The notes beneath the pieces were generated by a model, which worked only from the letters and a program-made list of their open reading frames with translations, had not been told where the DNA came from and ran no database searches. Shown in pieces: positions 1 through 64,000 of a stretch of 64,000 nt of DNA. The first letter of the stretch is position 1; every line of letters starts with the position of its first letter. The DNA is from Lentisphaerota bacterium (GTDB taxonomy: Bacteria; Verrucomicrobiota; Lentisphaeria; Victivallales; Victivallaceae). The DNA lies in assembly GCA_015061885.1 (NCBI GenBank), contig SUVS01000001.1:62001-126000 (forward strand), written 5' to 3'. A program made the position numbers and the translations under genes.

Positions 1-275
1 TGCCATTTGAATTTGCTTTGCGGCGACTGCAGATTGCGGAATGCTCCGGGAAATGTACTGCGTCCGGCTCTGCCGACTGCCAATTCCATAAGCATTACAG
101 GAAATCCGAGTATTGCCAGAAAAAGCAAATAAAGCAGAACAAAAAATCCGCCGCCGTATTCACCGGCTATATAGGAAAAACGCCATACATTACCCAATCC
201 GATAGCACAACCGGCACTCATTAAAATAAATCCTGCTCTTGAGGCGAACTGTTCGCGGGCGGATGGCTGCTGCAT
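1..275 (-). CDS. Neurotransmitter:sodium symporter (NSS/SNF) family transporter, N-terminal part
   Basis: Only the first 91 codons lie in the window and the rest runs off the left edge. The protein starts MQQPSAREQFASRAGF and continues with GCAIGLGNVWRF, the hallmark of transmembrane helix 1 of bacterial Na+-coupled amino acid transporters of the LeuT/TnaT type. The usual WRFPY is WRFSY here. A second hydrophobic helix (residues about 44-60) ends in MELAVGRAGR, also typical of the family. The ATG is preceded by AGGAG at good spacing. It lies 30 bp downstream of the acyl-CoA ligase on the same strand, so it is probably the third gene of that operon. Substrate unknown; an amino acid is likely. 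Confidence 0.85.
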   Translation of the reverse strand, partial: MQQPSAREQFASRAGFILMSAGCAIGLGNVWRFSYIAGEYGGGFFVLLYLLFLAILGFPVMLMELAVGRAGRSTFPGAFRNLQSPQSKFKW

Positions 276-305
276 TTTTCAACTCCTGCTGTGGTTGGTG
301 AAAGT

Positions 306-1943
306 TCAGTTTATTTCGTTCTGCTGTGCCACCAGAAGCGATGCACCGTATTTTTTACGCAAAACGGGTTTTTCGATCTTACCGGTCGGATTACGCGGCA
401 CTTCCGCAAAAATGATTTTGCGGGGACGCTGATAACGCGGCATATCCAGACAGAAGTTGTTGACTTCTTCTTCGGTCAGAGTCATGTCGGGTTTGACCTC
501 GATGATTGCCGCCGCAATTTCGCCCAGACGCGGTTCGGGCAAACCGATTACAGCCACATCTTTTATGGCGTTGTGCCGCCGCAGGAAATCTTCGATCTGC
601 ACCGGGTAAAGGTTTTCTCCGCCGGTGATGATAACATCTTTTTTACGGTCAACCAGATAGATGAAGCCTTCTTCATCTTCTTTTGCCATGTCGCCGGTAA
701 AAAGCCAGCCGTCGTCTGAAAGCACTTCGCGGGTGGCTTTTTCGTCTTTGTAATAACGCAGCATTACACCGTCGCCTTTTACTGCAAGTTCGCCGACTTC
801 TCCGCGGGGAACCGGTTGGCGGTTGGTATCTACGATCATGGTCTGCCAGTTGTAACCGGCTTTGCCGATAGCACCTACATGGTCGATATTTTCCATACCC
901 AGATGCACGGCACCGGGGCCGATGGATTCACTCAAACCATAGTTGGTATCATAAGCGTGATGCGGGAAAACACTCTTCCAGCGTTTGATAAGGCTCGGCG
1001 GTACCGGTTGAGCCCCGATGTGCATAAGCCGCCACTGGTCAAGCTGATAATCACTCAATTTGATTTCGCCGCGTTCAATGGCGTCAAGAATATCCTGTGC
1101 CCACGGCACCAGCAGCCAGACCACGGTACATTTTTCTTCGGATACCGCACGGATGATCCATTCCGGCTGGATACCTTTGAGCAGCACTGCTTTGCCGCCA
1201 ACTAAAAAACTGCCGAACCAGTGCATTTTTGCCCCGGTGTGATACAACGGCGGTATGCAGAGAAAGTTGTCATCTCTGGTTTGTTTATGATGTTGCTGTT
1301 CTACAATACAGGCGTGCATCAAACTGCGGTGATTGTGAACGATCGCTTTGGGAAAACCGGTAGTTCCGCTGGAAAAATATATCGCCGCTTCGTCGTCTTC
1401 ATTTATATGGATTGCCGGAGCTTTGTTTGAACAGTAACCCGCCAGCGAATACGGTTCGGCAAAGCTCGGACAGTCTTCGCCGATGTAAAGCAGAGTTTTG
1501 ACCCGCGGAATACGGTCGCAAATAGCTTCAACCCGACCGGTGAAAGCCGGCCCGAATACCAGACAGTCCACATCCGCGAGTTCCAGACAATATTTGATTT
1601 CATCAGATGAATAACGGAAATTCAGCGGTACAGCCATTGCACCGCTTTTGAGAATACCAAAGTAAATAGGCAGCCATTCAAGGCAGTTCATCAGCAATAT
1701 GGCAACTTTTTTGCCTTTGCCGATGTTGCGGGATAAAAGAAAGTTTGCCATGGAATTGGCTTTTTGCTCAAACTCATTCCAGGTCATTTCACTGCGGAAC
1801 GATGCGGCATTGTTGGATTCTATCAGAGAGTATTCCCGCCAGGTTGTATGGCGTTTTTCCAGTTCCTGCGGATTTATTTCGACTAATGCTACATCGTTGC
1901 CGTAAAGCTGGGCATTACGGGTAAGTATTTCGGTTATTGGCAT
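306..1943 (-). CDS. Acyl-CoA synthetase (AMP-dependent ligase, ANL superfamily)
   Basis: A 545-residue adenylate-forming enzyme that would activate a carboxylic acid with ATP and load it on CoA. Visible motifs are the P-loop SSGTTGFPKA (residues about 191-200), the A5 motif YGLSES, the TGD motif in GWLFTGDMA, the hinge YLVDRKKDVIITGGENLYP and the C-terminal catalytic lysine in NPTGKIEK. Length and motif order are normal for medium/long-chain or aromatic acyl-CoA ligases. The substrate cannot be read from sequence. AAGGAT precedes the ATG. It sits between a GltS-type symporter and an NSS transporter on the same strand, which suggests uptake plus activation of an organic acid, but that link is inference. 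Confidence 0.9.
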   Translation of the reverse strand: MPITEILTRNAQLYGNDVALVEINPQELEKRHTTWREYSLIESNNAASFRSEMTWNEFEQKANSMANFLLSRNIGKGKKVAILLMNCLEWLPIYFGILKSGAMAVPLNFRYSSDEIKYCLELADVDCLVFGPAFTGRVEAICDRIPRVKTLLYIGEDCPSFAEPYSLAGYCSNKAPAIHINEDDEAAIYFSSGTTGFPKAIVHNHRSLMHACIVEQQHHKQTRDDNFLCIPPLYHTGAKMHWFGSFLVGGKAVLLKGIQPEWIIRAVSEEKCTVVWLLVPWAQDILDAIERGEIKLSDYQLDQWRLMHIGAQPVPPSLIKRWKSVFPHHAYDTNYGLSESIGPGAVHLGMENIDHVGAIGKAGYNWQTMIVDTNRQPVPRGEVGELAVKGDGVMLRYYKDEKATREVLSDDGWLFTGDMAKEDEEGFIYLVDRKKDVIITGGENLYPVQIEDFLRRHNAIKDVAVIGLPEPRLGEIAAAIIEVKPDMTLTEEEVNNFCLDMPRYQRPRKIIFAEVPRNPTGKIEKPVLRKKYGASLLVAQQNEIN

Positions 1944-1979
1944 GATCTTTATCCTTAAACAATGTTTGATTGATTATTT

Positions 1980-3332
1980 TCAGCGGTTTTTCCTGATGAT
2001 TATCACAGCTATAATACTCCAGAGTATCAGCATGGCACTGCAGAATATCCACACCGGCAGCCACCCCATGGTAAATACCAGCGGCAATGCCAATGCCGTC
2101 CAGAGGCCTCCGCCCATGAATGGTTCGTGAATAAGCTGTTTATAGCCGAAGCTCGATGCCGCCACGGTCTTGTTTTCCGGGTCAACCGTCCGCAACAGCA
2201 TCAAGCCGGTGGCGGTCACTCCGGTAGCTTGACCGAAGTCGGCAATAGCACGCTCAAACCAGGCTTCTTTGAAGAGCCGGGGAGCTATGAAAATCACACA
2301 TGCAACGCTGAAAACTGCTCCGGCAACAATAAGAATCAGCAGCGGCAGCCAGTTTTTTGCCACTACCGAAATCTGAATCGTTGCCACTGCCGATACCACC
2401 AGATAATCCAGTGCGGCCCCTGAAATACGGCTCATCTGACGATGGTCGATCAGACGGTCGATTTTTACTCTGGAGGCAAATATCTGCAAAATCACCCCGC
2501 CGATCATACACAGCGGAAAGAGCGGAAACCCTTTGAAAATACGAGTTTTGCAATCCGGCAGCAGTGCAACTTCTCCCCACTGGAAAAATTTGAGCATCCC
2601 GAATCCGATAAGAATAGATACCCCCACAAGAGCCAGATGCAATGCCAGCGAGTCGATCGAGTCGCTGAAAACTGTCTGTACCCCGGCAGAAGGCTGTTCG
2701 TCTTTTTTATACACTCCAATGCGTTCGTTGTGATTACGCATGGCAAAAGTACGCACTTCTTTGACAAAACCTTTCTTCAAAGCCCAGTTGACCAGCACCA
2801 TGCCGATAACGATTCCGATGATCATACCGCCGGTGGCAACGGTATAACCCAAAGCCGCACCGTCAGCCCACTTGTAAGCAAGGAAACTTTCGGTCATACC
2901 GCCGACTGTTCCGTGACCGCCCTGAAAGCCGATCTCCAGCAAGTTACCGAAGGCTTCCGGCACGCCGAACAATTTGACCAGCAGTAACCCGGATAATCCC
3001 AGCCCCAGCACATACTGCCCCCATGCCATGATCTGACCAAGACAGAGCTGTGGCAGTGCGATCTTGAATATTTCTTTGAATTTGGGCGTGGTCACGCCGA
3101 GAAAAAGCGTGGCAAAAATAACATTGATAAGAAATCCCGGCAGTTTTTTAGTGTTATTGATCCACTCTGCGGGGATATATTCATGAAAAACAGATATGAT
3201 AAACAACCCCAGCAAACCTCCGATGACTGAACTGGGCAGATAGAGCCGCTGGAAAATACTCAAACTTGTACGCAGAATTTTGCCCAGAACAAGCAAAACG
3301 GATAATCCGCAAAAAATGATAACTGCCAACAT
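1980..3332 (-). CDS. Sodium/glutamate symporter (GltS/ESS-like)
   Basis: A multi-pass inner-membrane protein of 450 residues resembling the ESS family (GltS), which imports glutamate with Na+. Two reentrant-loop-like motifs are visible: GFQGGHGTVGG (residues about 136-146) and, in the second half, GQATGVTATGLMLLR, matching the inverted-repeat layout of GltS. The frame extends further upstream, but I place the start at the ATG at 3332. It begins the hydrophobic MLAVIIFCGLSV, has GAAAGG upstream at good spacing, and lies just after a promoter (3374-3402). It leads the acyl-CoA ligase (36-bp gap) and the NSS transporter. The C-terminal tail ends in Lys/Arg after the last helix. Confidence 0.85.
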   Translation of the reverse strand: MLAVIIFCGLSVLLVLGKILRTSLSIFQRLYLPSSVIGGLLGLFIISVFHEYIPAEWINNTKKLPGFLINVIFATLFLGVTTPKFKEIFKIALPQLCLGQIMAWGQYVLGLGLSGLLLVKLFGVPEAFGNLLEIGFQGGHGTVGGMTESFLAYKWADGAALGYTVATGGMIIGIVIGMVLVNWALKKGFVKEVRTFAMRNHNERIGVYKKDEQPSAGVQTVFSDSIDSLALHLALVGVSILIGFGMLKFFQWGEVALLPDCKTRIFKGFPLFPLCMIGGVILQIFASRVKIDRLIDHRQMSRISGAALDYLVVSAVATIQISVVAKNWLPLLILIVAGAVFSVACVIFIAPRLFKEAWFERAIADFGQATGVTATGLMLLRTVDPENKTVAASSFGYKQLIHEPFMGGGLWTALALPLVFTMGWLPVWIFCSAMLILWSIIAVIIIRKNR

Positions 3333-3373
3333 AATCAAAAACCTTTCAAAAAATAAAAAAACAATATCCTTAT

Positions 3374-3402
3374 AATATACAGCAGTAAAGTGATTATTGC
3401 AA
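3374..3402 (-). promoter_or_regulatory. Promoter of the gltS-like operon
   Basis: Reading the minus strand, TTGCAA (3402-3397) and TATATT (3379-3374) are separated by 17 bp, with TATATTAT continuing past the -10. It lies about 40 bp upstream of the chosen gltS-like start and supports that start over the longer frame. Confidence 0.65.
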
Positions 3403-3510
3403 TTAAGTAGAGCTTTTTTATCGTGACTGAAGATAAGAGATGCAACCCGGTGAAGTCCAGCCTTGTCTTTGAGCTGCATACTTTTGTCTGGCACATCATA
3501 CGGGGCAAAT

Positions 3511-3538
3511 TTGCTTTTTTTTTCAAGTGGGATATATT
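3511..3538 (+). promoter_or_regulatory. Promoter of the secreted protein gene at 3625
   Basis: TTGCTT (3511-3516), a 16-bp spacer and TATATT (3533-3538) stand about 87 bp upstream of the GTG start. It has the same -10 form as other promoters in the window. The 291-bp divergent region 3333-3624 holds this and the opposing gltS-like promoter; nothing else is evident there. Confidence 0.5.
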
Positions 3539-3624
3539 ATTAGAAGCAACTGCCCAAAGTACAGTCTTGTCTTGCGGTGGCTTGCATCTTATGGAAATGT
3601 TTGTTTTGTTACGAGGAGGTACTT

Positions 3625-4887
3625 GTGAAAATAGTTCATGGTTTTATTGCTTCGTTATTGTTTGCTGCCGCCTGGAGCGGGAGTGGGGTCGAATTCCGGA
3701 ATATAACAGTCGGTAAAGGTGATAAAACAGTTGAGGCCGGTATTGTGGCTGGTAATATGTATTCGGAAGTTGCATTGCTTAATCCTTCCGTACACCGGGC
3801 AATGATCAAACATGAAGAATTCGGTTTGTATATGCCTTCCAAGGATAGTGACAACCGCAGTACTTACGACGAAGAAAAAGCAAAAATCAGAATGTTTTTC
3901 AAGCCCGGTTTGCGTACATGGTCCGCAAAAGGCCGCCGCTCCTATCTGGTTGGCGAAGACAGATGGTCAGTTGAAAAAAGCGGCGATGTGGTAAAATATT
4001 TCCGGAATTGGAAGCGTAACAATAATAAAATAGCTTCAGAAGTAAGAATATGCATGGATGAAAAAAAGGCTGAATTTATTGTTGAAGGTATTTTTACCAA
4101 TAAAGGCCGTTCTGATTGTGCTGTGGAGTTTTCGCCCCAGTTTACATTTTTACGGGAGGCTGATCCGGTTTTGCTGATTCCCCGTAAATACAGCGATTAC
4201 ATAAACGGGAATCAGAAATACTTTGCTTATGGCGAAAAAGTTGTTCTCAATAATACCAAAGGCAGAAACTATTTCTGGCGGAAAGCGGCTAAAAACGATA
4301 CAAGCGGGTTTGTTGATTATGTAGCACGCGAACGGATACCTTTTACCAATCCCAATATTGATAGGGTCAATATGCTGGGTTTTGTGCAGTTGCCGGGAAA
4401 AACCAATCTGATTTGGGATATTAAAAATGCTGCTGATGCTGAAAGTTTGCAGTATGTTGAGTTCGGGTGGGAAAACAATACCGGAGATGCTGTTTTTGCC
4501 TGGAATATTTATCTGAAACGCAACGAAACTAAAAAAGTAAGATTCCGCGTGATTACCGTAAAAGGTCTTTCCCGTTTTGATGCTGTAAGTGAGGATATGG
4601 TTGTGGGCTATGGCATAGAGGGCAAGGATAAATTGAGAATAGAAATGGCTCCGTTAAGTCCGTTGGGTATTTCACAGCTTTATGGTGAAATAGTGAACGC
4701 ACACAACAAACATGTGCTTATAAAGCAGAGCAGCGAACTTGCGGAAATGCAACCGTTTACTCCCGGTAGAATGGAGTGGCGTTCAACCGCAGTTTTTGAA
4801 CGCTCTGCTTCGTATCCGATCAATATGACACTGCATTCAAAGGAGGGCAAACTCCTGCTGAAATCAGATGGCGTGATTGCTCCGTAA
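3625..4887 (+). CDS. Secreted protein of unknown function
   Basis: A 420-residue protein I do not recognise with confidence. The start is GTG at 3625, directly behind a strong GAGGAGG ribosome binding site. This gives a classic signal peptide (MKIVHGFIASLLFAAAWSGSG), whereas the longer ATG frame does not. The mature part is rich in aromatic and charged residues and in beta-strand-like stretches such as VEFGWENNTG, with no membrane segment after the signal. It could be a sugar-binding or mutarotase-like beta-sandwich protein, but no catalytic motif supports this. It is monocistronic and converges on nfo with a 10-bp gap. Confidence 0.75.
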   Translation: MKIVHGFIASLLFAAAWSGSGVEFRNITVGKGDKTVEAGIVAGNMYSEVALLNPSVHRAMIKHEEFGLYMPSKDSDNRSTYDEEKAKIRMFFKPGLRTWSAKGRRSYLVGEDRWSVEKSGDVVKYFRNWKRNNNKIASEVRICMDEKKAEFIVEGIFTNKGRSDCAVEFSPQFTFLREADPVLLIPRKYSDYINGNQKYFAYGEKVVLNNTKGRNYFWRKAAKNDTSGFVDYVARERIPFTNPNIDRVNMLGFVQLPGKTNLIWDIKNAADAESLQYVEFGWENNTGDAVFAWNIYLKRNETKKVRFRVITVKGLSRFDAVSEDMVVGYGIEGKDKLRIEMAPLSPLGISQLYGEIVNAHNKHVLIKQSSELAEMQPFTPGRMEWRSTAVFERSASYPINMTLHSKEGKLLLKSDGVIAP

Positions 4888-4897
4888 ACAAAGTTTT

Positions 4898-5746
4898 TCA
4901 ATTTTGTTTTGCGGCGGTTTTCAGGTGCTTGATTTCATCTGCCCATAATTCCGGCACTGGAGTTTCCAGTATTATAGGTATGTCGTCCAGAGCCGGATCT
5001 GCGGCAATGCGTTCAAAAGTTTCCCAGCCGAGTGTTCCTTTGCCCAGACTGTCGTGCCGGTCGAGTTTACTGCCCAGCGGAGCTTTGGCATCGTTCAGGT
5101 GGATGCCCCCAAGACGGTCGAAGCCGATCAGCGAATCAAAACGCCGCCAGAAATCGTAATAGTTTTCCGGCGTCTTCAAATCATAACCGGCAGCATAGCT
5201 GTGACAGGTATCTATACAGACTTTGACCCGGTCATCGGCGGCGGTAAATTCGATTATTCTTGCGATTTGTTCCAGGGTAAAACCCATATTGCTGCCCTGT
5301 CCGGCGGTGTTTTCGATTACCGCAAAGACACCGTCGGTTCCGGCAAGAGCAGTTTTTATGCCATCGGCGATCCGACGCATACACTCGTCTTCGCTGATAA
5401 GTTTGAGATGACTGCCGGGGTGAAAGTTCAAGCGGTGCAAGCCTAAATCCTGACAGCGTTTCATTTCTTCGGTAAACGCCGCATGAGCAGCTTTGGCTTT
5501 GCCGGGATCGGGCTGACCGAGATTGATAAGGTAACTGTCATGCGGCAGGATCATATCAAGTCTGAAATTACGGGCTTGACAGTTTGCTTTGAATTGAGCA
5601 ATATCTTCCTCTTTCTGCGGCGGGGCACTCCACTGCCGTTGGTTTTTAGTGAACAATGCAAAGGTATCCGCTCCGATAGCGGCTGCGTTCAAGGGGGCGT
5701 TGAAAACACCTCCGGCGGCACTTACATGGGCTCCGAAATATTTCAT
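4898..5746 (-). CDS. nfo: Endonuclease IV (AP endonuclease)
   Basis: A 282-residue TIM-barrel enzyme of base excision repair that cuts DNA 5' to abasic sites using three zinc ions. Family motifs appear in order: GAHVSAAGG at the N terminus, NFHPGSHL, VIENTAGQG, CIDTCHSYAAGYDL, GGIHLNDAK followed by DRHDSLGKG, and the C-terminal ILETPVP. These contain the His/Asp/Glu metal ligands. Length is normal. It is divergent from the XPB-like helicase gene with a 123-bp gap in which a minus-strand TATATT lies near 5776-5781. Confidence 0.95.
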   Translation of the reverse strand: MKYFGAHVSAAGGVFNAPLNAAAIGADTFALFTKNQRQWSAPPQKEEDIAQFKANCQARNFRLDMILPHDSYLINLGQPDPGKAKAAHAAFTEEMKRCQDLGLHRLNFHPGSHLKLISEDECMRRIADGIKTALAGTDGVFAVIENTAGQGSNMGFTLEQIARIIEFTAADDRVKVCIDTCHSYAAGYDLKTPENYYDFWRRFDSLIGFDRLGGIHLNDAKAPLGSKLDRHDSLGKGTLGWETFERIAADPALDDIPIILETPVPELWADEIKHLKTAAKQN

Positions 5747-5869
5747 AAAGCAGTAAAAACTCCATTTTTTATCTTAATATAACTGGCAATTTTATATTTG
5801 CCGATGTAACTTACTATAATCTTTATCCTTAAAAAAGCAAATCAATAAACAGCAAGGCGGCGATAAATC

Positions 5870-7273
5870 ATGATCCGGACAGTTTTTGACAACGGCACAC
5901 TGGTCTGGACGGGCGATGAAACAGCTTCGCTGGTTGCCGCCGCTCCTGATTTCTTTAAATTTGACAACCGGATCAATGCTTTTCGTTCCCGTGCTTGCGA
6001 TTATGCATCTATTTTGCAGAAAGTCCGCAGTTTGCAGTTGCCGTTTACCGATGAAGCATGTGCGTTTGAACCGATCCGTAATCTGGCTTTGCAGGAAACT
6101 CTGATTCCCCGTCCGCATCAGCAGACAGCTTTTGATGCGTGGCGTAAAAACGGCTATCGCGGGGTTGCGGCGTTGCCTACCGGCAGCGGCAAAACTATTC
6201 TGGCGGTGATGGCGATCGCCCGCCTGAAACGGCCGGCTCTGGTACTGGTGCCCACTATTGACTTACTGGCTCAATGGACAAATGTTTTAAAGCGTTTTTT
6301 CAATGTTCCGATCGGTATGTGGGGCGGCGGCAGCAGCGAAACACATGATATAACGGTTGCCACTTATAATTCGGCGGTGCTGAAAATGGAGTTTTACGGT
6401 AACCGGTTTGCTTTTCTTATTGCCGACGAGTGTCATCATCTGCCGGGGCCTGCCAATCAGCTGGCGGCTCAATGGTCGATCGCACCGTACCGGCTGGGTT
6501 TGAGTGCCACGCCGGAGAGCGATCCCGGCCGCGATGAAATAATGAAAGACCTGATGGGGGAGGTCTGCTGCCGGATACAGATCGACGAATTATCAGAAGG
6601 CATACTTTCGGATTATGATGTGGAAACGGTTGAATTATCGCTTAACAGGGAAGAACAGGCGGAATATTTGTTCAACCGCAAAATATATATTGATTTTCTG
6701 CATAAGCACCGTCTGGTGATGACTTCGGTGCGTTCCTGGCGGAATTTTATTATGGAAGTAGCCCGCAACGGGCAAGCCGGACGCAAAGCGTTTGAAGCCT
6801 ATCTCAAACAGAAAAGCATCGCCCGCGGCGGCGAAGAAAAATTCAAAATGGTCTGGGCTCTTCTCATGCGTCACGCGGGAGAACGGATCATTATTTTTAC
6901 TGCTGAGAATGCCGCGGCTTATGAGCTGGGCAGACGCTATTATCTGCCGGTACTTACGCACCACACCAAAAGTGCTGAACGCCGCTGTATGCTGGAAAAT
7001 TTCCGAACCGGCGATTGTCCGGTGCTGGTTTCCAGCAAAGTTCTCAACGAAGGAGTCGATGTGCCGGAAGCCAATATCGGCATAATCGTTTCCGGCGGAG
7101 CAAGTGTGCGGGAGCATGTTCAGCGGCTCGGCCGCATACTGCGTGCCAAACCGGGTAAAAAAGCAATTCTCTATGAACTGGTCAATTCTTCTACCAGCGA
7201 ATTGAATATACTCAACCGCCGCCGCGAACACCGGGCGTATTCCAGTAAAGTACCCGGAGGCGGTATATGCTGA
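5870..7273 (+). CDS. XPB/Rad25-type superfamily 2 DNA helicase
   Basis: A 467-residue SF2 helicase. After an N-terminal region of about 80 residues come the Q-like motif LIPRPHQQTAF, Walker A LPTGSGKT (about 102-109), DECHH (about 186-190) as motif II, and GLSATPESD as motif III. The C-terminal RecA domain carries VLVSSKVLNEGVDVPEANIG and QRLGRILRAK (motif VI). The compact architecture and the gene that follows fit archaeal-type XPB rather than RecG, UvrB or RecQ. Its stop overlaps the start of the Bax1/DUF790 gene by 7 bp, so the two products are probably made together. A TATAAT lies at 5815-5820. Role inferred: DNA repair or processing of bubbles and flaps. Confidence 0.85.
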   Translation: MIRTVFDNGTLVWTGDETASLVAAAPDFFKFDNRINAFRSRACDYASILQKVRSLQLPFTDEACAFEPIRNLALQETLIPRPHQQTAFDAWRKNGYRGVAALPTGSGKTILAVMAIARLKRPALVLVPTIDLLAQWTNVLKRFFNVPIGMWGGGSSETHDITVATYNSAVLKMEFYGNRFAFLIADECHHLPGPANQLAAQWSIAPYRLGLSATPESDPGRDEIMKDLMGEVCCRIQIDELSEGILSDYDVETVELSLNREEQAEYLFNRKIYIDFLHKHRLVMTSVRSWRNFIMEVARNGQAGRKAFEAYLKQKSIARGGEEKFKMVWALLMRHAGERIIIFTAENAAAYELGRRYYLPVLTHHTKSAERRCMLENFRTGDCPVLVSSKVLNEGVDVPEANIGIIVSGGASVREHVQRLGRILRAKPGKKAILYELVNSSTSELNILNRRREHRAYSSKVPGGGIC

Positions 7274-8499
7274 ACCGTGAACATCTGCAATACAGCCGCA
7301 ATTCAGGCAGAATAAGTGTGCGTTTCCTGAAAAACACTCCGGCAGACAAGATCATAGCCGGGGCTTTGCTGGATATTTATCAGGAGGCGGCGGCAAAACA
7401 GCTCTCCCGGTCGGAACTGGAAGAAAATCTGGAACCTTTTCTGAAAGCCGCTTTGAATGGAAAAGCCGCTGCCGGCATGAACAAAGTAATACTCGATCAT
7501 TGTACTTTTACCGGGCAGGGCGTTGAGTACGAACCGGCTGCCATGCGGGAAAAGTTGTTCAAATGTGCCGCTAAAGTATTGTTGAACGGTGTTGAAAGTT
7601 TGGAGCTTTACCGACGGAAAGTACAGCAGAGCATGACAGATGAAGGTTTTTTTGCCCGCGATATTTACGGCGATCTGCCGGAATTTGACCGTTTGACCGC
7701 CGCTCCGGCATGGAATGTGGCTGAACTTTGCAATATATACAATGTAAATCTGGTGCAGGGGCTGCTGTTATACGCTGAAAGTCTGGAGCTTTTTCTGGCT
7801 GATCCCGACCCTATGACCTTGCGTAAATTCATGCGGCGGCTGAAATTTTTCCGTTTGCTGGCTGAAATCGAAAAAGTTTCCACGCACGAAGTAAAGCTGG
7901 TGGTCAGCGGCCCTGCTGTGCTTTTTGGCGAAAACCGCAAATACGGCTTGCAGCTGGCGGCGTTCTTTCAGGTAATACTTTTGATGCAGGAGTGGAAAAT
8001 GCGTGCCAGACTGCGTTTGCGGAATAATGACAATGTGGAAATACTCAACCTTTCCAGTAAAAATTGTGATCTGAAAAGTTCCGCCCGCCGCTGGGCAGCC
8101 TGTGTGCCGGAAGAAGTCGCACTTTTTATCCGGCACTTCCGTACTCATGCCGAACACTGGCAGGAGGCTCCGGCGGCGGATTTGCCCCGGATAGCCGGCA
8201 AAGGGGTGATTTTTCCGGATTTTTCATTTTGTCGGAGCAATGATCCGTCAAAAACTGTGCATGTGGAGCTTTTTCACCGCTATTACAGTACCACGCTCGA
8301 AGAACGGTTGACTTTTCTGCAAAACAATCCCGCATACCCGTTAGCAGTCGGCATAGACCGTTTTCTGCTGGGAAAGGGCGGAGAAAAGGCGTTTCTTGAG
8401 CGGTACAATACCATAAAAGATCATATTTTCCTTTACAGCAATTACCCCGGAGTGGAAAAAGTCTGCCGCACTCTCGATAAGATCGCGGCAGTTCTGTAA
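7267..8499 (+). CDS. Bax1-like nuclease (DUF790 family), partner of XPB
   Basis: A 410-residue protein matching the DUF790/Bax1 layout. It has a short N-terminal region (LQYSRNSGRISVRFL), then DIYGDLPEFDRL (about 132-143), the helical YNVNLVQGLLLYA (about 158-170), and a C-terminal PD-(D/E)xK-like domain with FPDFSF (about 316-321), HVELFHRYY (Glu about 334) and AVGIDRFL (about 360-367). In archaea Bax1 binds XPB and acts as the structure-specific nuclease of an unwinding-and-cutting complex. Overlap with the XPB gene supports that pairing here. No lysine follows the Glu in the expected xK position, as is usual for this family. It converges on the methyltransferase gene with a 6-bp gap. Confidence 0.8.
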   Translation: MLNREHLQYSRNSGRISVRFLKNTPADKIIAGALLDIYQEAAAKQLSRSELEENLEPFLKAALNGKAAAGMNKVILDHCTFTGQGVEYEPAAMREKLFKCAAKVLLNGVESLELYRRKVQQSMTDEGFFARDIYGDLPEFDRLTAAPAWNVAELCNIYNVNLVQGLLLYAESLELFLADPDPMTLRKFMRRLKFFRLLAEIEKVSTHEVKLVVSGPAVLFGENRKYGLQLAAFFQVILLMQEWKMRARLRLRNNDNVEILNLSSKNCDLKSSARRWAACVPEEVALFIRHFRTHAEHWQEAPAADLPRIAGKGVIFPDFSFCRSNDPSKTVHVELFHRYYSTTLEERLTFLQNNPAYPLAVGIDRFLLGKGGEKAFLERYNTIKDHIFLYSNYPGVEKVCRTLDKIAAVL

Positions 8500-8505
8500 A
8501 GTATT

Positions 8506-9366
8506 TTACTTACGCATCCAGGTGGCGGTTATACCGGCGGGCAGTACTCTGCCGGTGGCTTCCGGTATGGTCATTTCCCGGCTTTGGATCGAACCTTTCC
8601 CCAGTACCGATTCCAGCAACCGCTCCAGACCCAGCGGCGTAAATCCCGGTGAGTGACAGCTCAAAGTTACAAAAGCATTGCCGTCTTTTTCCAGAAGATC
8701 GCGGCACATGGCAAGCAGTTCTATGATCTGATCGTCGATTTTCCAGAGCTGACCGGCACTGCCTCTGCCGAAACTCGGCGGGTCAAGAGCGATACCGTTA
8801 TAACGGTTGCCGCGGCGTAACTCCCGCTTACAGAATTTGTTTACATCGTCAACGATCCAGCGTATCCGGTCGGGTACATCATCATTCATGCTCTGATTGA
8901 TCCTGCCCCATTCCACCATGCCGCGGGAGGCATCAAGATGCGATACCAACGCTCCGGCTCTTGCCATTGCCATTGAACCGATGCCCGAATAAGCAAACAG
9001 GTTCATTGTCTTGACATCTTTGCCCAGCGTGGGGATGATCTCTTCAAAAAACTTCCAGTTTTCGTACTGTTCGGCAAAAAATCCCAAATGCCCGAAACTG
9101 GTCGGTTTGATGTGCAGATCAAAGTTGCCCCATCGCATTGACCAGCTTTCCGGCAGAGTGCGGTTGAGAGTTTTCCATTTGCCGTGTCCGGAACTGTCGC
9201 GGATGAATTCGGCATCGGCAGAAAGCCATTGATCTTTCTGCAGCATGGGCGACCAGCAGGCGTTCAACGCCGGCCGGATGAGTTTCCACGGGCCGACCTG
9301 TTCAAGTTTACGGAAATTTCCGGTATCAAGCAGTTGATAATCCAGGACTTTATCTGATTTCTTCAT
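8506..9366 (-). CDS. SAM-dependent methyltransferase, RlmI/RlmK-like
   Basis: A Rossmann-fold class I methyltransferase of about 286 residues. Motif I is MNLFAYSGIGSMAMARAGA with SHLDASRGMVEWGR after it (SAM binding), and motif IV is ALDPPSFGRG, the DPPxF form typical of COG1092-type rRNA cytosine or guanine methyltransferases. There is no PUA domain at the N terminus. The frame runs upstream into nagA, but the ATG at 9366 overlaps the nagA stop as TAATG, so translational coupling is likely. The target, rRNA or other, cannot be set from sequence. Confidence 0.8.
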   Translation of the reverse strand: MKKSDKVLDYQLLDTGNFRKLEQVGPWKLIRPALNACWSPMLQKDQWLSADAEFIRDSSGHGKWKTLNRTLPESWSMRWGNFDLHIKPTSFGHLGFFAEQYENWKFFEEIIPTLGKDVKTMNLFAYSGIGSMAMARAGALVSHLDASRGMVEWGRINQSMNDDVPDRIRWIVDDVNKFCKRELRRGNRYNGIALDPPSFGRGSAGQLWKIDDQIIELLAMCRDLLEKDGNAFVTLSCHSPGFTPLGLERLLESVLGKGSIQSREMTIPEATGRVLPAGITATWMRK

Positions 9367-10595
9367 TATATATTCTCTTGTTCGGATGGTTTCTGAACCG
9401 GTTTTATGTTTTCTGCACAAAAAATGATTTCGCCGCGGCATATTGTCATGAGCAGTTTATTGGTGTGCTGTTCAAAGATCGCCATATCCGCTCGGGTTCC
9501 CGGCCGGAGTATGCCGCGGTCGCTCAAACCCAGCGACAGGGCAGGGTTGTAGTTTACGCTGCCGGCGGCATAAGTTTCGTCGGTATTGGCGTAGTTCATC
9601 AAACTGTGCCAGCCGTCATCGAGCATAGTGGTGGTACCGGCAAGTTTGCCTTCCGGCGTGAGCGAAAAACCTTTTTCCACCACGATCGGCGAATCGCCGA
9701 TAAAGTATCTGCCGTCGGGCATTCCGGATGCCATGATCGCATCGCTGACCGCCACCAGTTTGGTTTCCGGCTTACAACGGCACGCCAGCTCTACCATACG
9801 CGGGTGCAGGTGTTTGCCGTCGATGATAAGTTCAACCGTAACCCGGTCATCGGTCAACGCCACGGCGGTTATTGATATATGCCGCTGTTCCAGCGGGGGC
9901 ATGCCGTTGAACAGATGCGTACAGCAGCGGGCTCCGGCATCAATGGCACGCAAGGTTTCTTCTTCATTGGCTATACTGTGCCCCATGGATGGCTGAATAT
10001 TGGCTTGCAGCAGTAATTCAACAAGTTTATCCGCTCCCGGCAGTTCCGGAGCAAAAGTCACCCTGCGGATCAATCCTTTACCGGCGGCAATCAATTCCTG
10101 CATCAAGACCGGGTCGAACTGCCGGATGGATGATATATCCTGGGCACCTCTTTTTAGAGGATTTATAAAAGGCCCTTCAAGGTGTATTCCCACCGGTTCG
10201 GCTCCGGGCATGGGGGCATTTATCATTTCAGCAAGGGCAGATATTTCATTGAGCATTGTTTCGTGATTCAAACTTACCACGGTCGGTACAAAGGCGGTGA
10301 CTCCACGCGAAGCCAGAAGCCGGCTCATGGATTGAATACTGCCTTCGTTGCGGCTGGCACGGGAGGCATCGAACCCGGCACCGCCGTGAATGTGTGAATC
10401 AATAAAACCGGGCATGATATAAGCATCTGGCAGATCATATACTTCCAGTTCTGCTTCCATATTAAAAGCCGATACCCCGCCGACGGCGAGTATGGAACTG
10501 TCTTCGCAAAGCACAGCACTCTGATCTATCCGTTTCTGCGGCGTCAGGGCGTATCCGGTTTTGTAAAGACGGCGAACGCGGTTTTTCTGTTTCAT
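9366..10595 (-). CDS. nagA: N-acetylglucosamine-6-phosphate deacetylase
   Basis: An amidohydrolase-fold enzyme of about 409 residues that removes acetate from GlcNAc-6-phosphate in amino sugar and murein recycling. Visible are the metal-binding GFIDSHIHGG, HLEGPFINPLKRGAQ (Glu ligand), GHSIANEEETL, THLFNGMPPLEQRH and the catalytic Asp in AVSDAIMASG, followed by LAGTTTML and the C-terminal LSDRGILRPGTRADMAIF. The frame allows a GTG ten codons upstream, but the ATG at 10595 has AGGA at better spacing. No nagB lies beside it. The methyltransferase follows with overlapping stop and start. Confidence 0.93.
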   Translation of the reverse strand: MKQKNRVRRLYKTGYALTPQKRIDQSAVLCEDSSILAVGGVSAFNMEAELEVYDLPDAYIMPGFIDSHIHGGAGFDASRASRNEGSIQSMSRLLASRGVTAFVPTVVSLNHETMLNEISALAEMINAPMPGAEPVGIHLEGPFINPLKRGAQDISSIRQFDPVLMQELIAAGKGLIRRVTFAPELPGADKLVELLLQANIQPSMGHSIANEEETLRAIDAGARCCTHLFNGMPPLEQRHISITAVALTDDRVTVELIIDGKHLHPRMVELACRCKPETKLVAVSDAIMASGMPDGRYFIGDSPIVVEKGFSLTPEGKLAGTTTMLDDGWHSLMNYANTDETYAAGSVNYNPALSLGLSDRGILRPGTRADMAIFEQHTNKLLMTICRGEIIFCAENIKPVQKPSEQENI

Positions 10596-11190
10596 AAACC
10601 AATATCCTGAAAATTTATTTGACACGGGCGGGATCCGGCAGTATCTTTAAACAACGCTTTTGCCGCCTCTTGTTTTATTGCACTATAATGTAATACATCA
10701 AAGCCAAAAAAGCAAGGCACTTTCGGGTCTTGACGGAAATTTTTCCTATATATACCCATATTCGTAAAATGTCAAGTCCCGAAACAATAAAAATTTCAAC
10801 TTTTTTTCTTGAAAACTTTTCAATTTTGATTTGAAATATTGACAAAGTGGGAGTAAATTGTTAATTGTTCGCCGCAAGCGAAAGTGAGTCGGGGTTGTTA
10901 ATAACTTGTTAATAACTTGTGTGCTGTTTTGCCTGATTTGTTGTAAGTTGCGATTGTATTGCAGGGTTTTGACTTTTTACAGCAAAAAAAGATGCTGAAG
11001 CACTCGCCTGAAACCGGAAGGTTGGGGCTTTTTGAGGCTGTTTGAGCGTAAAAAAGCTGTAACTTGTTGTTGGATGTAGAGTTGCCGGGGAGGGGCGGAG
11101 CAAGTGCATAAAACGGGTATAAAAAGCTGTAAGTAGCACACGCACGCATGATTAACAACGACTTGTGAACAACTTGGGCGGTCTGTGAAA
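10596..11190. other. Candidate replication origin (oriC) next to dnaA
   Basis: This non-coding region holds a very AT-rich tract (about 10760-10860) followed by repeats. TTGTTAAT occurs at 10858, 10895 and 10906 on the plus strand and at 11158-11151 on the minus strand, and TTGTGAACAAC is at 11163-11173. The 10895 and 10906 copies are a perfect 11-bp tandem repeat. Their core TGTTAATAA matches 7 of 9 bases of the reverse complement of the E. coli DnaA box. A 12-bp direct repeat AAAAAGCTGTAA occurs at 11051 and 11121. I see no convincing gene here. Origin function is inferred from position beside dnaA and composition. Confidence 0.5.
10895..10916 (+). repeat. Tandem 11-bp repeat, possible DnaA boxes
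   Basis: Two perfect head-to-tail copies of TTGTTAATAAC (10895-10905 and 10906-10916). Related single copies lie at 10858-10868, 11148-11158 (minus) and 11163-11173. They resemble degenerate DnaA boxes. Confidence 0.6.
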
Positions 11191-11218
11191 CTGAAAAGTA
11201 TTGAATAATGTGTATATA
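11191..11218 (+). promoter_or_regulatory. Probable dnaA promoter
   Basis: CTGAAA (11191-11196), a 16-bp spacer and TATATA (11213-11218) preceded by TG stand 60 bp before the dnaA ATG. The DnaA-box-like TTGTGAACAAC at 11163-11173 lies just upstream, so autoregulation by DnaA is possible. Confidence 0.45.
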
Positions 11219-11277
11219 AGTTAAAATGCTGTTTCCGGCGTGATGCACGGAAATGCATGGAAAAATCAAGGAAAAAA

Positions 11278-12663
11278 ATGTCTAACGGAGAACAATTAGC
11301 GGCAGAATTGTGGAAGATAGCCACAGAACGGTTGCGTACTATGGTGCCGGATAACATCTATAAGCAGTGGTTTCTCAATATGCAGCCTCTGCGGTTGGAT
11401 GGAGCCTGTCTGGTGCTTGGCGTTGCCGATGACTTTTTTGCCGAATGGGTGGAAAGGTCATATTCAACACAGATCGCCGAGGCTTTGAGCAATATTGCCG
11501 GACATGATTATGGGCATAAGTTTGAAGAGGGGTTTGCTCCGCAAATTCCAAGCGAACCGGTTGAACAGGTAAAAGCCGAAGAGGATAAAGCCGTCGATAC
11601 GATGCCGGAAACTTTAAGCAATATAAGCACTCCGGCTAAAAGCAACAGAGTTTACTCAAGTTACACTTTCGATAACTTTGTAGTGGGCGAAGAAAACCGC
11701 TATGCCTATACTGCTGCCCGCACCGCCGCAGAAAAGCCGGGGTTGTTCAACCCGCTTTATATTTACGGTAATACCGGTATCGGCAAAACCCATCTGTTGC
11801 ACGCGGTGGCTCATGAAGTGCAGAAAAATAATCCGAATATGGTTGTGCGTTACGCTACCTGCGAAGAAATATTGAATTGCTTTGTTGAGTCGCTCAAAAG
11901 TCATCAGTACGGTTCGTTCCGTTCGCAGCTGCGTGATGTTGATATGCTCCTGGTGGACGATATTCATGTTCTGGGCAGCAAGGGGCAGCTGCAGGAACAG
12001 TTCTTTAACGCCTTTAATGCTCTTTACTCTGAAGGCAAGCAGATCATTCTTACTTCGGATAAACGCCCGTCGGAAATATCCGGGTTGGAAGCCCGTCTTA
12101 TTTCCCGTTTTGAACAGGGGGTCACGACCGAAATTTATGCTCCGGGGCTGGAAGTGCGTATAGCTATTCTCCGTGGTATGCAGCAGAATTTTATGATGCG
12201 TTTCGATGATGAGATCCTGGAATTTATTGCATCGCGGATCTCCAGTAATGTCCGCCGTTTGCAAGGGGCTTTGATGCAGTTGCTGACCAGAGTGTCGCTG
12301 GATCAGGATATGCCTATAACTATTGAACGCGTGGAGTACATACTCCATTCTGTTTTTGAAGAAGAATTTACTTCGCAGCAGATCACGGTCGATGATATTC
12401 AAAAGAAAGTTGCGGAATATTTCAATTTGCGGGTCAGCGATCTTTTGAGCAATAAGCGGCCCAAGAGTATTGCGGAGCCCAGAATGGTTGCCATGTATCT
12501 GGCACGCAAATTAACTGACAGCAGTTTCCCGCAAATCGGCAGTGCCTTCGGCCGTAATCATGCCACGATCATGAATGCGTGGACAAAAGTTCCTGAACTG
12601 TGTGCCAAAGATGAGGAATTACGCCGGGCGGTTTCATTGCTGGAGCGGCAGTTGAAAAGCTGA
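11278..12663 (+). CDS. dnaA: Chromosomal replication initiator DnaA, divergent
   Basis: About 461 residues with the four DnaA domains: N-terminal interaction domain, short linker, AAA+ domain with Walker A GNTGIGKT and Walker B LLVDDIH, the sensor/finger region RLISRFEQG, and the C-terminal helix-turn-helix. I prefer the ATG at 11278 because AAGGA stands 7 nt before it. The ATG at 11257 has only a weak site. The C-terminal signature is unusual: where most DnaA proteins have FGGRDHTTV, this one reads FGRNHATI, one residue shorter, with Asp to Asn and Thr to Ala in the base-reading motif. The KR region of the basic loop is kept. A strong terminator follows, so the gene is transcribed alone. Confidence 0.93.
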   Translation: MSNGEQLAAELWKIATERLRTMVPDNIYKQWFLNMQPLRLDGACLVLGVADDFFAEWVERSYSTQIAEALSNIAGHDYGHKFEEGFAPQIPSEPVEQVKAEEDKAVDTMPETLSNISTPAKSNRVYSSYTFDNFVVGEENRYAYTAARTAAEKPGLFNPLYIYGNTGIGKTHLLHAVAHEVQKNNPNMVVRYATCEEILNCFVESLKSHQYGSFRSQLRDVDMLLVDDIHVLGSKGQLQEQFFNAFNALYSEGKQIILTSDKRPSEISGLEARLISRFEQGVTTEIYAPGLEVRIAILRGMQQNFMMRFDDEILEFIASRISSNVRRLQGALMQLLTRVSLDQDMPITIERVEYILHSVFEEEFTSQQITVDDIQKKVAEYFNLRVSDLLSNKRPKSIAEPRMVAMYLARKLTDSSFPQIGSAFGRNHATIMNAWTKVPELCAKDEELRRAVSLLERQLKS

Positions 12664-12691
12664 ATTTACCTCCATAGATCGTTTTTATTGT

Positions 12692-12727
12692 TGCGGAATG
12701 CTGTTAAGGTTTTCCGCATTTTTTTTT
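12692..12727 (+). terminator. Intrinsic terminator of dnaA
   Basis: Perfect 7-bp stem TGCGGAA (12692-12698) and TTCCGCA (12712-12718), 13-nt loop, then a run of nine T. Confidence 0.8.
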
Positions 12728-12864
12728 GTTTTTATTGAAAAAAATGTGACTTACTGGTCATTTAGCGACTTGCAAAAAGCGAAAACTGTGGTAAATTACT
12801 TTAATGAATAAACTTTTTTGCGTGTTATAATAATTTTATATCTAATATAGGAAAAAAATTATAA

Positions 12865-14565
12865 ATGAAGCACTCTTATTTGCGTTGGCTGCCGGCTGTC
12901 GCCTGTTGCGGGTTGCTGGCTGTAAGTGCCACGGGTTGTTCCAAGGGCTACACCCCACCGGCAGGAGATTTTAAATTCGACAGTTTCAGTGAACGGGAAC
13001 GCTCCAAGGCAGATAATATTCTGCAATCTGTCAAGACTCTGACTTTGGAAGATGCCCAGAAGATCGCATTGCTGAACAATCCGAATTATGTAGCGGCGTA
13101 TCACTCGGTAAATGCGGCAAAGATGCGTTATTACCAATCCTTTGCTTCCTATTCGCCGACAATTTCTATGAGTGCCGGCTGGAGTGGCGGTATTACTGAT
13201 TATATGTCCCAGCAGGGGTCTGCTGCTCACCGTACCAGCAATCCCAATCAGGATTACAGCAGCCGTTTTTCCGGCGGGGTGTCTGCAAGTTTGCTGTTGT
13301 TCGATGGTTTGAGCCGCGAGTTCGGTATTATGGCTGCCAAGCACAATTACTCCAGTGTAGTAGCTCTTAACGAAAATGCCCGCCGTCAGCTGTTATTAGC
13401 TGTGGCACAGGCTTACTACGATATATTGCTGGCGAATGAAAACCGGCGTATTGCGTTGGAAGATATGAGCTTTCAGCTTAAAAACCTCCGGGAAACTGAA
13501 ATCAAACATCAGTACGGTGCGGTGCCGCTGTCAGATGTGCTGAACTTCCAGATCCAGGTGAATCAGGCTGACTCCAACCGTTTGACAGCCGAGTACAACT
13601 ATTCGACTGCTCTTTACACTCTGGCAGCTTTGATGGGGTATCCGGAAGGGACTATTCCGGATACGATCAAGTTCCCCGAAATCAAATACGAAAGCGAATC
13701 ACTGCTGTTGAGTGTTGATACTTATCTGGATATGGCTCTCGCCAATCGTCCTGACCTTAAAAGCTACCGCGAACAGCTTAAGATCAGCGAATATCAGCTC
13801 TATCAGACCTACAGTGCTTTTTCGCCGGTGATCCGTGCCAGTGCATCATACTCCCTGACCGGCAGTAAAGATATTTATCACGGCAGAAACGGCGGTTACA
13901 GCCGCAGTATTGATACGCAGGATTTAAATTACGGCGTGTCGGCTGAATGGGTGATCTTCAACGGGTTCCAGCGTTACAATGCCACCCGTGAAGCCAAAGC
14001 CAATTTGGCGATCGCTGAATTTTCCGTGGCCCAGGCATGGTTGTCTGTGGTCAATGATGTGCGTACAGCGTATGCCAATTACGATGTGAATATCAAACAG
14101 GCGAATCTCTACTTTGCGATCCGCAAACTGGTTTTTGAACAGCGTGATCTTGTGCAGGCCGAATACGATGCCGGTCAGGCGGAAATCGTGCGTTTGAACG
14201 AAGCTCAAAGAAATGTGGTTTCGGCTGAAGGTACTCTGGTTCAGGCTCTTGCCAATGTGCAGAAGGCACGGGCACAGCTTGAAGCCGCTGCTAATGTAAA
14301 TAATCTTGGCCGCGGTTTTGAAGGCGTCAGCGGAGCTTCTGTAACTTTGGAAGTGCTTGCCAAACAGGGAATGCAGGACAATGTAAACGGTACTGCCGAT
14401 CAGGATGAAGTCAACCGCTATCTGGCTATTGCGGCAACTGAAGCTGCCGAAGAAGCCGATAAAGAAGAGGCTCAAGATATAAAAGAGGATGCTGACAGAA
14501 AAGCTGTTCCGCAATCTGAATTGCAGAAAAAGGAAGAGTTTGTCGGACCTCAACCGAAAAAATAA
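12865..14565 (+). CDS. TolC-family outer-membrane efflux lipoprotein
   Basis: A 566-residue outer-membrane channel protein of the OEP family. The N terminus is a lipoprotein signal ending in the lipobox SATGC. Two OEP repeats follow: the first around LTLEDAQKIALLNNPNYVAA, the second after about residue 290 with MALANRPDLKSYREQ. Both have long alternating helical stretches such as QAYYDILLANENRRIALED. The last 60 residues are an acidic/basic low-complexity tail (AAEEADKEEAQD) not needed for the barrel. TAGGA precedes the ATG and a TATAAT lies at 12826-12831. No matching membrane-fusion or pump gene lies nearby, so the substrate is unknown. Confidence 0.88.
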   Translation: MKHSYLRWLPAVACCGLLAVSATGCSKGYTPPAGDFKFDSFSERERSKADNILQSVKTLTLEDAQKIALLNNPNYVAAYHSVNAAKMRYYQSFASYSPTISMSAGWSGGITDYMSQQGSAAHRTSNPNQDYSSRFSGGVSASLLLFDGLSREFGIMAAKHNYSSVVALNENARRQLLLAVAQAYYDILLANENRRIALEDMSFQLKNLRETEIKHQYGAVPLSDVLNFQIQVNQADSNRLTAEYNYSTALYTLAALMGYPEGTIPDTIKFPEIKYESESLLLSVDTYLDMALANRPDLKSYREQLKISEYQLYQTYSAFSPVIRASASYSLTGSKDIYHGRNGGYSRSIDTQDLNYGVSAEWVIFNGFQRYNATREAKANLAIAEFSVAQAWLSVVNDVRTAYANYDVNIKQANLYFAIRKLVFEQRDLVQAEYDAGQAEIVRLNEAQRNVVSAEGTLVQALANVQKARAQLEAAANVNNLGRGFEGVSGASVTLEVLAKQGMQDNVNGTADQDEVNRYLAIAATEAAEEADKEEAQDIKEDADRKAVPQSELQKKEEFVGPQPKK

Positions 14566-14684
14566 AAACATCATATCCAGCCGGAACTTGTCCGGCGGAG
14601 CAGTAAGATGAGTGCAATGCTCTCCGGGAATCGCCAGATATACCGGAGGGCTGATTGCGTGTCAGGATACCGGAGTTGTTATAA

Positions 14685-15278
14685 ATGGGATTTGTCAAAC
14701 GCAAAAAATATATGCTTCAAACTTACGGTAACGGCAGTTTGAAGAAAGAGTCGGAAAAAGTAACTGTTTTTGACCGCGAACTTACCGAACTTGCCCGCAC
14801 GATGACCCGTGCCATGCATGAGCTTAACGGTATTGGTTTGGCGGCAGTGCAGATCGGAGTACATAAGCGTTTGATCGTCTTGGATATAGCTCAAAGCAGT
14901 ATGGGTAATCCGCCCACTCCCGGCGAATTGCAGCTACTGCCGCAAATGCCGCTGGCTCTGGTGAATCCGGAAATAACAGAGTTTGGCAGTGAAATCGAAC
15001 CGTACGACGAAGGCTGCCTGTCGGTGCCGGAGATTTATGCCGAAGTGATGCGTCCGCGTCTGATAAAGGTAAAGGCTCAAGACCTTTCCGGTCAGAGTAT
15101 TGAGTTTGAGTGCGGCGGTTTGCTTGCCAGATGTATTCAGCACGAAGTCGATCATTTGGATGGATACGTATTTATTGACCGTTTGACCGATGAGGTAAAA
15201 GCAACGGTCGCCGATGAGCTTGCCGCATTGGAACGCAGAGGTAAAAGATTTAATTTTCAGCGGGAAATCAAGGCATGA
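14685..15278 (+). CDS. def: Peptide deformylase
   Basis: A 197-residue metalloenzyme that removes the formyl group from nascent N-terminal methionine. All three family motifs are present: GIGLAAVQIG, EGCLSVPE (metal Cys) and QHEVDHLDG (HExxH). The C-terminal tail is slightly longer than in E. coli. The ATG at 14685 has GGAG upstream; a second ATG lies 27 nt further in. It overlaps the next gene by 4 bp (ATGA). The 119-bp gap before it contains a GC-rich hairpin (14580-14596) without a T-run. Confidence 0.95.
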   Translation: MGFVKRKKYMLQTYGNGSLKKESEKVTVFDRELTELARTMTRAMHELNGIGLAAVQIGVHKRLIVLDIAQSSMGNPPTPGELQLLPQMPLALVNPEITEFGSEIEPYDEGCLSVPEIYAEVMRPRLIKVKAQDLSGQSIEFECGGLLARCIQHEVDHLDGYVFIDRLTDEVKATVADELAALERRGKRFNFQREIKA

Positions 15279-16180
15279 AAACAAATTTTTTCCGGGCGTT
15301 ATACGGTACATGTGCCGGTTTGGCGGTTTTTGACCGCTTGAGAAATCAGAGCTTTGCCCGGGCGTGTGGGCATTTACTGCTGATGTCGGTTATTTCGGCA
15401 ATAATAATCGGTGTCGGTTTTTACCCGGCACTGAAACTCTCGATACATAAATCGCTGGCCGCTGTGGTGGAAAATTGTCAAGGTATTCTCTGCTCAAAAA
15501 CTGGGATCCAGCCGGTGCTGGAGCCGGAAAGAAGCCGCTATTTTATGCTGCATAACAATATGAGTGTAACCTATCTGGCGGATAATAACGGTGGGTTGCC
15601 GGAAGCGTTTGGTAAAGATTGCGATATGGGAATCCTCTGGAAACGCGATGGCAGATTTGTGCTGTGGCAAGCATTGGATGGCGGTAAATACAGCGTTGTT
15701 TCGCCATTCAATCCGCTGGGCAGAATGGATAATATGGTGGTTTACGGCAAAGATTCATTGCTTGCTGAATTGAATAAAATACAATCGGTTCGGCTGGATT
15801 TGAAAGCCGGTGAAAGTGAAACTCTTACGCCGGAAAAACTGACCGCATTGACCGACTTGGCGATCATGGTCGGAGTCGGCGTATTGCTTTTGCGAAAAAC
15901 TTTGCTGGAAGTAATAATATATATAGGTATGTTTGCGGGGGTAACGCTGTTGATGAATATCGGGCGTCCGCATCGGTTGCCATTCAAAGAATTGATCGTG
16001 TTAGCAATTTATGCCGGTTTTCCTCCCATGCTTATCGGAAGTGTTGCCGAAGCATTGGAGCTGCCGTATTTGAGCTTCAATATGATATATGTATTAGGTA
16101 TGACTTTTTATCTGATCGTTATTATGAACCGTTTGGAGCGGCTCCGGCAGGAACAGCAATGGCGTGAAGAGGGAGTGTGA
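15275..16180 (+). CDS. Multi-pass membrane protein, DUF1189-like
   Basis: A 301-residue integral membrane protein. One helix lies near residues 30-50 (LLLMSVISAIIIGVGFY), then a periplasmic-size domain of about 130 residues, then four closely spaced helices at the C terminus ending with a basic tail (RLERLRQEQQW). Hydrophobic N-terminal helix, extracytoplasmic domain and C-terminal helix bundle resemble DUF1189 proteins, but this match is tentative. It is translationally coupled to def (ATGA overlap), and the Cdc123-like gene follows 6 bp later. Function unknown. Confidence 0.6.
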   Translation: MKTNFFRALYGTCAGLAVFDRLRNQSFARACGHLLLMSVISAIIIGVGFYPALKLSIHKSLAAVVENCQGILCSKTGIQPVLEPERSRYFMLHNNMSVTYLADNNGGLPEAFGKDCDMGILWKRDGRFVLWQALDGGKYSVVSPFNPLGRMDNMVVYGKDSLLAELNKIQSVRLDLKAGESETLTPEKLTALTDLAIMVGVGVLLLRKTLLEVIIYIGMFAGVTLLMNIGRPHRLPFKELIVLAIYAGFPPMLIGSVAEALELPYLSFNMIYVLGMTFYLIVIMNRLERLRQEQQWREEGV

Positions 16181-16186
16181 AAATAT

Positions 16187-16909
16187 ATGCAGAAAGATGA
16201 TTTTTGCCGGATCGTGAATTGGTATCCGGTTCTGGGTGAACACAGTATGCCGACAGTTTTTTTGAAGCTGACCGGTGATGATGTAAAACTGCTGACAGAC
16301 GGCATCGGCAATGGCGAAGCAACCCAATCAGTGATTGCCCGGTTGAAGAATGTAATGCGTGGTGGAGCGTTGGATAACTACTTTATTTCCAGTGATTTGT
16401 GCTCTCCTACGGATACGGAGCGTTTTGAAGCCAAACGCGGTGCAGTCCATTCTGCTGAAAGTGCGTGGTATTTTCTTGCAAACTCTGCCAAAGTCCGGCA
16501 GGCGGCAACTGACGGCAAGGTGGAATATCTGGCGATAAAGCCTTTTGTGCGTATAGACCGTACCCGCGAATTCCGGTTGTTTGTGCAAGATGGCGAATTG
16601 CGTGCAATGAGTCAGTATAATCTGGTGCGTCATTTCCGGCGTTTGGAAGGTATAAAGGAAAATTTGTACGCGGCTGTTTGCAAATGGTTTGAACAGATAA
16701 AAAATAATCTGCCGGTCAAAGATGTGGTGATAGATATTTTTCTGGAAAGCGATGACCAGACGGTGAAAATCATTGATTTGAATTGCTGGGGCGAACCGAC
16801 CGACCCGTTGCTGCTGCGTACTTTCGATCAGGACTGGAGTGCGGTCAATGGAATAAAATTGATGTTGCCGCCCACAAAAATATCCGGCGATGTGGCTGTA
16901 AGTTTTTAA
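16187..16909 (+). CDS. Cdc123/D123-like protein (ATP-grasp-like fold)
   Basis: A 240-residue protein with the order of motifs of the D123 family. FISSDLCSPTD (about 66-76) resembles the SPKD segment, AIKPFVRIDRTREFRLFVQDGELRAMSQYN (about 116-145) contains the invariant EFR and SQ, and VIDIFL with KIIDLNCWGEPTDPLLL (about 181-210) carries the D, DxN and GExTD metal/nucleotide residues. Eukaryotic Cdc123 promotes assembly of the eIF2 complex. Bacteria lack eIF2, so the client here is unknown. It lies between a def/DUF1189-like pair and kdtA in a colinear set. AlphaFold-style modelling would test the ATP-grasp fold. Confidence 0.65.
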   Translation: MQKDDFCRIVNWYPVLGEHSMPTVFLKLTGDDVKLLTDGIGNGEATQSVIARLKNVMRGGALDNYFISSDLCSPTDTERFEAKRGAVHSAESAWYFLANSAKVRQAATDGKVEYLAIKPFVRIDRTREFRLFVQDGELRAMSQYNLVRHFRRLEGIKENLYAAVCKWFEQIKNNLPVKDVVIDIFLESDDQTVKIIDLNCWGEPTDPLLLRTFDQDWSAVNGIKLMLPPTKISGDVAVSF

Positions 16910-16930
16910 GAAGGTTTTTCGGGGTTTTTA

Positions 16931-18214
16931 ATGAAAATACTGCTTTTTTTCTACAATTTGGTTTTGCCGTTGGGTTTTATCTTTTTTGTACCGGGCTTGC
17001 TGTGGAAACTCTGGCGGCGGCCGGGGTGGAAAAAGACTTTCGGCGAACGCTTTGCCTGTTACTCTAAAGAGCGTAAAGTTGAGCTTGAAGCATATAAAAA
17101 CGGCATCTGGATCCATGCTGTAAGCGTGGGCGAAAGCGTAATTGCTTTGGCGTTGTGCAGAAAACTGCGGGCGTGTTACCCTGATTTGCCGATAGTTATC
17201 TCCACCGGAACCACCACCGGTCAGGAGTTGGTTCGCAAACAGTTGCCGGAAGGGGCAAGTGCCATATTCTGCCCCATGGATTTTCTCTGGATGGTCAAAA
17301 AAGTGTTGCGGATGCTCAAACCGCAAATGCTGGTGATTTTTGAAACCGAGATATGGCCCAATTTGATAGTTCAAGCCAAAAAGCAAGGTGTAAAGACTGC
17401 GTTGGTCAATGCCAGACTTTCGGATCATTCGGCAAAAGGATATACCCGGTTCAAGTTTTTCTTTGCACCGTTGCTGGCAAAGTTTGATGTTATTGCCGCT
17501 CAAAGTGAGGGCGATAAAGAGCGGTTCAATCTGGTATCGCCTCAAGCGAATGTGCTTAATTGCGGCAATCTGAAGTTTGACCAGAGTGTGCCATCGGATT
17601 TGAAGGCAGTTGACTTGAGCGGATACTTTGGGGCAGGGGAATACAAGGTGATCCTCGGAGCCAGCACCCACCCCGGCGAAGAAGCGGTGATCGCGGCAAG
17701 TTTTAAAGAGCTTTATGCAAAAAATGACAATTTGCGTCTGGTGTTGATTCCCCGCCATGCCGAACGCGGCGAAGAAGTTATGCAGACGCTTGCCAAGTTG
17801 GAAATCGGCACTGCCCGCCGCAGTAACGACAGCCGCACAGGAGAAAAAATACTCTGTCTGCTGGCGGATACCACCGGCGAAATGCTTAAATTCATGAAGG
17901 CTTCGGATGTAGTAATCATGGGCAAAAGTATTGCCGGACATGATGAAGGTCATAACCTGATTGAGCCGGCACTGCTGAAAAAAGCGATCGTGACCGGGGC
18001 TGTGTTGCGTAATTTCCGCTTCCTGATGCAGGTTCTGACCGGCAAAAATGCTATAAAAACGATTGCCGCCGACAGTGAATTGACAGATGTTCTGGCTGAA
18101 TTGCTGGAAAATGATGAGTTGCGTAATGAACTGGGCAATAAAGCATTTGCCGCAATATCTGAACACTCCGGTGCAACGGATAAAACCCTGGCGGCGTTGG
18201 AAAAACTTATTTAA
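16931..18214 (+). CDS. waaA: 3-deoxy-D-manno-octulosonic acid transferase (Kdo transferase)
   Basis: A 427-residue GT-B glycosyltransferase that adds Kdo to lipid A precursor, showing that this organism makes LPS. It begins with a membrane-anchor helix (LLFFYNLVLPLGFIFFV), then GIWIHAVSVGESVIA with the catalytic-type Glu, VISTGTTTGQELV, and IFETEIWPNLIVQAKK with LVNARLSDHSAKGY. The C-terminal half has the nucleotide-sugar-binding GHNLIEPALLKKAIVTG. Length is normal. The stop overlaps the start of the helicase gene as TAATG. Confidence 0.93.
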   Translation: MKILLFFYNLVLPLGFIFFVPGLLWKLWRRPGWKKTFGERFACYSKERKVELEAYKNGIWIHAVSVGESVIALALCRKLRACYPDLPIVISTGTTTGQELVRKQLPEGASAIFCPMDFLWMVKKVLRMLKPQMLVIFETEIWPNLIVQAKKQGVKTALVNARLSDHSAKGYTRFKFFFAPLLAKFDVIAAQSEGDKERFNLVSPQANVLNCGNLKFDQSVPSDLKAVDLSGYFGAGEYKVILGASTHPGEEAVIAASFKELYAKNDNLRLVLIPRHAERGEEVMQTLAKLEIGTARRSNDSRTGEKILCLLADTTGEMLKFMKASDVVIMGKSIAGHDEGHNLIEPALLKKAIVTGAVLRNFRFLMQVLTGKNAIKTIAADSELTDVLAELLENDELRNELGNKAFAAISEHSGATDKTLAALEKLI

Positions 18215-20652
18215 TGAAAATACCTGATCTTTCTGCGTATCCGGTAGTCGAAGCTGCCGATGCGGTACGTTCTGCTCTTGTACAGCATAAACGGGCTGTT
18301 TTGAGTTCTCCCGCCGGTTCCGGTAAAAGTACAGTATTGCCGCTTTTGCTTTTGAATGAGCCATACTTGGCAGACCGCAAGATCATTATGCTTGAGCCCC
18401 GCCGTATCGCCGCTTATGCCGCGGCTAATCAGCTGGCAAGAAATCTCGGGTGTGAAATCGGTAAGCAAGTCGGTTACCGGATGCGGCTTGACCGGAAGGT
18501 AAGTGCAGATACCATACTTGAAGTAGTTACCGAAGGCATGCTGACTAATATGATCCAGCGTGATCCGGAATTGCGGGATGTCGGACTGATTATTTTTGAC
18601 GAATTTCATGAACGCAGTCTGCAGGCAGATTTGGCTCTTGCTCTGGCGTTGGACAGTGCCGAAGCTCTGCGACATGACTTGCGTATTCTTGCCATGTCGG
18701 CAACGATTGATTGCACGAAAACTTCTGAATTGCTTGACAATGCTCCGGTTATAGAAAGCAAAGGCCGGTCGTATCCGGTTGAAATATTGTATCAGCCCCG
18801 CCGCAGTGAGCTGACTTTGAGCGAAAATGTTGCCAATGTTGTTTGTCGGTCTTATCAGAAACACTCCGGCAGTATATTGGCGTTTCTTCCGGGGGAGGCG
18901 GATATACGCTCCTGCGAAGAAATATTGAAAAAACGCATTACAGATGAATCGTCATATATTGTACCGCTTTACGGCAGATTGGATAACTCATTGCAGCGGA
19001 AAGCCATTGAACCGGCTCCGGAAGGTTTCCGCAAGATCGTGCTTGCCACTTCTATTGCCGAAAGCAGTCTGACGATTGACGGCGTGAACATTGTAGTGGA
19101 TTGCGGTTTTACCAGACAATCGAGTTTCAACTCCGGCAATGGTTTATCGCATTTGCAGACGGTGCCGATTTCGCAAGCCGCCGCCGAACAGCGTTCCGGA
19201 CGGGCAGGGCGTACAGCACCGGGGATAGCGTACCGGTTGTGGAGCGAACACGAACACAGCAAACGCGAAGTTCTCCGTCCCGGCGAAATAAGTTACAGCG
19301 ATTTAACGCAAATGGCGTTGGAGCTTGCCGCATGGGGAGTAAACGATCCCGGAAAACTTAAATTTATGGAAAAGCCTCCGGAAAGTGCGTGGCAAGCGGC
19401 AGAAAAATATTTGCAGAGCATAAACGCAGTAGATGAAAACGGCACGATAACCGCACACGGTAAACTCATACACCAGTGTTCGTTGAGCGTCCGTTCCGGG
19501 CATTTGGTTGCAAGTGCAATCAAAAAAGGCATGGCAAAAACCGGCATCCGGCTGGCGGCGTTGCTGGATGCAGTTGATATGCGGCACAATATTTATACAA
19601 ATATATCCGATATGCTTTCGCAAATGGAGCTTGACAAAAGGTTTGCTCAAGCCCGGATGCTGGCGGAACAGACGGCACGGCGGTTGAAAAATTCAATAGT
19701 GTATGCCGATAAAGGAAATCTTTCCATCGGAGCATTGCTGGCTATAGCTTTCCCGGAAAGAGTTGCCCGTCGGCGCGGCTCAATGGGCGAATTGAAATAT
19801 TTGCTCGCCAGCGGAAAAGCTGCTGAATTCCGCGAACTGGATAATGTTGCGGGCAATGAATTTATTGTGGCGTTGGATTTGAGTGATCGTCCGGATAATG
19901 CCCTGATACAGCTTGCCGCCGGTGTTGAGGCATGGGAGCTGGAGGATTTTCTGCCGGACGGGTTTACCGAAGATGTAAAGCTGAAAATCGAGCCGTCTGA
20001 TTTAACCGTAGAGTGTACCGTGGAGCGTAAGTTCGGAGCGATCGTATTCAATAAAATCCGCGGCAAAGAGCCGGAACGCGGCGAATTGTGCCGTGTTCTG
20101 GCCGGAGTTATCCGCCGTAATTCACTGAACATACTGCATTTCCCGGAAAGTATCAGAAAATTACAGGGTAAATTGGAGTTTATCCACCAATATTTAAATG
20201 ATACAGAACTGCCGCTTTTGAGCGATGAATATATCCTTGAACATATCGAAGAACTGCTTTACAGTTTTCTGCCGGAAAAATTTGGCAAAAATATGTTGAA
20301 GAATGTTGATTGGCACAATGCGGTCTATTCATTGCTGGATTACTTTCAGCAGCAGGAACTCGCCCGGTTGCTTCCCGGTAGTGTGAAATTGGAAAACAAC
20401 CGGGAATTCAAGGTCGATTATACTACTGATCCTCCAAGTTTGTCCGGCAAATTACAGCACTTTTTCGGCGTGCGGAAACAGCCGGTTTTGCTTAACGGCA
20501 AGGTCAAACTTTCCATAATATTGTTAAGTCCGGCAGGCCGTCCGGTGCAGACAACTTCCGACATCGGCAACTTCTGGAGCGGCTCCTATAAACTTGTCCG
20601 CAATGATCTGAAAGGCCGCTATCCCAAGCACGATTGGCCCGAAAATCCCTGA
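18214..20652 (+). CDS. hrpB: ATP-dependent RNA helicase HrpB-like
   Basis: An 812-residue DEAH-box helicase. Walker A is SSPAGSGKST (about 31-40), with PRRIAAY motif Ia, DEFHERSLQADLAL as motif II (DEFH instead of DEAH), AMSATID motif III, a second RecA domain with LPGEADI and TSIAESSLTIDGV, and motif VI QRSGRAGRTAPG. The long C-terminal half, with HrpB-specific segments and ending WSGSYKLVRNDLKGRYPKHDWPENP, identifies the HrpB subfamily rather than HrpA. Its cellular role is poorly known in any species. It is coupled to the Kdo transferase gene. Confidence 0.92.
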   Translation: MKIPDLSAYPVVEAADAVRSALVQHKRAVLSSPAGSGKSTVLPLLLLNEPYLADRKIIMLEPRRIAAYAAANQLARNLGCEIGKQVGYRMRLDRKVSADTILEVVTEGMLTNMIQRDPELRDVGLIIFDEFHERSLQADLALALALDSAEALRHDLRILAMSATIDCTKTSELLDNAPVIESKGRSYPVEILYQPRRSELTLSENVANVVCRSYQKHSGSILAFLPGEADIRSCEEILKKRITDESSYIVPLYGRLDNSLQRKAIEPAPEGFRKIVLATSIAESSLTIDGVNIVVDCGFTRQSSFNSGNGLSHLQTVPISQAAAEQRSGRAGRTAPGIAYRLWSEHEHSKREVLRPGEISYSDLTQMALELAAWGVNDPGKLKFMEKPPESAWQAAEKYLQSINAVDENGTITAHGKLIHQCSLSVRSGHLVASAIKKGMAKTGIRLAALLDAVDMRHNIYTNISDMLSQMELDKRFAQARMLAEQTARRLKNSIVYADKGNLSIGALLAIAFPERVARRRGSMGELKYLLASGKAAEFRELDNVAGNEFIVALDLSDRPDNALIQLAAGVEAWELEDFLPDGFTEDVKLKIEPSDLTVECTVERKFGAIVFNKIRGKEPERGELCRVLAGVIRRNSLNILHFPESIRKLQGKLEFIHQYLNDTELPLLSDEYILEHIEELLYSFLPEKFGKNMLKNVDWHNAVYSLLDYFQQQELARLLPGSVKLENNREFKVDYTTDPPSLSGKLQHFFGVRKQPVLLNGKVKLSIILLSPAGRPVQTTSDIGNFWSGSYKLVRNDLKGRYPKHDWPENP

Positions 20653-20800
20653 TTCAGGTAAAAAAATCAAAAAAAAATTATTTAAAGATGGTATTGAAAT
20701 TTGGATTATTATATTTGTGAGGGTACATTAATTATGTGTGTGCTTTTTTTATAAGCAGTAAACAATGTTTGTTAAACTATAAAAATCGAGAGAAGAAAAA

Positions 20801-21988
20801 ATGCAGGATTTACAGAAAATTACAGGTTACATGGGCGGACTTACTCCTTCGGCAACTCTGGCGATCACCGCCAAAGCCAAAGCATTGAAAGCTGAAGGTC
20901 TTGACGTGTGCAGTATGGCTGCCGGTGAACCGGACTTTGATACCCCGAAAGCCGTAAAAGATGCCTGTATTCAGGCGTTGAACGAAAGCAAAGTCTATTA
21001 CACTCCCGCCAGCGGTCTGCCGGAATTGCGTAAACTTGTGGCAAAGAAATTTACCGAAGAAAACAATATACCTTGTACTTTTGAACAGTGCGTGGTCGCT
21101 CCCGGTGCCAAATTTTCTGTGTTCAGTGCTATCGCGGCACTTTGCGGCCCCGGCGATGAAGTGATCATTCCGGCTCCTTTCTGGTTGAGCTATCCGGAAA
21201 TGGTCAATACCACCGGGGCCAAACCGGTGATCGTCAACACCAAAGCTGAAAACAACTTTGAGCTGGTTCCCGAAGAATTGGAAGCTGCTGTTACCGAAAA
21301 AACCAAGCTGATGATCCTGACCACACCCTCCAACCCGACCGGTGCGGTGTACTCCAGAGCCAAACTTGAGGCTATTGCCAATATCGCTGTCAAGCACAAT
21401 TTCATGATTCTGGCTGACGAAATTTACGAAAAGCTCGTTTATGATGCCGATAAACCCCACATCAGTATAGCGTCGCTTTCCGAAGAGATCCGCAATCTGA
21501 CCATCACCGTCAACGGCTGCAGCAAGGCTTACAGTATGACCGGCTGGCGTATCGGTTTCCTGACCGCTCCGCTGTGGCTTGCCAAACGCATCATCGCGTT
21601 CCAGAGCCATACCACCAGCAATGTAACGACCTTTGCCCAGTACGGTGCTATTGCCGCATTGGAAGGCAAGGCAGATGCTGATATTGAAAATATGCGTCAG
21701 GCATTTGCCAAACGCCGCGATTTGATTTATTCGCTGGTCAGCAAGATCGACGGTATCAAATGTCTGCGTCCGCAGGGTGCGTTCTATCTCTTGTGCGATA
21801 TTTCCGCTTTCGGTATGGGTTCTGACGAATTCTGTACCCGTTTGCTGGAAGAAGAAAAACTTGCGGCGATTCCGTGCAGCAGCTTTGGTGCAGACAATAT
21901 GATCCGTTTCTCTTACGCTTGCAGCGAAGAAAATATCCGCAAGGCTGCTGAACGGCTCCAGAGTTTTGTTGCCAAACTCAATAAGTAA
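20801..21988 (+). CDS. Class I aminotransferase (aspartate/prephenate type)
   Basis: A 395-residue PLP enzyme of fold type I. The N-terminal AAGEPDFDTP, TPSNPTGAVYS, ILADEIYEKLVYD (PLP-contacting Asp and Tyr) and the Schiff-base lysine in NGCSKAYSMTGWRIG (about Lys242), plus a C-terminal Arg in MIRFSYA, fit the Ib aspartate aminotransferase group. Some members also act on prephenate. It lies 30 bp before the lipoprotein and lexA genes and probably heads that transcript. The 148-bp leader holds AT-rich DNA but no clear promoter. Confidence 0.9.
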   Translation: MQDLQKITGYMGGLTPSATLAITAKAKALKAEGLDVCSMAAGEPDFDTPKAVKDACIQALNESKVYYTPASGLPELRKLVAKKFTEENNIPCTFEQCVVAPGAKFSVFSAIAALCGPGDEVIIPAPFWLSYPEMVNTTGAKPVIVNTKAENNFELVPEELEAAVTEKTKLMILTTPSNPTGAVYSRAKLEAIANIAVKHNFMILADEIYEKLVYDADKPHISIASLSEEIRNLTITVNGCSKAYSMTGWRIGFLTAPLWLAKRIIAFQSHTTSNVTTFAQYGAIAALEGKADADIENMRQAFAKRRDLIYSLVSKIDGIKCLRPQGAFYLLCDISAFGMGSDEFCTRLLEEEKLAAIPCSSFGADNMIRFSYACSEENIRKAAERLQSFVAKLNK

Positions 21989-22018
21989 TTTTGCGGTCTG
22001 ATATTCCGGAGGTTTGTT

Positions 22019-22501
22019 ATGAAATTTTCGAAATATTATCTGCTGACTGTTGTGCTTGCTGCTCTGGCATCTGCCGGGTGCAGTACCACAGCAGATGGTA
22101 AGTCTGGAGAGCCCAAAGTAAAGATAAGTGAAATACCCTCCATTCAGCTCGGTGCTGTTGTTGCACAGGGTCGGACGCTGGGGGAGAAGCTCTTGCAGGC
22201 ATATCAGACCAACGATTACAAATTAGCTGAATCGCTCAATATAGGTGATGATAAAAATAAGTTTTCGCAAGCCAGATTTGACCGTTTGGTGAAGGTTTTC
22301 AATCAGTTTGGCGGTATCAAACAATACTCATACATGGGTGATATGAATATGAAGCCAACCAGACGGCTTTTCTGGAAAGTGAGTTTTAACGGCAGTGAAA
22401 AAGTTCCGGCGGCGGCTGATAAAGATATGCTTTTTGAAGTGCGTATAGCTGTGTTGAACGGAAATTGCCGCATTGTCGGCTTTGGCTTACTGCCATACTG
22501 A
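22019..22501 (+). CDS. Small lipoprotein of unknown function
   Basis: A 160-residue protein with a lipoprotein signal (MKFSKYYLLTVVLAALASAGC, lipobox ASAGC). The mature part has an alpha-beta pattern resembling small NTF2-like or DUF3887-like domains (LGEKLLQAYQTNDYKLAESL, then strands around SYMGDMNMK and LFWKVSFNG), but no catalytic residues stand out. GGAGG precedes the ATG. It is 14 bp upstream of lexA and 30 bp downstream of the aminotransferase. Nothing in the sequence ties it to the SOS response other than position. Confidence 0.75.
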   Translation: MKFSKYYLLTVVLAALASAGCSTTADGKSGEPKVKISEIPSIQLGAVVAQGRTLGEKLLQAYQTNDYKLAESLNIGDDKNKFSQARFDRLVKVFNQFGGIKQYSYMGDMNMKPTRRLFWKVSFNGSEKVPAAADKDMLFEVRIAVLNGNCRIVGFGLLPY

Positions 22502-22515
22502 TACGGAGTTTTTTT

Positions 22516-23139
22516 ATGAAATCACTTACTGAAAAACAGAAGAATATGCTGGATTTTATTGATGATTTTCAGGATAAATCCGGCATGGCTCCGACAGTTT
22601 ACGAAATAGCGGATCACTTTGGGGTGAAAACCTCTACAGTGTTTGCTCATTTGAAAGCGTTGCAGCGGAAAAACCATATTTCCCGTTCTTCCAAAGCCCG
22701 CAGTATAACTGTAAAACGCCGGAACCGGCAGGTTCCGCACATGTCATTTACACTTTCGATCCCATTGCTGGGCAGGATCAATGCCGGCATGCCCGCCGAC
22801 AGCCCCGCCTTGGCAGACGGCGAATTTCCTGTATGCAGTAAATACGCTGCTTTAGTGGAAAAGGAAGCTCTTTTTGCCTTGCAGGTGAGCGGAGAAAGTA
22901 TGCGTGAACTTGGTATCTTTGATGGCGATATTGTGATCGTGCAAAAAGATTGCCCCGTGAAAAACGGCGATGTAGTTGTAGCGTTGGTCAATAACGAAAC
23001 TACTGTGAAAAGCTATTATCTGCTGGATGACGGCAAAGTGGAACTGCATCCGGCAAATGCTGAATATAAAGTTCAGCGTTATGCCGCCAACGAAGTTGTA
23101 TTGCAGGGCAAAGTAATAGCATTGCACCGGGAGTTTTGA
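22516..23139 (+). CDS. lexA: LexA repressor
   Basis: A 207-residue SOS repressor. The N-terminal winged helix contains TVYEIADHFGVKTSTVFAHLKAL (about 27-49). The C-terminal S24 domain has the self-cleavage site Ala90-Gly91 in GRINAGMP, the catalytic Ser128 in VSGESM and Lys165 in ETTVKSYY, so it should be cleavable with RecA. The frame opens 17 codons earlier inside the lipoprotein gene, but GGAG before the ATG at 22516 and the standard MKSLTEKQ beginning fix the start. I could not identify an SOS box upstream. Confidence 0.94.
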   Translation: MKSLTEKQKNMLDFIDDFQDKSGMAPTVYEIADHFGVKTSTVFAHLKALQRKNHISRSSKARSITVKRRNRQVPHMSFTLSIPLLGRINAGMPADSPALADGEFPVCSKYAALVEKEALFALQVSGESMRELGIFDGDIVIVQKDCPVKNGDVVVALVNNETTVKSYYLLDDGKVELHPANAEYKVQRYAANEVVLQGKVIALHREF

Positions 23140-23142
23140 GCA

Positions 23143-23970
23143 TTGCCGGGCAGTAAAAATAAAAACAAATGGCGTATGATCCTGCCGCTGGGCGGTATGA
23201 TCTGTGCCATTTTTTTATTGCTGTATTTGTTAAATAAAGAATACACCGCAAAGTTTTCGGCAGATAATGACAGCTTGAAGGTAAACCTGGTTGTACCGGT
23301 AAATGAACAGCTGCTGAATGCCGCCGGAAAGGGCGATTATCTGTTGGTAAGGTATCTTTTGAACAAAAAGGCTGATCGTAACTTCCGCGATAAAACCGGC
23401 AGGAGTGCATTGCATACTGCCGCAGAACGAGGTCATGTTGAGTGCTTGAAAGTTTTGCTGAAAGCCGGAGCTGATACCGAATCGGCGGATAAACTCAATA
23501 CCCTGCCGCTGATGCTGGCGGCAGGAAACGGGCATGTTCAGGCTGTAGAATTACTGCTGCAATACAAAGCTGATATTGCCGGCGGCAGTCAGAACGGTAA
23601 AACAGCTTTGCATTATGCGGTGTTATCAGGTCATCACAGTACAGTGCTGCTTTTATTGAAACATCACGCACCACTGTGGGCGGGCAGCAATGATGGTAAT
23701 GGAGTGTTGGTTGGTGCATTGCATAAAAAGCATTATCAAATAGCCGAATCTCTGCTCAATGCCGGAGCAAACCCCAATGAGTGTGATCGCAACGGCAACA
23801 GTGCATTGATGATTGCCGCCGCCAATGGCAGTGAAAATACAGTGAAACGCTTGCTGGAAATCGGCGGAATAAATGTAAATCATACCAATAAAAATAACGA
23901 AACAGCCCTTGACCTGGCACGAAAAAATGCCCGCTCGGCAATCGTAAAAATATTGGAAAAGCATCAATAA
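23143..23970 (+). CDS. Membrane-anchored ankyrin-repeat protein
   Basis: A 275-residue protein with one N-terminal transmembrane helix (MILPLGGMICAIFLLLYLL, residues about 12-30) and about six to seven ankyrin repeats. Clear examples are GRSALHTAAERGHVECLKVLL, NTLPLMLAAGNGHVQAVELLL, GKTALHYAVLSGHHS and GNSALMIAAANGS. The repeats would face the periplasm or cytoplasm as a protein-binding scaffold. The start is probably TTG at 23143 with GGGAG upstream; an ATG at 23176 is the alternative. It begins 3 bp after the lexA stop and so is probably cotranscribed with lexA. Partner and function unknown. Confidence 0.8.
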   Translation: MPGSKNKNKWRMILPLGGMICAIFLLLYLLNKEYTAKFSADNDSLKVNLVVPVNEQLLNAAGKGDYLLVRYLLNKKADRNFRDKTGRSALHTAAERGHVECLKVLLKAGADTESADKLNTLPLMLAAGNGHVQAVELLLQYKADIAGGSQNGKTALHYAVLSGHHSTVLLLLKHHAPLWAGSNDGNGVLVGALHKKHYQIAESLLNAGANPNECDRNGNSALMIAAANGSENTVKRLLEIGGINVNHTNKNNETALDLARKNARSAIVKILEKHQ

Positions 23971-23992
23971 TCAAGAAAAAATGCTTTAATGC

Positions 23993-24020
23993 TTGTTTTT
24001 GGCGTTTAAAGTGCTATATT
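23993..24020 (+). promoter_or_regulatory. Promoter of the PfkB-family kinase gene
   Basis: TTGTTT (23993-23998), a 16-bp spacer and TATATT (24015-24020) lie 57 bp before the ATG. Confidence 0.6.
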
Positions 24021-24077
24021 AACACGGTTCAGCAAATTTGAAACCCTAACACAAATAATAACAAAAGGATACAAATC

Positions 24078-25157
24078 ATGGCTCCTGAACTTAAAAAAGA
24101 TGCCGCTTACGCTTTGTTGGTCCCGACCAGCATGGGCGTCCGCCTGACCCCCGTCGATGGTCAGCCCTTCCATTGCAGTGAAACATTCAAGATGCAGGTT
24201 ACCAGTGCCGAAACCAACGTTGCAAGCGTTGCCAGTTTTCTGGGACTGCCGGTCAAGGTTCTGACCGCGTTTGTCAAAGGCAGTCCGGTTGCCCGCATGA
24301 TCAAAGATAATCTTGCCGGCCGTCACATGGATTACGAAGGTCCGGAATTTGAACAGGAAGGCCCCTGGGGCGTCCGTCATCAGTTCAATCTGGCTGACAG
24401 TGGTTACGGCAGCCGCGGTCCCCGCGTGCAGAACGACCGTGCCGGTGAAGTCGGCAGACTGCTGAATGTCAAAGATTTCGACCTCGACCGCATCTTCGGC
24501 AAAGAAGGTGTCCAGATCGTTCACCTTTCCGGTCTGATCGCGGCTCTTTCGCCCGAAACCAGCAAATTCTGTCTGGAAATCGCCCGTGCCGCCAAGAAAT
24601 ACGGCAGCCGCATCTCCTTCGACCTTAACTACCGTGCCAGCTTCTGGAAGGGCCGTGAAGAAGAATTGACCGCTATTTTTGCCGAAATCGCCAGCTTGGC
24701 TGACATTCTTATCGGTAACGAAGAAGACTTCCAGCTCTGCTTGAAGATCAAGGGCCCGGAAGCCGGCGGTAAAGATATTGGTGCGAAAATCGAAAACTTC
24801 AAAGAAATGGTCGAACGCGTCAAGGCCGCTTATCCCAACGCCTACGCTTTTGCCACCACTCTGCGTCAGGTCGTCAGTGCCAACCACCACCTGTGGGGTG
24901 CTATTGCCAATGTCAACGGCGAATGGCAGGTCGTTGAACCCCGCGATATTACCGTGCTTGACCGTATCGGCGGCGGCGACGGTTTTGTCGGCGGCTTCCT
25001 GTATGCTATCCTCCGCGGCTGGGAACCGGAAAAATGGATCCAGTTCGGCTGGGCAACCGGTGCATTGGCCACCACTCACCTGACTGACTACGGTCAGCCG
25101 GCTGACGAAGAACAGGTTTGGAGCATCTGGAGCGGTAACGCCCGCGTCAAACGCTGA
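24078..25157 (+). CDS. PfkB-family sugar/nucleoside kinase
   Basis: A 359-residue ribokinase-fold kinase. The substrate lid region is followed by RISFDLNYRASFW (a DxNxR motif as in 2-keto-3-deoxygluconate and fructokinases), ADILIGNEEDF, and the C-terminal catalytic signature DRIGGGDGFVGGFLYAI, whose Asp is the base. It could act on 2-keto-3-deoxygluconate or a related sugar acid. AAGGA precedes the ATG. The gene uses noticeably more C-ending codons than its neighbours, as serC does, consistent with high expression. It is monocistronic, with its own promoter and terminator. Confidence 0.85.
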   Translation: MAPELKKDAAYALLVPTSMGVRLTPVDGQPFHCSETFKMQVTSAETNVASVASFLGLPVKVLTAFVKGSPVARMIKDNLAGRHMDYEGPEFEQEGPWGVRHQFNLADSGYGSRGPRVQNDRAGEVGRLLNVKDFDLDRIFGKEGVQIVHLSGLIAALSPETSKFCLEIARAAKKYGSRISFDLNYRASFWKGREEELTAIFAEIASLADILIGNEEDFQLCLKIKGPEAGGKDIGAKIENFKEMVERVKAAYPNAYAFATTLRQVVSANHHLWGAIANVNGEWQVVEPRDITVLDRIGGGDGFVGGFLYAILRGWEPEKWIQFGWATGALATTHLTDYGQPADEEQVWSIWSGNARVKR

Positions 25158-25176
25158 ACCTGATCGACTGATTATA

Positions 25177-25214
25177 AAACGCTGTACGGCTGAACGCTGT
25201 ATGGCGTTTTTTTT
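25177..25214 (+). terminator. Intrinsic terminator of the PfkB-family gene
   Basis: Stem AAAACGC (25177-25183) and GCGTTTT (25204-25210) with further pairing inside the loop, followed by eight T in total. Confidence 0.75.
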
Positions 25215-25263
25215 GTCAAAATTGTTTTGAAAGTGTCTTTGCATAAAAAAAATGCAAAATGAG

Positions 25264-25291
25264 TTGAAAAATAAATAAAACGGTGTATATT
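25264..25291 (+). promoter_or_regulatory. serC promoter
   Basis: TTGAAA (25264-25269), a 16-bp spacer and TATATT (25286-25291) preceded by GGTG lie 50 bp before the serC ATG. Confidence 0.7.
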
Positions 25292-25341
25292 ATCTACTTA
25301 AAATTTTTAGCACACTTCATTTATTGAGAAAGGATAAAACA

Positions 25342-26424
25342 ATGAAGACCTATAACTTCAGTGCAGGTCCGGCTATGCTGCCGGAGGATGTAATGAAAAT
25401 CGCTCAAGCTGAATTCTGCAATTTTAAAGATTCCGGCAGTGGTCTTGTGGAACTTTCTCACCGCGGTAAGCAGTTCACCGAAGTCATTGACCGTGCAGTT
25501 GCCAATGTCAAAGAACTTATGAAGGTCAGCGACGATTATTCCGTGATGTTCATCCAGGGCGGTGCCAGTATGCAGTTTGCCATGCTCGCCATGAACCTGC
25601 TCGGTGACAAAGTTGCCGATTATGCCGATACCGGTGTGTGGAGCAACAAGGCTTACAAAGAAGCCGCCAACCTCGGCAAAGCCCGCATCGTCTGCTCCAG
25701 CAAAGAAGATAAATACGCTTACATTCCGGATTTCGCCAAATGGGAAGCCACTCCCGCAGATGCCGCTTATCTGCACATTACCAGCAACAACACTGTTGCC
25801 GGTACCCAGTACCGCACTTTCCCGAAAGTTGACAAAAATGTGCCGCTTATTGCCGATATGTCCAGCGACATCATGTCCCGCGAAGTCAATGTCGATGATT
25901 TCGGTATGATCTACGCCGGTGCCCAGAAGAACCTCGGCCCCAGCGGTATGGCTGTGGTGATTATGCGTAACGATCTCTTGGAACGCACTCCGGCAAATCT
26001 GCCGACCATGCTCAAGTATTCGACTTACAGCGAAAACAATTCGCTCTACAATACTCCGCCGACCTTTGCCATTTATCTGCTGGCTCTGGTTACTGACTGG
26101 ATCAAAGCCCAGGGCGGTATTGCGGCGATCGAAAAGATCAACGATGCCAAGGCTGCCAAACTGTATGACTTCCTCGATAGCAGTGCTTATTACAGCACTC
26201 CGGTTCAGAAGGATAGCCGTTCCCGCATGAACGTTGTGTGGCGTCTGCCCAGCGAAGAGCTTGATGCCCAGTTTGTCAAAGAAGCCACCGCTGCCGGTCT
26301 GACCCAGCTCAAAGGCCATCGTATTGTCGGCGGTTGCCGTGCCAGCATCTACAACGCCATGCCGATGGCAGGTGTTGATGCTCTGATCGACTTTATGAAA
26401 GACTTCGAAAAGCGTAACGGCTGA
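25342..26424 (+). CDS. serC: Phosphoserine aminotransferase
   Basis: A 360-residue PLP enzyme of serine (and possibly pyridoxal) synthesis, converting 3-phosphohydroxypyruvate and glutamate to phosphoserine. Family features are NFSAGPAMLPEDV at the N terminus, IQGGASMQFAM, HITSNNTVAGTQY, ADMSSDIMSR and the PLP lysine in YAGAQKNLGPSG (about Lys196), ending with GGCRASIYNAMP. The frame opens six codons earlier, but GAAAGGA stands before the ATG at 25342. Codon use is biased toward C-ending codons. A promoter and a terminator flank the gene. Confidence 0.96.
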   Translation: MKTYNFSAGPAMLPEDVMKIAQAEFCNFKDSGSGLVELSHRGKQFTEVIDRAVANVKELMKVSDDYSVMFIQGGASMQFAMLAMNLLGDKVADYADTGVWSNKAYKEAANLGKARIVCSSKEDKYAYIPDFAKWEATPADAAYLHITSNNTVAGTQYRTFPKVDKNVPLIADMSSDIMSREVNVDDFGMIYAGAQKNLGPSGMAVVIMRNDLLERTPANLPTMLKYSTYSENNSLYNTPPTFAIYLLALVTDWIKAQGGIAAIEKINDAKAAKLYDFLDSSAYYSTPVQKDSRSRMNVVWRLPSEELDAQFVKEATAAGLTQLKGHRIVGGCRASIYNAMPMAGVDALIDFMKDFEKRNG

Positions 26425-26445
26425 TAGAAATCAATATTTTTTTGC

Positions 26446-26475
26446 AAAAGGGCGGCTGAAAAAGTCGCCTTTTTG
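26446..26475 (+). terminator. Intrinsic terminator of serC
   Basis: An 11-bp stem with two G-U pairs (26446-26456 with 26464-26474), 7-nt A-rich loop, ending in a T-run. Confidence 0.7.
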
Positions 26476-26497
26476 TTTGTGATTATCAGGAGAAGGT

Positions 26498-27394
26498 ATG
26501 ATAAAAAATCTTTTAAGACCGGCAATGATTTTTGTACCGCTTGGGCTGGGGATGTTTTTTCCGCAGGCGGCATGTACAAGTTTTCTGATCCGCTGGCTTC
26601 TGATGATCATGCTGCTGATGGTCTTTCTGGGATTGAGTATCAGAGATATGAAACTGCGGAAATCGCATTTCATAGTTCTGCTGGTCAATCTTATTATCGG
26701 GGTGAGTTGTTATTTTGCCGTAAAATTTATAACCGGCGATGATACACTGGCAAAAGCCGCATTTTTTGTGGGGATAACGCCCACTGCCACCGCGGCGGCG
26801 GTCGTTATGGGATTCCTCGGCGGCAATGTGGGGTATGTGCTTACTGCTTTTGTAGTTACTAATCTTGGTATTGCATTTGTGTTGCCGCCGTTGATGGGTA
26901 TGGTGTGCGGCGATACATCGTGGGGTTTTATGCTGCGGGTGTTGGAGTCGTTGGCTTTTCTGCTGGTAATACCTTATATTGTTTCCAGAATAGTGTTAAA
27001 GATCCATCCGGCGGCGAGAGAATGGCCGAAAAAAGTGCGTACTGCCACCTTTTCGCTCTGGTCGATCACGCTTTTTATCATTGCCACACAGGCGTCAGAG
27101 TTTTTTCAGAAAAATCCTGATGTATCACTGGGTATAGTTGGCGAGATAGCATTGATCGCACTGCTGATATGTGCGGCGAATTTTACCATCGGTCATTGGA
27201 TCGGCGAGAAGGGTTTCAAGCACGAAGCCAGCCAGAGTCTGGGGCAGAAAAATACCACATTGACGATTTACCTGGCATTGGTTTATGCCGGGCCATTGGT
27301 GGCGATGGGGGTAATAAGTTATGTGCTGTGGCACAACAGCTACAATGCCATACAATTCTTTTTCCACGACCGCAGGAAAAATAAAGAATCGTAA
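26498..27394 (+). CDS. Bile acid:sodium symporter (BASS) family transporter
   Basis: A 298-residue membrane protein with about nine or ten hydrophobic helices. GITPTATAAAVVMGFLGGNVGYVLT (about 91-115) corresponds to the first crossover motif of the family, and SLGQKNTTLTIYLALVYAGP near the C terminus to the second. These two define the Na+ sites in ASBT-like proteins. The substrate could be an organic anion or keto acid. AGGAG precedes the ATG. It follows the serC terminator, so a separate promoter is expected. The 130-bp region after it, up to the convergent permease gene, shows no strong terminator. Confidence 0.8.
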   Translation: MIKNLLRPAMIFVPLGLGMFFPQAACTSFLIRWLLMIMLLMVFLGLSIRDMKLRKSHFIVLLVNLIIGVSCYFAVKFITGDDTLAKAAFFVGITPTATAAAVVMGFLGGNVGYVLTAFVVTNLGIAFVLPPLMGMVCGDTSWGFMLRVLESLAFLLVIPYIVSRIVLKIHPAAREWPKKVRTATFSLWSITLFIIATQASEFFQKNPDVSLGIVGEIALIALLICAANFTIGHWIGEKGFKHEASQSLGQKNTTLTIYLALVYAGPLVAMGVISYVLWHNSYNAIQFFFHDRRKNKES

Positions 27395-27524
27395 TACACC
27401 ACATGCCGCCGGGAGAAAAACGGAAGATAACGGTAAGGAACGGATTTTAACGGGGGAAATGCAGGAAAAACTTTTACTTTCCGTTAATTACTGTTATATT
27501 CCGTTCTTCCGTGGAATGCGGTTG

Positions 27525-28385
27525 TTACCTTGTTGCCTTTTTCCAAACCAGACTTACGGCAAAAATAATGCAGCTTACCATGACCATTGCCGCTCCGGCG
27601 GGGAAGTTTGCCCACTCTTGAGCCGAAACAAATAAACCGCTTATTCCGGAAATCAGTCCGATGATTGCCGCTCCCCAAAACATTCTTCCGGCGTGTCTGG
27701 TCAGATTGCGTGCCGCCGCCGCCGGTACTATCAACATAGCTCCGGCAAGCAGAACTCCGGCGATTTTTACTGTAAAAATAACAATCAATGCCAAAAGCGA
27801 TATATGCAATAATTCAAAAATCAGACTTTTTATCCGGTTTGCCCGTGCCAGATCTTCATCTATGGCTATAAGCAAAAGCGGATTGAATGCTGTTGTTATA
27901 AAAAGCGTGTAGATAATAGCCAATATTATCAGCAATGCGGTATCTTGAGCTGTTACCAGCAATATATCGCCAAAAATAAATTGTCCGGCTTTGGGCAGAT
28001 TATTGCTGTTGCTCATCAGCAGTAAGCCCAGCGAAACTATGAAGGCAAAAAACACCCCGATAACCGTATCCGAAGATTGTTTGCCGCTTTTTTGCAGAAA
28101 CAATACCCCGATGCCGATCAATAACGCAGTGAGCGGCATTCCCCACGCCGCACCGTTGCTGCCCAGAAAAAGCACGCCCAATGCCGCTCCGGCAAAAACG
28201 CTGTGTCCGATGGTATCGGCAAAAAACGCCATACGATAGTTGACTACCTGCACCCCGGCAACCGCAGTGAGCGGTGCCAGAAAGAGCGTTGCCAGCAAAG
28301 CAATTTGCATAAAATTAAACTGCATACACTCAAAAGGGAGTTTGCCGATGATTTCGCACGCAAAGTTTACGCATCGTTCGAGCAT
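27525..28385 (-). CDS. znuB: Metal ABC transporter permease (ZnuB/MntB family)
   Basis: A permease of about 286 residues with eight to nine hydrophobic segments. It has the family's early FFADTIGHSVFAGAALG (about 54-70) and later LLAGAMLIVPAAAARNLT. It would carry zinc or manganese across the inner membrane with the adjacent ATPase and binding protein. The start is best at ATG 28385, behind GGGAGG 7 nt upstream. A TTG two codons earlier is possible. It overlaps the ATPase gene by 19 bp and is the last gene of the operon. Confidence 0.85.
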   Translation of the reverse strand: MLERCVNFACEIIGKLPFECMQFNFMQIALLATLFLAPLTAVAGVQVVNYRMAFFADTIGHSVFAGAALGVLFLGSNGAAWGMPLTALLIGIGVLFLQKSGKQSSDTVIGVFFAFIVSLGLLLMSNSNNLPKAGQFIFGDILLVTAQDTALLIILAIIYTLFITTAFNPLLLIAIDEDLARANRIKSLIFELLHISLLALIVIFTVKIAGVLLAGAMLIVPAAAARNLTRHAGRMFWGAAIIGLISGISGLFVSAQEWANFPAGAAMVMVSCIIFAVSLVWKKATR

Positions 28386-29170
28386 GTGCAAACCTCCCGA
28401 TGTTGTGCCGGATGAATGACCGGGGTGTGCTGACCGAATGCTTTCTGCAAATTTTCCTGTGTCAGAACTTCATCCGGGTGCCCGGAAGCGATCAAACGGT
28501 GATTTATGCAAATAACATGAGCCGCGTGTGCCGCAACCGTGGCAAGGTCGTGGCTGATCATTATCTGGGTAAAGTGTTTTTCTTTACGGATTTTTTCCAA
28601 AAGACCGCAGCAGATTTTTTCGCCCTGAAAATCCACTCCGGCAGATGGTTCATCAAGCACCACGATCTCCGGAGCCTGCAAAAGAGCCTGTGCGAGCATT
28701 ACGCGTTGGAGTTCGCCGCCGGAGAGCTGACCCAGTTGACGGTGGGCAAGGTGTAATGCTTCCACACAATCAAGCATTTGAGTTATTCGGGCTTTGAGTT
28801 TGCTTCTTATTCCGAAGAAAACCGGCACAATGGTAAGCGGCAGAGCCAGAAACTCCATTACTGTTAAAGGCATGTTGCGGTCAAATTGTACTTTTTGCGG
28901 CACATATCCCCAGCGGGGCGGGCGATGGGTAAAAGTGTTATCCTCCTGACCAAAAAGAATATTGCCCCGGCAGGATTGAAATCCGAGGATCGCCCGGGCA
29001 AGAGTGCTTTTTCCAGCTCCGTTGGGGCCTACGATCGCGGTACACACTCCACGGGGAATTGCCGCAGAAATATCCTGCAATATCTTTACATTGTTCAGTT
29101 CAACTGAAAGATTTTCTATTTTTATTGCCGTATGTTTTGCACAGGCACAATGATGAATATTGCACTTCAT
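28367..29170 (-). CDS. znuC: Metal ABC transporter ATPase (ZnuC family)
   Basis: A 267-residue ABC ATPase: Walker A VGPNGAGKSTLARA, Q-loop region YVPQKVQFDRNMPLTVMEF, signature GQLSGGELQRVMLAQAL, Walker B IVVLDEPSAGVD and the H-loop ISHDLATVAAHA. The first 13 residues (MKCNIHHCACAKH) are Cys/His-rich and precede the ABC domain, and the C terminus carries another short Cys/His segment. Both could bind metal, which is not usual in ZnuC. The gene overlaps znuA by 4 bp (ATGA) and znuB by 19 bp. Confidence 0.88.
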   Translation of the reverse strand: MKCNIHHCACAKHTAIKIENLSVELNNVKILQDISAAIPRGVCTAIVGPNGAGKSTLARAILGFQSCRGNILFGQEDNTFTHRPPRWGYVPQKVQFDRNMPLTVMEFLALPLTIVPVFFGIRSKLKARITQMLDCVEALHLAHRQLGQLSGGELQRVMLAQALLQAPEIVVLDEPSAGVDFQGEKICCGLLEKIRKEKHFTQIMISHDLATVAAHAAHVICINHRLIASGHPDEVLTQENLQKAFGQHTPVIHPAQHREVCTCSNDA

Positions 29171-30003
29171 TGCTTTGCCGCCTTTTGAAGCGTTTCCAAA
29201 TTTGAACGCATAAGTTTTATAAAGTGATCTTCCGGCGGCTCGTCAACGCCCCGCAGCATGGTATCAAGTTCGATCACCGGCAGTTTTGTATGCTTTTTCA
29301 ACATTTTTATCACCGGATCAATGCAACCTTTTTCTGCCCAGATAGCGTATGGTTTCTGTTTTTTTATCGTCAGCAGAAGTTTTTGCAGGCCGCTGGAACT
29401 CAAAAACGCATCATGTTCTTTTTTTGCCAATATAATATCGTAATTGGCGGCTTTTGCCAGATGAATAAAAGTACTGCTTTGCAAAACAACAGACTTCCGG
29501 AGCGGCAGTTGCTTGTATTGTTTACTCAATTCATTTAGCTGCAGATGGTATTTGACTTTGTTGGCGTAATAAATATCTTTATTATCCGGAGCATCTTTGC
29601 TTAAAATAAAGGCTATTTTATCCAACATTATTTTGGCATTACCGGGATTGATAAAATAATGAGCGTCGATTTTATCCCGGTACCCGGCGGCCCAACATAC
29701 ATTGATATTTTTATTGACTTTTTTGGCGGCGTTGACTATGTGGTCGTCTAACCCCAGACCATTGGCGATCAACAAAGTACCTTTCTGCATTACCTTTGCC
29801 AGATCCTGCGGAGCAGGGGTGTAGTCGTGGGCACAACCGCAATCGGCAGGCATCAGCAGTACGATTGCTATATTTGGGGCATTGCCGGCAACGGCTCTGG
29901 TCATCAGCCATATCGGGTAAGTTGTGCAGACAACATAAGATGCCGACAGTTGAAACGCCGTCAATAAAAACAATATAAAAGCAATGTATTTGCCGGATCG
30001 CAT
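29167..30003 (-). CDS. znuA: Metal-binding protein of ABC transporter (ZnuA family)
   Basis: A 278-residue exported protein (signal MRSGKYIAFILFLLTAFQLSAS) of the cluster A-I solute-binding family for Zn2+/Mn2+. Likely metal ligands are the His in CGCAHDYTP (the usual GxxHxYEP position), the His in DAHYFINP, and later His/Asp in the C-terminal lobe near ELDTMLRGVDEPPEDH. The extra CGC before the first His is unusual. There is no His-rich loop, so Mn or Fe cannot be excluded. It follows panE with overlapping TAATG and overlaps the ATPase by ATGA. Confidence 0.82.
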   Translation of the reverse strand: MRSGKYIAFILFLLTAFQLSASYVVCTTYPIWLMTRAVAGNAPNIAIVLLMPADCGCAHDYTPAPQDLAKVMQKGTLLIANGLGLDDHIVNAAKKVNKNINVCWAAGYRDKIDAHYFINPGNAKIMLDKIAFILSKDAPDNKDIYYANKVKYHLQLNELSKQYKQLPLRKSVVLQSSTFIHLAKAANYDIILAKKEHDAFLSSSGLQKLLLTIKKQKPYAIWAEKGCIDPVIKMLKKHTKLPVIELDTMLRGVDEPPEDHFIKLMRSNLETLQKAAKQ

Positions 30004-30941
30004 TATTTATTATACACTCCGGTATTTTTGCGGTGCGTATCAAACGCTTTTAATATGGCATAAACTGTTTGCAGATGCGGGATTGATACATTGAATTTTT
30101 CGCCGTAAAGCACAACTCTGCCGACGATGGCATCGGCTTCCACCGGACGGAAGTTTTCGCAATCCACGAGCATACTGGTTTTGTAAGGGGGAAAATTGCG
30201 GGTGTATTCAATATTTTCTTCCACCAGATTTTCCGGGAGTGTAACATTGCATTTTCCGGCAACGGCTATAACTTCTTTCATCAACTCTCTGCAGAGAGCT
30301 TCGGTTCTGTTGCGGTCGGTCATTTCGCTGGTCAAAAGTCCTCCGCCCAAAACCGACAGGGCATTGAACGGTACATTCCACAAAAGTTTTTTCCAGCGGT
30401 AAAATGCTATATTATCAGTGTATTCAGCCGGAACTCCGGCGGCTTCAAACATATTGCACAGAGTTTTACATTTTTCGCTTTCGCCGCCGCCGAATTTACC
30501 GATAATGAGTTTGCCCGCACCCTGATGATTCAATTTGCCCGGAGCAATACGGCTTACGCCGATGTAAGCGATGGCACTTAATATTTCGTTTGCCGGGAAG
30601 GCTTGAGCAATGGCATCTTCTATACCTATACCATTTTGAATAAGCACGATCACCGTGCCGGGTTTTACGGCGGGTTTTATCAGTTCGACCATATCGGCAT
30701 CAGGCAGAACTTTGCTGGTCAAAATCAGATAATCAGCATCGTTTTTATATTCAGAAGCATTGCTTAAAACTTCTGCCGGGCGGAAGGTGAAATCACCGGC
30801 AATACTTTTTATTTCAAAACCATTTGCCGCAACCAGTTCCCGGTCGGAACGGACGGTTACAGCTACTTCGGCACCTTTTTGAGCAAGTCTGCCGCAGAAG
30901 TAAGCTCCTACGGCACCACTGGATACATTCAATATTTTCAT
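30003..30941 (-). CDS. panE: 2-dehydropantoate 2-reductase-like (ketopantoate reductase)
   Basis: A 312-residue NADPH-dependent oxidoreductase of the PanE/ApbA family. The N-terminal Rossmann motif is VSSGAVGAYFCGRLA; VLIQNGIG follows near the substrate site, and the C-terminal catalytic lysine lies in FYRWKKLLWNVPFNALSVL. In pathway terms it would make pantoate for CoA, though many paralogs act on other keto acids. The metal transporter genes follow with coupled starts, and the zinc-ribbon/META gene precedes it by 3 bp. Why it shares an operon with a metal transporter is not evident. Confidence 0.82.
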   Translation of the reverse strand: MKILNVSSGAVGAYFCGRLAQKGAEVAVTVRSDRELVAANGFEIKSIAGDFTFRPAEVLSNASEYKNDADYLILTSKVLPDADMVELIKPAVKPGTVIVLIQNGIGIEDAIAQAFPANEILSAIAYIGVSRIAPGKLNHQGAGKLIIGKFGGGESEKCKTLCNMFEAAGVPAEYTDNIAFYRWKKLLWNVPFNALSVLGGGLLTSEMTDRNRTEALCRELMKEVIAVAGKCNVTLPENLVEENIEYTRNFPPYKTSMLVDCENFRPVEADAIVGRVVLYGEKFNVSIPHLQTVYAILKAFDTHRKNTGVYNK

Positions 30942-30944
30942 GAT

Positions 30945-31568
30945 TTATTTATTGGGTCTGATTTCCGGTTTATATTCAAAAACGGCAGTTTTTTTGCCGT
31001 TACTGTAAAGTTCAAGTTCTCGGTTGGAATTGATCTTCCATTGATCTGCGGCAGTGAGTGCTTTCAAATAATTCTGTTCTTTGTTCAGATCAGGGCCGAA
31101 CATCATCGTTACGCCCGGTGTGCCTTTTATGGCAAATTCACCATTTTTAAAAGGTACTGCCAGTTTACCGAAATAGCGGTTTACGCCTCCATATCCGTAA
31201 AAACTGCCGTCTTTTTCTACAAAAAGTGTTATCGGGGTACGGGTTTGAACTGATTTGAGCTGCCAGGCTCCATCTTCAATAGAAAGATTATGACTCTTAC
31301 ACCCGAATGCGGCAATGATGATTATTATAATCAGCAGCAGGAAAAAGCATCCACACCCGGTGCCGCGGTTTGCCTGATGCGGTTTGCCCACCGGCCAGCG
31401 GCTGCCGCAATGTTTGCAAACCAGTTCGTAATTGCCAAGCCCAAGCAAACCGAGCAGTAAGCCCACCCAGCCGAAGAGCAATAACCCCAGACACCCGCAA
31501 CCGGTACTGTAAGTGCCATTGGTCAACACCAGATCGGTCGAACCGCAAACAGGACATTGTTCTCGCAT
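30945..31568 (-). CDS. Zinc-ribbon membrane protein with META (HslJ-like) domain
   Basis: A 207-residue composite protein. The N terminus has CPVCGS (Cys5, Cys8) and CKHCGS (Cys51, Cys54) around a hydrophobic loop. A membrane helix (about 73-88) ends in AAFGC, resembling an internal lipobox. The rest, from GAWQLKSVQTR through GGVNRYFGKL and MMFGPDLNKEQNYLKAL, matches the META/HslJ fold seen in stress-related envelope proteins. It is the first gene of the panE-znuABC operon. Function unknown; envelope or metal stress is a guess from neighbours. Confidence 0.7.
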   Translation of the reverse strand: MREQCPVCGSTDLVLTNGTYSTGCGCLGLLLFGWVGLLLGLLGLGNYELVCKHCGSRWPVGKPHQANRGTGCGCFFLLLIIIIIIAAFGCKSHNLSIEDGAWQLKSVQTRTPITLFVEKDGSFYGYGGVNRYFGKLAVPFKNGEFAIKGTPGVTMMFGPDLNKEQNYLKALTAADQWKINSNRELELYSNGKKTAVFEYKPEIRPNK

Positions 31569-31606
31569 AAAAAATCTCCATTGTAAAACTGCATTACAAT
31601 AGCATA

Positions 31607-31633
31607 AAATATTATAAAAACAAACAATATTTT
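31607..31633. promoter_or_regulatory. Inverted repeat in the divergent region, possible operator
   Basis: AAAATATT (31607-31614) and AATATTTT (31626-31633) form perfect 8-bp arms with an 11-bp spacer. They lie between the start of the metal-transporter operon (minus) and the DUF362 gene (plus). A metal repressor site such as Zur is possible but unproven. Confidence 0.35.
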
Positions 31634-31706
31634 GTATATTTGATGTGCAAAGCAGATAATTTGTTGTATATTAGGAAGTGATTATAAAATTTGAAAGGTT
31701 TGTTTT

Positions 31707-32753
31707 ATGAGCAAAGTTTATTTTATAAAAGTTGATAATAAAGATATTGAGTTTGCCGGCAAAGCTGCCCGCAAACTTTTGGAAACTCTCATCGCCGAAG
31801 AAAATGTGCAACTTGAAGGCAAAGTGCCGATCAAAACCCATTTCGGCGAAAAAGGCAACCGTACTTTTATCAAAGCGGCAACTTACAACGGTATTATTGA
31901 TTACCTTAAAGAACATAGTTGTGAAGATCGTTTTCTGGAAACCAGTGTTCTTTACGGCGGCAAACGCTTCAAACGGGAATCGCACCTTGAATTGGCAAAA
32001 GAACACGGTTTTACCGCTTTGCCCGTGGAAATTGCCGATGGAGCAAGCGGCGAAGAGCAGTATCTGGTGAATGTTGATTTGAAACACTTTGAAAAATGTT
32101 CTGTCGGCAAGGCTTTTGAGCGTTATAAACAAGTGCTGGTTTTAAGTCATTTCAAAGGTCATGCCCTTGCCGGGTTCGGCGGTGCGATCAAACAGTTGAG
32201 TATGGGGTTTGCCAGCAAGGGCGGCAAACTTGCCATGCACATGAATGTGCGGCCGCGTATCCGCAAATGGCTGTGCAAGCGGTGCGGGATGTGTCAGAGC
32301 CGCTGTCAGGCAAACGCTATTACGCTGGGTAAATCGCCATTTATCGACAAAAGCAAATGTCTGGGGTGCGGAGCGTGTTTTTCGGTCTGTAAACATCACG
32401 CGGTGTCGATTTTCTCATGGGGCGGCTTGGTAAATGCTCTGTTCAAAGGTAAGTTTTTCCGCGAAAAACTTGTGGAATATGCCTATGCGGCGTGTAAAGA
32501 TAAACAGCATATTTTCCTGAATTTTGCTTTGAACATCACCCGAGGCTGCGACTGCGAACCGCTGCCGATGCGTGCTTGCGTGGATGATATCGGGATTTTT
32601 GCTTCGCTTGACCCCGTGGCGATCGACCGGGCTTGTTATGATGCAGCTGTGGCCAAAGGCAAAAAATTTGCCGGAGCCGAACAACTTGTCTATGCCGAAA
32701 AAATCGGTCTGGGCAGTAATAAATATGAATTAGTGGAACTTACCGCAGAATAA
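31707..32753 (+). CDS. DUF362 protein with two 4Fe-4S clusters
   Basis: A 348-residue protein. The N-terminal half is a DUF362 domain (IKTHFGEKGNRTFI, LVLSHFKGHALAGFGGAIKQLSMG), and two ferredoxin motifs follow, CKRCGMCQSRCQANAI and CLGCGACFSVCKHHAV, each giving CxxCxxCxxxC. The C-terminal portion returns to DUF362 (ASLDPVAIDRACYD). It is probably a cytoplasmic redox protein of unknown partner. GAAAGG precedes the ATG. The upstream region carries TATATT at 31667-31672 without a good -35. The cupin gene follows 25 bp later. Confidence 0.85.
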   Translation: MSKVYFIKVDNKDIEFAGKAARKLLETLIAEENVQLEGKVPIKTHFGEKGNRTFIKAATYNGIIDYLKEHSCEDRFLETSVLYGGKRFKRESHLELAKEHGFTALPVEIADGASGEEQYLVNVDLKHFEKCSVGKAFERYKQVLVLSHFKGHALAGFGGAIKQLSMGFASKGGKLAMHMNVRPRIRKWLCKRCGMCQSRCQANAITLGKSPFIDKSKCLGCGACFSVCKHHAVSIFSWGGLVNALFKGKFFREKLVEYAYAACKDKQHIFLNFALNITRGCDCEPLPMRACVDDIGIFASLDPVAIDRACYDAAVAKGKKFAGAEQLVYAEKIGLGSNKYELVELTAE

Positions 32754-32778
32754 TCAACCTCACAACAAGGAGTACAAA

Positions 32779-33282
32779 ATGAAAACTGTTAAAGTTCAAC
32801 AACTCTCCCGTGAAGCCTTTCACAAATTTGGTGATTACGCCCAGCTTATTGATCCGCTGGATCAGTGTGCCACCGGCCCCAAAGATGCCACGCTGGCATT
32901 TTTCCGGGATATGCTGCCGGTCGATCTGGGCGGTGCAATGCCCTCTTTTTCCACCTGCCGAATCATGCCGCGGCCTATGGTGGTGAATGCTGCTGAATTC
33001 CACAACCACACTTGCGAAGCAGCTATGCCGCTGGATCAGGATGCGATCATCTGGGTGGCTCCCGCCGGTGCCGGTAAAGAATTGAACGCTGATGAAGTGG
33101 AAGCATTTTATGTGCCGCAGGGCACGATAGTAAAGTTACAGCCCGGAGTGTGGCATCACGCATTGTTTGCCACCGAAGACCGCCCGCTGAATGTAATGAT
33201 CGTTTTGCCGGAACGGGCATATTTCAACGATATTTACTGCATTGATGTACCGGCAGATAATCAAGTTGAAGTAGTAAAATAA
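32779..33282 (+). CDS. Cupin-like protein related to ureidoglycolate lyase (AllA)
   Basis: A 167-residue protein. The C-terminal segment EAFYVPQGTIVKLQPGVWHHALFA matches the metal/substrate part of AllA-type cupins, and the start SREAFHKFGDYAQLID resembles the family N terminus. No other allantoin-degradation gene is present, so true ureidoglycolate lyase activity is doubtful and a sugar- or keto-acid-related role is equally possible. AAGGAG precedes the ATG. It shares a transcript with the DUF362 gene and ends at a strong terminator. Confidence 0.6.
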   Translation: MKTVKVQQLSREAFHKFGDYAQLIDPLDQCATGPKDATLAFFRDMLPVDLGGAMPSFSTCRIMPRPMVVNAAEFHNHTCEAAMPLDQDAIIWVAPAGAGKELNADEVEAFYVPQGTIVKLQPGVWHHALFATEDRPLNVMIVLPERAYFNDIYCIDVPADNQVEVVK

Positions 33283-33316
33283 TTTGAAACAGCTTCGCGT
33301 TCTGTTATTTTTTCAG

Positions 33317-33364
33317 ACTGTTCCAAATATTATGCAGCTTGTATATGTTGGAACAGTTTTTTTT
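33317..33364 (+). terminator. Intrinsic terminator after the cupin gene
   Basis: Perfect 10-bp stem ACTGTTCCAA (33317-33326) and TTGGAACAGT (33348-33357), 21-nt loop, then eight T. The rest of the 289-bp gap to the next gene holds only a promoter at 33461-33488. Confidence 0.85.
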
Positions 33365-33460
33365 ATCGCATTACCATGCTGGATATTATCAGATTTTCCA
33401 TTACAGCTTTTGAAGTCAACTCTTGATAGTACTAAAAGAGAAAAAAATACTTATTTTAAG

Positions 33461-33488
33461 TTGCAAGCTGAAAAAAATGTATTATATT
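33461..33488 (+). promoter_or_regulatory. Promoter of the HTH regulator/uppP/proC/zwf gene run
   Basis: TTGCAA (33461-33466), a 16-bp spacer and TATATT (33483-33488) lie about 84 bp upstream of the GTG start at 33572. Seven colinear genes with gaps of 33 bp or less follow. Confidence 0.6.
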
Positions 33489-33571
33489 TCATAAGTGGAT
33501 AAATACAGTGAGTTGTTCGATGGATGATTTTTCAGTGTTAAATTAATAATTTACACAGATTGGAGTTGAAT

Positions 33572-34588
33572 GTGGCTGTTTCTAATTTGAAAAGATATTT
33601 TTGCAGCTTGCTTAAAAGACATATCAAAGAAAATAATGTAAGACAGCTGGATATTGCTGAATTGCTGGGAATTTCCGGTTCGGCAGTATCGCAGATGCTT
33701 TCCGGAATGATCACTCCCAAATTGCATCAACTTGATATGATAATGGAACATTTGAAACTTGACCGCAATACCGCTGCCGAGTTACGGGATTGCCTTGCCC
33801 GCATCCGTTCCGGCGATCAGGAGTTGCGTTCACCTTTGAATGATTTTATAAAAAGTTCCCGCACACGGTGCGGTCTTACGCTGGAAAAACTTTCGCAAAT
33901 GAGCGGAATTCCGGAAGAAAATCTCCAGATGCTTGAAAATAAGGTCAATGTACAGCCTACACCGCACGAAGCCGTCCGGCTGGCGGCAATATTCAACTGC
34001 AATGTCAGTGAATTGTGGCAGGTCGTTCCGGAACCGCCGAAACCGGCATCTTGTAATGCACAAACAGCAAACGGGCATATTTTCCGGGATCAGGGGACGC
34101 CGTTTCAACCGTGCGGCAAAGTAACTATCAAGCTGCCGATAGTCAAACTTGAAGATATGCTGAATTTCAATCCGATGTACGATCATCTGATCGACTTTGC
34201 ATGGCGGCACATGATCGGTGTGGAAAATGGCGAAAAAGTCGGCTTGGTCATTGTTACTGCCCCCGGAACGGAGTTTGGCTGGTCGGAGCTTTACGATGTG
34301 CGTATAGAAATTGCCGAAGTAAAACAGTGGCTGCCCGGTATGACTGTATTGTGTAACATCAATGGCGAGCTGTTTCTGGCAAGAGCATTGGATAACCCAT
34401 GGCAGGTGATGATTCAAGGTATGGATGAACCGTGTGAGTGCAATACATGCTGGATGGTCAATGCTCTGGGGTTTATTTCGGATCTTTTTTCGGTAACAGC
34501 CACGGCTCGTGTAGAGCATAAAATACCTATAACTGTTTTTGGGCGAAAACGGACAAAGCCCGGCAATAATAATGATGATGAACTGTAA
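33572..34588 (+). CDS. Tandem XRE-type HTH regulator with C-terminal sensor-like domain
   Basis: A 338-residue protein. The start is GTG at 33572, 7 nt behind TGGAG. Two Cro/C1-type helix-turn-helix domains are visible: residues about 8-60 (RQLDIAELLGISGSAVSQMLSG) and about 90-140 (CGLTLEKLSQMSGIPEENLQML). The C-terminal part has a beta-rich stretch (EKVGLVIVTAPG, LPGMTVLCNINGELFLARAL) recalling the S24/LexA peptidase fold, but I see no Ser-Lys dyad. It could be a cytoplasmic repressor responding to a ligand. It leads a long colinear set including uppP and zwf. Confidence 0.75.
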   Translation: MAVSNLKRYFCSLLKRHIKENNVRQLDIAELLGISGSAVSQMLSGMITPKLHQLDMIMEHLKLDRNTAAELRDCLARIRSGDQELRSPLNDFIKSSRTRCGLTLEKLSQMSGIPEENLQMLENKVNVQPTPHEAVRLAAIFNCNVSELWQVVPEPPKPASCNAQTANGHIFRDQGTPFQPCGKVTIKLPIVKLEDMLNFNPMYDHLIDFAWRHMIGVENGEKVGLVIVTAPGTEFGWSELYDVRIEIAEVKQWLPGMTVLCNINGELFLARALDNPWQVMIQGMDEPCECNTCWMVNALGFISDLFSVTATARVEHKIPITVFGRKRTKPGNNNDDEL

Positions 34589-34599
34589 GGCAATATGCA

Positions 34600-34998
34600 A
34601 TGAGTGAAGAAAATAATAATCAACAGGTCCCTGCAAATGTTCCAGCTCCCGAAAAAAGCGGTTGTATGACCTGGGTTGGGATTCTGTTGCTGATTGCGGC
34701 AGTGGCGGCAGTTCTCTGGTTCTTCATTGCCAAACCGGCTCTGGAAGAAAAAGGTGTTGATGTGCAGCAGGAGTTTGAGAATGTGAAAAACAAAACCGGG
34801 GAAGCTGTCAGTTCGGTAAAAAACAAACTTTCCAGTACCAAAGAAAAGATTTCGGATAAATACGGCGATTTGCAGGAAAAGGTCGAAGAAATAAACGAAT
34901 CGGAAACGGTTGAAAAAATTAAGGACGGTGCCGAAAAAGTGAAAGATTCCGGTAAAGAGATCGTGGAAAAGGCCCAAGAAGGCGAATCGTGGTATTGA
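34600..34998 (+). CDS. Single-pass membrane protein with coiled-coil tail
   Basis: A 132-residue protein. After a polar N terminus comes one membrane helix (WVGILLLIAAVAAVLWFFIA, about 25-44). The tail then has Lys/Glu-rich heptad-like repeats (VKNKTGEAVSSVKNKLSSTKEKI, KIKDGAEKVKDSGKEIVEKA) typical of YtxH-like or apolipoprotein-like envelope proteins. No catalytic motif. It lies 11 bp after the HTH gene and 24 bp before uppP. Function unknown. Confidence 0.7.
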   Translation: MSEENNNQQVPANVPAPEKSGCMTWVGILLLIAAVAAVLWFFIAKPALEEKGVDVQQEFENVKNKTGEAVSSVKNKLSSTKEKISDKYGDLQEKVEEINESETVEKIKDGAEKVKDSGKEIVEKAQEGESWY

Positions 34999-35022
34999 TA
35001 GATATTCAGAGTTAAGATTTTT

Positions 35023-35832
35023 ATGGATGAAATACTTAAAATTTGTATATTGGCAGCGGCACAGGGTATTGCCGAGTTTCTGCCCATAAGTTCCTCCGGA
35101 CATTTGCTGGTATTGAGCAACTGGTTCAAGTTTGATGTCGAAGAAAGTATGTTGCTTAATATTGTTCTTCATGCCGGAACCTTACTGGCGATCATTGTGT
35201 TTTATTTCAAAAGCCTTTGCCGTATTGTGTTTGATCCTTTGCGGCGGCGGCTCATCGGATTGGTCATTGTCGGATCTATTCCGGCGGGGGTGGTGGGTAT
35301 AGCACTCAAAAAACTGCATTTGGCTGACAAACTTTTTGCTTCGCCATATGTTGCCGCTCTGGGGTTTGCCTTTACCGGAACGATGCTTGTGTGTGTGTTC
35401 AGAAAAAAAGAAGATGCCCCTGATGCTGTTACGGCGGAAAAAATGAGTTTCAAGCAGGCTGTTCTGATCGGTTTGGCTCAAGCACTGGCGATCACGCCGG
35501 GTATATCCCGTTCCGGCAGTACGATCAGCTGCGGGGTGATGGTAAAACTCCGTAAGGCTGATGCCGCAGTTTTTTCGTTTTTGCTGGCGATTCCGGCGAT
35601 CGGAGGGGCCGCTTTGCTGGAAGTTGTTGATATGTTCAAAAATTCCGATACGATTTCCGGCGGGGAACTTTTGCCGGTATTTATCGGTTTTATTGTTTCG
35701 GCAGTGGTAGGATATTTTTCACTTGCCGGATTGATAAAATTATTGAAGAAAGGCAGACTGGACTGCTTTGCATATTATTTATTTGCCGCCGCATTGATTA
35801 CAGCGGCGGTGGAAACGATAAAACATTTTTAA
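35023..35832 (+). CDS. uppP: Undecaprenyl-diphosphatase
   Basis: A 269-residue membrane enzyme (UppP/BacA) that recycles undecaprenyl diphosphate, the lipid carrier for peptidoglycan and O-antigen. Signature motifs are AAAQGIAEFLPISSSGHLL near the N terminus and GLAQALAITPGISRSGSTIS in the second half, containing the catalytic Glu and Arg. Eight hydrophobic segments can be traced. Length is normal. proC follows 12 bp later. Confidence 0.94.
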   Translation: MDEILKICILAAAQGIAEFLPISSSGHLLVLSNWFKFDVEESMLLNIVLHAGTLLAIIVFYFKSLCRIVFDPLRRRLIGLVIVGSIPAGVVGIALKKLHLADKLFASPYVAALGFAFTGTMLVCVFRKKEDAPDAVTAEKMSFKQAVLIGLAQALAITPGISRSGSTISCGVMVKLRKADAAVFSFLLAIPAIGGAALLEVVDMFKNSDTISGGELLPVFIGFIVSAVVGYFSLAGLIKLLKKGRLDCFAYYLFAAALITAAVETIKHF

Positions 35833-35844
35833 GGTTATATTATT

Positions 35845-36648
35845 ATGAGCAACTGTAAAATCGGTTTTCTCGGTGCCGGCAGAATGGCAACAGCTATTGC
35901 CGGTGGTATGGTAAAAAGCACTTTTTCTGCAAAAGATGTTATGGCGTATGATTGTTCGGCGGCCGCCGGAAAAGCGTTTGCTGATATTGTGGGTATAGAA
36001 ATGAGTGCCGATCCGCAGACTATGATGCAGGAGTGCGACGCCGTGCTTCTGGCAGTCAAACCGCAATATCTTGCCGAAGCTCTTAAACCTTTGAGCGGGT
36101 TGTTGACTGATAAACTTGTTATATCTATTGTAGCCGGAGTGACGCTGGAAAAACTCGGTTCTTTGTCCGGAGCCAGCCGGATAATACGGGTCATGCCCAA
36201 TACTCCGGCATTGATAGGTGAGGGGTGCGGAGCTTACGCTGTATCGCCTTCAGCCACGGCTGACGATCAGCTGCTGGCGGAAAAAATCCTGAAATCAATC
36301 GGTGAGTTTTATCTGCTTGAAGAAAAAATGCTTGATGCAGTAACCGCAGTATCCGGCTGCGGTCCAGCTTATATTTACGAAATGATCCAGGCCATGGCTG
36401 ATGGCGGTGTAACTTTAGGTCTGCCCCGCGAGCTGGCAAAGAAACTTGCCGCTGCTACCGTAAAAGGTGCGGCCGCAATGGTGCTGGAAACGAATATACA
36501 TCCCACCGAATTACGCGATCAGGTCTGTTCCCCCGGCGGCTCTACGATTTGTGCGGTAAATCATCTTTCAAGTAAAGGATTCAGCGGTACTGTGGTTGAA
36601 GCTGAACTGGCGGCGTACAAGCGTTCTGTGGAACTGGGCAAGGCATAA
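35845..36648 (+). CDS. proC: Pyrroline-5-carboxylate reductase
   Basis: A 267-residue NAD(P)H enzyme for the last step of proline synthesis. The N-terminal IGFLGAGRMATAIAGG binds the cofactor; IRVMPNTPALIGEG, AVSGCGPAYIYEMI and the C-terminal signature TELRDQVCSPGGSTICAV are all standard. Length is normal. No proA or proB nearby. It sits in the colinear set downstream of uppP. Confidence 0.95.
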   Translation: MSNCKIGFLGAGRMATAIAGGMVKSTFSAKDVMAYDCSAAAGKAFADIVGIEMSADPQTMMQECDAVLLAVKPQYLAEALKPLSGLLTDKLVISIVAGVTLEKLGSLSGASRIIRVMPNTPALIGEGCGAYAVSPSATADDQLLAEKILKSIGEFYLLEEKMLDAVTAVSGCGPAYIYEMIQAMADGGVTLGLPRELAKKLAAATVKGAAAMVLETNIHPTELRDQVCSPGGSTICAVNHLSSKGFSGTVVEAELAAYKRSVELGKA

Positions 36649-36681
36649 AATCAGCAACCGGGGGAAGAAAGTATAAAGCAG

Positions 36682-37521
36682 ATGTTTGAGTTCTCCACCC
36701 TGTCAGTTGAAGTTATTCTGCTGCTTTTGATGGCGTTTGCGGCGGCGATTTTGTTGTATAAACACCGCCAATTCAAACGGCATAAAATTGAGTTTGAGCA
36801 GGAAGTTGCCGCATTGGAAGAACACCGGGATTTCCTGAACAATGCCGGTGAGCGTTTGATGGAGCTGAAAGAGGCTCTGGAACTTGAACGGCAGAAATCC
36901 GATAAACTTTTGCACAGCATATTGCCGGAACGGGTGATAAAGGATTTGCAGGAAAAAGGCAGAAGCACTCCTGAACGTTTTGAATATACTGCTGTGTTCT
37001 TTGCTGATATAATAAACTTTACCGGAATTGTTCCTGAAATTGAACCTGAAGAACTTTTAAGCGAACTTAATGATATATTCGGCATGTTCGACCGGATTTT
37101 TGCCAAACACCACTGCGAACGGATAAAAACTGTCGGCGATGCGTATATGGCGGCGGCGGGAATGCACAAAAGCGATGGCGATCCGTGCTTTAATATGCTC
37201 AATGCGGCGTTGGAGGTTCGGCAGGCACTTGAGCAACGCAATCAGCAAAGCAATAAAAGAAAATGGCTGATGCGTTTCGGCATAAATACCGGGGCGGTGA
37301 TCGGTGGAATCGTGGGGCAGGATAAATATATATACGATATTTTCGGCGATACGGTAAATTTGGCTTCACGCATAGAACACGCGTCGGAAGCTATGAAAAT
37401 AAATGTGCCGGAAAAGATCACGCTTGCCATGCAGGATAAATTCGACTTTGAATATCGCGGTGTCTTTCAAGTCCGGGGCAGGGGGGAAGTTGTAATGTAT
37501 TTTCTTAACGGGGCTAAATAA
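36682..37521 (+). CDS. Class III adenylate cyclase, membrane-anchored
   Basis: A 279-residue protein: one N-terminal helix (VEVILLLLMAFAAAILLY), a coiled-coil linker (about 38-78), the short LLHSILPERVIKDL joint, and a class III catalytic domain. Metal aspartates are Asp109 (FFADIINFT) and Asp153 (KTVGDAYM). The substrate-specifying pair is Lys149 and Asp219, the ATP-selective combination, and Asn226/Arg230 in GDTVNLASR are the transition-state residues. All key residues are present, so it should be active and make cAMP. The spacing between them matches mycobacterial Rv1625c. There is no recognised sensor domain. The glycosyltransferase follows 2 bp later. Confidence 0.9.
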   Translation: MFEFSTLSVEVILLLLMAFAAAILLYKHRQFKRHKIEFEQEVAALEEHRDFLNNAGERLMELKEALELERQKSDKLLHSILPERVIKDLQEKGRSTPERFEYTAVFFADIINFTGIVPEIEPEELLSELNDIFGMFDRIFAKHHCERIKTVGDAYMAAAGMHKSDGDPCFNMLNAALEVRQALEQRNQQSNKRKWLMRFGINTGAVIGGIVGQDKYIYDIFGDTVNLASRIEHASEAMKINVPEKITLAMQDKFDFEYRGVFQVRGRGEVVMYFLNGAK

Positions 37522-37523
37522 TT

Positions 37524-38576
37524 ATGAGTGTAGGTTTTTTTCCGCGTTACAGTCAGCTTGGAGCTTCCAGCCGCTGCCGTTTTTATATGTATTTTCAGCG
37601 GTGGCTGGAGTTGGAGCCGCAGGCGGATATTGCCATTTTTGATGGATTCAGCGATGATTATTTACGGAAACTTTATTCGCAGACTCCGGTAAAAAAATCC
37701 ATTAAACTCCGGGAGTTTTTACGCATGATATTACGGGCATTCCGGTTGCCGGAAAAACTGATAATCGAGTATGAACTGGTTCCGTTTCTGCCGTATAAAT
37801 ACGAAAAACTGCTGATCGGAAAACGCAAATACATATTGAATATCGACGACAATATATGGGAAAAATACCGCAATAAACCCGCTTTGCAGGATAAGTATGA
37901 CCGGTTATGTTCCCATGCCGCCGGGGTGATCGTTGCCAACGGATTTCTTTACGACAAAGTCAAGGCGTTAAATCCGAATGTATGCTTGATTCCGACGGTG
38001 GTCGATCTTGATAAATATAATTCTGCGGACGGCGAAAAGTTTGATACATTCACTGCCGTATGGATCGGTACGCCGGTAACATATAAATATTTAGAGAGCT
38101 TTCAGGAGATGTTGCAGAGTGTTTTCAATACCCCGCAACGGAAACTGCTGATCGTTGCAAGTTCTGATTTACAGCATACACGCCCGTTGAAAAATGTCAA
38201 TGCCGAGTATGTCAACTGGTCGGAAGCCGCCGAGTGCGGTTATATCAAGCGTTGCCATGTTGGAATAATGCCGCTGACAGATGATGAATTTTCGCGTGGC
38301 AAATCGGCGTATAAACTTTTACAGTATCAGGCGGCGGGTTTACCGTTGATCGCTTCGCCGGTGGGCGAAAACAAAAAAGTGGTTCTTCCTGGAATAAATG
38401 GTTTTCTGGTGGAAAATACCGGACAATGGCAGCAGGCGTTTGAAGTGCTTGAACAGGATGCAATACTTTATAAAAAGTACAGCTCCGGAGCGGCTGAACA
38501 GGCGTATGATTATTCACTGCAAAAATATTTTTCAATATATAAAGAGTTTATAGATAAGGCGTTTGCAGAAAATTGA
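37524..38576 (+). CDS. Glycosyltransferase, GT4-like
   Basis: A 350-residue GT-B enzyme. The C-terminal half has HVGIMPLTDDEFSRGKSAYKLLQYQAAGLPLIASPVGEN, the nucleotide-sugar region of GT4 enzymes (EX7E-like, with part of the acidic pair changed), and FDTFTAVWIGTP at the second Rossmann domain. The N-terminal half begins SVGFFPRYSQLGASSRCRFYM, an opening found in polysaccharide-related transferases. Donor and acceptor are unknown. The place between a cyclase and zwf does not define its product. Confidence 0.75.
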   Translation: MSVGFFPRYSQLGASSRCRFYMYFQRWLELEPQADIAIFDGFSDDYLRKLYSQTPVKKSIKLREFLRMILRAFRLPEKLIIEYELVPFLPYKYEKLLIGKRKYILNIDDNIWEKYRNKPALQDKYDRLCSHAAGVIVANGFLYDKVKALNPNVCLIPTVVDLDKYNSADGEKFDTFTAVWIGTPVTYKYLESFQEMLQSVFNTPQRKLLIVASSDLQHTRPLKNVNAEYVNWSEAAECGYIKRCHVGIMPLTDDEFSRGKSAYKLLQYQAAGLPLIASPVGENKKVVLPGINGFLVENTGQWQQAFEVLEQDAILYKKYSSGAAEQAYDYSLQKYFSIYKEFIDKAFAEN

Positions 38577-38592
38577 AAGGAGTTGAGCTTTT

Positions 38593-40047
38593 ATGAACTG
38601 GGAAGAACTATTTTGTGTGGAAACAGCTCCGATGCCGGCAGTGGTCATTATCTTTGGAGCTACCGGCGATTTGGCTCAACGCAAGTTGTTTCCGGCATTA
38701 CGCAGTTTGCATGACCGGCAGCTTTTTAATGAAAATTCACGCATTATTGCCTGCGGCAGGAGAGATTTTACCGATGAAGGATTCCGGCAGCTGCTGGGCG
38801 GTGAGCCGGATTTTCTTGACCATATAAGTTATTGCCGAGGCGATAATAACGATGATGCAGTGTATGAAAAACTCCAAACGCTCATCAGTGATTTTACCCG
38901 GCAAAGTGATCTGCCCTGCAATAAACTCTTTTATCTGGCTCTGGCGGCGGATGATATGCTTAATGTGTGCAGTAAACTTGCACAACACGGCCTTACGGCA
39001 GAAAACAACGGCTGGGCTCATGTTATATTTGAAAAGCCGTTCGGTTACGATCTTGATTCCGCCCGGGAGCTGAACAACGCTTTACACAAGTATCTTGCAG
39101 AAGATCAGATTTACCGTATAGATCATTATCTGGGCAAGGAAACGGTTCAGAATATACTTATGCTGCGTTTTGCCAATGTGATTTTTGAGCCGTTGTGGCG
39201 TGCTGAATATATCGAACGCGTGGAAATAACTGCCGCTGAATCGCTGGGCGTGGAACTGCGTGGCGGCTACTATGACCATGCCGGTGCGTTGCGGGATATG
39301 TTTCAGAACCACATGTTGCAGCTTTTGTGTTTGACGGCAATGGAAGTACCATCAAGTTTTGATGCTGATGCTGTACGCAATGAAAAGACCAAACTTTTGA
39401 AATCGATCCGTCCATTTGACCTGAAAAATCCGGATAGTTGTATCATTCGCGGGCAATATACCGCCAACGGAGATACCGCCGGGTACCGGCAGGAAAAAAA
39501 TGTTGCATCTGATTCCATGACTGAAACCTATGTTGCCGCCAAAGTTATGATCGACAACTGGCGTTGGCGTAATGTGCCGTTTTATTTGCGTTCCGGCAAG
39601 CGGCTGGTGAATAAGAAAAGCGAAATTGCAGTTATTTTCAAGAATATACCCCACAGCATATTTCAGGGATTGCCGCCGGATGCACTGGGAGCAAATACTT
39701 TGATATTGAATATTTATCCCACCGAAGGTATTGAGTTGAGTTTGCAAGCCAAGAAACCCGGCCCCAAGCTCTGCATCGGCAGAATGACGCTTAACTTTGA
39801 TTACAGTTCGTTGGGAAAAGCTCCCGTGGATGATGCCTACGAACGGCTGCTGCTTGACGCGTTGCTGGGCGACCCCACACTCTTTATCCGCAGTGATTTT
39901 ATCGAAGAAGCATGGAAACTGCTTACTCCGGTTCTGGAAGATTGGCAGAAAAATCCCGACTCGCTGGAATTTTATCCGGCAAACAGCGAAGGCCCTGCCG
40001 GGGCAGAAAAACTTACAGCTCCGGCAAACTGGCGGAGTTTGGTTTAA
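38593..40047 (+). CDS. zwf: Glucose-6-phosphate 1-dehydrogenase
   Basis: A 484-residue NADP+ enzyme that opens the oxidative pentose-phosphate pathway. The cofactor loop is IFGATGDLAQRKLFPAL, the catalytic signature YRIDHYLGKETVQNI holds the active-site His and Lys, and FYLRSGKRL is the substrate/structural segment. Length is normal. No gnd or pgl gene is adjacent. It ends the seven-gene colinear set and converges on der. Confidence 0.96.
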   Translation: MNWEELFCVETAPMPAVVIIFGATGDLAQRKLFPALRSLHDRQLFNENSRIIACGRRDFTDEGFRQLLGGEPDFLDHISYCRGDNNDDAVYEKLQTLISDFTRQSDLPCNKLFYLALAADDMLNVCSKLAQHGLTAENNGWAHVIFEKPFGYDLDSARELNNALHKYLAEDQIYRIDHYLGKETVQNILMLRFANVIFEPLWRAEYIERVEITAAESLGVELRGGYYDHAGALRDMFQNHMLQLLCLTAMEVPSSFDADAVRNEKTKLLKSIRPFDLKNPDSCIIRGQYTANGDTAGYRQEKNVASDSMTETYVAAKVMIDNWRWRNVPFYLRSGKRLVNKKSEIAVIFKNIPHSIFQGLPPDALGANTLILNIYPTEGIELSLQAKKPGPKLCIGRMTLNFDYSSLGKAPVDDAYERLLLDALLGDPTLFIRSDFIEEAWKLLTPVLEDWQKNPDSLEFYPANSEGPAGAEKLTAPANWRSLV

Positions 40048-40090
40048 GCCGTTTTTGCCGAAGCTGTTGAGTTTTGATAAAGCCGTTTTT

Positions 40091-41572
40091 TCAGCGTTTT
40101 TTGCGGCGGAGCTTTTCGCCTCTGCCGGGAGTGTGGAAATTTGCTACCTTTTTAGGCCGGTCACGCAACGCCATGAGTACCGGCACGCCGACAAAACCGA
40201 AAGCCTTACGCAGTTCAGCGGCAAGGTACGCCTTGTAGTTAGGGGCACAGTTGCTTGCTTTGTTGACAAACAAAAGAAAATGCGGCGGCACATGGCTGGT
40301 CATTGTTGCATAATAGAACTTCAGCGGCGAAACTCCCACCACCGGCGGCGATAAACGCTCAAACGCATCCAGCAATACCCGGTTGACCAAAGCCGTTGAG
40401 GGGTGCAGTTCCAACTGCTCGGCCACGGTGGAGATCATATCCAGCAAGGTATTCAAATGCAAGCGTTTGGCCGCACTGGTAAATACCACCGGAGCATATG
40501 CCAGACCGGGCAGGTCATTGCGGAGCATCTGGTGCAATGCTTTGATTTTTGCATCGCTGGCACAGAGATCGTATTTGTTGGCAACAATAATGCACGGCTT
40601 GTTGTTGCGTTCGATCAATCCGGCAATGCGGCGATCCTGGGCGGTGATGCTGTTTTCGCCGGCTTCGACTACCATCAAAACCAATTCAGCGTGTTCGATG
40701 GCACTTTCTGCCCGCATAACGCTGAACTTTTCCACTGCGTCATGCACTTTGGCTGTTTTACGCAATCCGGCGGTATCCACCAGAATTGCCGGACGCTGTT
40801 CGCCGTGAAACTTTATGGAAAAATCTATATCAACGGCATCGCGGGTGGTGCCTGCCACATCGCTGGTGATGACCCGGTCTTCCCCCAGCAGGGCATTTAC
40901 CAAACTGGATTTACCTACATTGGGCCGCCCGACAATAGCTATACGCAATGGTTGTACATCCGGGGCTTTTTCGCCTTCAGTATCCTCATTATCATCTTTT
41001 TCGCTTTTTACCGGCAATGCTTTGTATTGTTTTGGCAAATGATCGAATACTTTGCTCAATAAATCATCAATACCGTAGCGGTGCAGACATGATATGGGCG
41101 AAATATCCGCAAATCCCCAGCAGGAAAACTCCACACTCTCTTCGCCCAACTTTGGATTATCGCTTTTGTTGGCAGCCACGATCACCGGCTTGCCGGTGGC
41201 ACGCAATTCTTCGGCAACGGCTTCATCCAGCGGCACGATACCCTGCTGGACATTGACCACCATTATCAATACATCGGCATCAGCGATCGCCTGAAAAACC
41301 TGGGTGGAGATGTGTTCATCCCACTTGTCGATATTGCGGCTGGCTCCCATCGTTCCCAGACCACCGGTATCTATGAGCTGAAAATGCCTGCCGTAAAAAC
41401 TGCCAGTGGCGGCAACGCGGTCGCGGGTAACGCCGCTTTGCTCGTGGACGATCGCCATTCTTCTGCCGATGATGTTGTTAAAGAGCGATGATTTACCCAC
41501 ATTGGGGCGTCCGACAATAGCGATTACCGGCAGACGGTCGCTTGCATTGGGAATAGTGGGGTATGTATTCAT
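40091..41572 (-). CDS. der: GTPase Der (EngA), ribosome assembly
   Basis: A 493-residue protein with two tandem GTPase domains: the first with GRPNVGKSSLFN, DTGGL and NKSD, the second with GRPNVGKSSLVN, DTAGLRK and NKYD, then a KH-like C-terminal domain. This double-G layout is diagnostic of Der, needed for 50S ribosome maturation. A charged stretch (EKDDNEDTEGEKAPD) separates the two domains. It lies 19 bp downstream of the AsmA-like gene. Confidence 0.96.
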   Translation of the reverse strand: MNTYPTIPNASDRLPVIAIVGRPNVGKSSLFNNIIGRRMAIVHEQSGVTRDRVAATGSFYGRHFQLIDTGGLGTMGASRNIDKWDEHISTQVFQAIADADVLIMVVNVQQGIVPLDEAVAEELRATGKPVIVAANKSDNPKLGEESVEFSCWGFADISPISCLHRYGIDDLLSKVFDHLPKQYKALPVKSEKDDNEDTEGEKAPDVQPLRIAIVGRPNVGKSSLVNALLGEDRVITSDVAGTTRDAVDIDFSIKFHGEQRPAILVDTAGLRKTAKVHDAVEKFSVMRAESAIEHAELVLMVVEAGENSITAQDRRIAGLIERNNKPCIIVANKYDLCASDAKIKALHQMLRNDLPGLAYAPVVFTSAAKRLHLNTLLDMISTVAEQLELHPSTALVNRVLLDAFERLSPPVVGVSPLKFYYATMTSHVPPHFLLFVNKASNCAPNYKAYLAAELRKAFGFVGVPVLMALRDRPKKVANFHTPGRGEKLRRKKR

Positions 41573-41591
41573 TATTTATAAATCCTTATTT

Positions 41592-44500
41592 TCAGTCCCC
41601 GGCATTATCCGGGTGCAGTTTCAAATTTACATTCAGTTCGATTTCTCCGGCAAAACCGTTTTCTCCCGGTTCTGCGGGACGGAACGGGGTAGCGGCTCCA
41701 CGCCCCTGATAAACAAATGGTACAGGCGATGATGGTACTCCATCGGCCTTCATATTCATAACTATTTCCTCCGGCGTAGTGGAAAAATCAAAATTCGCCT
41801 GATAGCACTTCATGGCATTAAGTATAGCCAGCGTAAAATCTCTGAATTGCATATCACGCATCCTGATTGCGGAGGGATTTTTAAGCTTGAGCTGTAAATT
41901 TTTTCCGGCGGGGGACTTGAACGCCAATGATGCTGATTCTGCAAAAAGTTTGTTATTAGCTGTATTCAGTTGAATATTACCATTTAAAAGAGCATCGCTT
42001 ATCAGATATTTTATGCCGAATGTATTGAAAAATCCGGTCAGCGGCATATCCGATATAGCGAATTTTGCCGTCGGTATGGCAGTTGATTTATTCAGTTGTA
42101 TTGACGGAATCTGCACTGAACGGAATTTTCCGCCGAGATAACAGCCCTGCCAGTTGGCGATTTGCAGCTTTCCATCGCGGTTGATCGACATATTAAGCTC
42201 ATTATCCTGCAATAGAATATTGTTCCACAAGATTTTTGCTGCACTTACATCTTGCGGCATAAGCGAAAACATGTTGTCAGAAAAACTCAAAACTCCCGCC
42301 GTGGTAACACCTTCTGCAACAACATCGCCCAACTGCCAGCTGGTGTTGATCGAATTGAGCTTGATAACACTTTCCGGCGGTTTGCCGGCAGAAACTTCCA
42401 GCGAACCATCTAAAGTAAAATTACCTTTTAACGCAGTACAGTTTACCGGGAGATTCAGATAGTTGGAAACATCAAGTATCTGCACCAACTTGCTTTCCGG
42501 CATACTGAACTGCCATCTTATTAAATCTTTTTCCGGCGGCAGCAACCAGTTGCAGTTTACAGACACAGCTTTACCGCCGAATTTATCAGATGCAAGTTTG
42601 CCGCTCAAAGTTATCTGGTGCGACAGGGTATCTGTTACGCCTGCCGGTAACTGCATAAAGTGTTGTATGGTACCGGAAAAACTGCCTTCACGCTGTTGCT
42701 TGTAATATACATCGCCAACTGTGAATTTGCCGGATCGCGGATCTACCGGCGGTTTATTGCCGATATAAAGCGGCAGTGTGAATTGAGCTTTACGCAGTTC
42801 CAGATCGCCTTGAGCGTTGCTTATTGAACCGGGACTAAAGGATATGCTGCCGTTAATATTTTTCAAATCCAACGCTGTGAAGTCGCTTTTCAGTTCCGGA
42901 GTGGAGGCGGTCAGGTTCCGTCCCAGAATATTGGCATTGTTCATATTTACAGAGCCTTGCAACAACGTATTTCCTGATTCGTTATACTTTACAACACACT
43001 GAACATTTTCACTGCCGATATGGTAATCACCTTTGATCCACGAGGTTTGAGCCATGATTCCCTGTAAATTAAAACGGGAAACAGCTCCTTTGTCGTCAGA
43101 AAATACATTTATGGCAAGTGAACTCTTGCCGAATTGCCCTTGGCCGAACTGCTGGTCTTTGCTTTGCATACGCATAAAGTCAAAATCGGCAACACAGTAC
43201 CAGCTTTGATCTTTTTCCCGGTTGCATTGCCATTTGCTGTTTTGGATGATTCCGGAAAAAACACCGGTCTGCCAATCGAGCAAATGTGCCTGAAGTGTGA
43301 ATTTTTCCGGTTTGCTGTCCCAGTCCGGCAGAGAAAAACCGGCTTTCGCCTCCACAATTTTCTTTATAAACCAGTTTCCCGACAACGGGAATAAACCATG
43401 ACTGCAACTTGCGGAACCTTGCAGTTTATCAGCCTTGTTGCGGGATGCATCGTAAGTTAAATCAAGTTTTGGCTGTTTAACAGTCATGTTTTCAGTGGTG
43501 ATTTTTTCTGCTTGAACCGTGGCGTTGCCAGTTGAAAATACTTTGTTAAGAATTGTTCCATCAAGTTTAATATGCACATTGGGCATGGCATATTCAACTT
43601 TATTGCAATCCAGTTTTAGTTCATCACTTTTCCAATCCAGCGTTTTCAGATTGTATGCCGCTTTTTTCCGGTCAACTTCCAGTCGGAAAAATCCCCTCCA
43701 GCCTACCGGCAAAAGCAAAAACTGTTGATTGGCAAGTTTACCCGATAAGCCGCTGAAAGATGTGAAAATATTCCAGATGCCATCTTGCAACTGCCGCAAA
43801 TCAGCACTGACTGACAATCCGTTGAGTTCGGCAATTCCCCATGGAGTAACAGCGGTAAAATCACTGCAATTCAACGACAGCGTATGCTCATCGGGACGCA
43901 ATCGGGAACCGAAAACTGTTTTTGAACTCATAATGCCTTGCGAACTGTGGAGCTTTTTCTGGTTATCGGAGGTATATACTTCGAAGTTTTTAAATTTGAT
44001 CTGCTGATTTACCGTTCCGGCAGATGCTTTGCCCGATGCATGTATTTCGATTTTCTCCGGTTGGATTGAAAATGTTGTATTGCCGGCAACAAGCAGTAAA
44101 TGCTGTTTTGCCGTCGGACGGTTGTTTTGTTTGAAACTCCAAATACCGGAATCAGTATCCCAAATACCGTTGATCTGCTCAAAAAACAGACCTTTTGTTG
44201 TAACCGGCTGATTGATTTGTTTCGCAAGATAATCTGCCGCCAGCTGCTGAAAGTTACATTCCGCCGAGAAAGTGATTTTTTTCCGGCTGGTGATATTGAT
44301 ATTTTTCAGGAACGGTGTTTTTCCTTTGTTCAAACTCAATTCCGGGATTTGACAATGTATGCCTTTTGAGTCTTTTTGCAGTTTCAGCAGAAAACTCCCC
44401 ATGTTTTTGAACTTGTATTTGTAAAAAGCCAGTTCCGGTTTTTCCACTTTTCCGGAATAAGAGAGTTCGTGTATCTGCAAATCTTTGAAGGTACCGGAAA

Positions 44501-45239
44501 AACTCCCCGTGCCGCTGATAACAGCTTTTTCCAGCACGGCAGTTGCCCGGGCTGGCATACCGGAGCGGAGCAGTATTTCCTGCATGAAAACTCCGGTCAG
44601 ATGATCGGAGAGTAAAACAGAAAACTGATCGGCCGAGGGATCGATAAAACTCTGCCAGCTGCCATTGATTGCCGGATTGTCTTTGTTTTGCCAAAAACAC
44701 TTTATATTGAGTTTTCCACTATTGCTTTGAATTTCTAATTTGAGCAAAGCTGGAGTTCTTTTATTACCCAGCGAAAAATACGAATTTATTTCAAGCGGTA
44801 ACGGCGAACCATTCGGGGCAGGGGGCAGTTGAATTAGTGATTTTACAAATTTTTCCAGCAATATGTCATTGATATATATCTTGCGTTTGACAGCATTCAC
44901 TTTGATTTCGCAATCGTGCAGAATCAGTTTTTTTACCGGTATGGAGTCAAACTTCTGCCGCAGATCACTGTGCAGTAAAAGCTCTGCCCGGGTGGCGGTC
45001 GCCAGCGGTTTTTCCGTACTGCCGAGCTGAACATCGTGCAATATGAATTTATTGAACGCTCCGGCTTGAACCCGTTGGACTCGGAACATATTGCGGTGTT
45101 GCAAAAGATATTCATTTTCAAGTTTGTTCAACCACATCTTGGGCAGATACCAGAAAAAAACGCCGACAAGCAATACTGCAACTGCAACTGCCAGTATGCC
45201 GGAGTATATTATCAGTTTTTTTCTGTTTTTTTTCTGCAT
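41592..45239 (-). CDS. Large AsmA/YdbH-like envelope protein
   Basis: A 1215-residue protein with one N-terminal helix (LIIYSGILAVAVAVLLVGVFFWYL) and a very long periplasmic part made of repeating beta-strand patterns. The C-terminal segment, RDFTLAILNAMKCYQANFDFSTTPEEIVMNMKADG followed by GEIELNVNLKLHP, resembles YdbH and the AsmA/TamB group that form hydrophobic bridges for phospholipid transport to the outer membrane. The match is to the overall shape and the tail, not a close hit. It is the middle gene of a three-gene operon with a PurN-like gene (23-bp gap) and der. Confidence 0.7.
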   Translation of the reverse strand: MQKKNRKKLIIYSGILAVAVAVLLVGVFFWYLPKMWLNKLENEYLLQHRNMFRVQRVQAGAFNKFILHDVQLGSTEKPLATATRAELLLHSDLRQKFDSIPVKKLILHDCEIKVNAVKRKIYINDILLEKFVKSLIQLPPAPNGSPLPLEINSYFSLGNKRTPALLKLEIQSNSGKLNIKCFWQNKDNPAINGSWQSFIDPSADQFSVLLSDHLTGVFMQEILLRSGMPARATAVLEKAVISGTGSFSGTFKDLQIHELSYSGKVEKPELAFYKYKFKNMGSFLLKLQKDSKGIHCQIPELSLNKGKTPFLKNINITSRKKITFSAECNFQQLAADYLAKQINQPVTTKGLFFEQINGIWDTDSGIWSFKQNNRPTAKQHLLLVAGNTTFSIQPEKIEIHASGKASAGTVNQQIKFKNFEVYTSDNQKKLHSSQGIMSSKTVFGSRLRPDEHTLSLNCSDFTAVTPWGIAELNGLSVSADLRQLQDGIWNIFTSFSGLSGKLANQQFLLLPVGWRGFFRLEVDRKKAAYNLKTLDWKSDELKLDCNKVEYAMPNVHIKLDGTILNKVFSTGNATVQAEKITTENMTVKQPKLDLTYDASRNKADKLQGSASCSHGLFPLSGNWFIKKIVEAKAGFSLPDWDSKPEKFTLQAHLLDWQTGVFSGIIQNSKWQCNREKDQSWYCVADFDFMRMQSKDQQFGQGQFGKSSLAINVFSDDKGAVSRFNLQGIMAQTSWIKGDYHIGSENVQCVVKYNESGNTLLQGSVNMNNANILGRNLTASTPELKSDFTALDLKNINGSISFSPGSISNAQGDLELRKAQFTLPLYIGNKPPVDPRSGKFTVGDVYYKQQREGSFSGTIQHFMQLPAGVTDTLSHQITLSGKLASDKFGGKAVSVNCNWLLPPEKDLIRWQFSMPESKLVQILDVSNYLNLPVNCTALKGNFTLDGSLEVSAGKPPESVIKLNSINTSWQLGDVVAEGVTTAGVLSFSDNMFSLMPQDVSAAKILWNNILLQDNELNMSINRDGKLQIANWQGCYLGGKFRSVQIPSIQLNKSTAIPTAKFAISDMPLTGFFNTFGIKYLISDALLNGNIQLNTANNKLFAESASLAFKSPAGKNLQLKLKNPSAIRMRDMQFRDFTLAILNAMKCYQANFDFSTTPEEIVMNMKADGVPSSPVPFVYQGRGAATPFRPAEPGENGFAGEIELNVNLKLHPDNAGD

Positions 45240-45262
45240 TTCAGGAGCAACTCATCTTTTTT

Positions 45263-46177
45263 TCAAATTATCCGTTTGCCGTCGGAAGCGTATTCATTGC
45301 TGATGACTTCTTTGAACTCTGCGGAAAAATCCTGCCGGTAGTAAAGTTTACCTGACTGACAGGCAAAACATTTCCGGGCGAAATCTCTTACCACCAATGG
45401 TAATATTACATGATCCCCGCAAACTTTCAAGCTGTTCTGCGAACGCAGTGCCAGAGCTTCCAAAGCATCGTTCCAGCCGCCGGATGGCTTGCGTTCAGGG
45501 CGGTTGGCGTGGATTTTTTTCAGTTCATCCAAAGTAAGACCTTCAAATTCAATTGGCATACTTTGCGATACACCCAGCAGCAGACCGTTATCCATATCTT
45601 TATCTGCATTGCTGAAACTTTGAGCGATTATCACACTTGCACGGAGTGTTGTTTCCCCGGCAAGGATCGCGGCTTCCACCGGGCGGTTGTGCAAGCCTAC
45701 ATAAAGCCGTACACCATCGCTGTTTACCACACTCAAATCACCGGGGTGAACATTCAGACACGGGAAATCATCGGTAATATTGCTCAACGGTTCAAACCCG
45801 GCAAGCACGGCAAAATCAATGTTATATTTTTTTATTCTTTTACGCAATTCATCAGTCCAGAGTTCCCGCACCCGGCGGCCTTCAGCACTTGCCAGCGAAA
45901 TACTTTTCAACCCATGACTGCGGTAAAACTCCCGGATGCTGAATTCTTCCACCGGAATATTGTATTTTTTACCGATAGCTCCGGCTTTTGACTTTTCAGG
46001 AGCATCGGTTATCAGGACGACCGGATCAGCTGCATTGATTACGCTTTTATCGGCAAGGAGCTTTTCGGCATTGCTGCCGACGCCGGAGAGAAATATTGCC
46101 ATATTAGGATGTTTGCCGTCTGCAACATGATTCAGAAAAATGTTGTCTTTTTCAATTATATCGACAGAGGTATTCAC
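45263..46177 (-). CDS. Formyltransferase-family protein, PurN-like
   Basis: A protein of about 304 residues. The folate-dependent formyltransferase core shows FLSGVGSNAEKLL (phosphate loop), FAVLAGFEPLSN, NVHPGDLSV with the catalytic Asn and His, GLHNRPVEAAILAGETTLRASV, and DMDNGLLLGVSQ with the Asp. A C-terminal extension of about 80 residues is absent from E. coli PurN. The start is GTG at 46177 with AAAGGA behind it; an upstream ATG at 46195 has no good site. It may make formyl-GAR or modify a sugar nucleotide. Confidence 0.72.
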   Translation of the reverse strand: MNTSVDIIEKDNIFLNHVADGKHPNMAIFLSGVGSNAEKLLADKSVINAADPVVLITDAPEKSKAGAIGKKYNIPVEEFSIREFYRSHGLKSISLASAEGRRVRELWTDELRKRIKKYNIDFAVLAGFEPLSNITDDFPCLNVHPGDLSVVNSDGVRLYVGLHNRPVEAAILAGETTLRASVIIAQSFSNADKDMDNGLLLGVSQSMPIEFEGLTLDELKKIHANRPERKPSGGWNDALEALALRSQNSLKVCGDHVILPLVVRDFARKCFACQSGKLYYRQDFSAEFKEVISNEYASDGKRII

Positions 46178-46274
46178 TGTAAAATATCCTTTCATAAATT
46201 TGTCATCTATATAAAATGGAGCCAAAAGTGCAAATCTGCAAGTTTGAAAACGCAAAAAAATGCTCTTTATATGC

Positions 46275-46290
46275 TTTTTAACGTTAAAAA
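46275..46290. promoter_or_regulatory. 16-bp palindrome, possible operator
   Basis: TTTTTAACGTTAAAAA is a perfect palindrome in the region between the divergent PurN-like gene and the secreted-protein gene. It lies about 100 bp from one start and 140 bp from the other. A dimeric repressor could bind here. Confidence 0.45.
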
Positions 46291-46379
46291 TGCAAAAAAA
46301 GGTGAAGAATGATGATTTTCAGACTTGCCAAGTTGCATTAGCGTGGTTATATTTATAGGAAGACATATCGTCTGTTTTT

Positions 46380-46407
46380 TTGATGTAACAAAGTTTAAAA
46401 CTATAAA
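46380..46407 (+). promoter_or_regulatory. Promoter of the secreted protein gene at 46430
   Basis: TTGATG (46380-46385), a 16-bp spacer and TATAAA (46402-46407) lie just upstream of the ATG. An alternative TATATT is at 46411-46416. Confidence 0.4.
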
Positions 46408-46429
46408 CAGTATATTAAGAGGTGAAATT

Positions 46430-47149
46430 ATGAAGTTCTCCAGTGCATTTGGAAAAATCGCCGCAGTCCTTTCCATCGGTCTTGTTGCCGCATCTGCCGA
46501 TGCCGGTTTCTGGGAATGGACCCGTCCGTTCAAAGGCCCCGGCCGTCATGTGTCAACATTGGTCATTACCGGTAATTACAAGCGACCGTTGGCATTGGCA
46601 CAGCTTATCCGTGCCGAAAACCGTCAGCCATACTTGCTGATTCCCGCACAGGAGTCCGGACTTAAAGATGTGTTTTTCTGTCCCGTAAGTGACCGCACTC
46701 CCGGTCTGAAGATCAAACCGGAAGATATTTCCCGTTTCGTGCGTCTGCTCAATCCCCAGAAAATCATTATTCTGGGTGATGTCCGTTATGTGCCCGAAAG
46801 TTATGTCCCGCAGCTCGACGGCCGTATCCCGATCGTGCGTATTGATTGCGACGACTGGGCCCGCAATGCCGAAACGCTCGGCAATATGCTGAACTTGAAC
46901 TATCTTGAACGCGATTACAAGCGTATTGGCGAAAAGTTTGACCGCGATACCCTTTACAAGCCTCTTCCGGCGAAACCCGCACCGGCTCCTGCTCCGGCTC
47001 CGGCGAAGAAAGAAGAAAAGCCCGAAGTTGTCCAAACTCCGGCTCCGGTCGAAGTTCCCGCCGCAGTTGATCCCAATCCGGCTGATGGTAAAGTGCTGAC
47101 CGCCGGTGAAGTCAAGAATGACAAGGCTCCGGAAAAGAGCGACAAGTAA
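46430..47149 (+). CDS. Secreted protein with Ala/Pro-rich tail
   Basis: A 239-residue exported protein (signal MKFSSAFGKIAAVLSIGLVAASADA), with the start set by AAGAGG behind the ATG at 46430. The domain of about 150 residues has two related segments, STLVITGNYKRPLALAQLIRAENRQPYLL and NPQKIIILGDVRYVPESYVPQLDG, similar in pattern to cell-wall-binding repeat type 2, though I cannot confirm this. The last 60 residues are low-complexity PAPAPAPAKKEEKPE and Asp/Lys rich. It is followed by a hairpin and an ABC-2 permease gene. Confidence 0.72.
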   Translation: MKFSSAFGKIAAVLSIGLVAASADAGFWEWTRPFKGPGRHVSTLVITGNYKRPLALAQLIRAENRQPYLLIPAQESGLKDVFFCPVSDRTPGLKIKPEDISRFVRLLNPQKIIILGDVRYVPESYVPQLDGRIPIVRIDCDDWARNAETLGNMLNLNYLERDYKRIGEKFDRDTLYKPLPAKPAPAPAPAPAKKEEKPEVVQTPAPVEVPAAVDPNPADGKVLTAGEVKNDKAPEKSDK

Positions 47150-47156
47150 GTTTATT

Positions 47157-47197
47157 AAACCTTCCGGTGTGAACAATACTCCGCCGGGAGGTTTCTA
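47157..47197 (+). terminator. Hairpin between the secreted-protein and ABC-2 genes
   Basis: AAACCTTCCGG (47157-47167) pairs with CCGGGAGGTTT (47184-47194) with one G-U pair and a 16-nt loop. The T-run is short, so partial termination or attenuation is more likely than a full stop. Confidence 0.5.
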
Positions 47198-47242
47198 TCT
47201 TATAACAGGTTAAAAATCAGAAACTGCAAGGATTTGTATTAA

Positions 47243-48196
47243 ATGCTGAATTTTTTCAAGATCGCAGGCAACACTTTCAAAGAGTCGGTGCGAGAGCCGA
47301 TTTTTGCATTGCTTTTGATGTGTGCGGTGCTGTTGATCGCCAATTTCCCTTTTGTAGCGATTTTTGTTTTTTACGATCAGGTAAAGCTGGTGGTCGATAG
47401 TTCCATGGCTACGACTATGCTTTTCGGTTTGTTTGCCGCTGTGCTATGTTCAAGTAACACTGTATCGCGGGAAATGCGCGATGGCACGGTGCTGCTGCTG
47501 TTTTCCAAGCCGGTTTTCCGTTCAACCTTTATTCTGGCAAAAATTGCCGGGATCATGTTGGCTTCACTGCTTTTTGTGCTGGTCTGCAATGCGGCGTCGG
47601 TGGTGGCTTTGTATATAGCTGTTGATGCGTTCCGGGTGGATTTTCCGCTCTACTACATTCTTTTAGGTTTGCTGGTGCTGGGTGCGGCGATCGGTATGGT
47701 GCTGAACTTTGCCAAAAACAGCAGTTTCCCGGCAGTGATGACCCTTTCCATGTCGATAGCTCTGCCGGTTATGGCGATTGCGGTTATGATTTTCAAGACG
47801 GTTCCGCCGGAAATCATTCTTGGCGATTTTCTGCTGGCAATAACATTGCTCTTTTTTGCCGTTTCCGCTATGGCTACCCTGACTGTGGTTTTTGCCACCC
47901 GACTGGATATGGTATCCAATCTTTGCGTATCAAGTGTGCTTTTTGCTCTTGGTCTGATGTCCAATTACCTCTTTCAGCCGGAAGCTGGCTCTTTGAGTTT
48001 GATCAAGTCGATCTTTTATGCCCTGCTTCCCAACTGGCAGTTCTTCTGGCTGGCGGATGCTCTGGCTACCCGTAAGGCGATCCCGTTGGCATATCTGGGC
48101 TGCGCCGCAATATATGTAGTGCTTTACATCGGTCTTTGTGCCATGTGGGCGGTGCTGGTCTTCCGCGATAAAGAGATTGCCCGCGAAAGTCGCTGA
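47243..48196 (+). CDS. ABC-2 type transporter permease
   Basis: A 317-residue membrane protein with six or more hydrophobic segments. The amphipathic N terminus (KIAGNTFKESVREPIFALLL), the NTVSREMRDGTVLLLFSKPVFRSTFILAKI stretch and the later helices are typical of ABC-2 exporters for drugs, polysaccharides or lipids. No ATPase subunit lies beside it, so it must use a distant one. A bidirectional terminator follows. Confidence 0.8.
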   Translation: MLNFFKIAGNTFKESVREPIFALLLMCAVLLIANFPFVAIFVFYDQVKLVVDSSMATTMLFGLFAAVLCSSNTVSREMRDGTVLLLFSKPVFRSTFILAKIAGIMLASLLFVLVCNAASVVALYIAVDAFRVDFPLYYILLGLLVLGAAIGMVLNFAKNSSFPAVMTLSMSIALPVMAIAVMIFKTVPPEIILGDFLLAITLLFFAVSAMATLTVVFATRLDMVSNLCVSSVLFALGLMSNYLFQPEAGSLSLIKSIFYALLPNWQFFWLADALATRKAIPLAYLGCAAIYVVLYIGLCAMWAVLVFRDKEIARESR

Positions 48197-48220
48197 CAAC
48201 TTTGAAAAATTGATAATAAA

Positions 48221-48260
48221 AAAACTCCGGAAAATGCAAATACAGCTTCCGGAGTTTTTT
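48221..48260. terminator. Bidirectional intrinsic terminator
   Basis: AAAACTCCGGAA (48221-48232) and TTCCGGAGTTTT (48247-48258) form a perfect 12-bp stem with a 14-nt loop. The A-run on the left and the T-run on the right serve both the ABC-2 gene (plus) and epmA (minus). Confidence 0.85.
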
Positions 48261-48277
48261 GTATTGATGCGGGGGAG

Positions 48278-49228
48278 TTAGAAAAGCACTTCGTTTATAT
48301 CATCGGCATTTAATGCTATCATCGCCAACCGGTCAAAACCCAACGCACTGCCGGAACATGCGGGCAGGGCGTTGCGTTTGAGTATATCGTTAAAAGCCTC
48401 CGGTTCGCCGTATTCAGCGGCACCGCGGTTCCGCCGGAACTCCCGGCTGGCTTCAAAGCGGGCAAGCTGTTCGGCACCGTTGGTAAGTTCGCCGTAAGCG
48501 TTGGCAAGTTCCACTCCGGCAATATAAAGCTCCCAGCGTTCCGCAACCCGCTTGTCATTGGCAGAAAGCTGTGCCAGACTTGCCCGGCTTGCCGGGTAAT
48601 CGGTGAGATAGGTCAACTGACCGCGACCCAGCTGCGGTTCGATTTTTGTTACCATAAGTTCGTCGAACATATCAAGTTTATCGGCTTGAAACATATCCAT
48701 GGAGGTGTAACGCTCAAAAGCCTCGGCTACGGTTATGACTTCCGGAGCTTTATCCAGATCAATAACTGTGCCGTGAAAAACAAGCGAATTACTGTTCAGG
48801 AGTTTTTTCAGTGATGAAACGATCAAATCGGTGGTGAACTCCCGCAATTCAACATAACTGCTGCCGGTCATATAATACTCCAGCATAGTGAATTCTTCGC
48901 GGTGTTTCCAGCCGTGTTCATCGGCACGGAAACAGGGCCCGAACTGATATATTCTATTGTAATTATTTGCCAACAGTACCTTCATTTCCAATTCCGGCGA
49001 TGGCCGCAGAAATTTGCCGTTGGCGGCTATACAGTCAATATATTCTTCGGGAGCCGGTCCCGCTATGCGGACAGAGGTTTCCACTTCCAGAAAATCATGC
49101 CGGTCAAAAAAATCCCGCATATATTTTTTGAGCATAGCTCTTTTATGCAGATTTTCCCGCGGTGGCACATAAAAAACCGTCCCGGATTTATTTTCCGGAA
49201 CGGTATTGATCTTGCTGACTTCTGTCAT
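48278..49228 (-). CDS. epmA: Elongation factor P lysyltransferase EpmA (GenX/PoxA)
   Basis: A 316-residue class II lysyl-tRNA-synthetase-like protein without a tRNA-binding domain. FLRPSPELEMKVLLANNYNRIYQFGPCFRADEHGWKHREEFTMLEYYM shows motif 2, and GFDRLAMIAL near the C terminus is motif 3. Length fits EpmA, which attaches beta-lysine to EF-P. It directly follows efp (10-bp gap), strongly supporting this role. No EpmB or EpmC gene lies in the window. Confidence 0.92.
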   Translation of the reverse strand: MTEVSKINTVPENKSGTVFYVPPRENLHKRAMLKKYMRDFFDRHDFLEVETSVRIAGPAPEEYIDCIAANGKFLRPSPELEMKVLLANNYNRIYQFGPCFRADEHGWKHREEFTMLEYYMTGSSYVELREFTTDLIVSSLKKLLNSNSLVFHGTVIDLDKAPEVITVAEAFERYTSMDMFQADKLDMFDELMVTKIEPQLGRGQLTYLTDYPASRASLAQLSANDKRVAERWELYIAGVELANAYGELTNGAEQLARFEASREFRRNRGAAEYGEPEAFNDILKRNALPACSGSALGFDRLAMIALNADDINEVLF

Positions 49229-49238
49229 AAGATATTGC

Positions 49239-49805
49239 TTATGCCTTGCTTACGCGTTCGGCATATTCCCCGGTACGGGTATCGACTTTGACGGTATCGC
49301 CTTCGTTGATGAAGAGCGGAACCTGGATTTCGTAACCGTTATCCAGCTTGGCGGGCTTCATGACATTGGTGGCGGTATCGCCGCGGGCACCGGGTTCGGT
49401 TTCGGCGATGACTTTTTCGATGAAGGTCGGCAGGGTGATTTCAATGGGCTGACCATTGTAAAGCAGAACTTTGCACAGACTGTCTTCGATCAGGAAGTAA
49501 ACCTGATTGCCGAGCATTTCGCCGCTTACACGCATTTCTTCATAGGTTTCAGCATCGCTGAAAACATACATATCGCCTTCGGGATAGGAGTAATACATTT
49601 CCCGTTCTTCCAGGTCGGGTTTTTCGATTTTATCGGTGGGGCGGTAGGTCTTTTCCATACCGGCACCGTTGATCATGTTCTTCATCTTGCAGCGGTAGAG
49701 AGCAGTACCTTTACCGGGTTTGCAGAATTCAAATTCAGTAATTGCCCACGGGGCACCGTCGATCTGGATCTTCAGACCTTTCTTGAGGTCGGATGCGTTA
49801 TACAT
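49239..49805 (-). CDS. efp: Elongation factor P
   Basis: A 188-residue translation factor that relieves ribosome stalling at polyproline. Domain I has the modification loop FCKPGKGTA with Lys32 at the position of E. coli Lys34. The last segment DTRTGEYAERVSKA matches the conserved C terminus. The gene uses C-ending codons more than its neighbours. A promoter lies 55-83 bp upstream (49860-49888, minus). epmA is its downstream partner. Confidence 0.96.
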   Translation of the reverse strand: MYNASDLKKGLKIQIDGAPWAITEFEFCKPGKGTALYRCKMKNMINGAGMEKTYRPTDKIEKPDLEEREMYYSYPEGDMYVFSDAETYEEMRVSGEMLGNQVYFLIEDSLCKVLLYNGQPIEITLPTFIEKVIAETEPGARGDTATNVMKPAKLDNGYEIQVPLFINEGDTVKVDTRTGEYAERVSKA

Positions 49806-49859
49806 GCTTGACTTTCTCCATTGTTGTTTTATATGGGATCTCTAAATCGTTATCTTCAT

Positions 49860-49888
49860 AATATACATCCATTTTCATATTTTTTCAA
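49860..49888 (-). promoter_or_regulatory. efp promoter
   Basis: On the minus strand, TTGAAA (49888-49883), a 17-bp spacer and TATATT (49865-49860) preceded by GATG. Almost the same as the opposing promoter at 49896-49924. Confidence 0.7.
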
Positions 49889-49895
49889 GTCAGAA

Positions 49896-49924
49896 TTGAA
49901 AAATCTCACAATCAGATGTATATT
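49896..49924 (+). promoter_or_regulatory. Promoter of the MATE transporter gene
   Basis: TTGAAA (49896-49901), a 17-bp spacer and TATATT (49919-49924) preceded by GATG stand 33 bp before the ATG at 49958. Confidence 0.7.
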
Positions 49925-49957
49925 ATTCAATATTTTTTTGTAAAAAGGTGGAGATAT

Positions 49958-51319
49958 ATGAGAAAAAAAGCTAATTATTTGTCCGGTACCATCGGCAAAA
50001 CCATGTTCAAAACCGCTCTTGCCATGTTGCCCGGAACGATTGCTGTTTCGGGATACAATCTTGCGGACACTTACTTTGTTGCAAAACTCGGAACTCTGCC
50101 GCTGGCGGCTATGGGGTTTACTTTTCCGGTAATTATGATTCTGGGGTGTATATTCCATGGTCTTGGCGTTGGAGTCATGGCCACAGTTGCTCATGCCGTC
50201 GGCGGAGCCAAAAGCGTTAAAGCCGCACGGCTGGTGACTTCGGGGATGCTTTTGATCGTGATAATTTCCAGTTTGCTGGGCTTGCTGGGCTTTCTTACGA
50301 TGGATTGGACCTTCCGGCAACTGGGGGCGGAAGGCGGGGTTTGTAAGCTGATTTCTGACTATATGAATATATGGTATCTCGGTTGTGTTACCGGTGCTGT
50401 CGGGATGGTCGGCAACAGTCTGCTGGTGGCGGTGGGGGATTCAAAACTTGCCGGATTTTTTATGATGTTCGGACTGATAATGAATGTTCTTCTTGACCCG
50501 CTGTTTATTTTTGACTGGGGATTCGGCATGGGGATTGCCGGAGCCGCCCTGGCTACGGTTATCGCACAGCTTTGCGGCCTGATACTTATTCTTACAGCGT
50601 TGAACAAACGCCACCGGCTTTTGAAATTTTCCACGCTTGCCGAAAAACGACTGGTGCGTTCCGCCTGGAAGCAGATAATCCGCTTTGCCGTGCCTTCCAT
50701 GCTCGGCATGATCCTGATGCCTGTCGGTAATGGGGTTATAACCCGCATTGTAGCCAACTTTGGAGACGAAGCCGTAGCGGCGACCGCCGCCGCCGGACGG
50801 TTGGAAGTTATAGCGTTTATGTTCCCGATGTCATTGGGTGTCGGGCTTATGCCGATGATCGCCCAGAATTATGGCGGCAAACTTTACAGCCGCATCATAC
50901 GCTGCCGCAAGATCGCCATGAATTTTGCTCTTTACTACGAAATATTTATGGCGGCGGTCTATTTTATTGCCGCACCGTATATTGTAAAATATTTTACGCA
51001 AGACCCCAAAGTTGCAGAAATAATGATCGTATATCTGCGGATAATTCCGTGGGGGTTCGGTTTTATGGAAATCCATCGCTATTGCGGGTTTTTCTTTACT
51101 GGATGCAATTATCCGCACGGCAGTGCGTGGCTGGCGGCATTGCGTATTGTGGCTTTGCTTATACCGCTGTCGCTGTTGGCAATGGCGTTCGGCAGTCTGA
51201 ACGGACTCTTTACTGCCCGTCTGGCGGCAGATATGCTGGCTGGCGGTATCGGATGGATATTGGTAATGCGTATGACCGGAAAGTTACCGCCGGACGGTGA
51301 ATTGATCGTCCGTAAATAA
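49958..51319 (+). CDS. MATE-family efflux transporter
   Basis: A 453-residue protein with 12 hydrophobic segments in two related halves. PGTIAVSGYNLADTYFVAKLGTLPLAAMGFTFPV is the first-helix region of the family, and GNGVITRIVANFGDEAVAATAAAGRLE the matching part of the second half. The start at 49958 is backed by AGGTGGAG. It would export cationic compounds using Na+ or H+. It is divergent from efp, and the metalloprotease gene follows 18 bp later. Confidence 0.88.
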   Translation: MRKKANYLSGTIGKTMFKTALAMLPGTIAVSGYNLADTYFVAKLGTLPLAAMGFTFPVIMILGCIFHGLGVGVMATVAHAVGGAKSVKAARLVTSGMLLIVIISSLLGLLGFLTMDWTFRQLGAEGGVCKLISDYMNIWYLGCVTGAVGMVGNSLLVAVGDSKLAGFFMMFGLIMNVLLDPLFIFDWGFGMGIAGAALATVIAQLCGLILILTALNKRHRLLKFSTLAEKRLVRSAWKQIIRFAVPSMLGMILMPVGNGVITRIVANFGDEAVAATAAAGRLEVIAFMFPMSLGVGLMPMIAQNYGGKLYSRIIRCRKIAMNFALYYEIFMAAVYFIAAPYIVKYFTQDPKVAEIMIVYLRIIPWGFGFMEIHRYCGFFFTGCNYPHGSAWLAALRIVALLIPLSLLAMAFGSLNGLFTARLAADMLAGGIGWILVMRMTGKLPPDGELIVRK

Positions 51320-51337
51320 TAATGCAGGAAAAATTGT

Positions 51338-52369
51338 ATGTACAAACTGATTTTGGGCTTTTTGCTGGTATTGCTGTTTTCAGGCAATAATTTATTGGCA
51401 GCGGAAAAACATCATTGCCGGATATGTTCAAAAAAGATCACTAAAAGATACATAAAAGGTTCTGATGGTAAAATTTACTGTTCAAGAAAATGTTTTGAGA
51501 AAACTATCCCCCAATGCGGAAACTGTAAAAAGCTCTGCCGGGAAGGTGCGTATAAAGTTAAAAATGCTTTTTATTGCAGTAAAACATGTGCCGAAAAAAG
51601 CCTCCTCCCGGCATGTGGGTCGTGTTCAGTTCCTATAAAAAGGTATATAACTTTGCCTACGCCGTACGGCAATTTCAATTATTGCAACAAATGCTGGCAA
51701 CTGAAAAAATGTTTTTTGTGTATGCGGCCGGAAAAGAATATGCACAAATTGCCCAACGGTAACTATGTTTGCCGTTATTGCAATAAAGACATGGTTGAAA
51801 GCCATGCCGGGTTACAGCAAATTTTCAATCAGGTTCGCAAGGACCTTGTAAGGCTGTTTGGTTTTAAGAATGACCATCCGATTACGCTGGAAATGCGTTC
51901 GTTGGTTAAAGGTGAAAACTGGGATACCGGTCGTGAATTCGGTTTTTACAAATATCAGGGGCGTATAATTTTCAAAGAACCCGGTTTGCTCGGCAAACGG
52001 AAAAAACAGAAAACAACTTACCGGTTCGCCAATGAGCATTGCAGAATTGTGGTAATGGATTATCTGCCGCGGCACAAAGCTGCCGAAGTTATAGCCCATG
52101 AGCTGGCTCATGATTATATGAAACACCGTTGGTACTTTATTAAAAGCGAGCTTTTAAAAGAGGGTTTTGCCGAACTGGTTGCCGCTGAATACAACCGTTA
52201 CTGCGGCAACGAACGCTGGAATTACCGTATGGAAGTAAATCCGGACAAAATATACGGCGACGGCTACCGTCTGATGAAGTCTTATCTGCAAAAAGGTTCG
52301 TGGCAGGAAGTTTTCCGGCAGCTCGACCAAGCCAATGAGCGTGATCTGCCGCCGGAATTGAAACAATAA
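51338..52369 (+). CDS. Secreted zinc-ribbon protein with DA1-like metallopeptidase domain
   Basis: A 343-residue exported protein (signal to about Ala22). Residues 27-148 hold four cysteine pairs in tandem treble-clef/LIM-like modules (CRIC, then CGNC, CGSC and CFLC, each followed by a later Cys pair). The C-terminal part has the zinc-protease motif IAHELAHDYMKH (HExxH, about 254-258) and LLKEGFAELVAAEY with the third ligand Glu275 about 21 residues on. This LIM-plus-HExxH...EG order matches eukaryotic DA1 and bacterial relatives. It would act outside the cytoplasm. It ends 2 bp before the convergent fumarase gene. Confidence 0.75.
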   Translation: MYKLILGFLLVLLFSGNNLLAAEKHHCRICSKKITKRYIKGSDGKIYCSRKCFEKTIPQCGNCKKLCREGAYKVKNAFYCSKTCAEKSLLPACGSCSVPIKRYITLPTPYGNFNYCNKCWQLKKCFLCMRPEKNMHKLPNGNYVCRYCNKDMVESHAGLQQIFNQVRKDLVRLFGFKNDHPITLEMRSLVKGENWDTGREFGFYKYQGRIIFKEPGLLGKRKKQKTTYRFANEHCRIVVMDYLPRHKAAEVIAHELAHDYMKHRWYFIKSELLKEGFAELVAAEYNRYCGNERWNYRMEVNPDKIYGDGYRLMKSYLQKGSWQEVFRQLDQANERDLPPELKQ

Positions 52370-52371
52370 AA

Positions 52372-52902
52372 TCAGCGGTTGTAAAGATTGCCGCCTTTAT
52401 CGTCAATAGCTACGATTACCGGAAAATCTTCCACCGTAAGTTTGCGGATGGCTTCCGGACCGAGATCTTCAAATGCAACCACTTCGGCGGCTTTTATACT
52501 GCGGGCGATCAATGCTCCGGCTCCGCCGGTCGCCGCAAAGTAAATGGCGTTACATTCATTCATGGCTTCAACAACATTACTGTTGCGTTCGCCTTTGCCG
52601 ATCATGCCGCGTAAACCGCATTCGCGGATCAGACGCGGTGAATATGCGTCCATACGACCACTGGTAGTCGGTCCCGCACTGCCGATCGGTCTGCCTGGAG
52701 GAGCGGGGCAGGGGCCGGCAAAGTATATGGTTTGATCTTTCAGTTCCACGGGCAGCGGTTCGTTGGCATCCAGTGCCGCGATCAAACGCTTGTGTGCCGC
52801 ATCGCGTGCGGTGTAGATAATACCGGAAAGTTTCACCGTATCTCCGGCGTGGAGCTGTGCAACTTTTTCCGCAGTCAGGGGCAGTTCTATTTTTATTTCC
52901 AT
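52372..52902 (-). CDS. Class I fumarase-type hydro-lyase, beta subunit
   Basis: A 176-residue beta subunit of the two-subunit Fe-S fumarate/tartrate hydro-lyase. AGDTVKLSGIIYTARDAAHKRL, IYFAGPCPAP, SAGPTTSGRMDAYSPRLI and GMIGKG are the usual swivel-domain motifs. It pairs with the alpha subunit 17 bp upstream. Fumarase and L-tartrate dehydratase cannot be told apart from sequence; fumarase in the TCA cycle is more likely. Confidence 0.92.
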   Translation of the reverse strand: MEIKIELPLTAEKVAQLHAGDTVKLSGIIYTARDAAHKRLIAALDANEPLPVELKDQTIYFAGPCPAPPGRPIGSAGPTTSGRMDAYSPRLIRECGLRGMIGKGERNSNVVEAMNECNAIYFAATGGAGALIARSIKAAEVVAFEDLGPEAIRKLTVEDFPVIVAIDDKGGNLYNR

Positions 52903-52919
52903 AGTAAAAAGCTCCTCTG

Positions 52920-53819
52920 TTACATTTCAAACCCGGCATGGCGTGCGGCGTGGCAGTTGATATTTACTGCCACCGGCAAACTGGCAATGTGGCACGGGTG
53001 GTGATTTATATGCACTGCCAATGCAGTGGTGTCGCCGCCAAGACCTTGCGGACCAACGCCGGATGCGTTGATTTTTGCCAGGATTTCCTGTTCCAGTTCG
53101 GCATACTCGGCATCTTCGCTCGGCGTATTGATTTTACGCAGCAGAGCTTTTTTTGCCAGCAGTGCCGCCTGTTCAAAAGTTCCGCCGATACCTACGCCGA
53201 CGATCACCGGAGGACAGGGGTTACCGCCGGCATTTATTACTGTATCGGTTACAAATTTCACCACACCTTCTCTGCCGTCGGAGGGCTTGAGCATTTTCAA
53301 GGCACTCATATTTTCCGAGCCGCCGCCTTTGGGGGCAAGGATAACATTTATTTTATCGCCCGGCACCATGGTCAGGTGAATGATCGGCGGGGTGTTGTCG
53401 GTGGTGTTTTTGCGTTTGAAGAGGGGATCGGAAACAATGCTTTTGCGTAAAAATCCATCGCGGTATCCCTGACGGGTCCCTTCGGTTATGGCTTCGCTTA
53501 TAGTACCGCCTTCGATGCGTACATTAGTACCCATTTCTACAAAATAAACCGCAAACCCGGTATCCTGACAGATCGGCATATTTTCTGCTCTGGCAATGCG
53601 TGCGTTTTCCAGGCACTGCCCGATAAGTTCTTTTGCCAGTGGTTTGCTTTCGTTGATATAAGCCTTTTCCAGTGCAGCAAGTACATCTTCCGGCAAATTC
53701 ACTGCCGCGCTTAAACAGCACAGCCGCACCATTTCCACCACATCAGCAAAAAGCACTGTACGCATACATTCGGCCATGGAACGGTTCGGGGCAAGTTTCA
53801 ATTTCAGTTTTTCAGCCAT
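52920..53819 (-). CDS. Class I fumarase-type hydro-lyase, alpha subunit
   Basis: A 299-residue Fe-S subunit. The three cluster cysteines are in PICQDTG (Cys84), GGNPCPPVIVGVGIGG (Cys202) and, near the C terminus, HHPCHIASLPVAVNINCHAARH (Cys276 or Cys289). The RKSIVSDPLFKRKNTTDNTPP segment is also diagnostic. An oxygen-sensitive 4Fe-4S enzyme fits an anaerobic or microaerobic lifestyle, which is inference. Its gene follows the Na/Pi fusion gene by 18 bp. Confidence 0.94.
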   Translation of the reverse strand: MAEKLKLKLAPNRSMAECMRTVLFADVVEMVRLCCLSAAVNLPEDVLAALEKAYINESKPLAKELIGQCLENARIARAENMPICQDTGFAVYFVEMGTNVRIEGGTISEAITEGTRQGYRDGFLRKSIVSDPLFKRKNTTDNTPPIIHLTMVPGDKINVILAPKGGGSENMSALKMLKPSDGREGVVKFVTDTVINAGGNPCPPVIVGVGIGGTFEQAALLAKKALLRKINTPSEDAEYAELEQEILAKINASGVGPQGLGGDTTALAVHINHHPCHIASLPVAVNINCHAARHAGFEM

Positions 53820-53837
53820 TTTTTCACCATGTATTGA

Positions 53838-56291
53838 TTAAAGATTGATATAATGTTTCTGGATTTCGGGCGTGCGTTCGGCAATGTTGCTCAAGTGGTC
53901 GCCCAGTTTTTCCAACTCGCCCAGCAACTCAATATAGATAACACTGTTTGCCAATGTGCATGAGCCTTTGCGGAGACGGTCGATATTTTCCTGCTCAAAC
54001 TCACGGGTCAGTTTGTTGATCTTGCGTTCGCTTTTCAAGGCTGATTTGACTTCTGCTTCGTCGGTACTGCCCAGAGCCACCATCACACTGGAGGCTTCGT
54101 GATTGAGGATGTTCCAGACTTTTTCGATAGCCTTTATACTGGCGTTGGAGAGTTTTTTATCGTTTTTACTCAAGCGTTCGGCAAGCACAATGATGTTGGC
54201 GGTGTGGTCAGCGATACGCTCGGCATCGTTGGTACAGTGCATCAATAGCGGAATAAGTTCGCTCTGGTGGTCGGTCAGGTTACGGCGACGCATGATTTTT
54301 ACGAGGTATTCAGTTACATCTGCCTGCATACGGTCGATTTTTTCTTCTTCTTCGGCAAGTTCATCAAAGGCATCCTGATCTATATTGAGCTTCAGGAAGT
54401 GTTCGTTGACTGCTTGGTCGATCATCCGCCAGGAATCGCTTACCATATTGCGGATGGCCATAACCACCTGTTCCAGAGCCGCTGTCGGCGTGGCAAGCAG
54501 GTGCGGTTCCAGCAACTGGGTGTGGTCGGGTGCATTTTTGGAAACCGGAATGATTTTTTCGCACAACACTGCCAGCGGTTTTATGAACGGCAGCAATATA
54601 AATGTATTTATAACGTTAAAAATCGTGTGTGCCATAGCAATGTGCCGTTCAATATTCTGCGGCACTTCCGCAAAAACATCGCCCGGTGTCATGGCGTTGA
54701 TAAGTGCCATATATACCGGAATATGACTGTTGCCGCAAGTTATATAAAAACTGGCGATCAGCAGTATTGCCCCTACGGTGTTGAACAGAAAGTGTGCCAA
54801 CGCCGCCTGTTTTGCATGGCGGTTTGCCGCCAGTGAGGCAAAAAATGCTGTAATAGTTGTACCGATGTTGGTTCCCAGCAAGAGCGGCATGGCGGTGTAA
54901 AAATTGATAAGTCCGCCGCCGGAAAGTGCCAATACGATACCCAATGCCGCCGCACTGCTCTGAATGATCATAGTAAAGACCGTACTGACCAGCAATGCAC
55001 CCAGCACCGGCAGCAGCGGCATGAAATCCCCGGTCGGGGCACAATCAAACATGCGGAAGAAGTTTTGAAAACTCGGCAGTACACTCAAGACTTTCAGCTC
55101 CGAACTCATCAAGCCTATGCCGTAGAAAATCAACCCGAATCCGACTGCTGATTCACCCCAGCCGCGAATACTGCGTTTGCTGGCAAAAAGTCCGATCATC
55201 CCCACTGCGATGGCAGGCATGGCAAGTACGCCGAGGTTGAACGAGATGATCTGGGCGGTAACAGTTGTACCGATGTTGGCTCCGAAAATGATCCCGATGG
55301 CTTGAGTCAGGTTAAGCAATCCGGCATTGATGAAACCGATGACCATAACTGTGGTTGCACTTGAGGACTGCACCACAGCGGTAACTGCCGCCCCCGCACA
55401 AACAGCCACGATGCCGTTGCGGGAGAAGAACTGCAATATCTTTTTCATGCGGTCGCCGGCGATTTTCATAAGACCGTCGCTCATGAGTTTCATGCCAAAG
55501 ATAAAGAGAGCCAGTGCCCCCAGTACATTGACCACCACTTTCCAGACATCCAGAGCAAGAAATCTTACATGGAGCTGCCGCATAAAATAATTTTCTGCCG
55601 GATCAGCTATTTCCACGCCGAGAACATATTCGCCGCTGGCTTTGCCGGATCTTACGATGGCTTTTACTACACCATTGCTGTCGGTATGGGCAGTTTCCGG
55701 AGTGATGATTGCTCCGGAGGTACCGGCAGAGGGGGAGCTTACCACATTAAAATATACCGGCACATCGGCGGCGGGTTTTCCATCCTGCCGCACCAGCTTT
55801 ACAGAAATCGGTTTTGGGGCAACGGTATTGACTGCAAGCTCCTGTTCGCCGCCGGAGATTTGAGCCCCGATGGTAAAATGAGCGGTTATTGCTTTAGTTG
55901 GATTGCTTTCCGGTACGATCGTAAAATAATGGTCGCCGACCAGTTTTCCGGCTGTTACTTTGAATCTGGCGGCACCGCCCAGATCAGTTTCTGCGGTTTG
56001 CGGAGCAACTGAAAGTGCCGCGTTTTCCGGCAGTACGATCTTCAGTTTGGCATTGGCCGCCGGACGGCCGGAATTGGTTCCGAAAAAACCTTTTTCGGCG
56101 GGGGCTTCGGCAATGACCACCAGTTCTTTTGCAAAAGTTTCGCCGGGCAGGGCGTATTGATTACTGCCGCTGAATATTTTAAGTTTGTTGACTTGCTGTG
56201 GTTGTGCTGACTGTTCACACCCGGCAATAAAAAGAGTACAAATACCAAATAAAAACAACGCTGAAACACAACTGAAAATGTTTTTGTGCAT
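53838..56291 (-). CDS. Lipoprotein/Ig-like/Na-Pi cotransporter/PhoU fusion
   Basis: An 817-residue composite protein. It begins with a lipoprotein-type signal (lipobox FIAGC, Cys25) followed by two Ig-like (Big-type) domains, each with a conserved TDxxGxxxxxVxxG-like turn (ETDLGGAARFKVTAGK and HTDSNGVVKAIVRSGK). From about residue 260 comes an NptA/SLC34-type Na/Pi symporter with paired VVQSSSATT and IIQSSAAA motifs, then a C-terminal PhoU-like helical domain (ERIADHTANI and EKLGDHLSNIAERT). Putting an extracytoplasmic lipoprotein module on a phosphate carrier is unusual. It heads the fumarase operon. Confidence 0.85.
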   Translation of the reverse strand: MHKNIFSCVSALFLFGICTLFIAGCEQSAQPQQVNKLKIFSGSNQYALPGETFAKELVVIAEAPAEKGFFGTNSGRPAANAKLKIVLPENAALSVAPQTAETDLGGAARFKVTAGKLVGDHYFTIVPESNPTKAITAHFTIGAQISGGEQELAVNTVAPKPISVKLVRQDGKPAADVPVYFNVVSSPSAGTSGAIITPETAHTDSNGVVKAIVRSGKASGEYVLGVEIADPAENYFMRQLHVRFLALDVWKVVVNVLGALALFIFGMKLMSDGLMKIAGDRMKKILQFFSRNGIVAVCAGAAVTAVVQSSSATTVMVIGFINAGLLNLTQAIGIIFGANIGTTVTAQIISFNLGVLAMPAIAVGMIGLFASKRSIRGWGESAVGFGLIFYGIGLMSSELKVLSVLPSFQNFFRMFDCAPTGDFMPLLPVLGALLVSTVFTMIIQSSAAALGIVLALSGGGLINFYTAMPLLLGTNIGTTITAFFASLAANRHAKQAALAHFLFNTVGAILLIASFYITCGNSHIPVYMALINAMTPGDVFAEVPQNIERHIAMAHTIFNVINTFILLPFIKPLAVLCEKIIPVSKNAPDHTQLLEPHLLATPTAALEQVVMAIRNMVSDSWRMIDQAVNEHFLKLNIDQDAFDELAEEEEKIDRMQADVTEYLVKIMRRRNLTDHQSELIPLLMHCTNDAERIADHTANIIVLAERLSKNDKKLSNASIKAIEKVWNILNHEASSVMVALGSTDEAEVKSALKSERKINKLTREFEQENIDRLRKGSCTLANSVIYIELLGELEKLGDHLSNIAERTPEIQKHYINL

Positions 56292-56413
56292 ACTTTTTCC
56301 GATCTGATTTTATCTTTTTGATAACTACCGCAACAATACTTGTATGCATAATATACACCGCAAACACTCTCAACTCAAGCTGTCAATACACCTATTTTCC
56401 GTTTTTTAAGTAA

Positions 56414-56431
56414 ACAAGTTACTAAACTTGT
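56414..56431. promoter_or_regulatory. Inverted repeat upstream of the Ntn-hydrolase cluster
   Basis: ACAAGTT (56414-56420) and AACTTGT (56425-56431) are perfect 7-bp arms with a 4-bp spacer, about 100 bp before the first hydrolase gene. A possible operator; the protein is unknown. The rest of the 243-bp gap is AT-rich with the promoter at 56477-56506. Confidence 0.35.
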
Positions 56432-56476
56432 GCTTCCGGATAAAAAAACAGTAAAAGATTTGACAAAAAACTGAAG

Positions 56477-56506
56477 TTGTATTAAATTACTTTTCAATAG
56501 TATAAT
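56477..56506 (+). promoter_or_regulatory. Promoter of the Ntn-hydrolase cluster
   Basis: A perfect TATAAT (56501-56506) lies 18 bp after TTGTAT (56477-56482), 28 bp before the ATG. A TTGACA at 56460-56465 followed 17 bp later by TAAATT is an alternative. Confidence 0.5.
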
Positions 56507-56534
56507 GTAGAACCTATACAGACAGGATTTTTTT

Positions 56535-57899
56535 ATGAGAATTGCCAGTTTTTTACTGACGGCTGTTTTGGCGGGATCATCGGTTAGTGCTGCTGTTTCC
56601 CAGGCTGAATTTGAAAAAAATGTACTCAAACCGTTTGCAGTTTGGAAAAAATCTGCTCCGGCTGCGGCTCTGCCCGGCAAAAATACGCCCGATGATATAT
56701 TGCGTAAACGGCAGGCACATACCGATGCTTTGAAAAAGTTTGCTCCGTATATGCTTGACGAATACTATGCCGTTGATCGTGCTTTTGATATGCCGATGGG
56801 TACTTATTTGAATATCTGTGTTTTCGGCACCAAAAAAACAGCGGCAAAAGCTCCGCATGAATGTACCAGTTGGATCGTGATGCCCGATCTTACTGACGGA
56901 AAAAGTCTGATCGTGCATAAAAACCGCGATTCAAGTGCCAAAAAACTGATTGCCCAGCAGCGTGCGGTAAAAGGCAAACATGCGTGGATAGGCATGGGGA
57001 ACTTCGGTAATTTGAGTACCAATATGGGGATGAACGATAAAGCACTGGTCGTGGTTATGAACAGCGGCGACCGTACCAACGACAACCGTGATGCCGGTAT
57101 CGGCACTACGGTTATGGCTCGGATCATGCTGGAAAATTGTTCCACGGCAGTTGAGGCGGTGAAAATGCTTGAGCAGATGATAGCTGCCAAAGTTTACACT
57201 CATGGTCAAAGCGGCTCCATCTGGTTTATTGCCGATAAAGACAACGCATTTATTGCCGAAAATAATGCCGAACATATTGCCGTAAAAAGTATCCACAGCG
57301 GGTTTGCCATCCGCGCCAACAGCTGGGATTTTCCGGAGATGATACCTTACAGCAATGCCAAACCCGATGATATTGTCGGCAACAATCGCCGGGAATATGC
57401 GGTGCGTGAGTTGCTGTTCAAGAAATATCAGGTTGTGACCAAAGGCGTTTTGCCTGAAATGATGGCTGAAGCCTCCCGTATCAAAGAATTTCCGGAAGAT
57501 AAAAAGTGCTATCCCTTGTGCGGCAAACTCACCAATTCGGCGGCTACATTTGTTATAGATCAAGAGTTTCCGGAAGATCTTTCTTATGCTGTTATGGCGT
57601 TCGGCAATCCGGCATATACGATTTATCTGCCCATACCTTTGACCGTAAAAGAGCTGCCTGTAGAGCTTACCAACGGAACCAATCCCGATGCGGCGATGAA
57701 GCGTTGGGCGGATAAAAAAGCATTGATGAGCGAAGAAGATACTGTGAAGTTTGAAAGCAAACTCAATATCCGCCACCGCAAAGCTCTTGCCGCCGCCCGG
57801 AAGGTTTTGCGTAAGAGCCGCGATAAAAAGCAGGCTGCGATCATATTGAACAATGCTTTCAAAGAAAATTACAAGGTTTTTTCAGAGGCAACCAGATAA
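56535..57899 (+). CDS. C45/C69-like Ntn-hydrolase, exported, copy 1
   Basis: A 454-residue exported protein (signal MRIASFLLTAVLAGSSVSA). Its centre resembles the N-terminal-nucleophile acyltransferase/amidohydrolase fold of the C45 and C69 families: HECTSWIV with Cys110 as the likely nucleophile freed by self-cleavage, then DGKSLIVHKNRD with the Asn/Asp of the family, and NNRREYAVR in the second half. Substrate unknown; a peptide or murein-derived amide is a guess. Two close relatives follow, with which it shares the NSAATFVIDxEFPE and MxRWADKKAL regions, but it is the most divergent of the three. Confidence 0.7.
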   Translation: MRIASFLLTAVLAGSSVSAAVSQAEFEKNVLKPFAVWKKSAPAAALPGKNTPDDILRKRQAHTDALKKFAPYMLDEYYAVDRAFDMPMGTYLNICVFGTKKTAAKAPHECTSWIVMPDLTDGKSLIVHKNRDSSAKKLIAQQRAVKGKHAWIGMGNFGNLSTNMGMNDKALVVVMNSGDRTNDNRDAGIGTTVMARIMLENCSTAVEAVKMLEQMIAAKVYTHGQSGSIWFIADKDNAFIAENNAEHIAVKSIHSGFAIRANSWDFPEMIPYSNAKPDDIVGNNRREYAVRELLFKKYQVVTKGVLPEMMAEASRIKEFPEDKKCYPLCGKLTNSAATFVIDQEFPEDLSYAVMAFGNPAYTIYLPIPLTVKELPVELTNGTNPDAAMKRWADKKALMSEEDTVKFESKLNIRHRKALAAARKVLRKSRDKKQAAIILNNAFKENYKVFSEATR

Positions 57900-57929
57900 A
57901 AAATATATATCACCGGGGAAATCTCTCTT

Positions 57930-59330
57930 ATGAAAAAACAGATCATATTGTCATTGCTGGCGGCTGTTGCCGTGCAGAATTCTTATTGTAAGGATATAAA
58001 TCTGGAACAGTATGTAAAAAAATACTGGACTGCCTATCAGAATAAAAAACTTGAAGTGGGCAACGGTGATAAACGCTGGCCGGTCACGCCTGATTTAAAA
58101 GCGGAACGCTTGCGGCATTTTGTTGCCATGCTGAACAGATTTGCTCCGCATCAGGTGGAGGAAGCGTATCAGATCGACCGGATTTTCGGCTGGGAAAAAG
58201 GCACTTACCTCGGACTTCTGCGTTTCGGTGCCAAAAAAGTTGAAGTAAAGCCGGAAAAAATCAATCCTTCGCATGAGTGTACCAGCTGGATAACTATGGA
58301 TAATATGACCGGCGGTAAAGAGATAATCATGCACAAAAACCGCGATACCAAAAAGCGGTTGCTGACAATTCAACGCCGTGCCTTGCCCGGTAAACATGCG
58401 TGGATCGGCAGCGGTTCGTGTTATTCATTCTACCCCGCACAGGGGATCAATGACCGCGGTGTGGTAGTGCTGATGAACTCCGGCGATGCTCATGTGGAAT
58501 CCGAAAACAGTCAGTATGGCTTGAGTACCGGTATAATCTGCCGCATACTGTTGGAAGAATGTGGAACGGCCGAAGCCGCCGTTGAAATGCTCGGAAAAAT
58601 CGTTGCCGATAACGCATATACCCATGTGGAGTGCGGTTCGATCTGGTTTATCGGCGATTACAAGAATGTTTATATTGTTGAACAGAATGCCCGCAAGTTT
58701 GTATCCAAAGCGGTCAATTCCGGTTTTATCGCCCGTGCCAACGCCTTCCATTACCCCGAAACACAGATCAGCAGTCTGCGCAGCTGTAAGAGTTTGATCG
58801 CCCACAGCCGCCGGGAATTTTCCGTGCGGGATTTTCTGGTAAATACGCAATGGCGTAAAAATGGTGTGATCACGCCGCTGGATATTGCCGCATCGTCGCG
58901 TATTGATAAGGTCGATGGCGATCCGAAGTGTTATCCGCCTTGCGGTAAAAGCACGATTTCCGGTACTACATTTGTTATTGATAAAGAATATCCGGAATTT
59001 TTGAGCAGTGTGTATGCGGCTCTTTCGTCGCCGGCAAGCTCATGCTATCTGCCCATCCCGATGACTTTGAAAGAGGTTCCTGAAGAAATCTGCAACGGTT
59101 CTTACAGCGATCGTTCGCTCAAACTTATGGAAAAAAAGCTGCCGCTTCTGCCCGCCGATAAACTTGCGGTGTTGGAAAAACGCCTTTATGAACGGCATCA
59201 GGCCGCAGTTGAAAAAGCCCGCGTTTTGCTGCGTACCAGCACCAAACATACAGTCAAAGATGATGTGGCAAAAATCCTGAACGATGCTTTTGCAGAAAAC
59301 TTCAAGGATTTGCAGTCAAGCGTAAAATAA
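57930..59330 (+). CDS. C45/C69-like Ntn-hydrolase, exported, copy 2
   Basis: A 466-residue exported paralog (signal about 20 residues, ending NSYC). Cys117 lies in SHECTSW, followed by GGKEIIMHKNRDTKKR, and EFSVRDFLVNTQWRKNGV lies in the second half. It is far more similar to copy 3 than to copy 1: long segments such as the C-terminal LAVLEKRLYERHQAAVEK are nearly identical, also at the DNA level, showing a recent tandem duplication. It begins 30 bp after copy 1. Confidence 0.72.
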   Translation: MKKQIILSLLAAVAVQNSYCKDINLEQYVKKYWTAYQNKKLEVGNGDKRWPVTPDLKAERLRHFVAMLNRFAPHQVEEAYQIDRIFGWEKGTYLGLLRFGAKKVEVKPEKINPSHECTSWITMDNMTGGKEIIMHKNRDTKKRLLTIQRRALPGKHAWIGSGSCYSFYPAQGINDRGVVVLMNSGDAHVESENSQYGLSTGIICRILLEECGTAEAAVEMLGKIVADNAYTHVECGSIWFIGDYKNVYIVEQNARKFVSKAVNSGFIARANAFHYPETQISSLRSCKSLIAHSRREFSVRDFLVNTQWRKNGVITPLDIAASSRIDKVDGDPKCYPPCGKSTISGTTFVIDKEYPEFLSSVYAALSSPASSCYLPIPMTLKEVPEEICNGSYSDRSLKLMEKKLPLLPADKLAVLEKRLYERHQAAVEKARVLLRTSTKHTVKDDVAKILNDAFAENFKDLQSSVK

Positions 59331-59346
59331 GGTGTAATATTTGATT

Positions 59347-60744
59347 ATGCGTTTATTGACAATTCTGTTTTTGATGGCACTTCTGCCCAAGTGGGGTGTT
59401 GCCGGAGACATTGATCTGGCAAATCACATAAAAAAATACTGGACTCGCTGGCACAACCGTAAAATCGAAATTGCCGACGGCGATAAACGTTGGCCGCTTA
59501 CTCCTGAATTAAAAGCTGAACGCCTTGAGCATTTCAAAAGTATGTTGAGCAAGTTTGCTCCGCATATAGTCGAAGAAACTTACCTTATTGATAAAACTTT
59601 CGGCTGGAAAAAAGGTACATATCTCGGTGTTTTGCGTTTTGGTGCCCGTAATATCAAACCACTTGCCGATGTACCCAAGCCGGAACACGAATGTACCAGC
59701 TGGATCACGATGGATAATATGACTGGCGGCAAAGAGATAATCATGCACAAGAACCGCGATTCCCGTGGCCGTCCGATCGCCATTCAACGCCGTGCAGTGC
59801 CCGGTAAACATGCGTGGATCGGCAACGGGCCGCAGTATGGACTTTCGCCGTCGCAGGGTATCAACGACCGCGGTGTGGTGGTCATGATGAATGCCGGAGA
59901 TGCTCTGCCGGAAGCCGAAAACAGTCAGTATGGTTTCGGGGTGTTTTTGATCTGCCGTATTCTGTTGGAAGAAAGCGGCAGTGCAGAAGATGCAGTGAAA
60001 CTGTTGGAAAAGATCATTTACTCCAATGCTCACAGTCATGTGGAGTGCGGTTCGATCTGGTTTATCGGCGATGCCAAAAATGTCTATATCGTCGAACACA
60101 GCAACCGCAAACTGGTTGCCAAAAAAGTCAATTCCGGTTTTATTGCCCGTGCCAATGCGTTCCATTATCCTGAAATGCAGATTTACAGTTTGCGTTCTTA
60201 CAAAAGTTTGATCGCCCACAGCCGCCGGGAGTTTGCAATACGCGATTATCTGGTAAATACGCAATGGCGTAAAAACGGCGTTATTACCGCGTTGGACAAT
60301 GCGGCGGCTTCGCGTATTGATAAATTTCCGGACGGAGCAAAGGACTATCCGCCGTGCGGTAAAAGCACGATTTCGGCAACTACTTTTGTTATTGATAAAG
60401 AATATCCGGAGTTTTTAAGTACGGCATATATGGTTTTTGCCTCGCCGGCAAGTTCCTGTTATCTGCCAGTGCCGATAACTTTGAGGGAGATACCCGAAAC
60501 CATCCTCGACGGAACTTTCAGTATGCGGTCTTTTGATTTGATGGATAAAAAACAACCATTGTTGCCGGCTGATAAACTTGCTGTTTTGGAAAAACGCCTC
60601 TATGAACGGCATCAAGCCGCAGTTGAAAAGGTTCGCGTATTACTGCGTACCAGTACCGGACACACAGTCAAGGATGATGCGGCAAAAATCCTGAATGATG
60701 CTTTTGCGGAAAATTTCAAAGATCTGCAAGCAAGCGTGAAATAA
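59347..60744 (+). CDS. C45/C69-like Ntn-hydrolase, exported, copy 3
   Basis: About 465 residues with a signal MRLLTILFLMALLPKWGVAG and nucleophile Cys about 116 in HECTSW, then GGKEIIMHKNRDSRGR. The start is ATG at 59347, or TTG at 59341 just behind AAGGTG. It follows copy 2 with a 16-bp gap. The N-terminal IKKYWTRWHNRKIE and C-terminal LNDAFAENFKDLQ match copy 2. Differences cluster in the segment after the nucleophile, which may tune substrate. Confidence 0.72.
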   Translation: MRLLTILFLMALLPKWGVAGDIDLANHIKKYWTRWHNRKIEIADGDKRWPLTPELKAERLEHFKSMLSKFAPHIVEETYLIDKTFGWKKGTYLGVLRFGARNIKPLADVPKPEHECTSWITMDNMTGGKEIIMHKNRDSRGRPIAIQRRAVPGKHAWIGNGPQYGLSPSQGINDRGVVVMMNAGDALPEAENSQYGFGVFLICRILLEESGSAEDAVKLLEKIIYSNAHSHVECGSIWFIGDAKNVYIVEHSNRKLVAKKVNSGFIARANAFHYPEMQIYSLRSYKSLIAHSRREFAIRDYLVNTQWRKNGVITALDNAAASRIDKFPDGAKDYPPCGKSTISATTFVIDKEYPEFLSTAYMVFASPASSCYLPVPITLREIPETILDGTFSMRSFDLMDKKQPLLPADKLAVLEKRLYERHQAAVEKVRVLLRTSTGHTVKDDAAKILNDAFAENFKDLQASVK

Positions 60745-60769
60745 CAAATTTTTAATCCGATTTTGTATT

Positions 60770-61702
60770 ATGAAAATATTTTTGAGTTTATTGTTTTTAT
60801 CCATTCTGACCATAACAAATGCCCAAGAGAGTAATGTGGTTTGGAAAGGGATTTTCGGTAATCTGAAAACTATTGCGGTCTGCTCTCCCGGTTTACCCGG
60901 AAAGTCCCAGGCGGTGGATAAGGCATTGAAAAATCTCCGTGATGCCGGATATAATGTGAAAGTCATGCCTAATGCCCGCAAAAACGAAAACAGCGGCAAG
61001 TTGGTAAGTGCCGAATTGCGGGCCGCTGACTTCATGCAGGCTTATCTGGATAAAGAAGTTGACGCTGTCTGGTGTATCCGCGGCGGCATTGGTGCAATCG
61101 AAATGGCAAAACTGTTGGATTGGAATAAACTTCGCAGCCGCAAAATTCCTGTAATCGGGTTCAGTAATATTACTGAACTGCACTGTTTGATGCTGAACAA
61201 CAAAGTGGGACATGTTTTTACCGGTCCTTCTATGACACAACTCCTTAAATGCAATACAAGGAGTATTAATTGGTTTGCCAGTGCTATTTCCGGGGGCAAA
61301 CTCAATGCAATTCAACTTAAAGTTATTCGCCCCGGTGCGTGTTCCGGGTATCCGGCAGGTGGGCATCTTACTTTTTATCAGCGTGCGTACTGCAATGGCA
61401 ATGTACCGGCAAGCGACGGGAAAATCGTTTTTCTGGAAACACCGAACAATCCGCAGAAACTTGCCGCAAATGAGTTGGAACAGCTCCGGAAAAAGGGATG
61501 TTTTGATAAATGTGCAGCGGTGGTTTTTGGTAATATAAAGGGTAAAAAACAAGTTATTGAAAAAATCATGCACGAGTTTGCAAATAAGGTAAAGTGTCCG
61601 GTATTCTACGATTTTCCGTATGGTCATCAGAACAGTAATTTTCTGATTGACTTTGAGCGTAAAATCACTGTTTCGGCTGAAGGTGTATTGCAATTTGAAT
61701 AA
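60770..61702 (+). CDS. LD-carboxypeptidase family protein (peptidase S66), exported
   Basis: A 310-residue protein with a signal (MKIFLSLLFLSILTITNA). The S66 fold is marked by AVCSPGLPG, WCIRGGIGAIEMAKLLDW and the nucleophile Ser132 in GFSNITELH (GxSNxT rather than the usual GxSDxT), followed by VFLETP and FPYGHQNSN with the catalytic Glu and His. LD-carboxypeptidases trim the D-Ala from murein tetrapeptides; related MccF enzymes cut peptide antibiotics. A periplasmic location is unusual for LdcA. It is the last of the four-gene hydrolase set. Confidence 0.85.
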   Translation: MKIFLSLLFLSILTITNAQESNVVWKGIFGNLKTIAVCSPGLPGKSQAVDKALKNLRDAGYNVKVMPNARKNENSGKLVSAELRAADFMQAYLDKEVDAVWCIRGGIGAIEMAKLLDWNKLRSRKIPVIGFSNITELHCLMLNNKVGHVFTGPSMTQLLKCNTRSINWFASAISGGKLNAIQLKVIRPGACSGYPAGGHLTFYQRAYCNGNVPASDGKIVFLETPNNPQKLAANELEQLRKKGCFDKCAAVVFGNIKGKKQVIEKIMHEFANKVKCPVFYDFPYGHQNSNFLIDFERKITVSAEGVLQFE

Positions 61703-61762
61703 GTTTTTGACTGTATTCATTTAAAATGTTTAAAGTTTTTTAGAGATTTTCCGTTTTTGCAC

Positions 61763-61791
61763 TTGACATTATCTCTTTTTTATTGTATCTT
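61763..61791 (+). promoter_or_regulatory. Promoter of the phosphatase/LacI operon
   Basis: TTGACA (61763-61768), a 17-bp spacer and TATCTT (61786-61791). It is the closest match to a consensus -35 in the window. Confidence 0.7.
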
Positions 61792-61800
61792 GTAAACAAG
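61789..61800. promoter_or_regulatory. Operator-like inverted repeat over the -10
   Basis: CTTGT-AA-ACAAG overlaps the end of the -10 and the likely start site. A LacI-family regulator is encoded in the same operon, so autorepression is plausible. Confidence 0.45.
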
Positions 61801-61838
61801 ACAACAAGGGGTTGTTTTTTTACAAGATACCTGGTTTT

Positions 61839-62855
61839 ATGAGTAAAGATGTTAAAACTTTGGAAATATTCACTCCGGAAGATGGGGCAGTGATTCCGTT
61901 GCATACGCCGGAACAGCAGGCTTTTTTTTCTGACCGGAGCCGTTTTGTTCCACACGAAGCCGACCCCACACCCAATAAAGTCGATAATACAGCACCGTTG
62001 CCGGTGCGTTTTAAATGGAAAGCTCCGGGCAGGGCGTTGCTGAAAATCAGCGAACAAGCCGACTTGAGCAATGCAGAAACTTATTGCAGTATAAATGACT
62101 GCCGGGTTTACAATCTTCTGCCGGGTAAAAAATATTATTTTCAGGTACAATGCGGCGATCAGGTTTCGGATATACGCGGTTTTTCGATCGCTATGGAACT
62201 GCCGAGAGTCATTCATCTACCTTGTGTGACCAATGTCCGCGATTGCGGCGGCTGGCAGCTCAACAACGGCAGACGCTATAAATTCAATATGCTCTACCGC
62301 GGGGCACAGTTTGAGCCGTGGACGGTTCTGCCGCACGGTTGCGGTATCAACGCCGAAGGCGAAAAACTGTTGAAAGAGTTGAAAATAAAAACCGAACTTG
62401 ATTTGCGGTCAGACGGCGAATGCTTTTTTTCGGCCGGAACCGTACTTTATTGCAAGATACCTTCCACAGCATACGCCACATGGCTGGATCAGGGCATTTT
62501 TGCTCCGGAGGCTATGGAGCAGATCCGCAAGATATTTATATTGCTGGCTGATAAACTTGTCTATCCGCTTTATTTTCATTGTCAGGGCGGCGGTGACCGT
62601 ACCGGTACGCTGGCTTTTCTGCTTGGAGCGATGCTGGGGATGAGTTACGAAAACCTGCTTACTGATTATGAGTTCAGCAATTTTTCGGTTTCCGGCGAGC
62701 GGATACGCTATTCAACGGTCTGGAAAAAGTTTGAAGAGCGTCTGCACAGTTTTGCCCCGAACGGAAGTATTCAGCAGCAGGTTGTAAACTATCTCGGTCA
62801 ATGCGGGGTGGGCGATATACTGCTGGAAAAAATCAGAGAAAACCTTACGGAGTAA
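61839..62855 (+). CDS. Tyrosine-type protein phosphatase with N-terminal FN3-like region
   Basis: A 338-residue protein. Residues about 40-125 form an FN3-like beta module (LPVRFKWKAPGRALLKISEQ, NLLPGKKYYFQVQCGD). The second part is a Y_phosphatase3-type domain: LPCVTNVRDCGGWQLNNGR, LYRGAQFEPW, ELDLRSDGE and the P-loop HCQGGGDRTGT with catalytic Cys and Arg. There is no signal peptide. Such enzymes act on phosphotyrosine or on phosphoinositide- or sugar-phosphate-like substrates. A TTG at 61812 would extend it nine codons. The LacI regulator follows by 4 bp. Confidence 0.8.
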   Translation: MSKDVKTLEIFTPEDGAVIPLHTPEQQAFFSDRSRFVPHEADPTPNKVDNTAPLPVRFKWKAPGRALLKISEQADLSNAETYCSINDCRVYNLLPGKKYYFQVQCGDQVSDIRGFSIAMELPRVIHLPCVTNVRDCGGWQLNNGRRYKFNMLYRGAQFEPWTVLPHGCGINAEGEKLLKELKIKTELDLRSDGECFFSAGTVLYCKIPSTAYATWLDQGIFAPEAMEQIRKIFILLADKLVYPLYFHCQGGGDRTGTLAFLLGAMLGMSYENLLTDYEFSNFSVSGERIRYSTVWKKFEERLHSFAPNGSIQQQVVNYLGQCGVGDILLEKIRENLTE

Positions 62856-62859
62856 TGTC

Positions 62860-63882
62860 ATGGTAAGTTTGTCAGATATAGCCCGCGAGGTAAAGTTGAA
62901 TATTTCGGTGGTTTCCAGAGCATTGAGCCCCAATCCGGAGCAGAATGCCAAAGTAAAACCCGAAACCCGGGAACGTATCCGGCAGACCGCAGAACGCATG
63001 AATTATATTCCCAACCGTCAGGCGTCATTTATGGGGCGTAAAGGCAATGCAACTATTTTCTGCTTCATGCCGCAAAACAGTGACCGTCTGACGGCGGATC
63101 TGATGTATGGTATATCCGAAGCGGCTCGCCGGGAAAACTTTCCGGTTACTTTTTTTCAGAGCAATGTAAGCGATGATTTCCGCCGTTTTTTCAGTGAGCT
63201 GGATGACAGTTCACACAGCGGAGTTATCTCTTTTCCTTCGCTGGCTCTGGCTGATGATTTGAAAGATATGCTCAAGATTTACGCTCAACGCCGCAAAACT
63301 CTGGTACTGCTCAACCCCAACACTAATGCTTCCAAAGGTATGCTTGAAGAAGAATACAGTTCCATAACCCAGCTTATTATGGATGATGCTTACGGTGGAG
63401 AATTAGCCGCCAGACATTTGTGGGAGCAGGGGTGCAGAAAGTTCTATTTCACTTATCTGCCCGGTCAGCCTTTTATGCACCGCTTAAAGGGATTTCAGGC
63501 GTTTCTGGCAGAAAAAGGCATTGAAGTCGGTTCATTTGATAAACCCGAGGCATTGAAAGCAGCTGTTGCAGGCGATGAAAAAGTGGGGATTTATGCCGAT
63601 AGAGATGTTCATGCTCTTAATGTACTTATCCACCTTGCCCATCTGGGGATAACTCCCGGCAAAAGAGTTTTGCTTGCGGGCAATGACGATAAACAGCAGA
63701 GCCGTTTTTCGGTTCCGACTTTAACGACAGTGCATCAACCGATGAAAGAAGAAGGTGCATTGGCGGTTAAGAAGCTGATAAACCTGATTTTCGGCGGCAC
63801 GGAACAAAATGAATTTGTAAAACCCCATTTGATCGTGCGGCAGAGTACGGGCAATATGGGGGATGAATATATTATAAGGTAA
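62860..63882 (+). CDS. LacI-family transcriptional regulator
   Basis: A 340-residue regulator. The N-terminal HTH is VSLSDIAREVKLNISVVSRAL followed by the hinge RERIRQTAERMNYIPNRQA; the periplasmic-binding-like sensor domain follows, ending GTEQNEFVKPHLIVRQST. The SVVSRAL form of the recognition helix (usual TVSRAL/VSR) suggests a variant operator. It probably controls sugar uptake or degradation, including the phosphatase and the secreted protein that follows. CGGAG precedes the ATG. Confidence 0.88.
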   Translation: MVSLSDIAREVKLNISVVSRALSPNPEQNAKVKPETRERIRQTAERMNYIPNRQASFMGRKGNATIFCFMPQNSDRLTADLMYGISEAARRENFPVTFFQSNVSDDFRRFFSELDDSSHSGVISFPSLALADDLKDMLKIYAQRRKTLVLLNPNTNASKGMLEEEYSSITQLIMDDAYGGELAARHLWEQGCRKFYFTYLPGQPFMHRLKGFQAFLAEKGIEVGSFDKPEALKAAVAGDEKVGIYADRDVHALNVLIHLAHLGITPGKRVLLAGNDDKQQSRFSVPTLTTVHQPMKEEGALAVKKLINLIFGGTEQNEFVKPHLIVRQSTGNMGDEYIIR

Positions 63883-63887
63883 AAAAT

Positions 63888-64000
63888 ATGAAAAAAAGAT
63901 TTTTGATTGCAATGTGCATGTTTATTGCCGGCGGGGCTTGTCCGGGGCAGTTTGAAGATATATCCGGCAATGCGGGGATCAAACACGAATTGCGGAAAAA
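63888..64000 (+). CDS. Exported protein, N-terminal part (truncated by window end)
   Basis: An open frame from ATG at 63888, with AAGG upstream, encoding a clear signal sequence (MKKRFLIAMCMFIAGGACPG) and 17 further residues before the window ends. The AGGAC stretch is only a partial lipobox. It begins 5 bp after the LacI gene, as secreted enzymes of polysaccharide loci often do. No function can be given. Confidence 0.6.
   Translation, partial: MKKRFLIAMCMFIAGGACPGQFEDISGNAGIKHELRK

Follow-up and report, generated by a model that had tools for sequence, protein, structure and literature searches.

An XPB-Bax1 helicase-nuclease gene pair in the Lentisphaeria and a second bacterial class

The window, i.e., the whole stretch of 64,000 nucleotides that was analysed (contig SUVS01000001.1 of a Lentisphaerota bacterium), contains two overlapping genes on its forward strand, of which the first encodes an XPB-type helicase and the second a protein of the DUF790/Bax1 family. 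Bacterial host markers occur in the same window in the form of DnaA (11257-12663) and LexA (22510-23139). The two genes and their junction are as follows:

5870-7273, forward strand: A. fulgidus-type XPB helicase with a DRD, two RecA domains and a thumb, 467 aa, assigned from Pfam, the AfXPB match and an AF2 model
7267-8499, forward strand: Bax1 (DUF790), a putative nuclease, 410 aa, PF05626 at 2.3e-54
7267-7273, forward strand: overlap of the XPB and Bax1 genes, ATGCTGA, 7 bp, from the ORF coordinates
7256-7260, forward strand: GGAGG, a ribosome-binding-like site for Bax1 within the 3' end of the XPB gene, 6 nt upstream of the Bax1 ATG

The overlap is exactly as described in the initial annotation. 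The initial annotation took it to imply coupled translation of xpb and bax1; this may be so, but bax1 has the GGAGG of its own. When start codons are chosen automatically, the two genes mostly overlap or abut in the 62 named loci where they are linked, with a spacing of -7 in 18/62 and of -1 in 13/62.

The initial annotation identified an XPB/Rad25-type helicase paired with DUF790/Bax1 in a bacterium, and on this point profiles, PDB matches and predicted structures agree. Pfam assigns XPB_DRD (1.7e-9), ResIII (3.1e-25) and ERCC3_RAD25_C (1.1e-16) to the helicase, and its relatives in the PDB are AfXPB, which is the best at 3e-89, eukaryotic XPB (5e-18) and RadD (6.5e-14). When judged by search scores, in place of an SF2-wide tree, the helicase is nearest to XPBs and not to other SF2 families, as had been supposed. 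Its AF2 model (pLDDT 88.5) superposes on 6p4f_C, the XPB chain in the crystal structure of XPB-Bax1 with forked DNA, with TM 0.85/0.91 at 2.6 A, and has the three thumb helices at residues 260-279, 287-299 and 301-319. The features of the gene are:

5885-6058, forward strand: XPB_DRD damage recognition domain, aa 6-63 (PF18458, E 1.7e-9, 37.8 bits, cut-off 26)
6182-6196, forward strand: Walker A GSGKT, aa 105-109, with G, G and K invariant across all aligned homologues
6425-6439, forward strand: DECHH box, aa 186-190, with D, E, H and H invariant in the alignment
6515-6526, forward strand: position of the RED motif, here ESDP with Arg replaced by Ser, from the XPB alignment
6647-6826, forward strand: thumb (ThM) region, aa 260-319, from the nearly full-length alignment to AfXPB and StXPB
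7121-7144, forward strand: helicase motif VI QRLGRILR, aa 418-425, near-invariant over all 89 alignment rows

In the same alignment, the C of the DECHH box is shared by the Lentisphaeria, Planctomycetota and Magnetococcales-type rows, while AfXPB and StXPB have V. The arginine of the RED motif is kept in 28/59 Lentisphaeria rows and in every archaeal, Deinococcus, Planctomycetota and Magnetococcales-type row. The NCBIfam equivalog model for XPB gives the window protein 157 bits against a cut-off of 610. By its sequence and its fold the window helicase is an XPB, but its RED motif is degraded, so that it is not a textbook XPB.

The second protein matches the DUF790 profile with 185 bits against a cut-off of 28.8, and its residues 1-367 cover positions 1-357 of the 387 in the profile, so that the assignment made in the initial annotation holds. 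Its best PDB matches are Bax1 chains, both from the single sequence (5e-13) and from a family profile (2e-32). A Foldseek search with the AF2 model (pLDDT 91.5) yields eight matches below E 0.001, each of them a Bax1 chain, with a TM of ~0.6 when taken over the whole multi-domain chain. The residues of interest are:

7672-7674, forward strand: Asp136, corresponding to AfBax1 D133 of the N-terminal site and XPB interface, invariant in the alignment
8218-8220, forward strand: Asp318, corresponding to AfBax1 D305 of motif II in the nuclease domain, invariant in all 110 rows
8266-8280, forward strand: ELFHR, with Glu334, aligned to AfBax1 E318 and invariant in 110 rows, and His337-Arg338 of the ELFH[RK]W loop
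8305-8307, forward strand: Arg347, a basic residue of the helix that follows motif III, replaced by Lys in archaea and Deinococcus

Position 347 is Arg or Lys in every aligned row, which fits the migrated Lys that has been noted earlier for DUF790 (PMC1913061). The motif-I glutamate, E275 in AfBax1, aligns with Ala285 at a variable position and is without a clear counterpart; two residues before this position there is a glutamate, Glu283, that is invariant in Lentisphaeria Bax1. In Lentisphaeria, the Magnetococcales-type class and Anammoxibacter, nearly every row continues after the catalytic Glu334 with [LM]-F-H-[RK]-W; the corresponding motif of archaea, Deinococcus and Planctomycetota is G-[FY]-W. 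In addition, E135 of AfBax1 is replaced by Pro138, and Pro occurs here in 78/79 Lentisphaeria rows. From this replacement follows the prediction that the second, N-terminal nuclease site is weak or absent in Lentisphaeria Bax1; this second active site (D133/E135) is reported from archaeal Bax1 and is not a defining trait of DUF790.

These substitutions could mean that Bax1 of the bacterial branch mainly regulates XPB or holds DNA for it, with a weak or re-tuned nuclease. Such a role would accommodate the change of E135 to P138, the displaced motif-I Glu and the exchange of G-F for H-R beside motif III, and it has a precedent in the stimulation of the XPB ATPase by StBax1 (PMC7293015). It is nevertheless unlikely, because the invariance of Asp318 and Glu334 and the strict Arg or Lys at residue 347 are unexpected for a dead site.

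The two genes are co-inherited, as is seen in several ways. When the 198 genomes of the class Lentisphaeria are scored for XPB (E below 1e-60) and DUF790, XPB is present in 156/198 and DUF790 in 154/198; both genes occur together in 152 genomes and neither occurs in 40, so that only 4 genomes have XPB alone (G184, G044, G132 and G062) and 2 have Bax1 alone (G161 and G145). Five of these six are MAGs under 86% complete. Fisher's test gives p 8e-35 over the 198 genomes, which are non-independent through relatedness. When Bax1 lies away from XPB, the genome keeps XPB elsewhere (12/12), and when Bax1 is missing, XPB is absent too (7/7). The association extends to two other phyla, where XPB is found in 15/16 Bax1-positive and 0/16 Bax1-negative genomes; for Planctomycetota, XPB was found in 9/10 Bax1-positive genomes tested. 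Furthermore, the pairwise tree distances of XPB and Bax1 are correlated with r = 0.90 over 60 genomes, a value reached in 0/1000 permutations, and with 0.77 within Lentisphaeria. In one Lentisphaeria MAG from horse feces (L098:3404-6055), XPB and Bax1 are fused in a single ORF of 883 aa, the junction of which is without the stop and start codons found in the sister locus L088. Judging from this one assembly, the fusion seems genuine and not the product of a simple frameshift.

A search with the Bax1 profile retrieves 251 relatives in named genomes, and the best 80 of 251 are nearly all from Lentisphaerae. Cultured species with the pair are Victivallis vadensis, Lentisphaera marina and Oligosphaera ethanolica. 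A phylum-wide draw of 241 genomes gives 60 DUF790 matches, all within the Lentisphaeria class. Two outlying DUF790 matches, in a Magnetococcales MAG (genome G365, locus L109) and in Ca. Anammoxibacter, pointed to further groups: DUF790 occurs in 42/48 genomes of the class of the Magnetococcales MAG, and these 42 account for all the DUF790 matches in a sample of 200 genomes from its phylum, while in the phylum of Ca. Anammoxibacter (Planctomycetota by record name) it occurs in 36/199 genomes. The pair is also found on plasmids of Deinococcus and haloarchaea. In at least two classes of bacteria the XPB-Bax1 pair is old, and its presence there is near-universal.

The trees of both proteins unite Lentisphaeria, Anammoxibacter and the Magnetococcales-type class in one branch (SH-aLRT 99 and 100, the only support measure for trees that are unrooted and come from 'quick' searches). 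This branch stands apart from the archaea in both trees, where the archaeal sample is a small one of Af, St, P. furiosus (PDB 8gy8) and six haloarchaeal plasmid loci. Within the branch, the Ca. Anammoxibacter pair (L116:2102-4721, from a planctomycete MAG) falls among Lentisphaeria in both trees, which suggests either that the pair has moved between bacteria or that the MAG is mixed or contaminated.

The initial annotation had raised the possibility that the two genes came together from archaea, and an XPB with DRD and thumb is indeed of a type known from archaea, unlike mycobacterial XPB (PMC3353954). A recent transfer is, however, very unlikely to explain the data: the pair is spread over the whole class with coupled absences, the Lentisphaeria proteins branch with the Magnetococcales-type class and separately from archaea in both trees, and for XPB an AU test weakly rejects, with p 0.038, a grouping of Lentisphaeria and archaea without the other bacteria. 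An ancient transfer of the pair from archaea is possible.

Upstream, the pair is preceded by a divergent gene and an intergenic region with a conserved block:

4898-5746, reverse strand: endonuclease IV (nfo), a divergent gene left outside the system (NF002199, 404 bits, cut-off 315)
5784-5820, forward strand: conserved block TGGCAA-N8-TTGCC...TATAAT between nfo and xpb, candidate promoter/operator, from sequence comparison

The adjoining nfo on the opposite strand was correctly noted in the initial annotation; the local repair cluster that it seemed to hint at does not hold up, since nfo adjoins xpb only in the window and in its four nearest loci (L039-L042) among the best 80 of 251 named relatives, and the other recurring neighbours, when read by eye, are housekeeping genes and not repair genes, such as those for an acetolactate synthase small subunit-like and a phosphopantetheine adenylyltransferase-like protein. 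The intergenic block is kept in 5/5 genomes with the nfo/xpb layout, with a weaker right arm in L042, and may be a shared operator or promoter of the divergent nfo and xpb-bax1; the inverted repeat GGCAA-N8-TTGCC is also present in coding DNA of the window. No inverted repeat common to the upstream regions of lexA and xpb was found when these were compared with LexA control in mind. In the window genome and its nearest relatives, dnaA lies ~3 kb from xpb-bax1.

Downstream, on the reverse strand, a methyltransferase ORF (8506-9441) overlaps an upstream amidohydrolase ORF (9366-10625, reverse strand); the former has a weak PADLOC match to mads_2 (1.7e-9), which is likelier to reflect general methyltransferase similarity. 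Far from the pair, three ORFs of similar length (56535-57899, 57930-59330 and 59341-60744) stand in tandem, look paralogous and have a CTSWI...MHKNRD stretch in common.

The initial annotation also considered a defence-type activity. A pair directed against phages or plasmids would be in line with the match of the helicase to the PbeA helicase models of PADLOC (1.5e-54) and with the plasmid-borne pairs in Deinococcus and haloarchaea. These matches concern the helicase core, however, and TIGR04095 gives the window helicase 138 bits against a cut-off of 600; for Bax1 PADLOC returns nothing, and there is no defence partner alongside the pair. Nor do defence genes recur as neighbours among the named loci. 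A search of phages finds no Bax1, and the phage matches of the window helicase are partial, or are SF2 helicases with ~24% identity. When the near-universal presence of the pair in the Lentisphaeria class and a second class is also taken into account, a role in defence becomes highly improbable.

What, then, does the pair do? In archaea, the mechanism of XPB-Bax1 has been described (PMC7293015, PMC7672443), and the conserved domains and residues of the window pair argue for a mechanism of the same type. The N-terminal domain of Bax1 would then probably dock on XPB, as it does in archaea. XPB would translocate along duplex DNA beside a junction between single and double strands, where its thumb would separate the strands, and the PD-(D/E)xK-like C-terminal domain of Bax1, with Asp318, Glu334 and, where Lys is usual, Arg347, would nick one of the strands at the junction. 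Complex formation, polarity, nuclease activity and a role in repair are thus what we infer for the window pair from its archaeal relatives. The genome that contains the window also encodes UvrA (1355 bits) and UvrC, as do nearly all its relatives, and therefore the XPB-Bax1 pair adds to UvrABC and does not substitute for it. Most likely it serves an auxiliary pathway for bubbles, forks and lesions that are poorly handled by UvrABC. The preferred reading, to which we give a probability of about 0.72, is accordingly a chromosomal XPB-Bax1 helicase-nuclease heterodimer that belongs to the core gene set of the class and works in such a pathway beside UvrABC. Counted against it are the loss of the RED-motif Arg from the window XPB and the motif-I Glu without a clear counterpart; in StXPB, a change in the RED motif weakened both bubble binding and ATPase (PMC7672443).

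The in vivo role of XPB-Bax1 is itself unsettled in archaea (PMC4471258, PMC7690668). In S. islandicus, deletion of xpb2 or bax1 gave no phenotype (PMC4471258), and for T. kodakarensis XPB a slight UV sensitivity is reported (PMC7690668). Consider the case where the complex acts on replication forks that have stalled or collapsed, or on R-loops, and not in the excision of bulky lesions. In its favour, UvrA and UvrC already serve excision repair, the archaeal deletions have small or absent UV phenotypes (PMC4471258, PMC7690668), and the DNA bound by the solved complex is forked (PMC7672443). This case is rather doubtful: apart from dnaA at ~3 kb, neither genetics nor the gene neighbourhood ties the pair to replication restart. 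A further proposal is wider in scope. According to it, the bacterial XPB-Bax1 branch of Lentisphaeria and of one or more other classes is ancient, has had its nuclease site re-built (ELFH[RK]W at the catalytic Glu, no N-terminal Glu), and runs a UvrABC-independent pathway of excision or fork processing that has not been described in bacteria. We put it forward tentatively, as an idea that is sooner wrong than right.

The initial annotation took the activity of the pair to be undescribed in bacteria, which is half right. A 2005 paper (PMC1189080) already noted that DUF790 occurs in Cyanobacteria and is linked to SSL2/COG1061 helicases, and public records for Deinococcus annotate a 'DUF790 family protein' beside a DEAD/DEAH helicase. 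The 2012 study of mycobacterial XPB states that no XPB-Bax1 complex had been identified in bacteria (PMC3353954), and in the open-licence literature we found neither biochemistry of bacterial XPB-Bax1 nor a report that ties XPB to DNA repair in Lentisphaerae, where the matches are almost all microbiota surveys. The window pair thus belongs to a known family that is hardly studied in bacteria, and the bacterial branch differs at the nuclease site. Its significance is twofold. With bacteria that have both the XPB-Bax1 and the UvrABC routes, and in which uvr is removable, the in vivo role can be put to the test; and the existence of the bacterial branch argues against the view that XPBs with DRD and thumb are recent archaeal imports in bacteria, which bears on the history of XPB.

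Among known systems, the closest is archaeal XPB(II)-Bax1 (A. fulgidus 6p66, S. tokodaii 6p4f/6p4w/6p4o), which both window proteins resemble by profile and fold. Neighbouring genes, the DRD, the RecA domains and the thumb are common to the two pairs, as are the nuclease residues D305/E318 and the N-terminal interface residues D133, Y155 and N156 of Bax1. The window pair departs from the archaeal one in that ELFH[RK]W replaces EIxGFW at the nuclease site, in that AfBax1 E135 is Pro and the RED-motif Arg of XPB is lost, and in that the host is a bacterium with UvrA/UvrC. The plasmid pairs of DUF790 and DEAD/DEAH helicase in Deinococcus consist of the same two families, also with overlapping genes, but have an EIVGYW motif and a Bax1 identity of 23-28%, and form a separate branch in the trees. 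The DUF790/XPB pairs of Planctomycetota, again of the same two families, differ by F-G-[FY]-W after the catalytic Glu and by genes that lie apart in several genomes. Mycobacterial XPB (PMC3353954) is likewise an XPB helicase in a bacterium, but its N-terminal domain is eukaryote-like, it lacks a thumb, and no Bax1 is known for it. The PbeA defence helicase of PADLOC, finally, has a related SF2 helicase core, but its match spans only the helicase part, and the partner genes of the PbeA system do not accompany the window pair.
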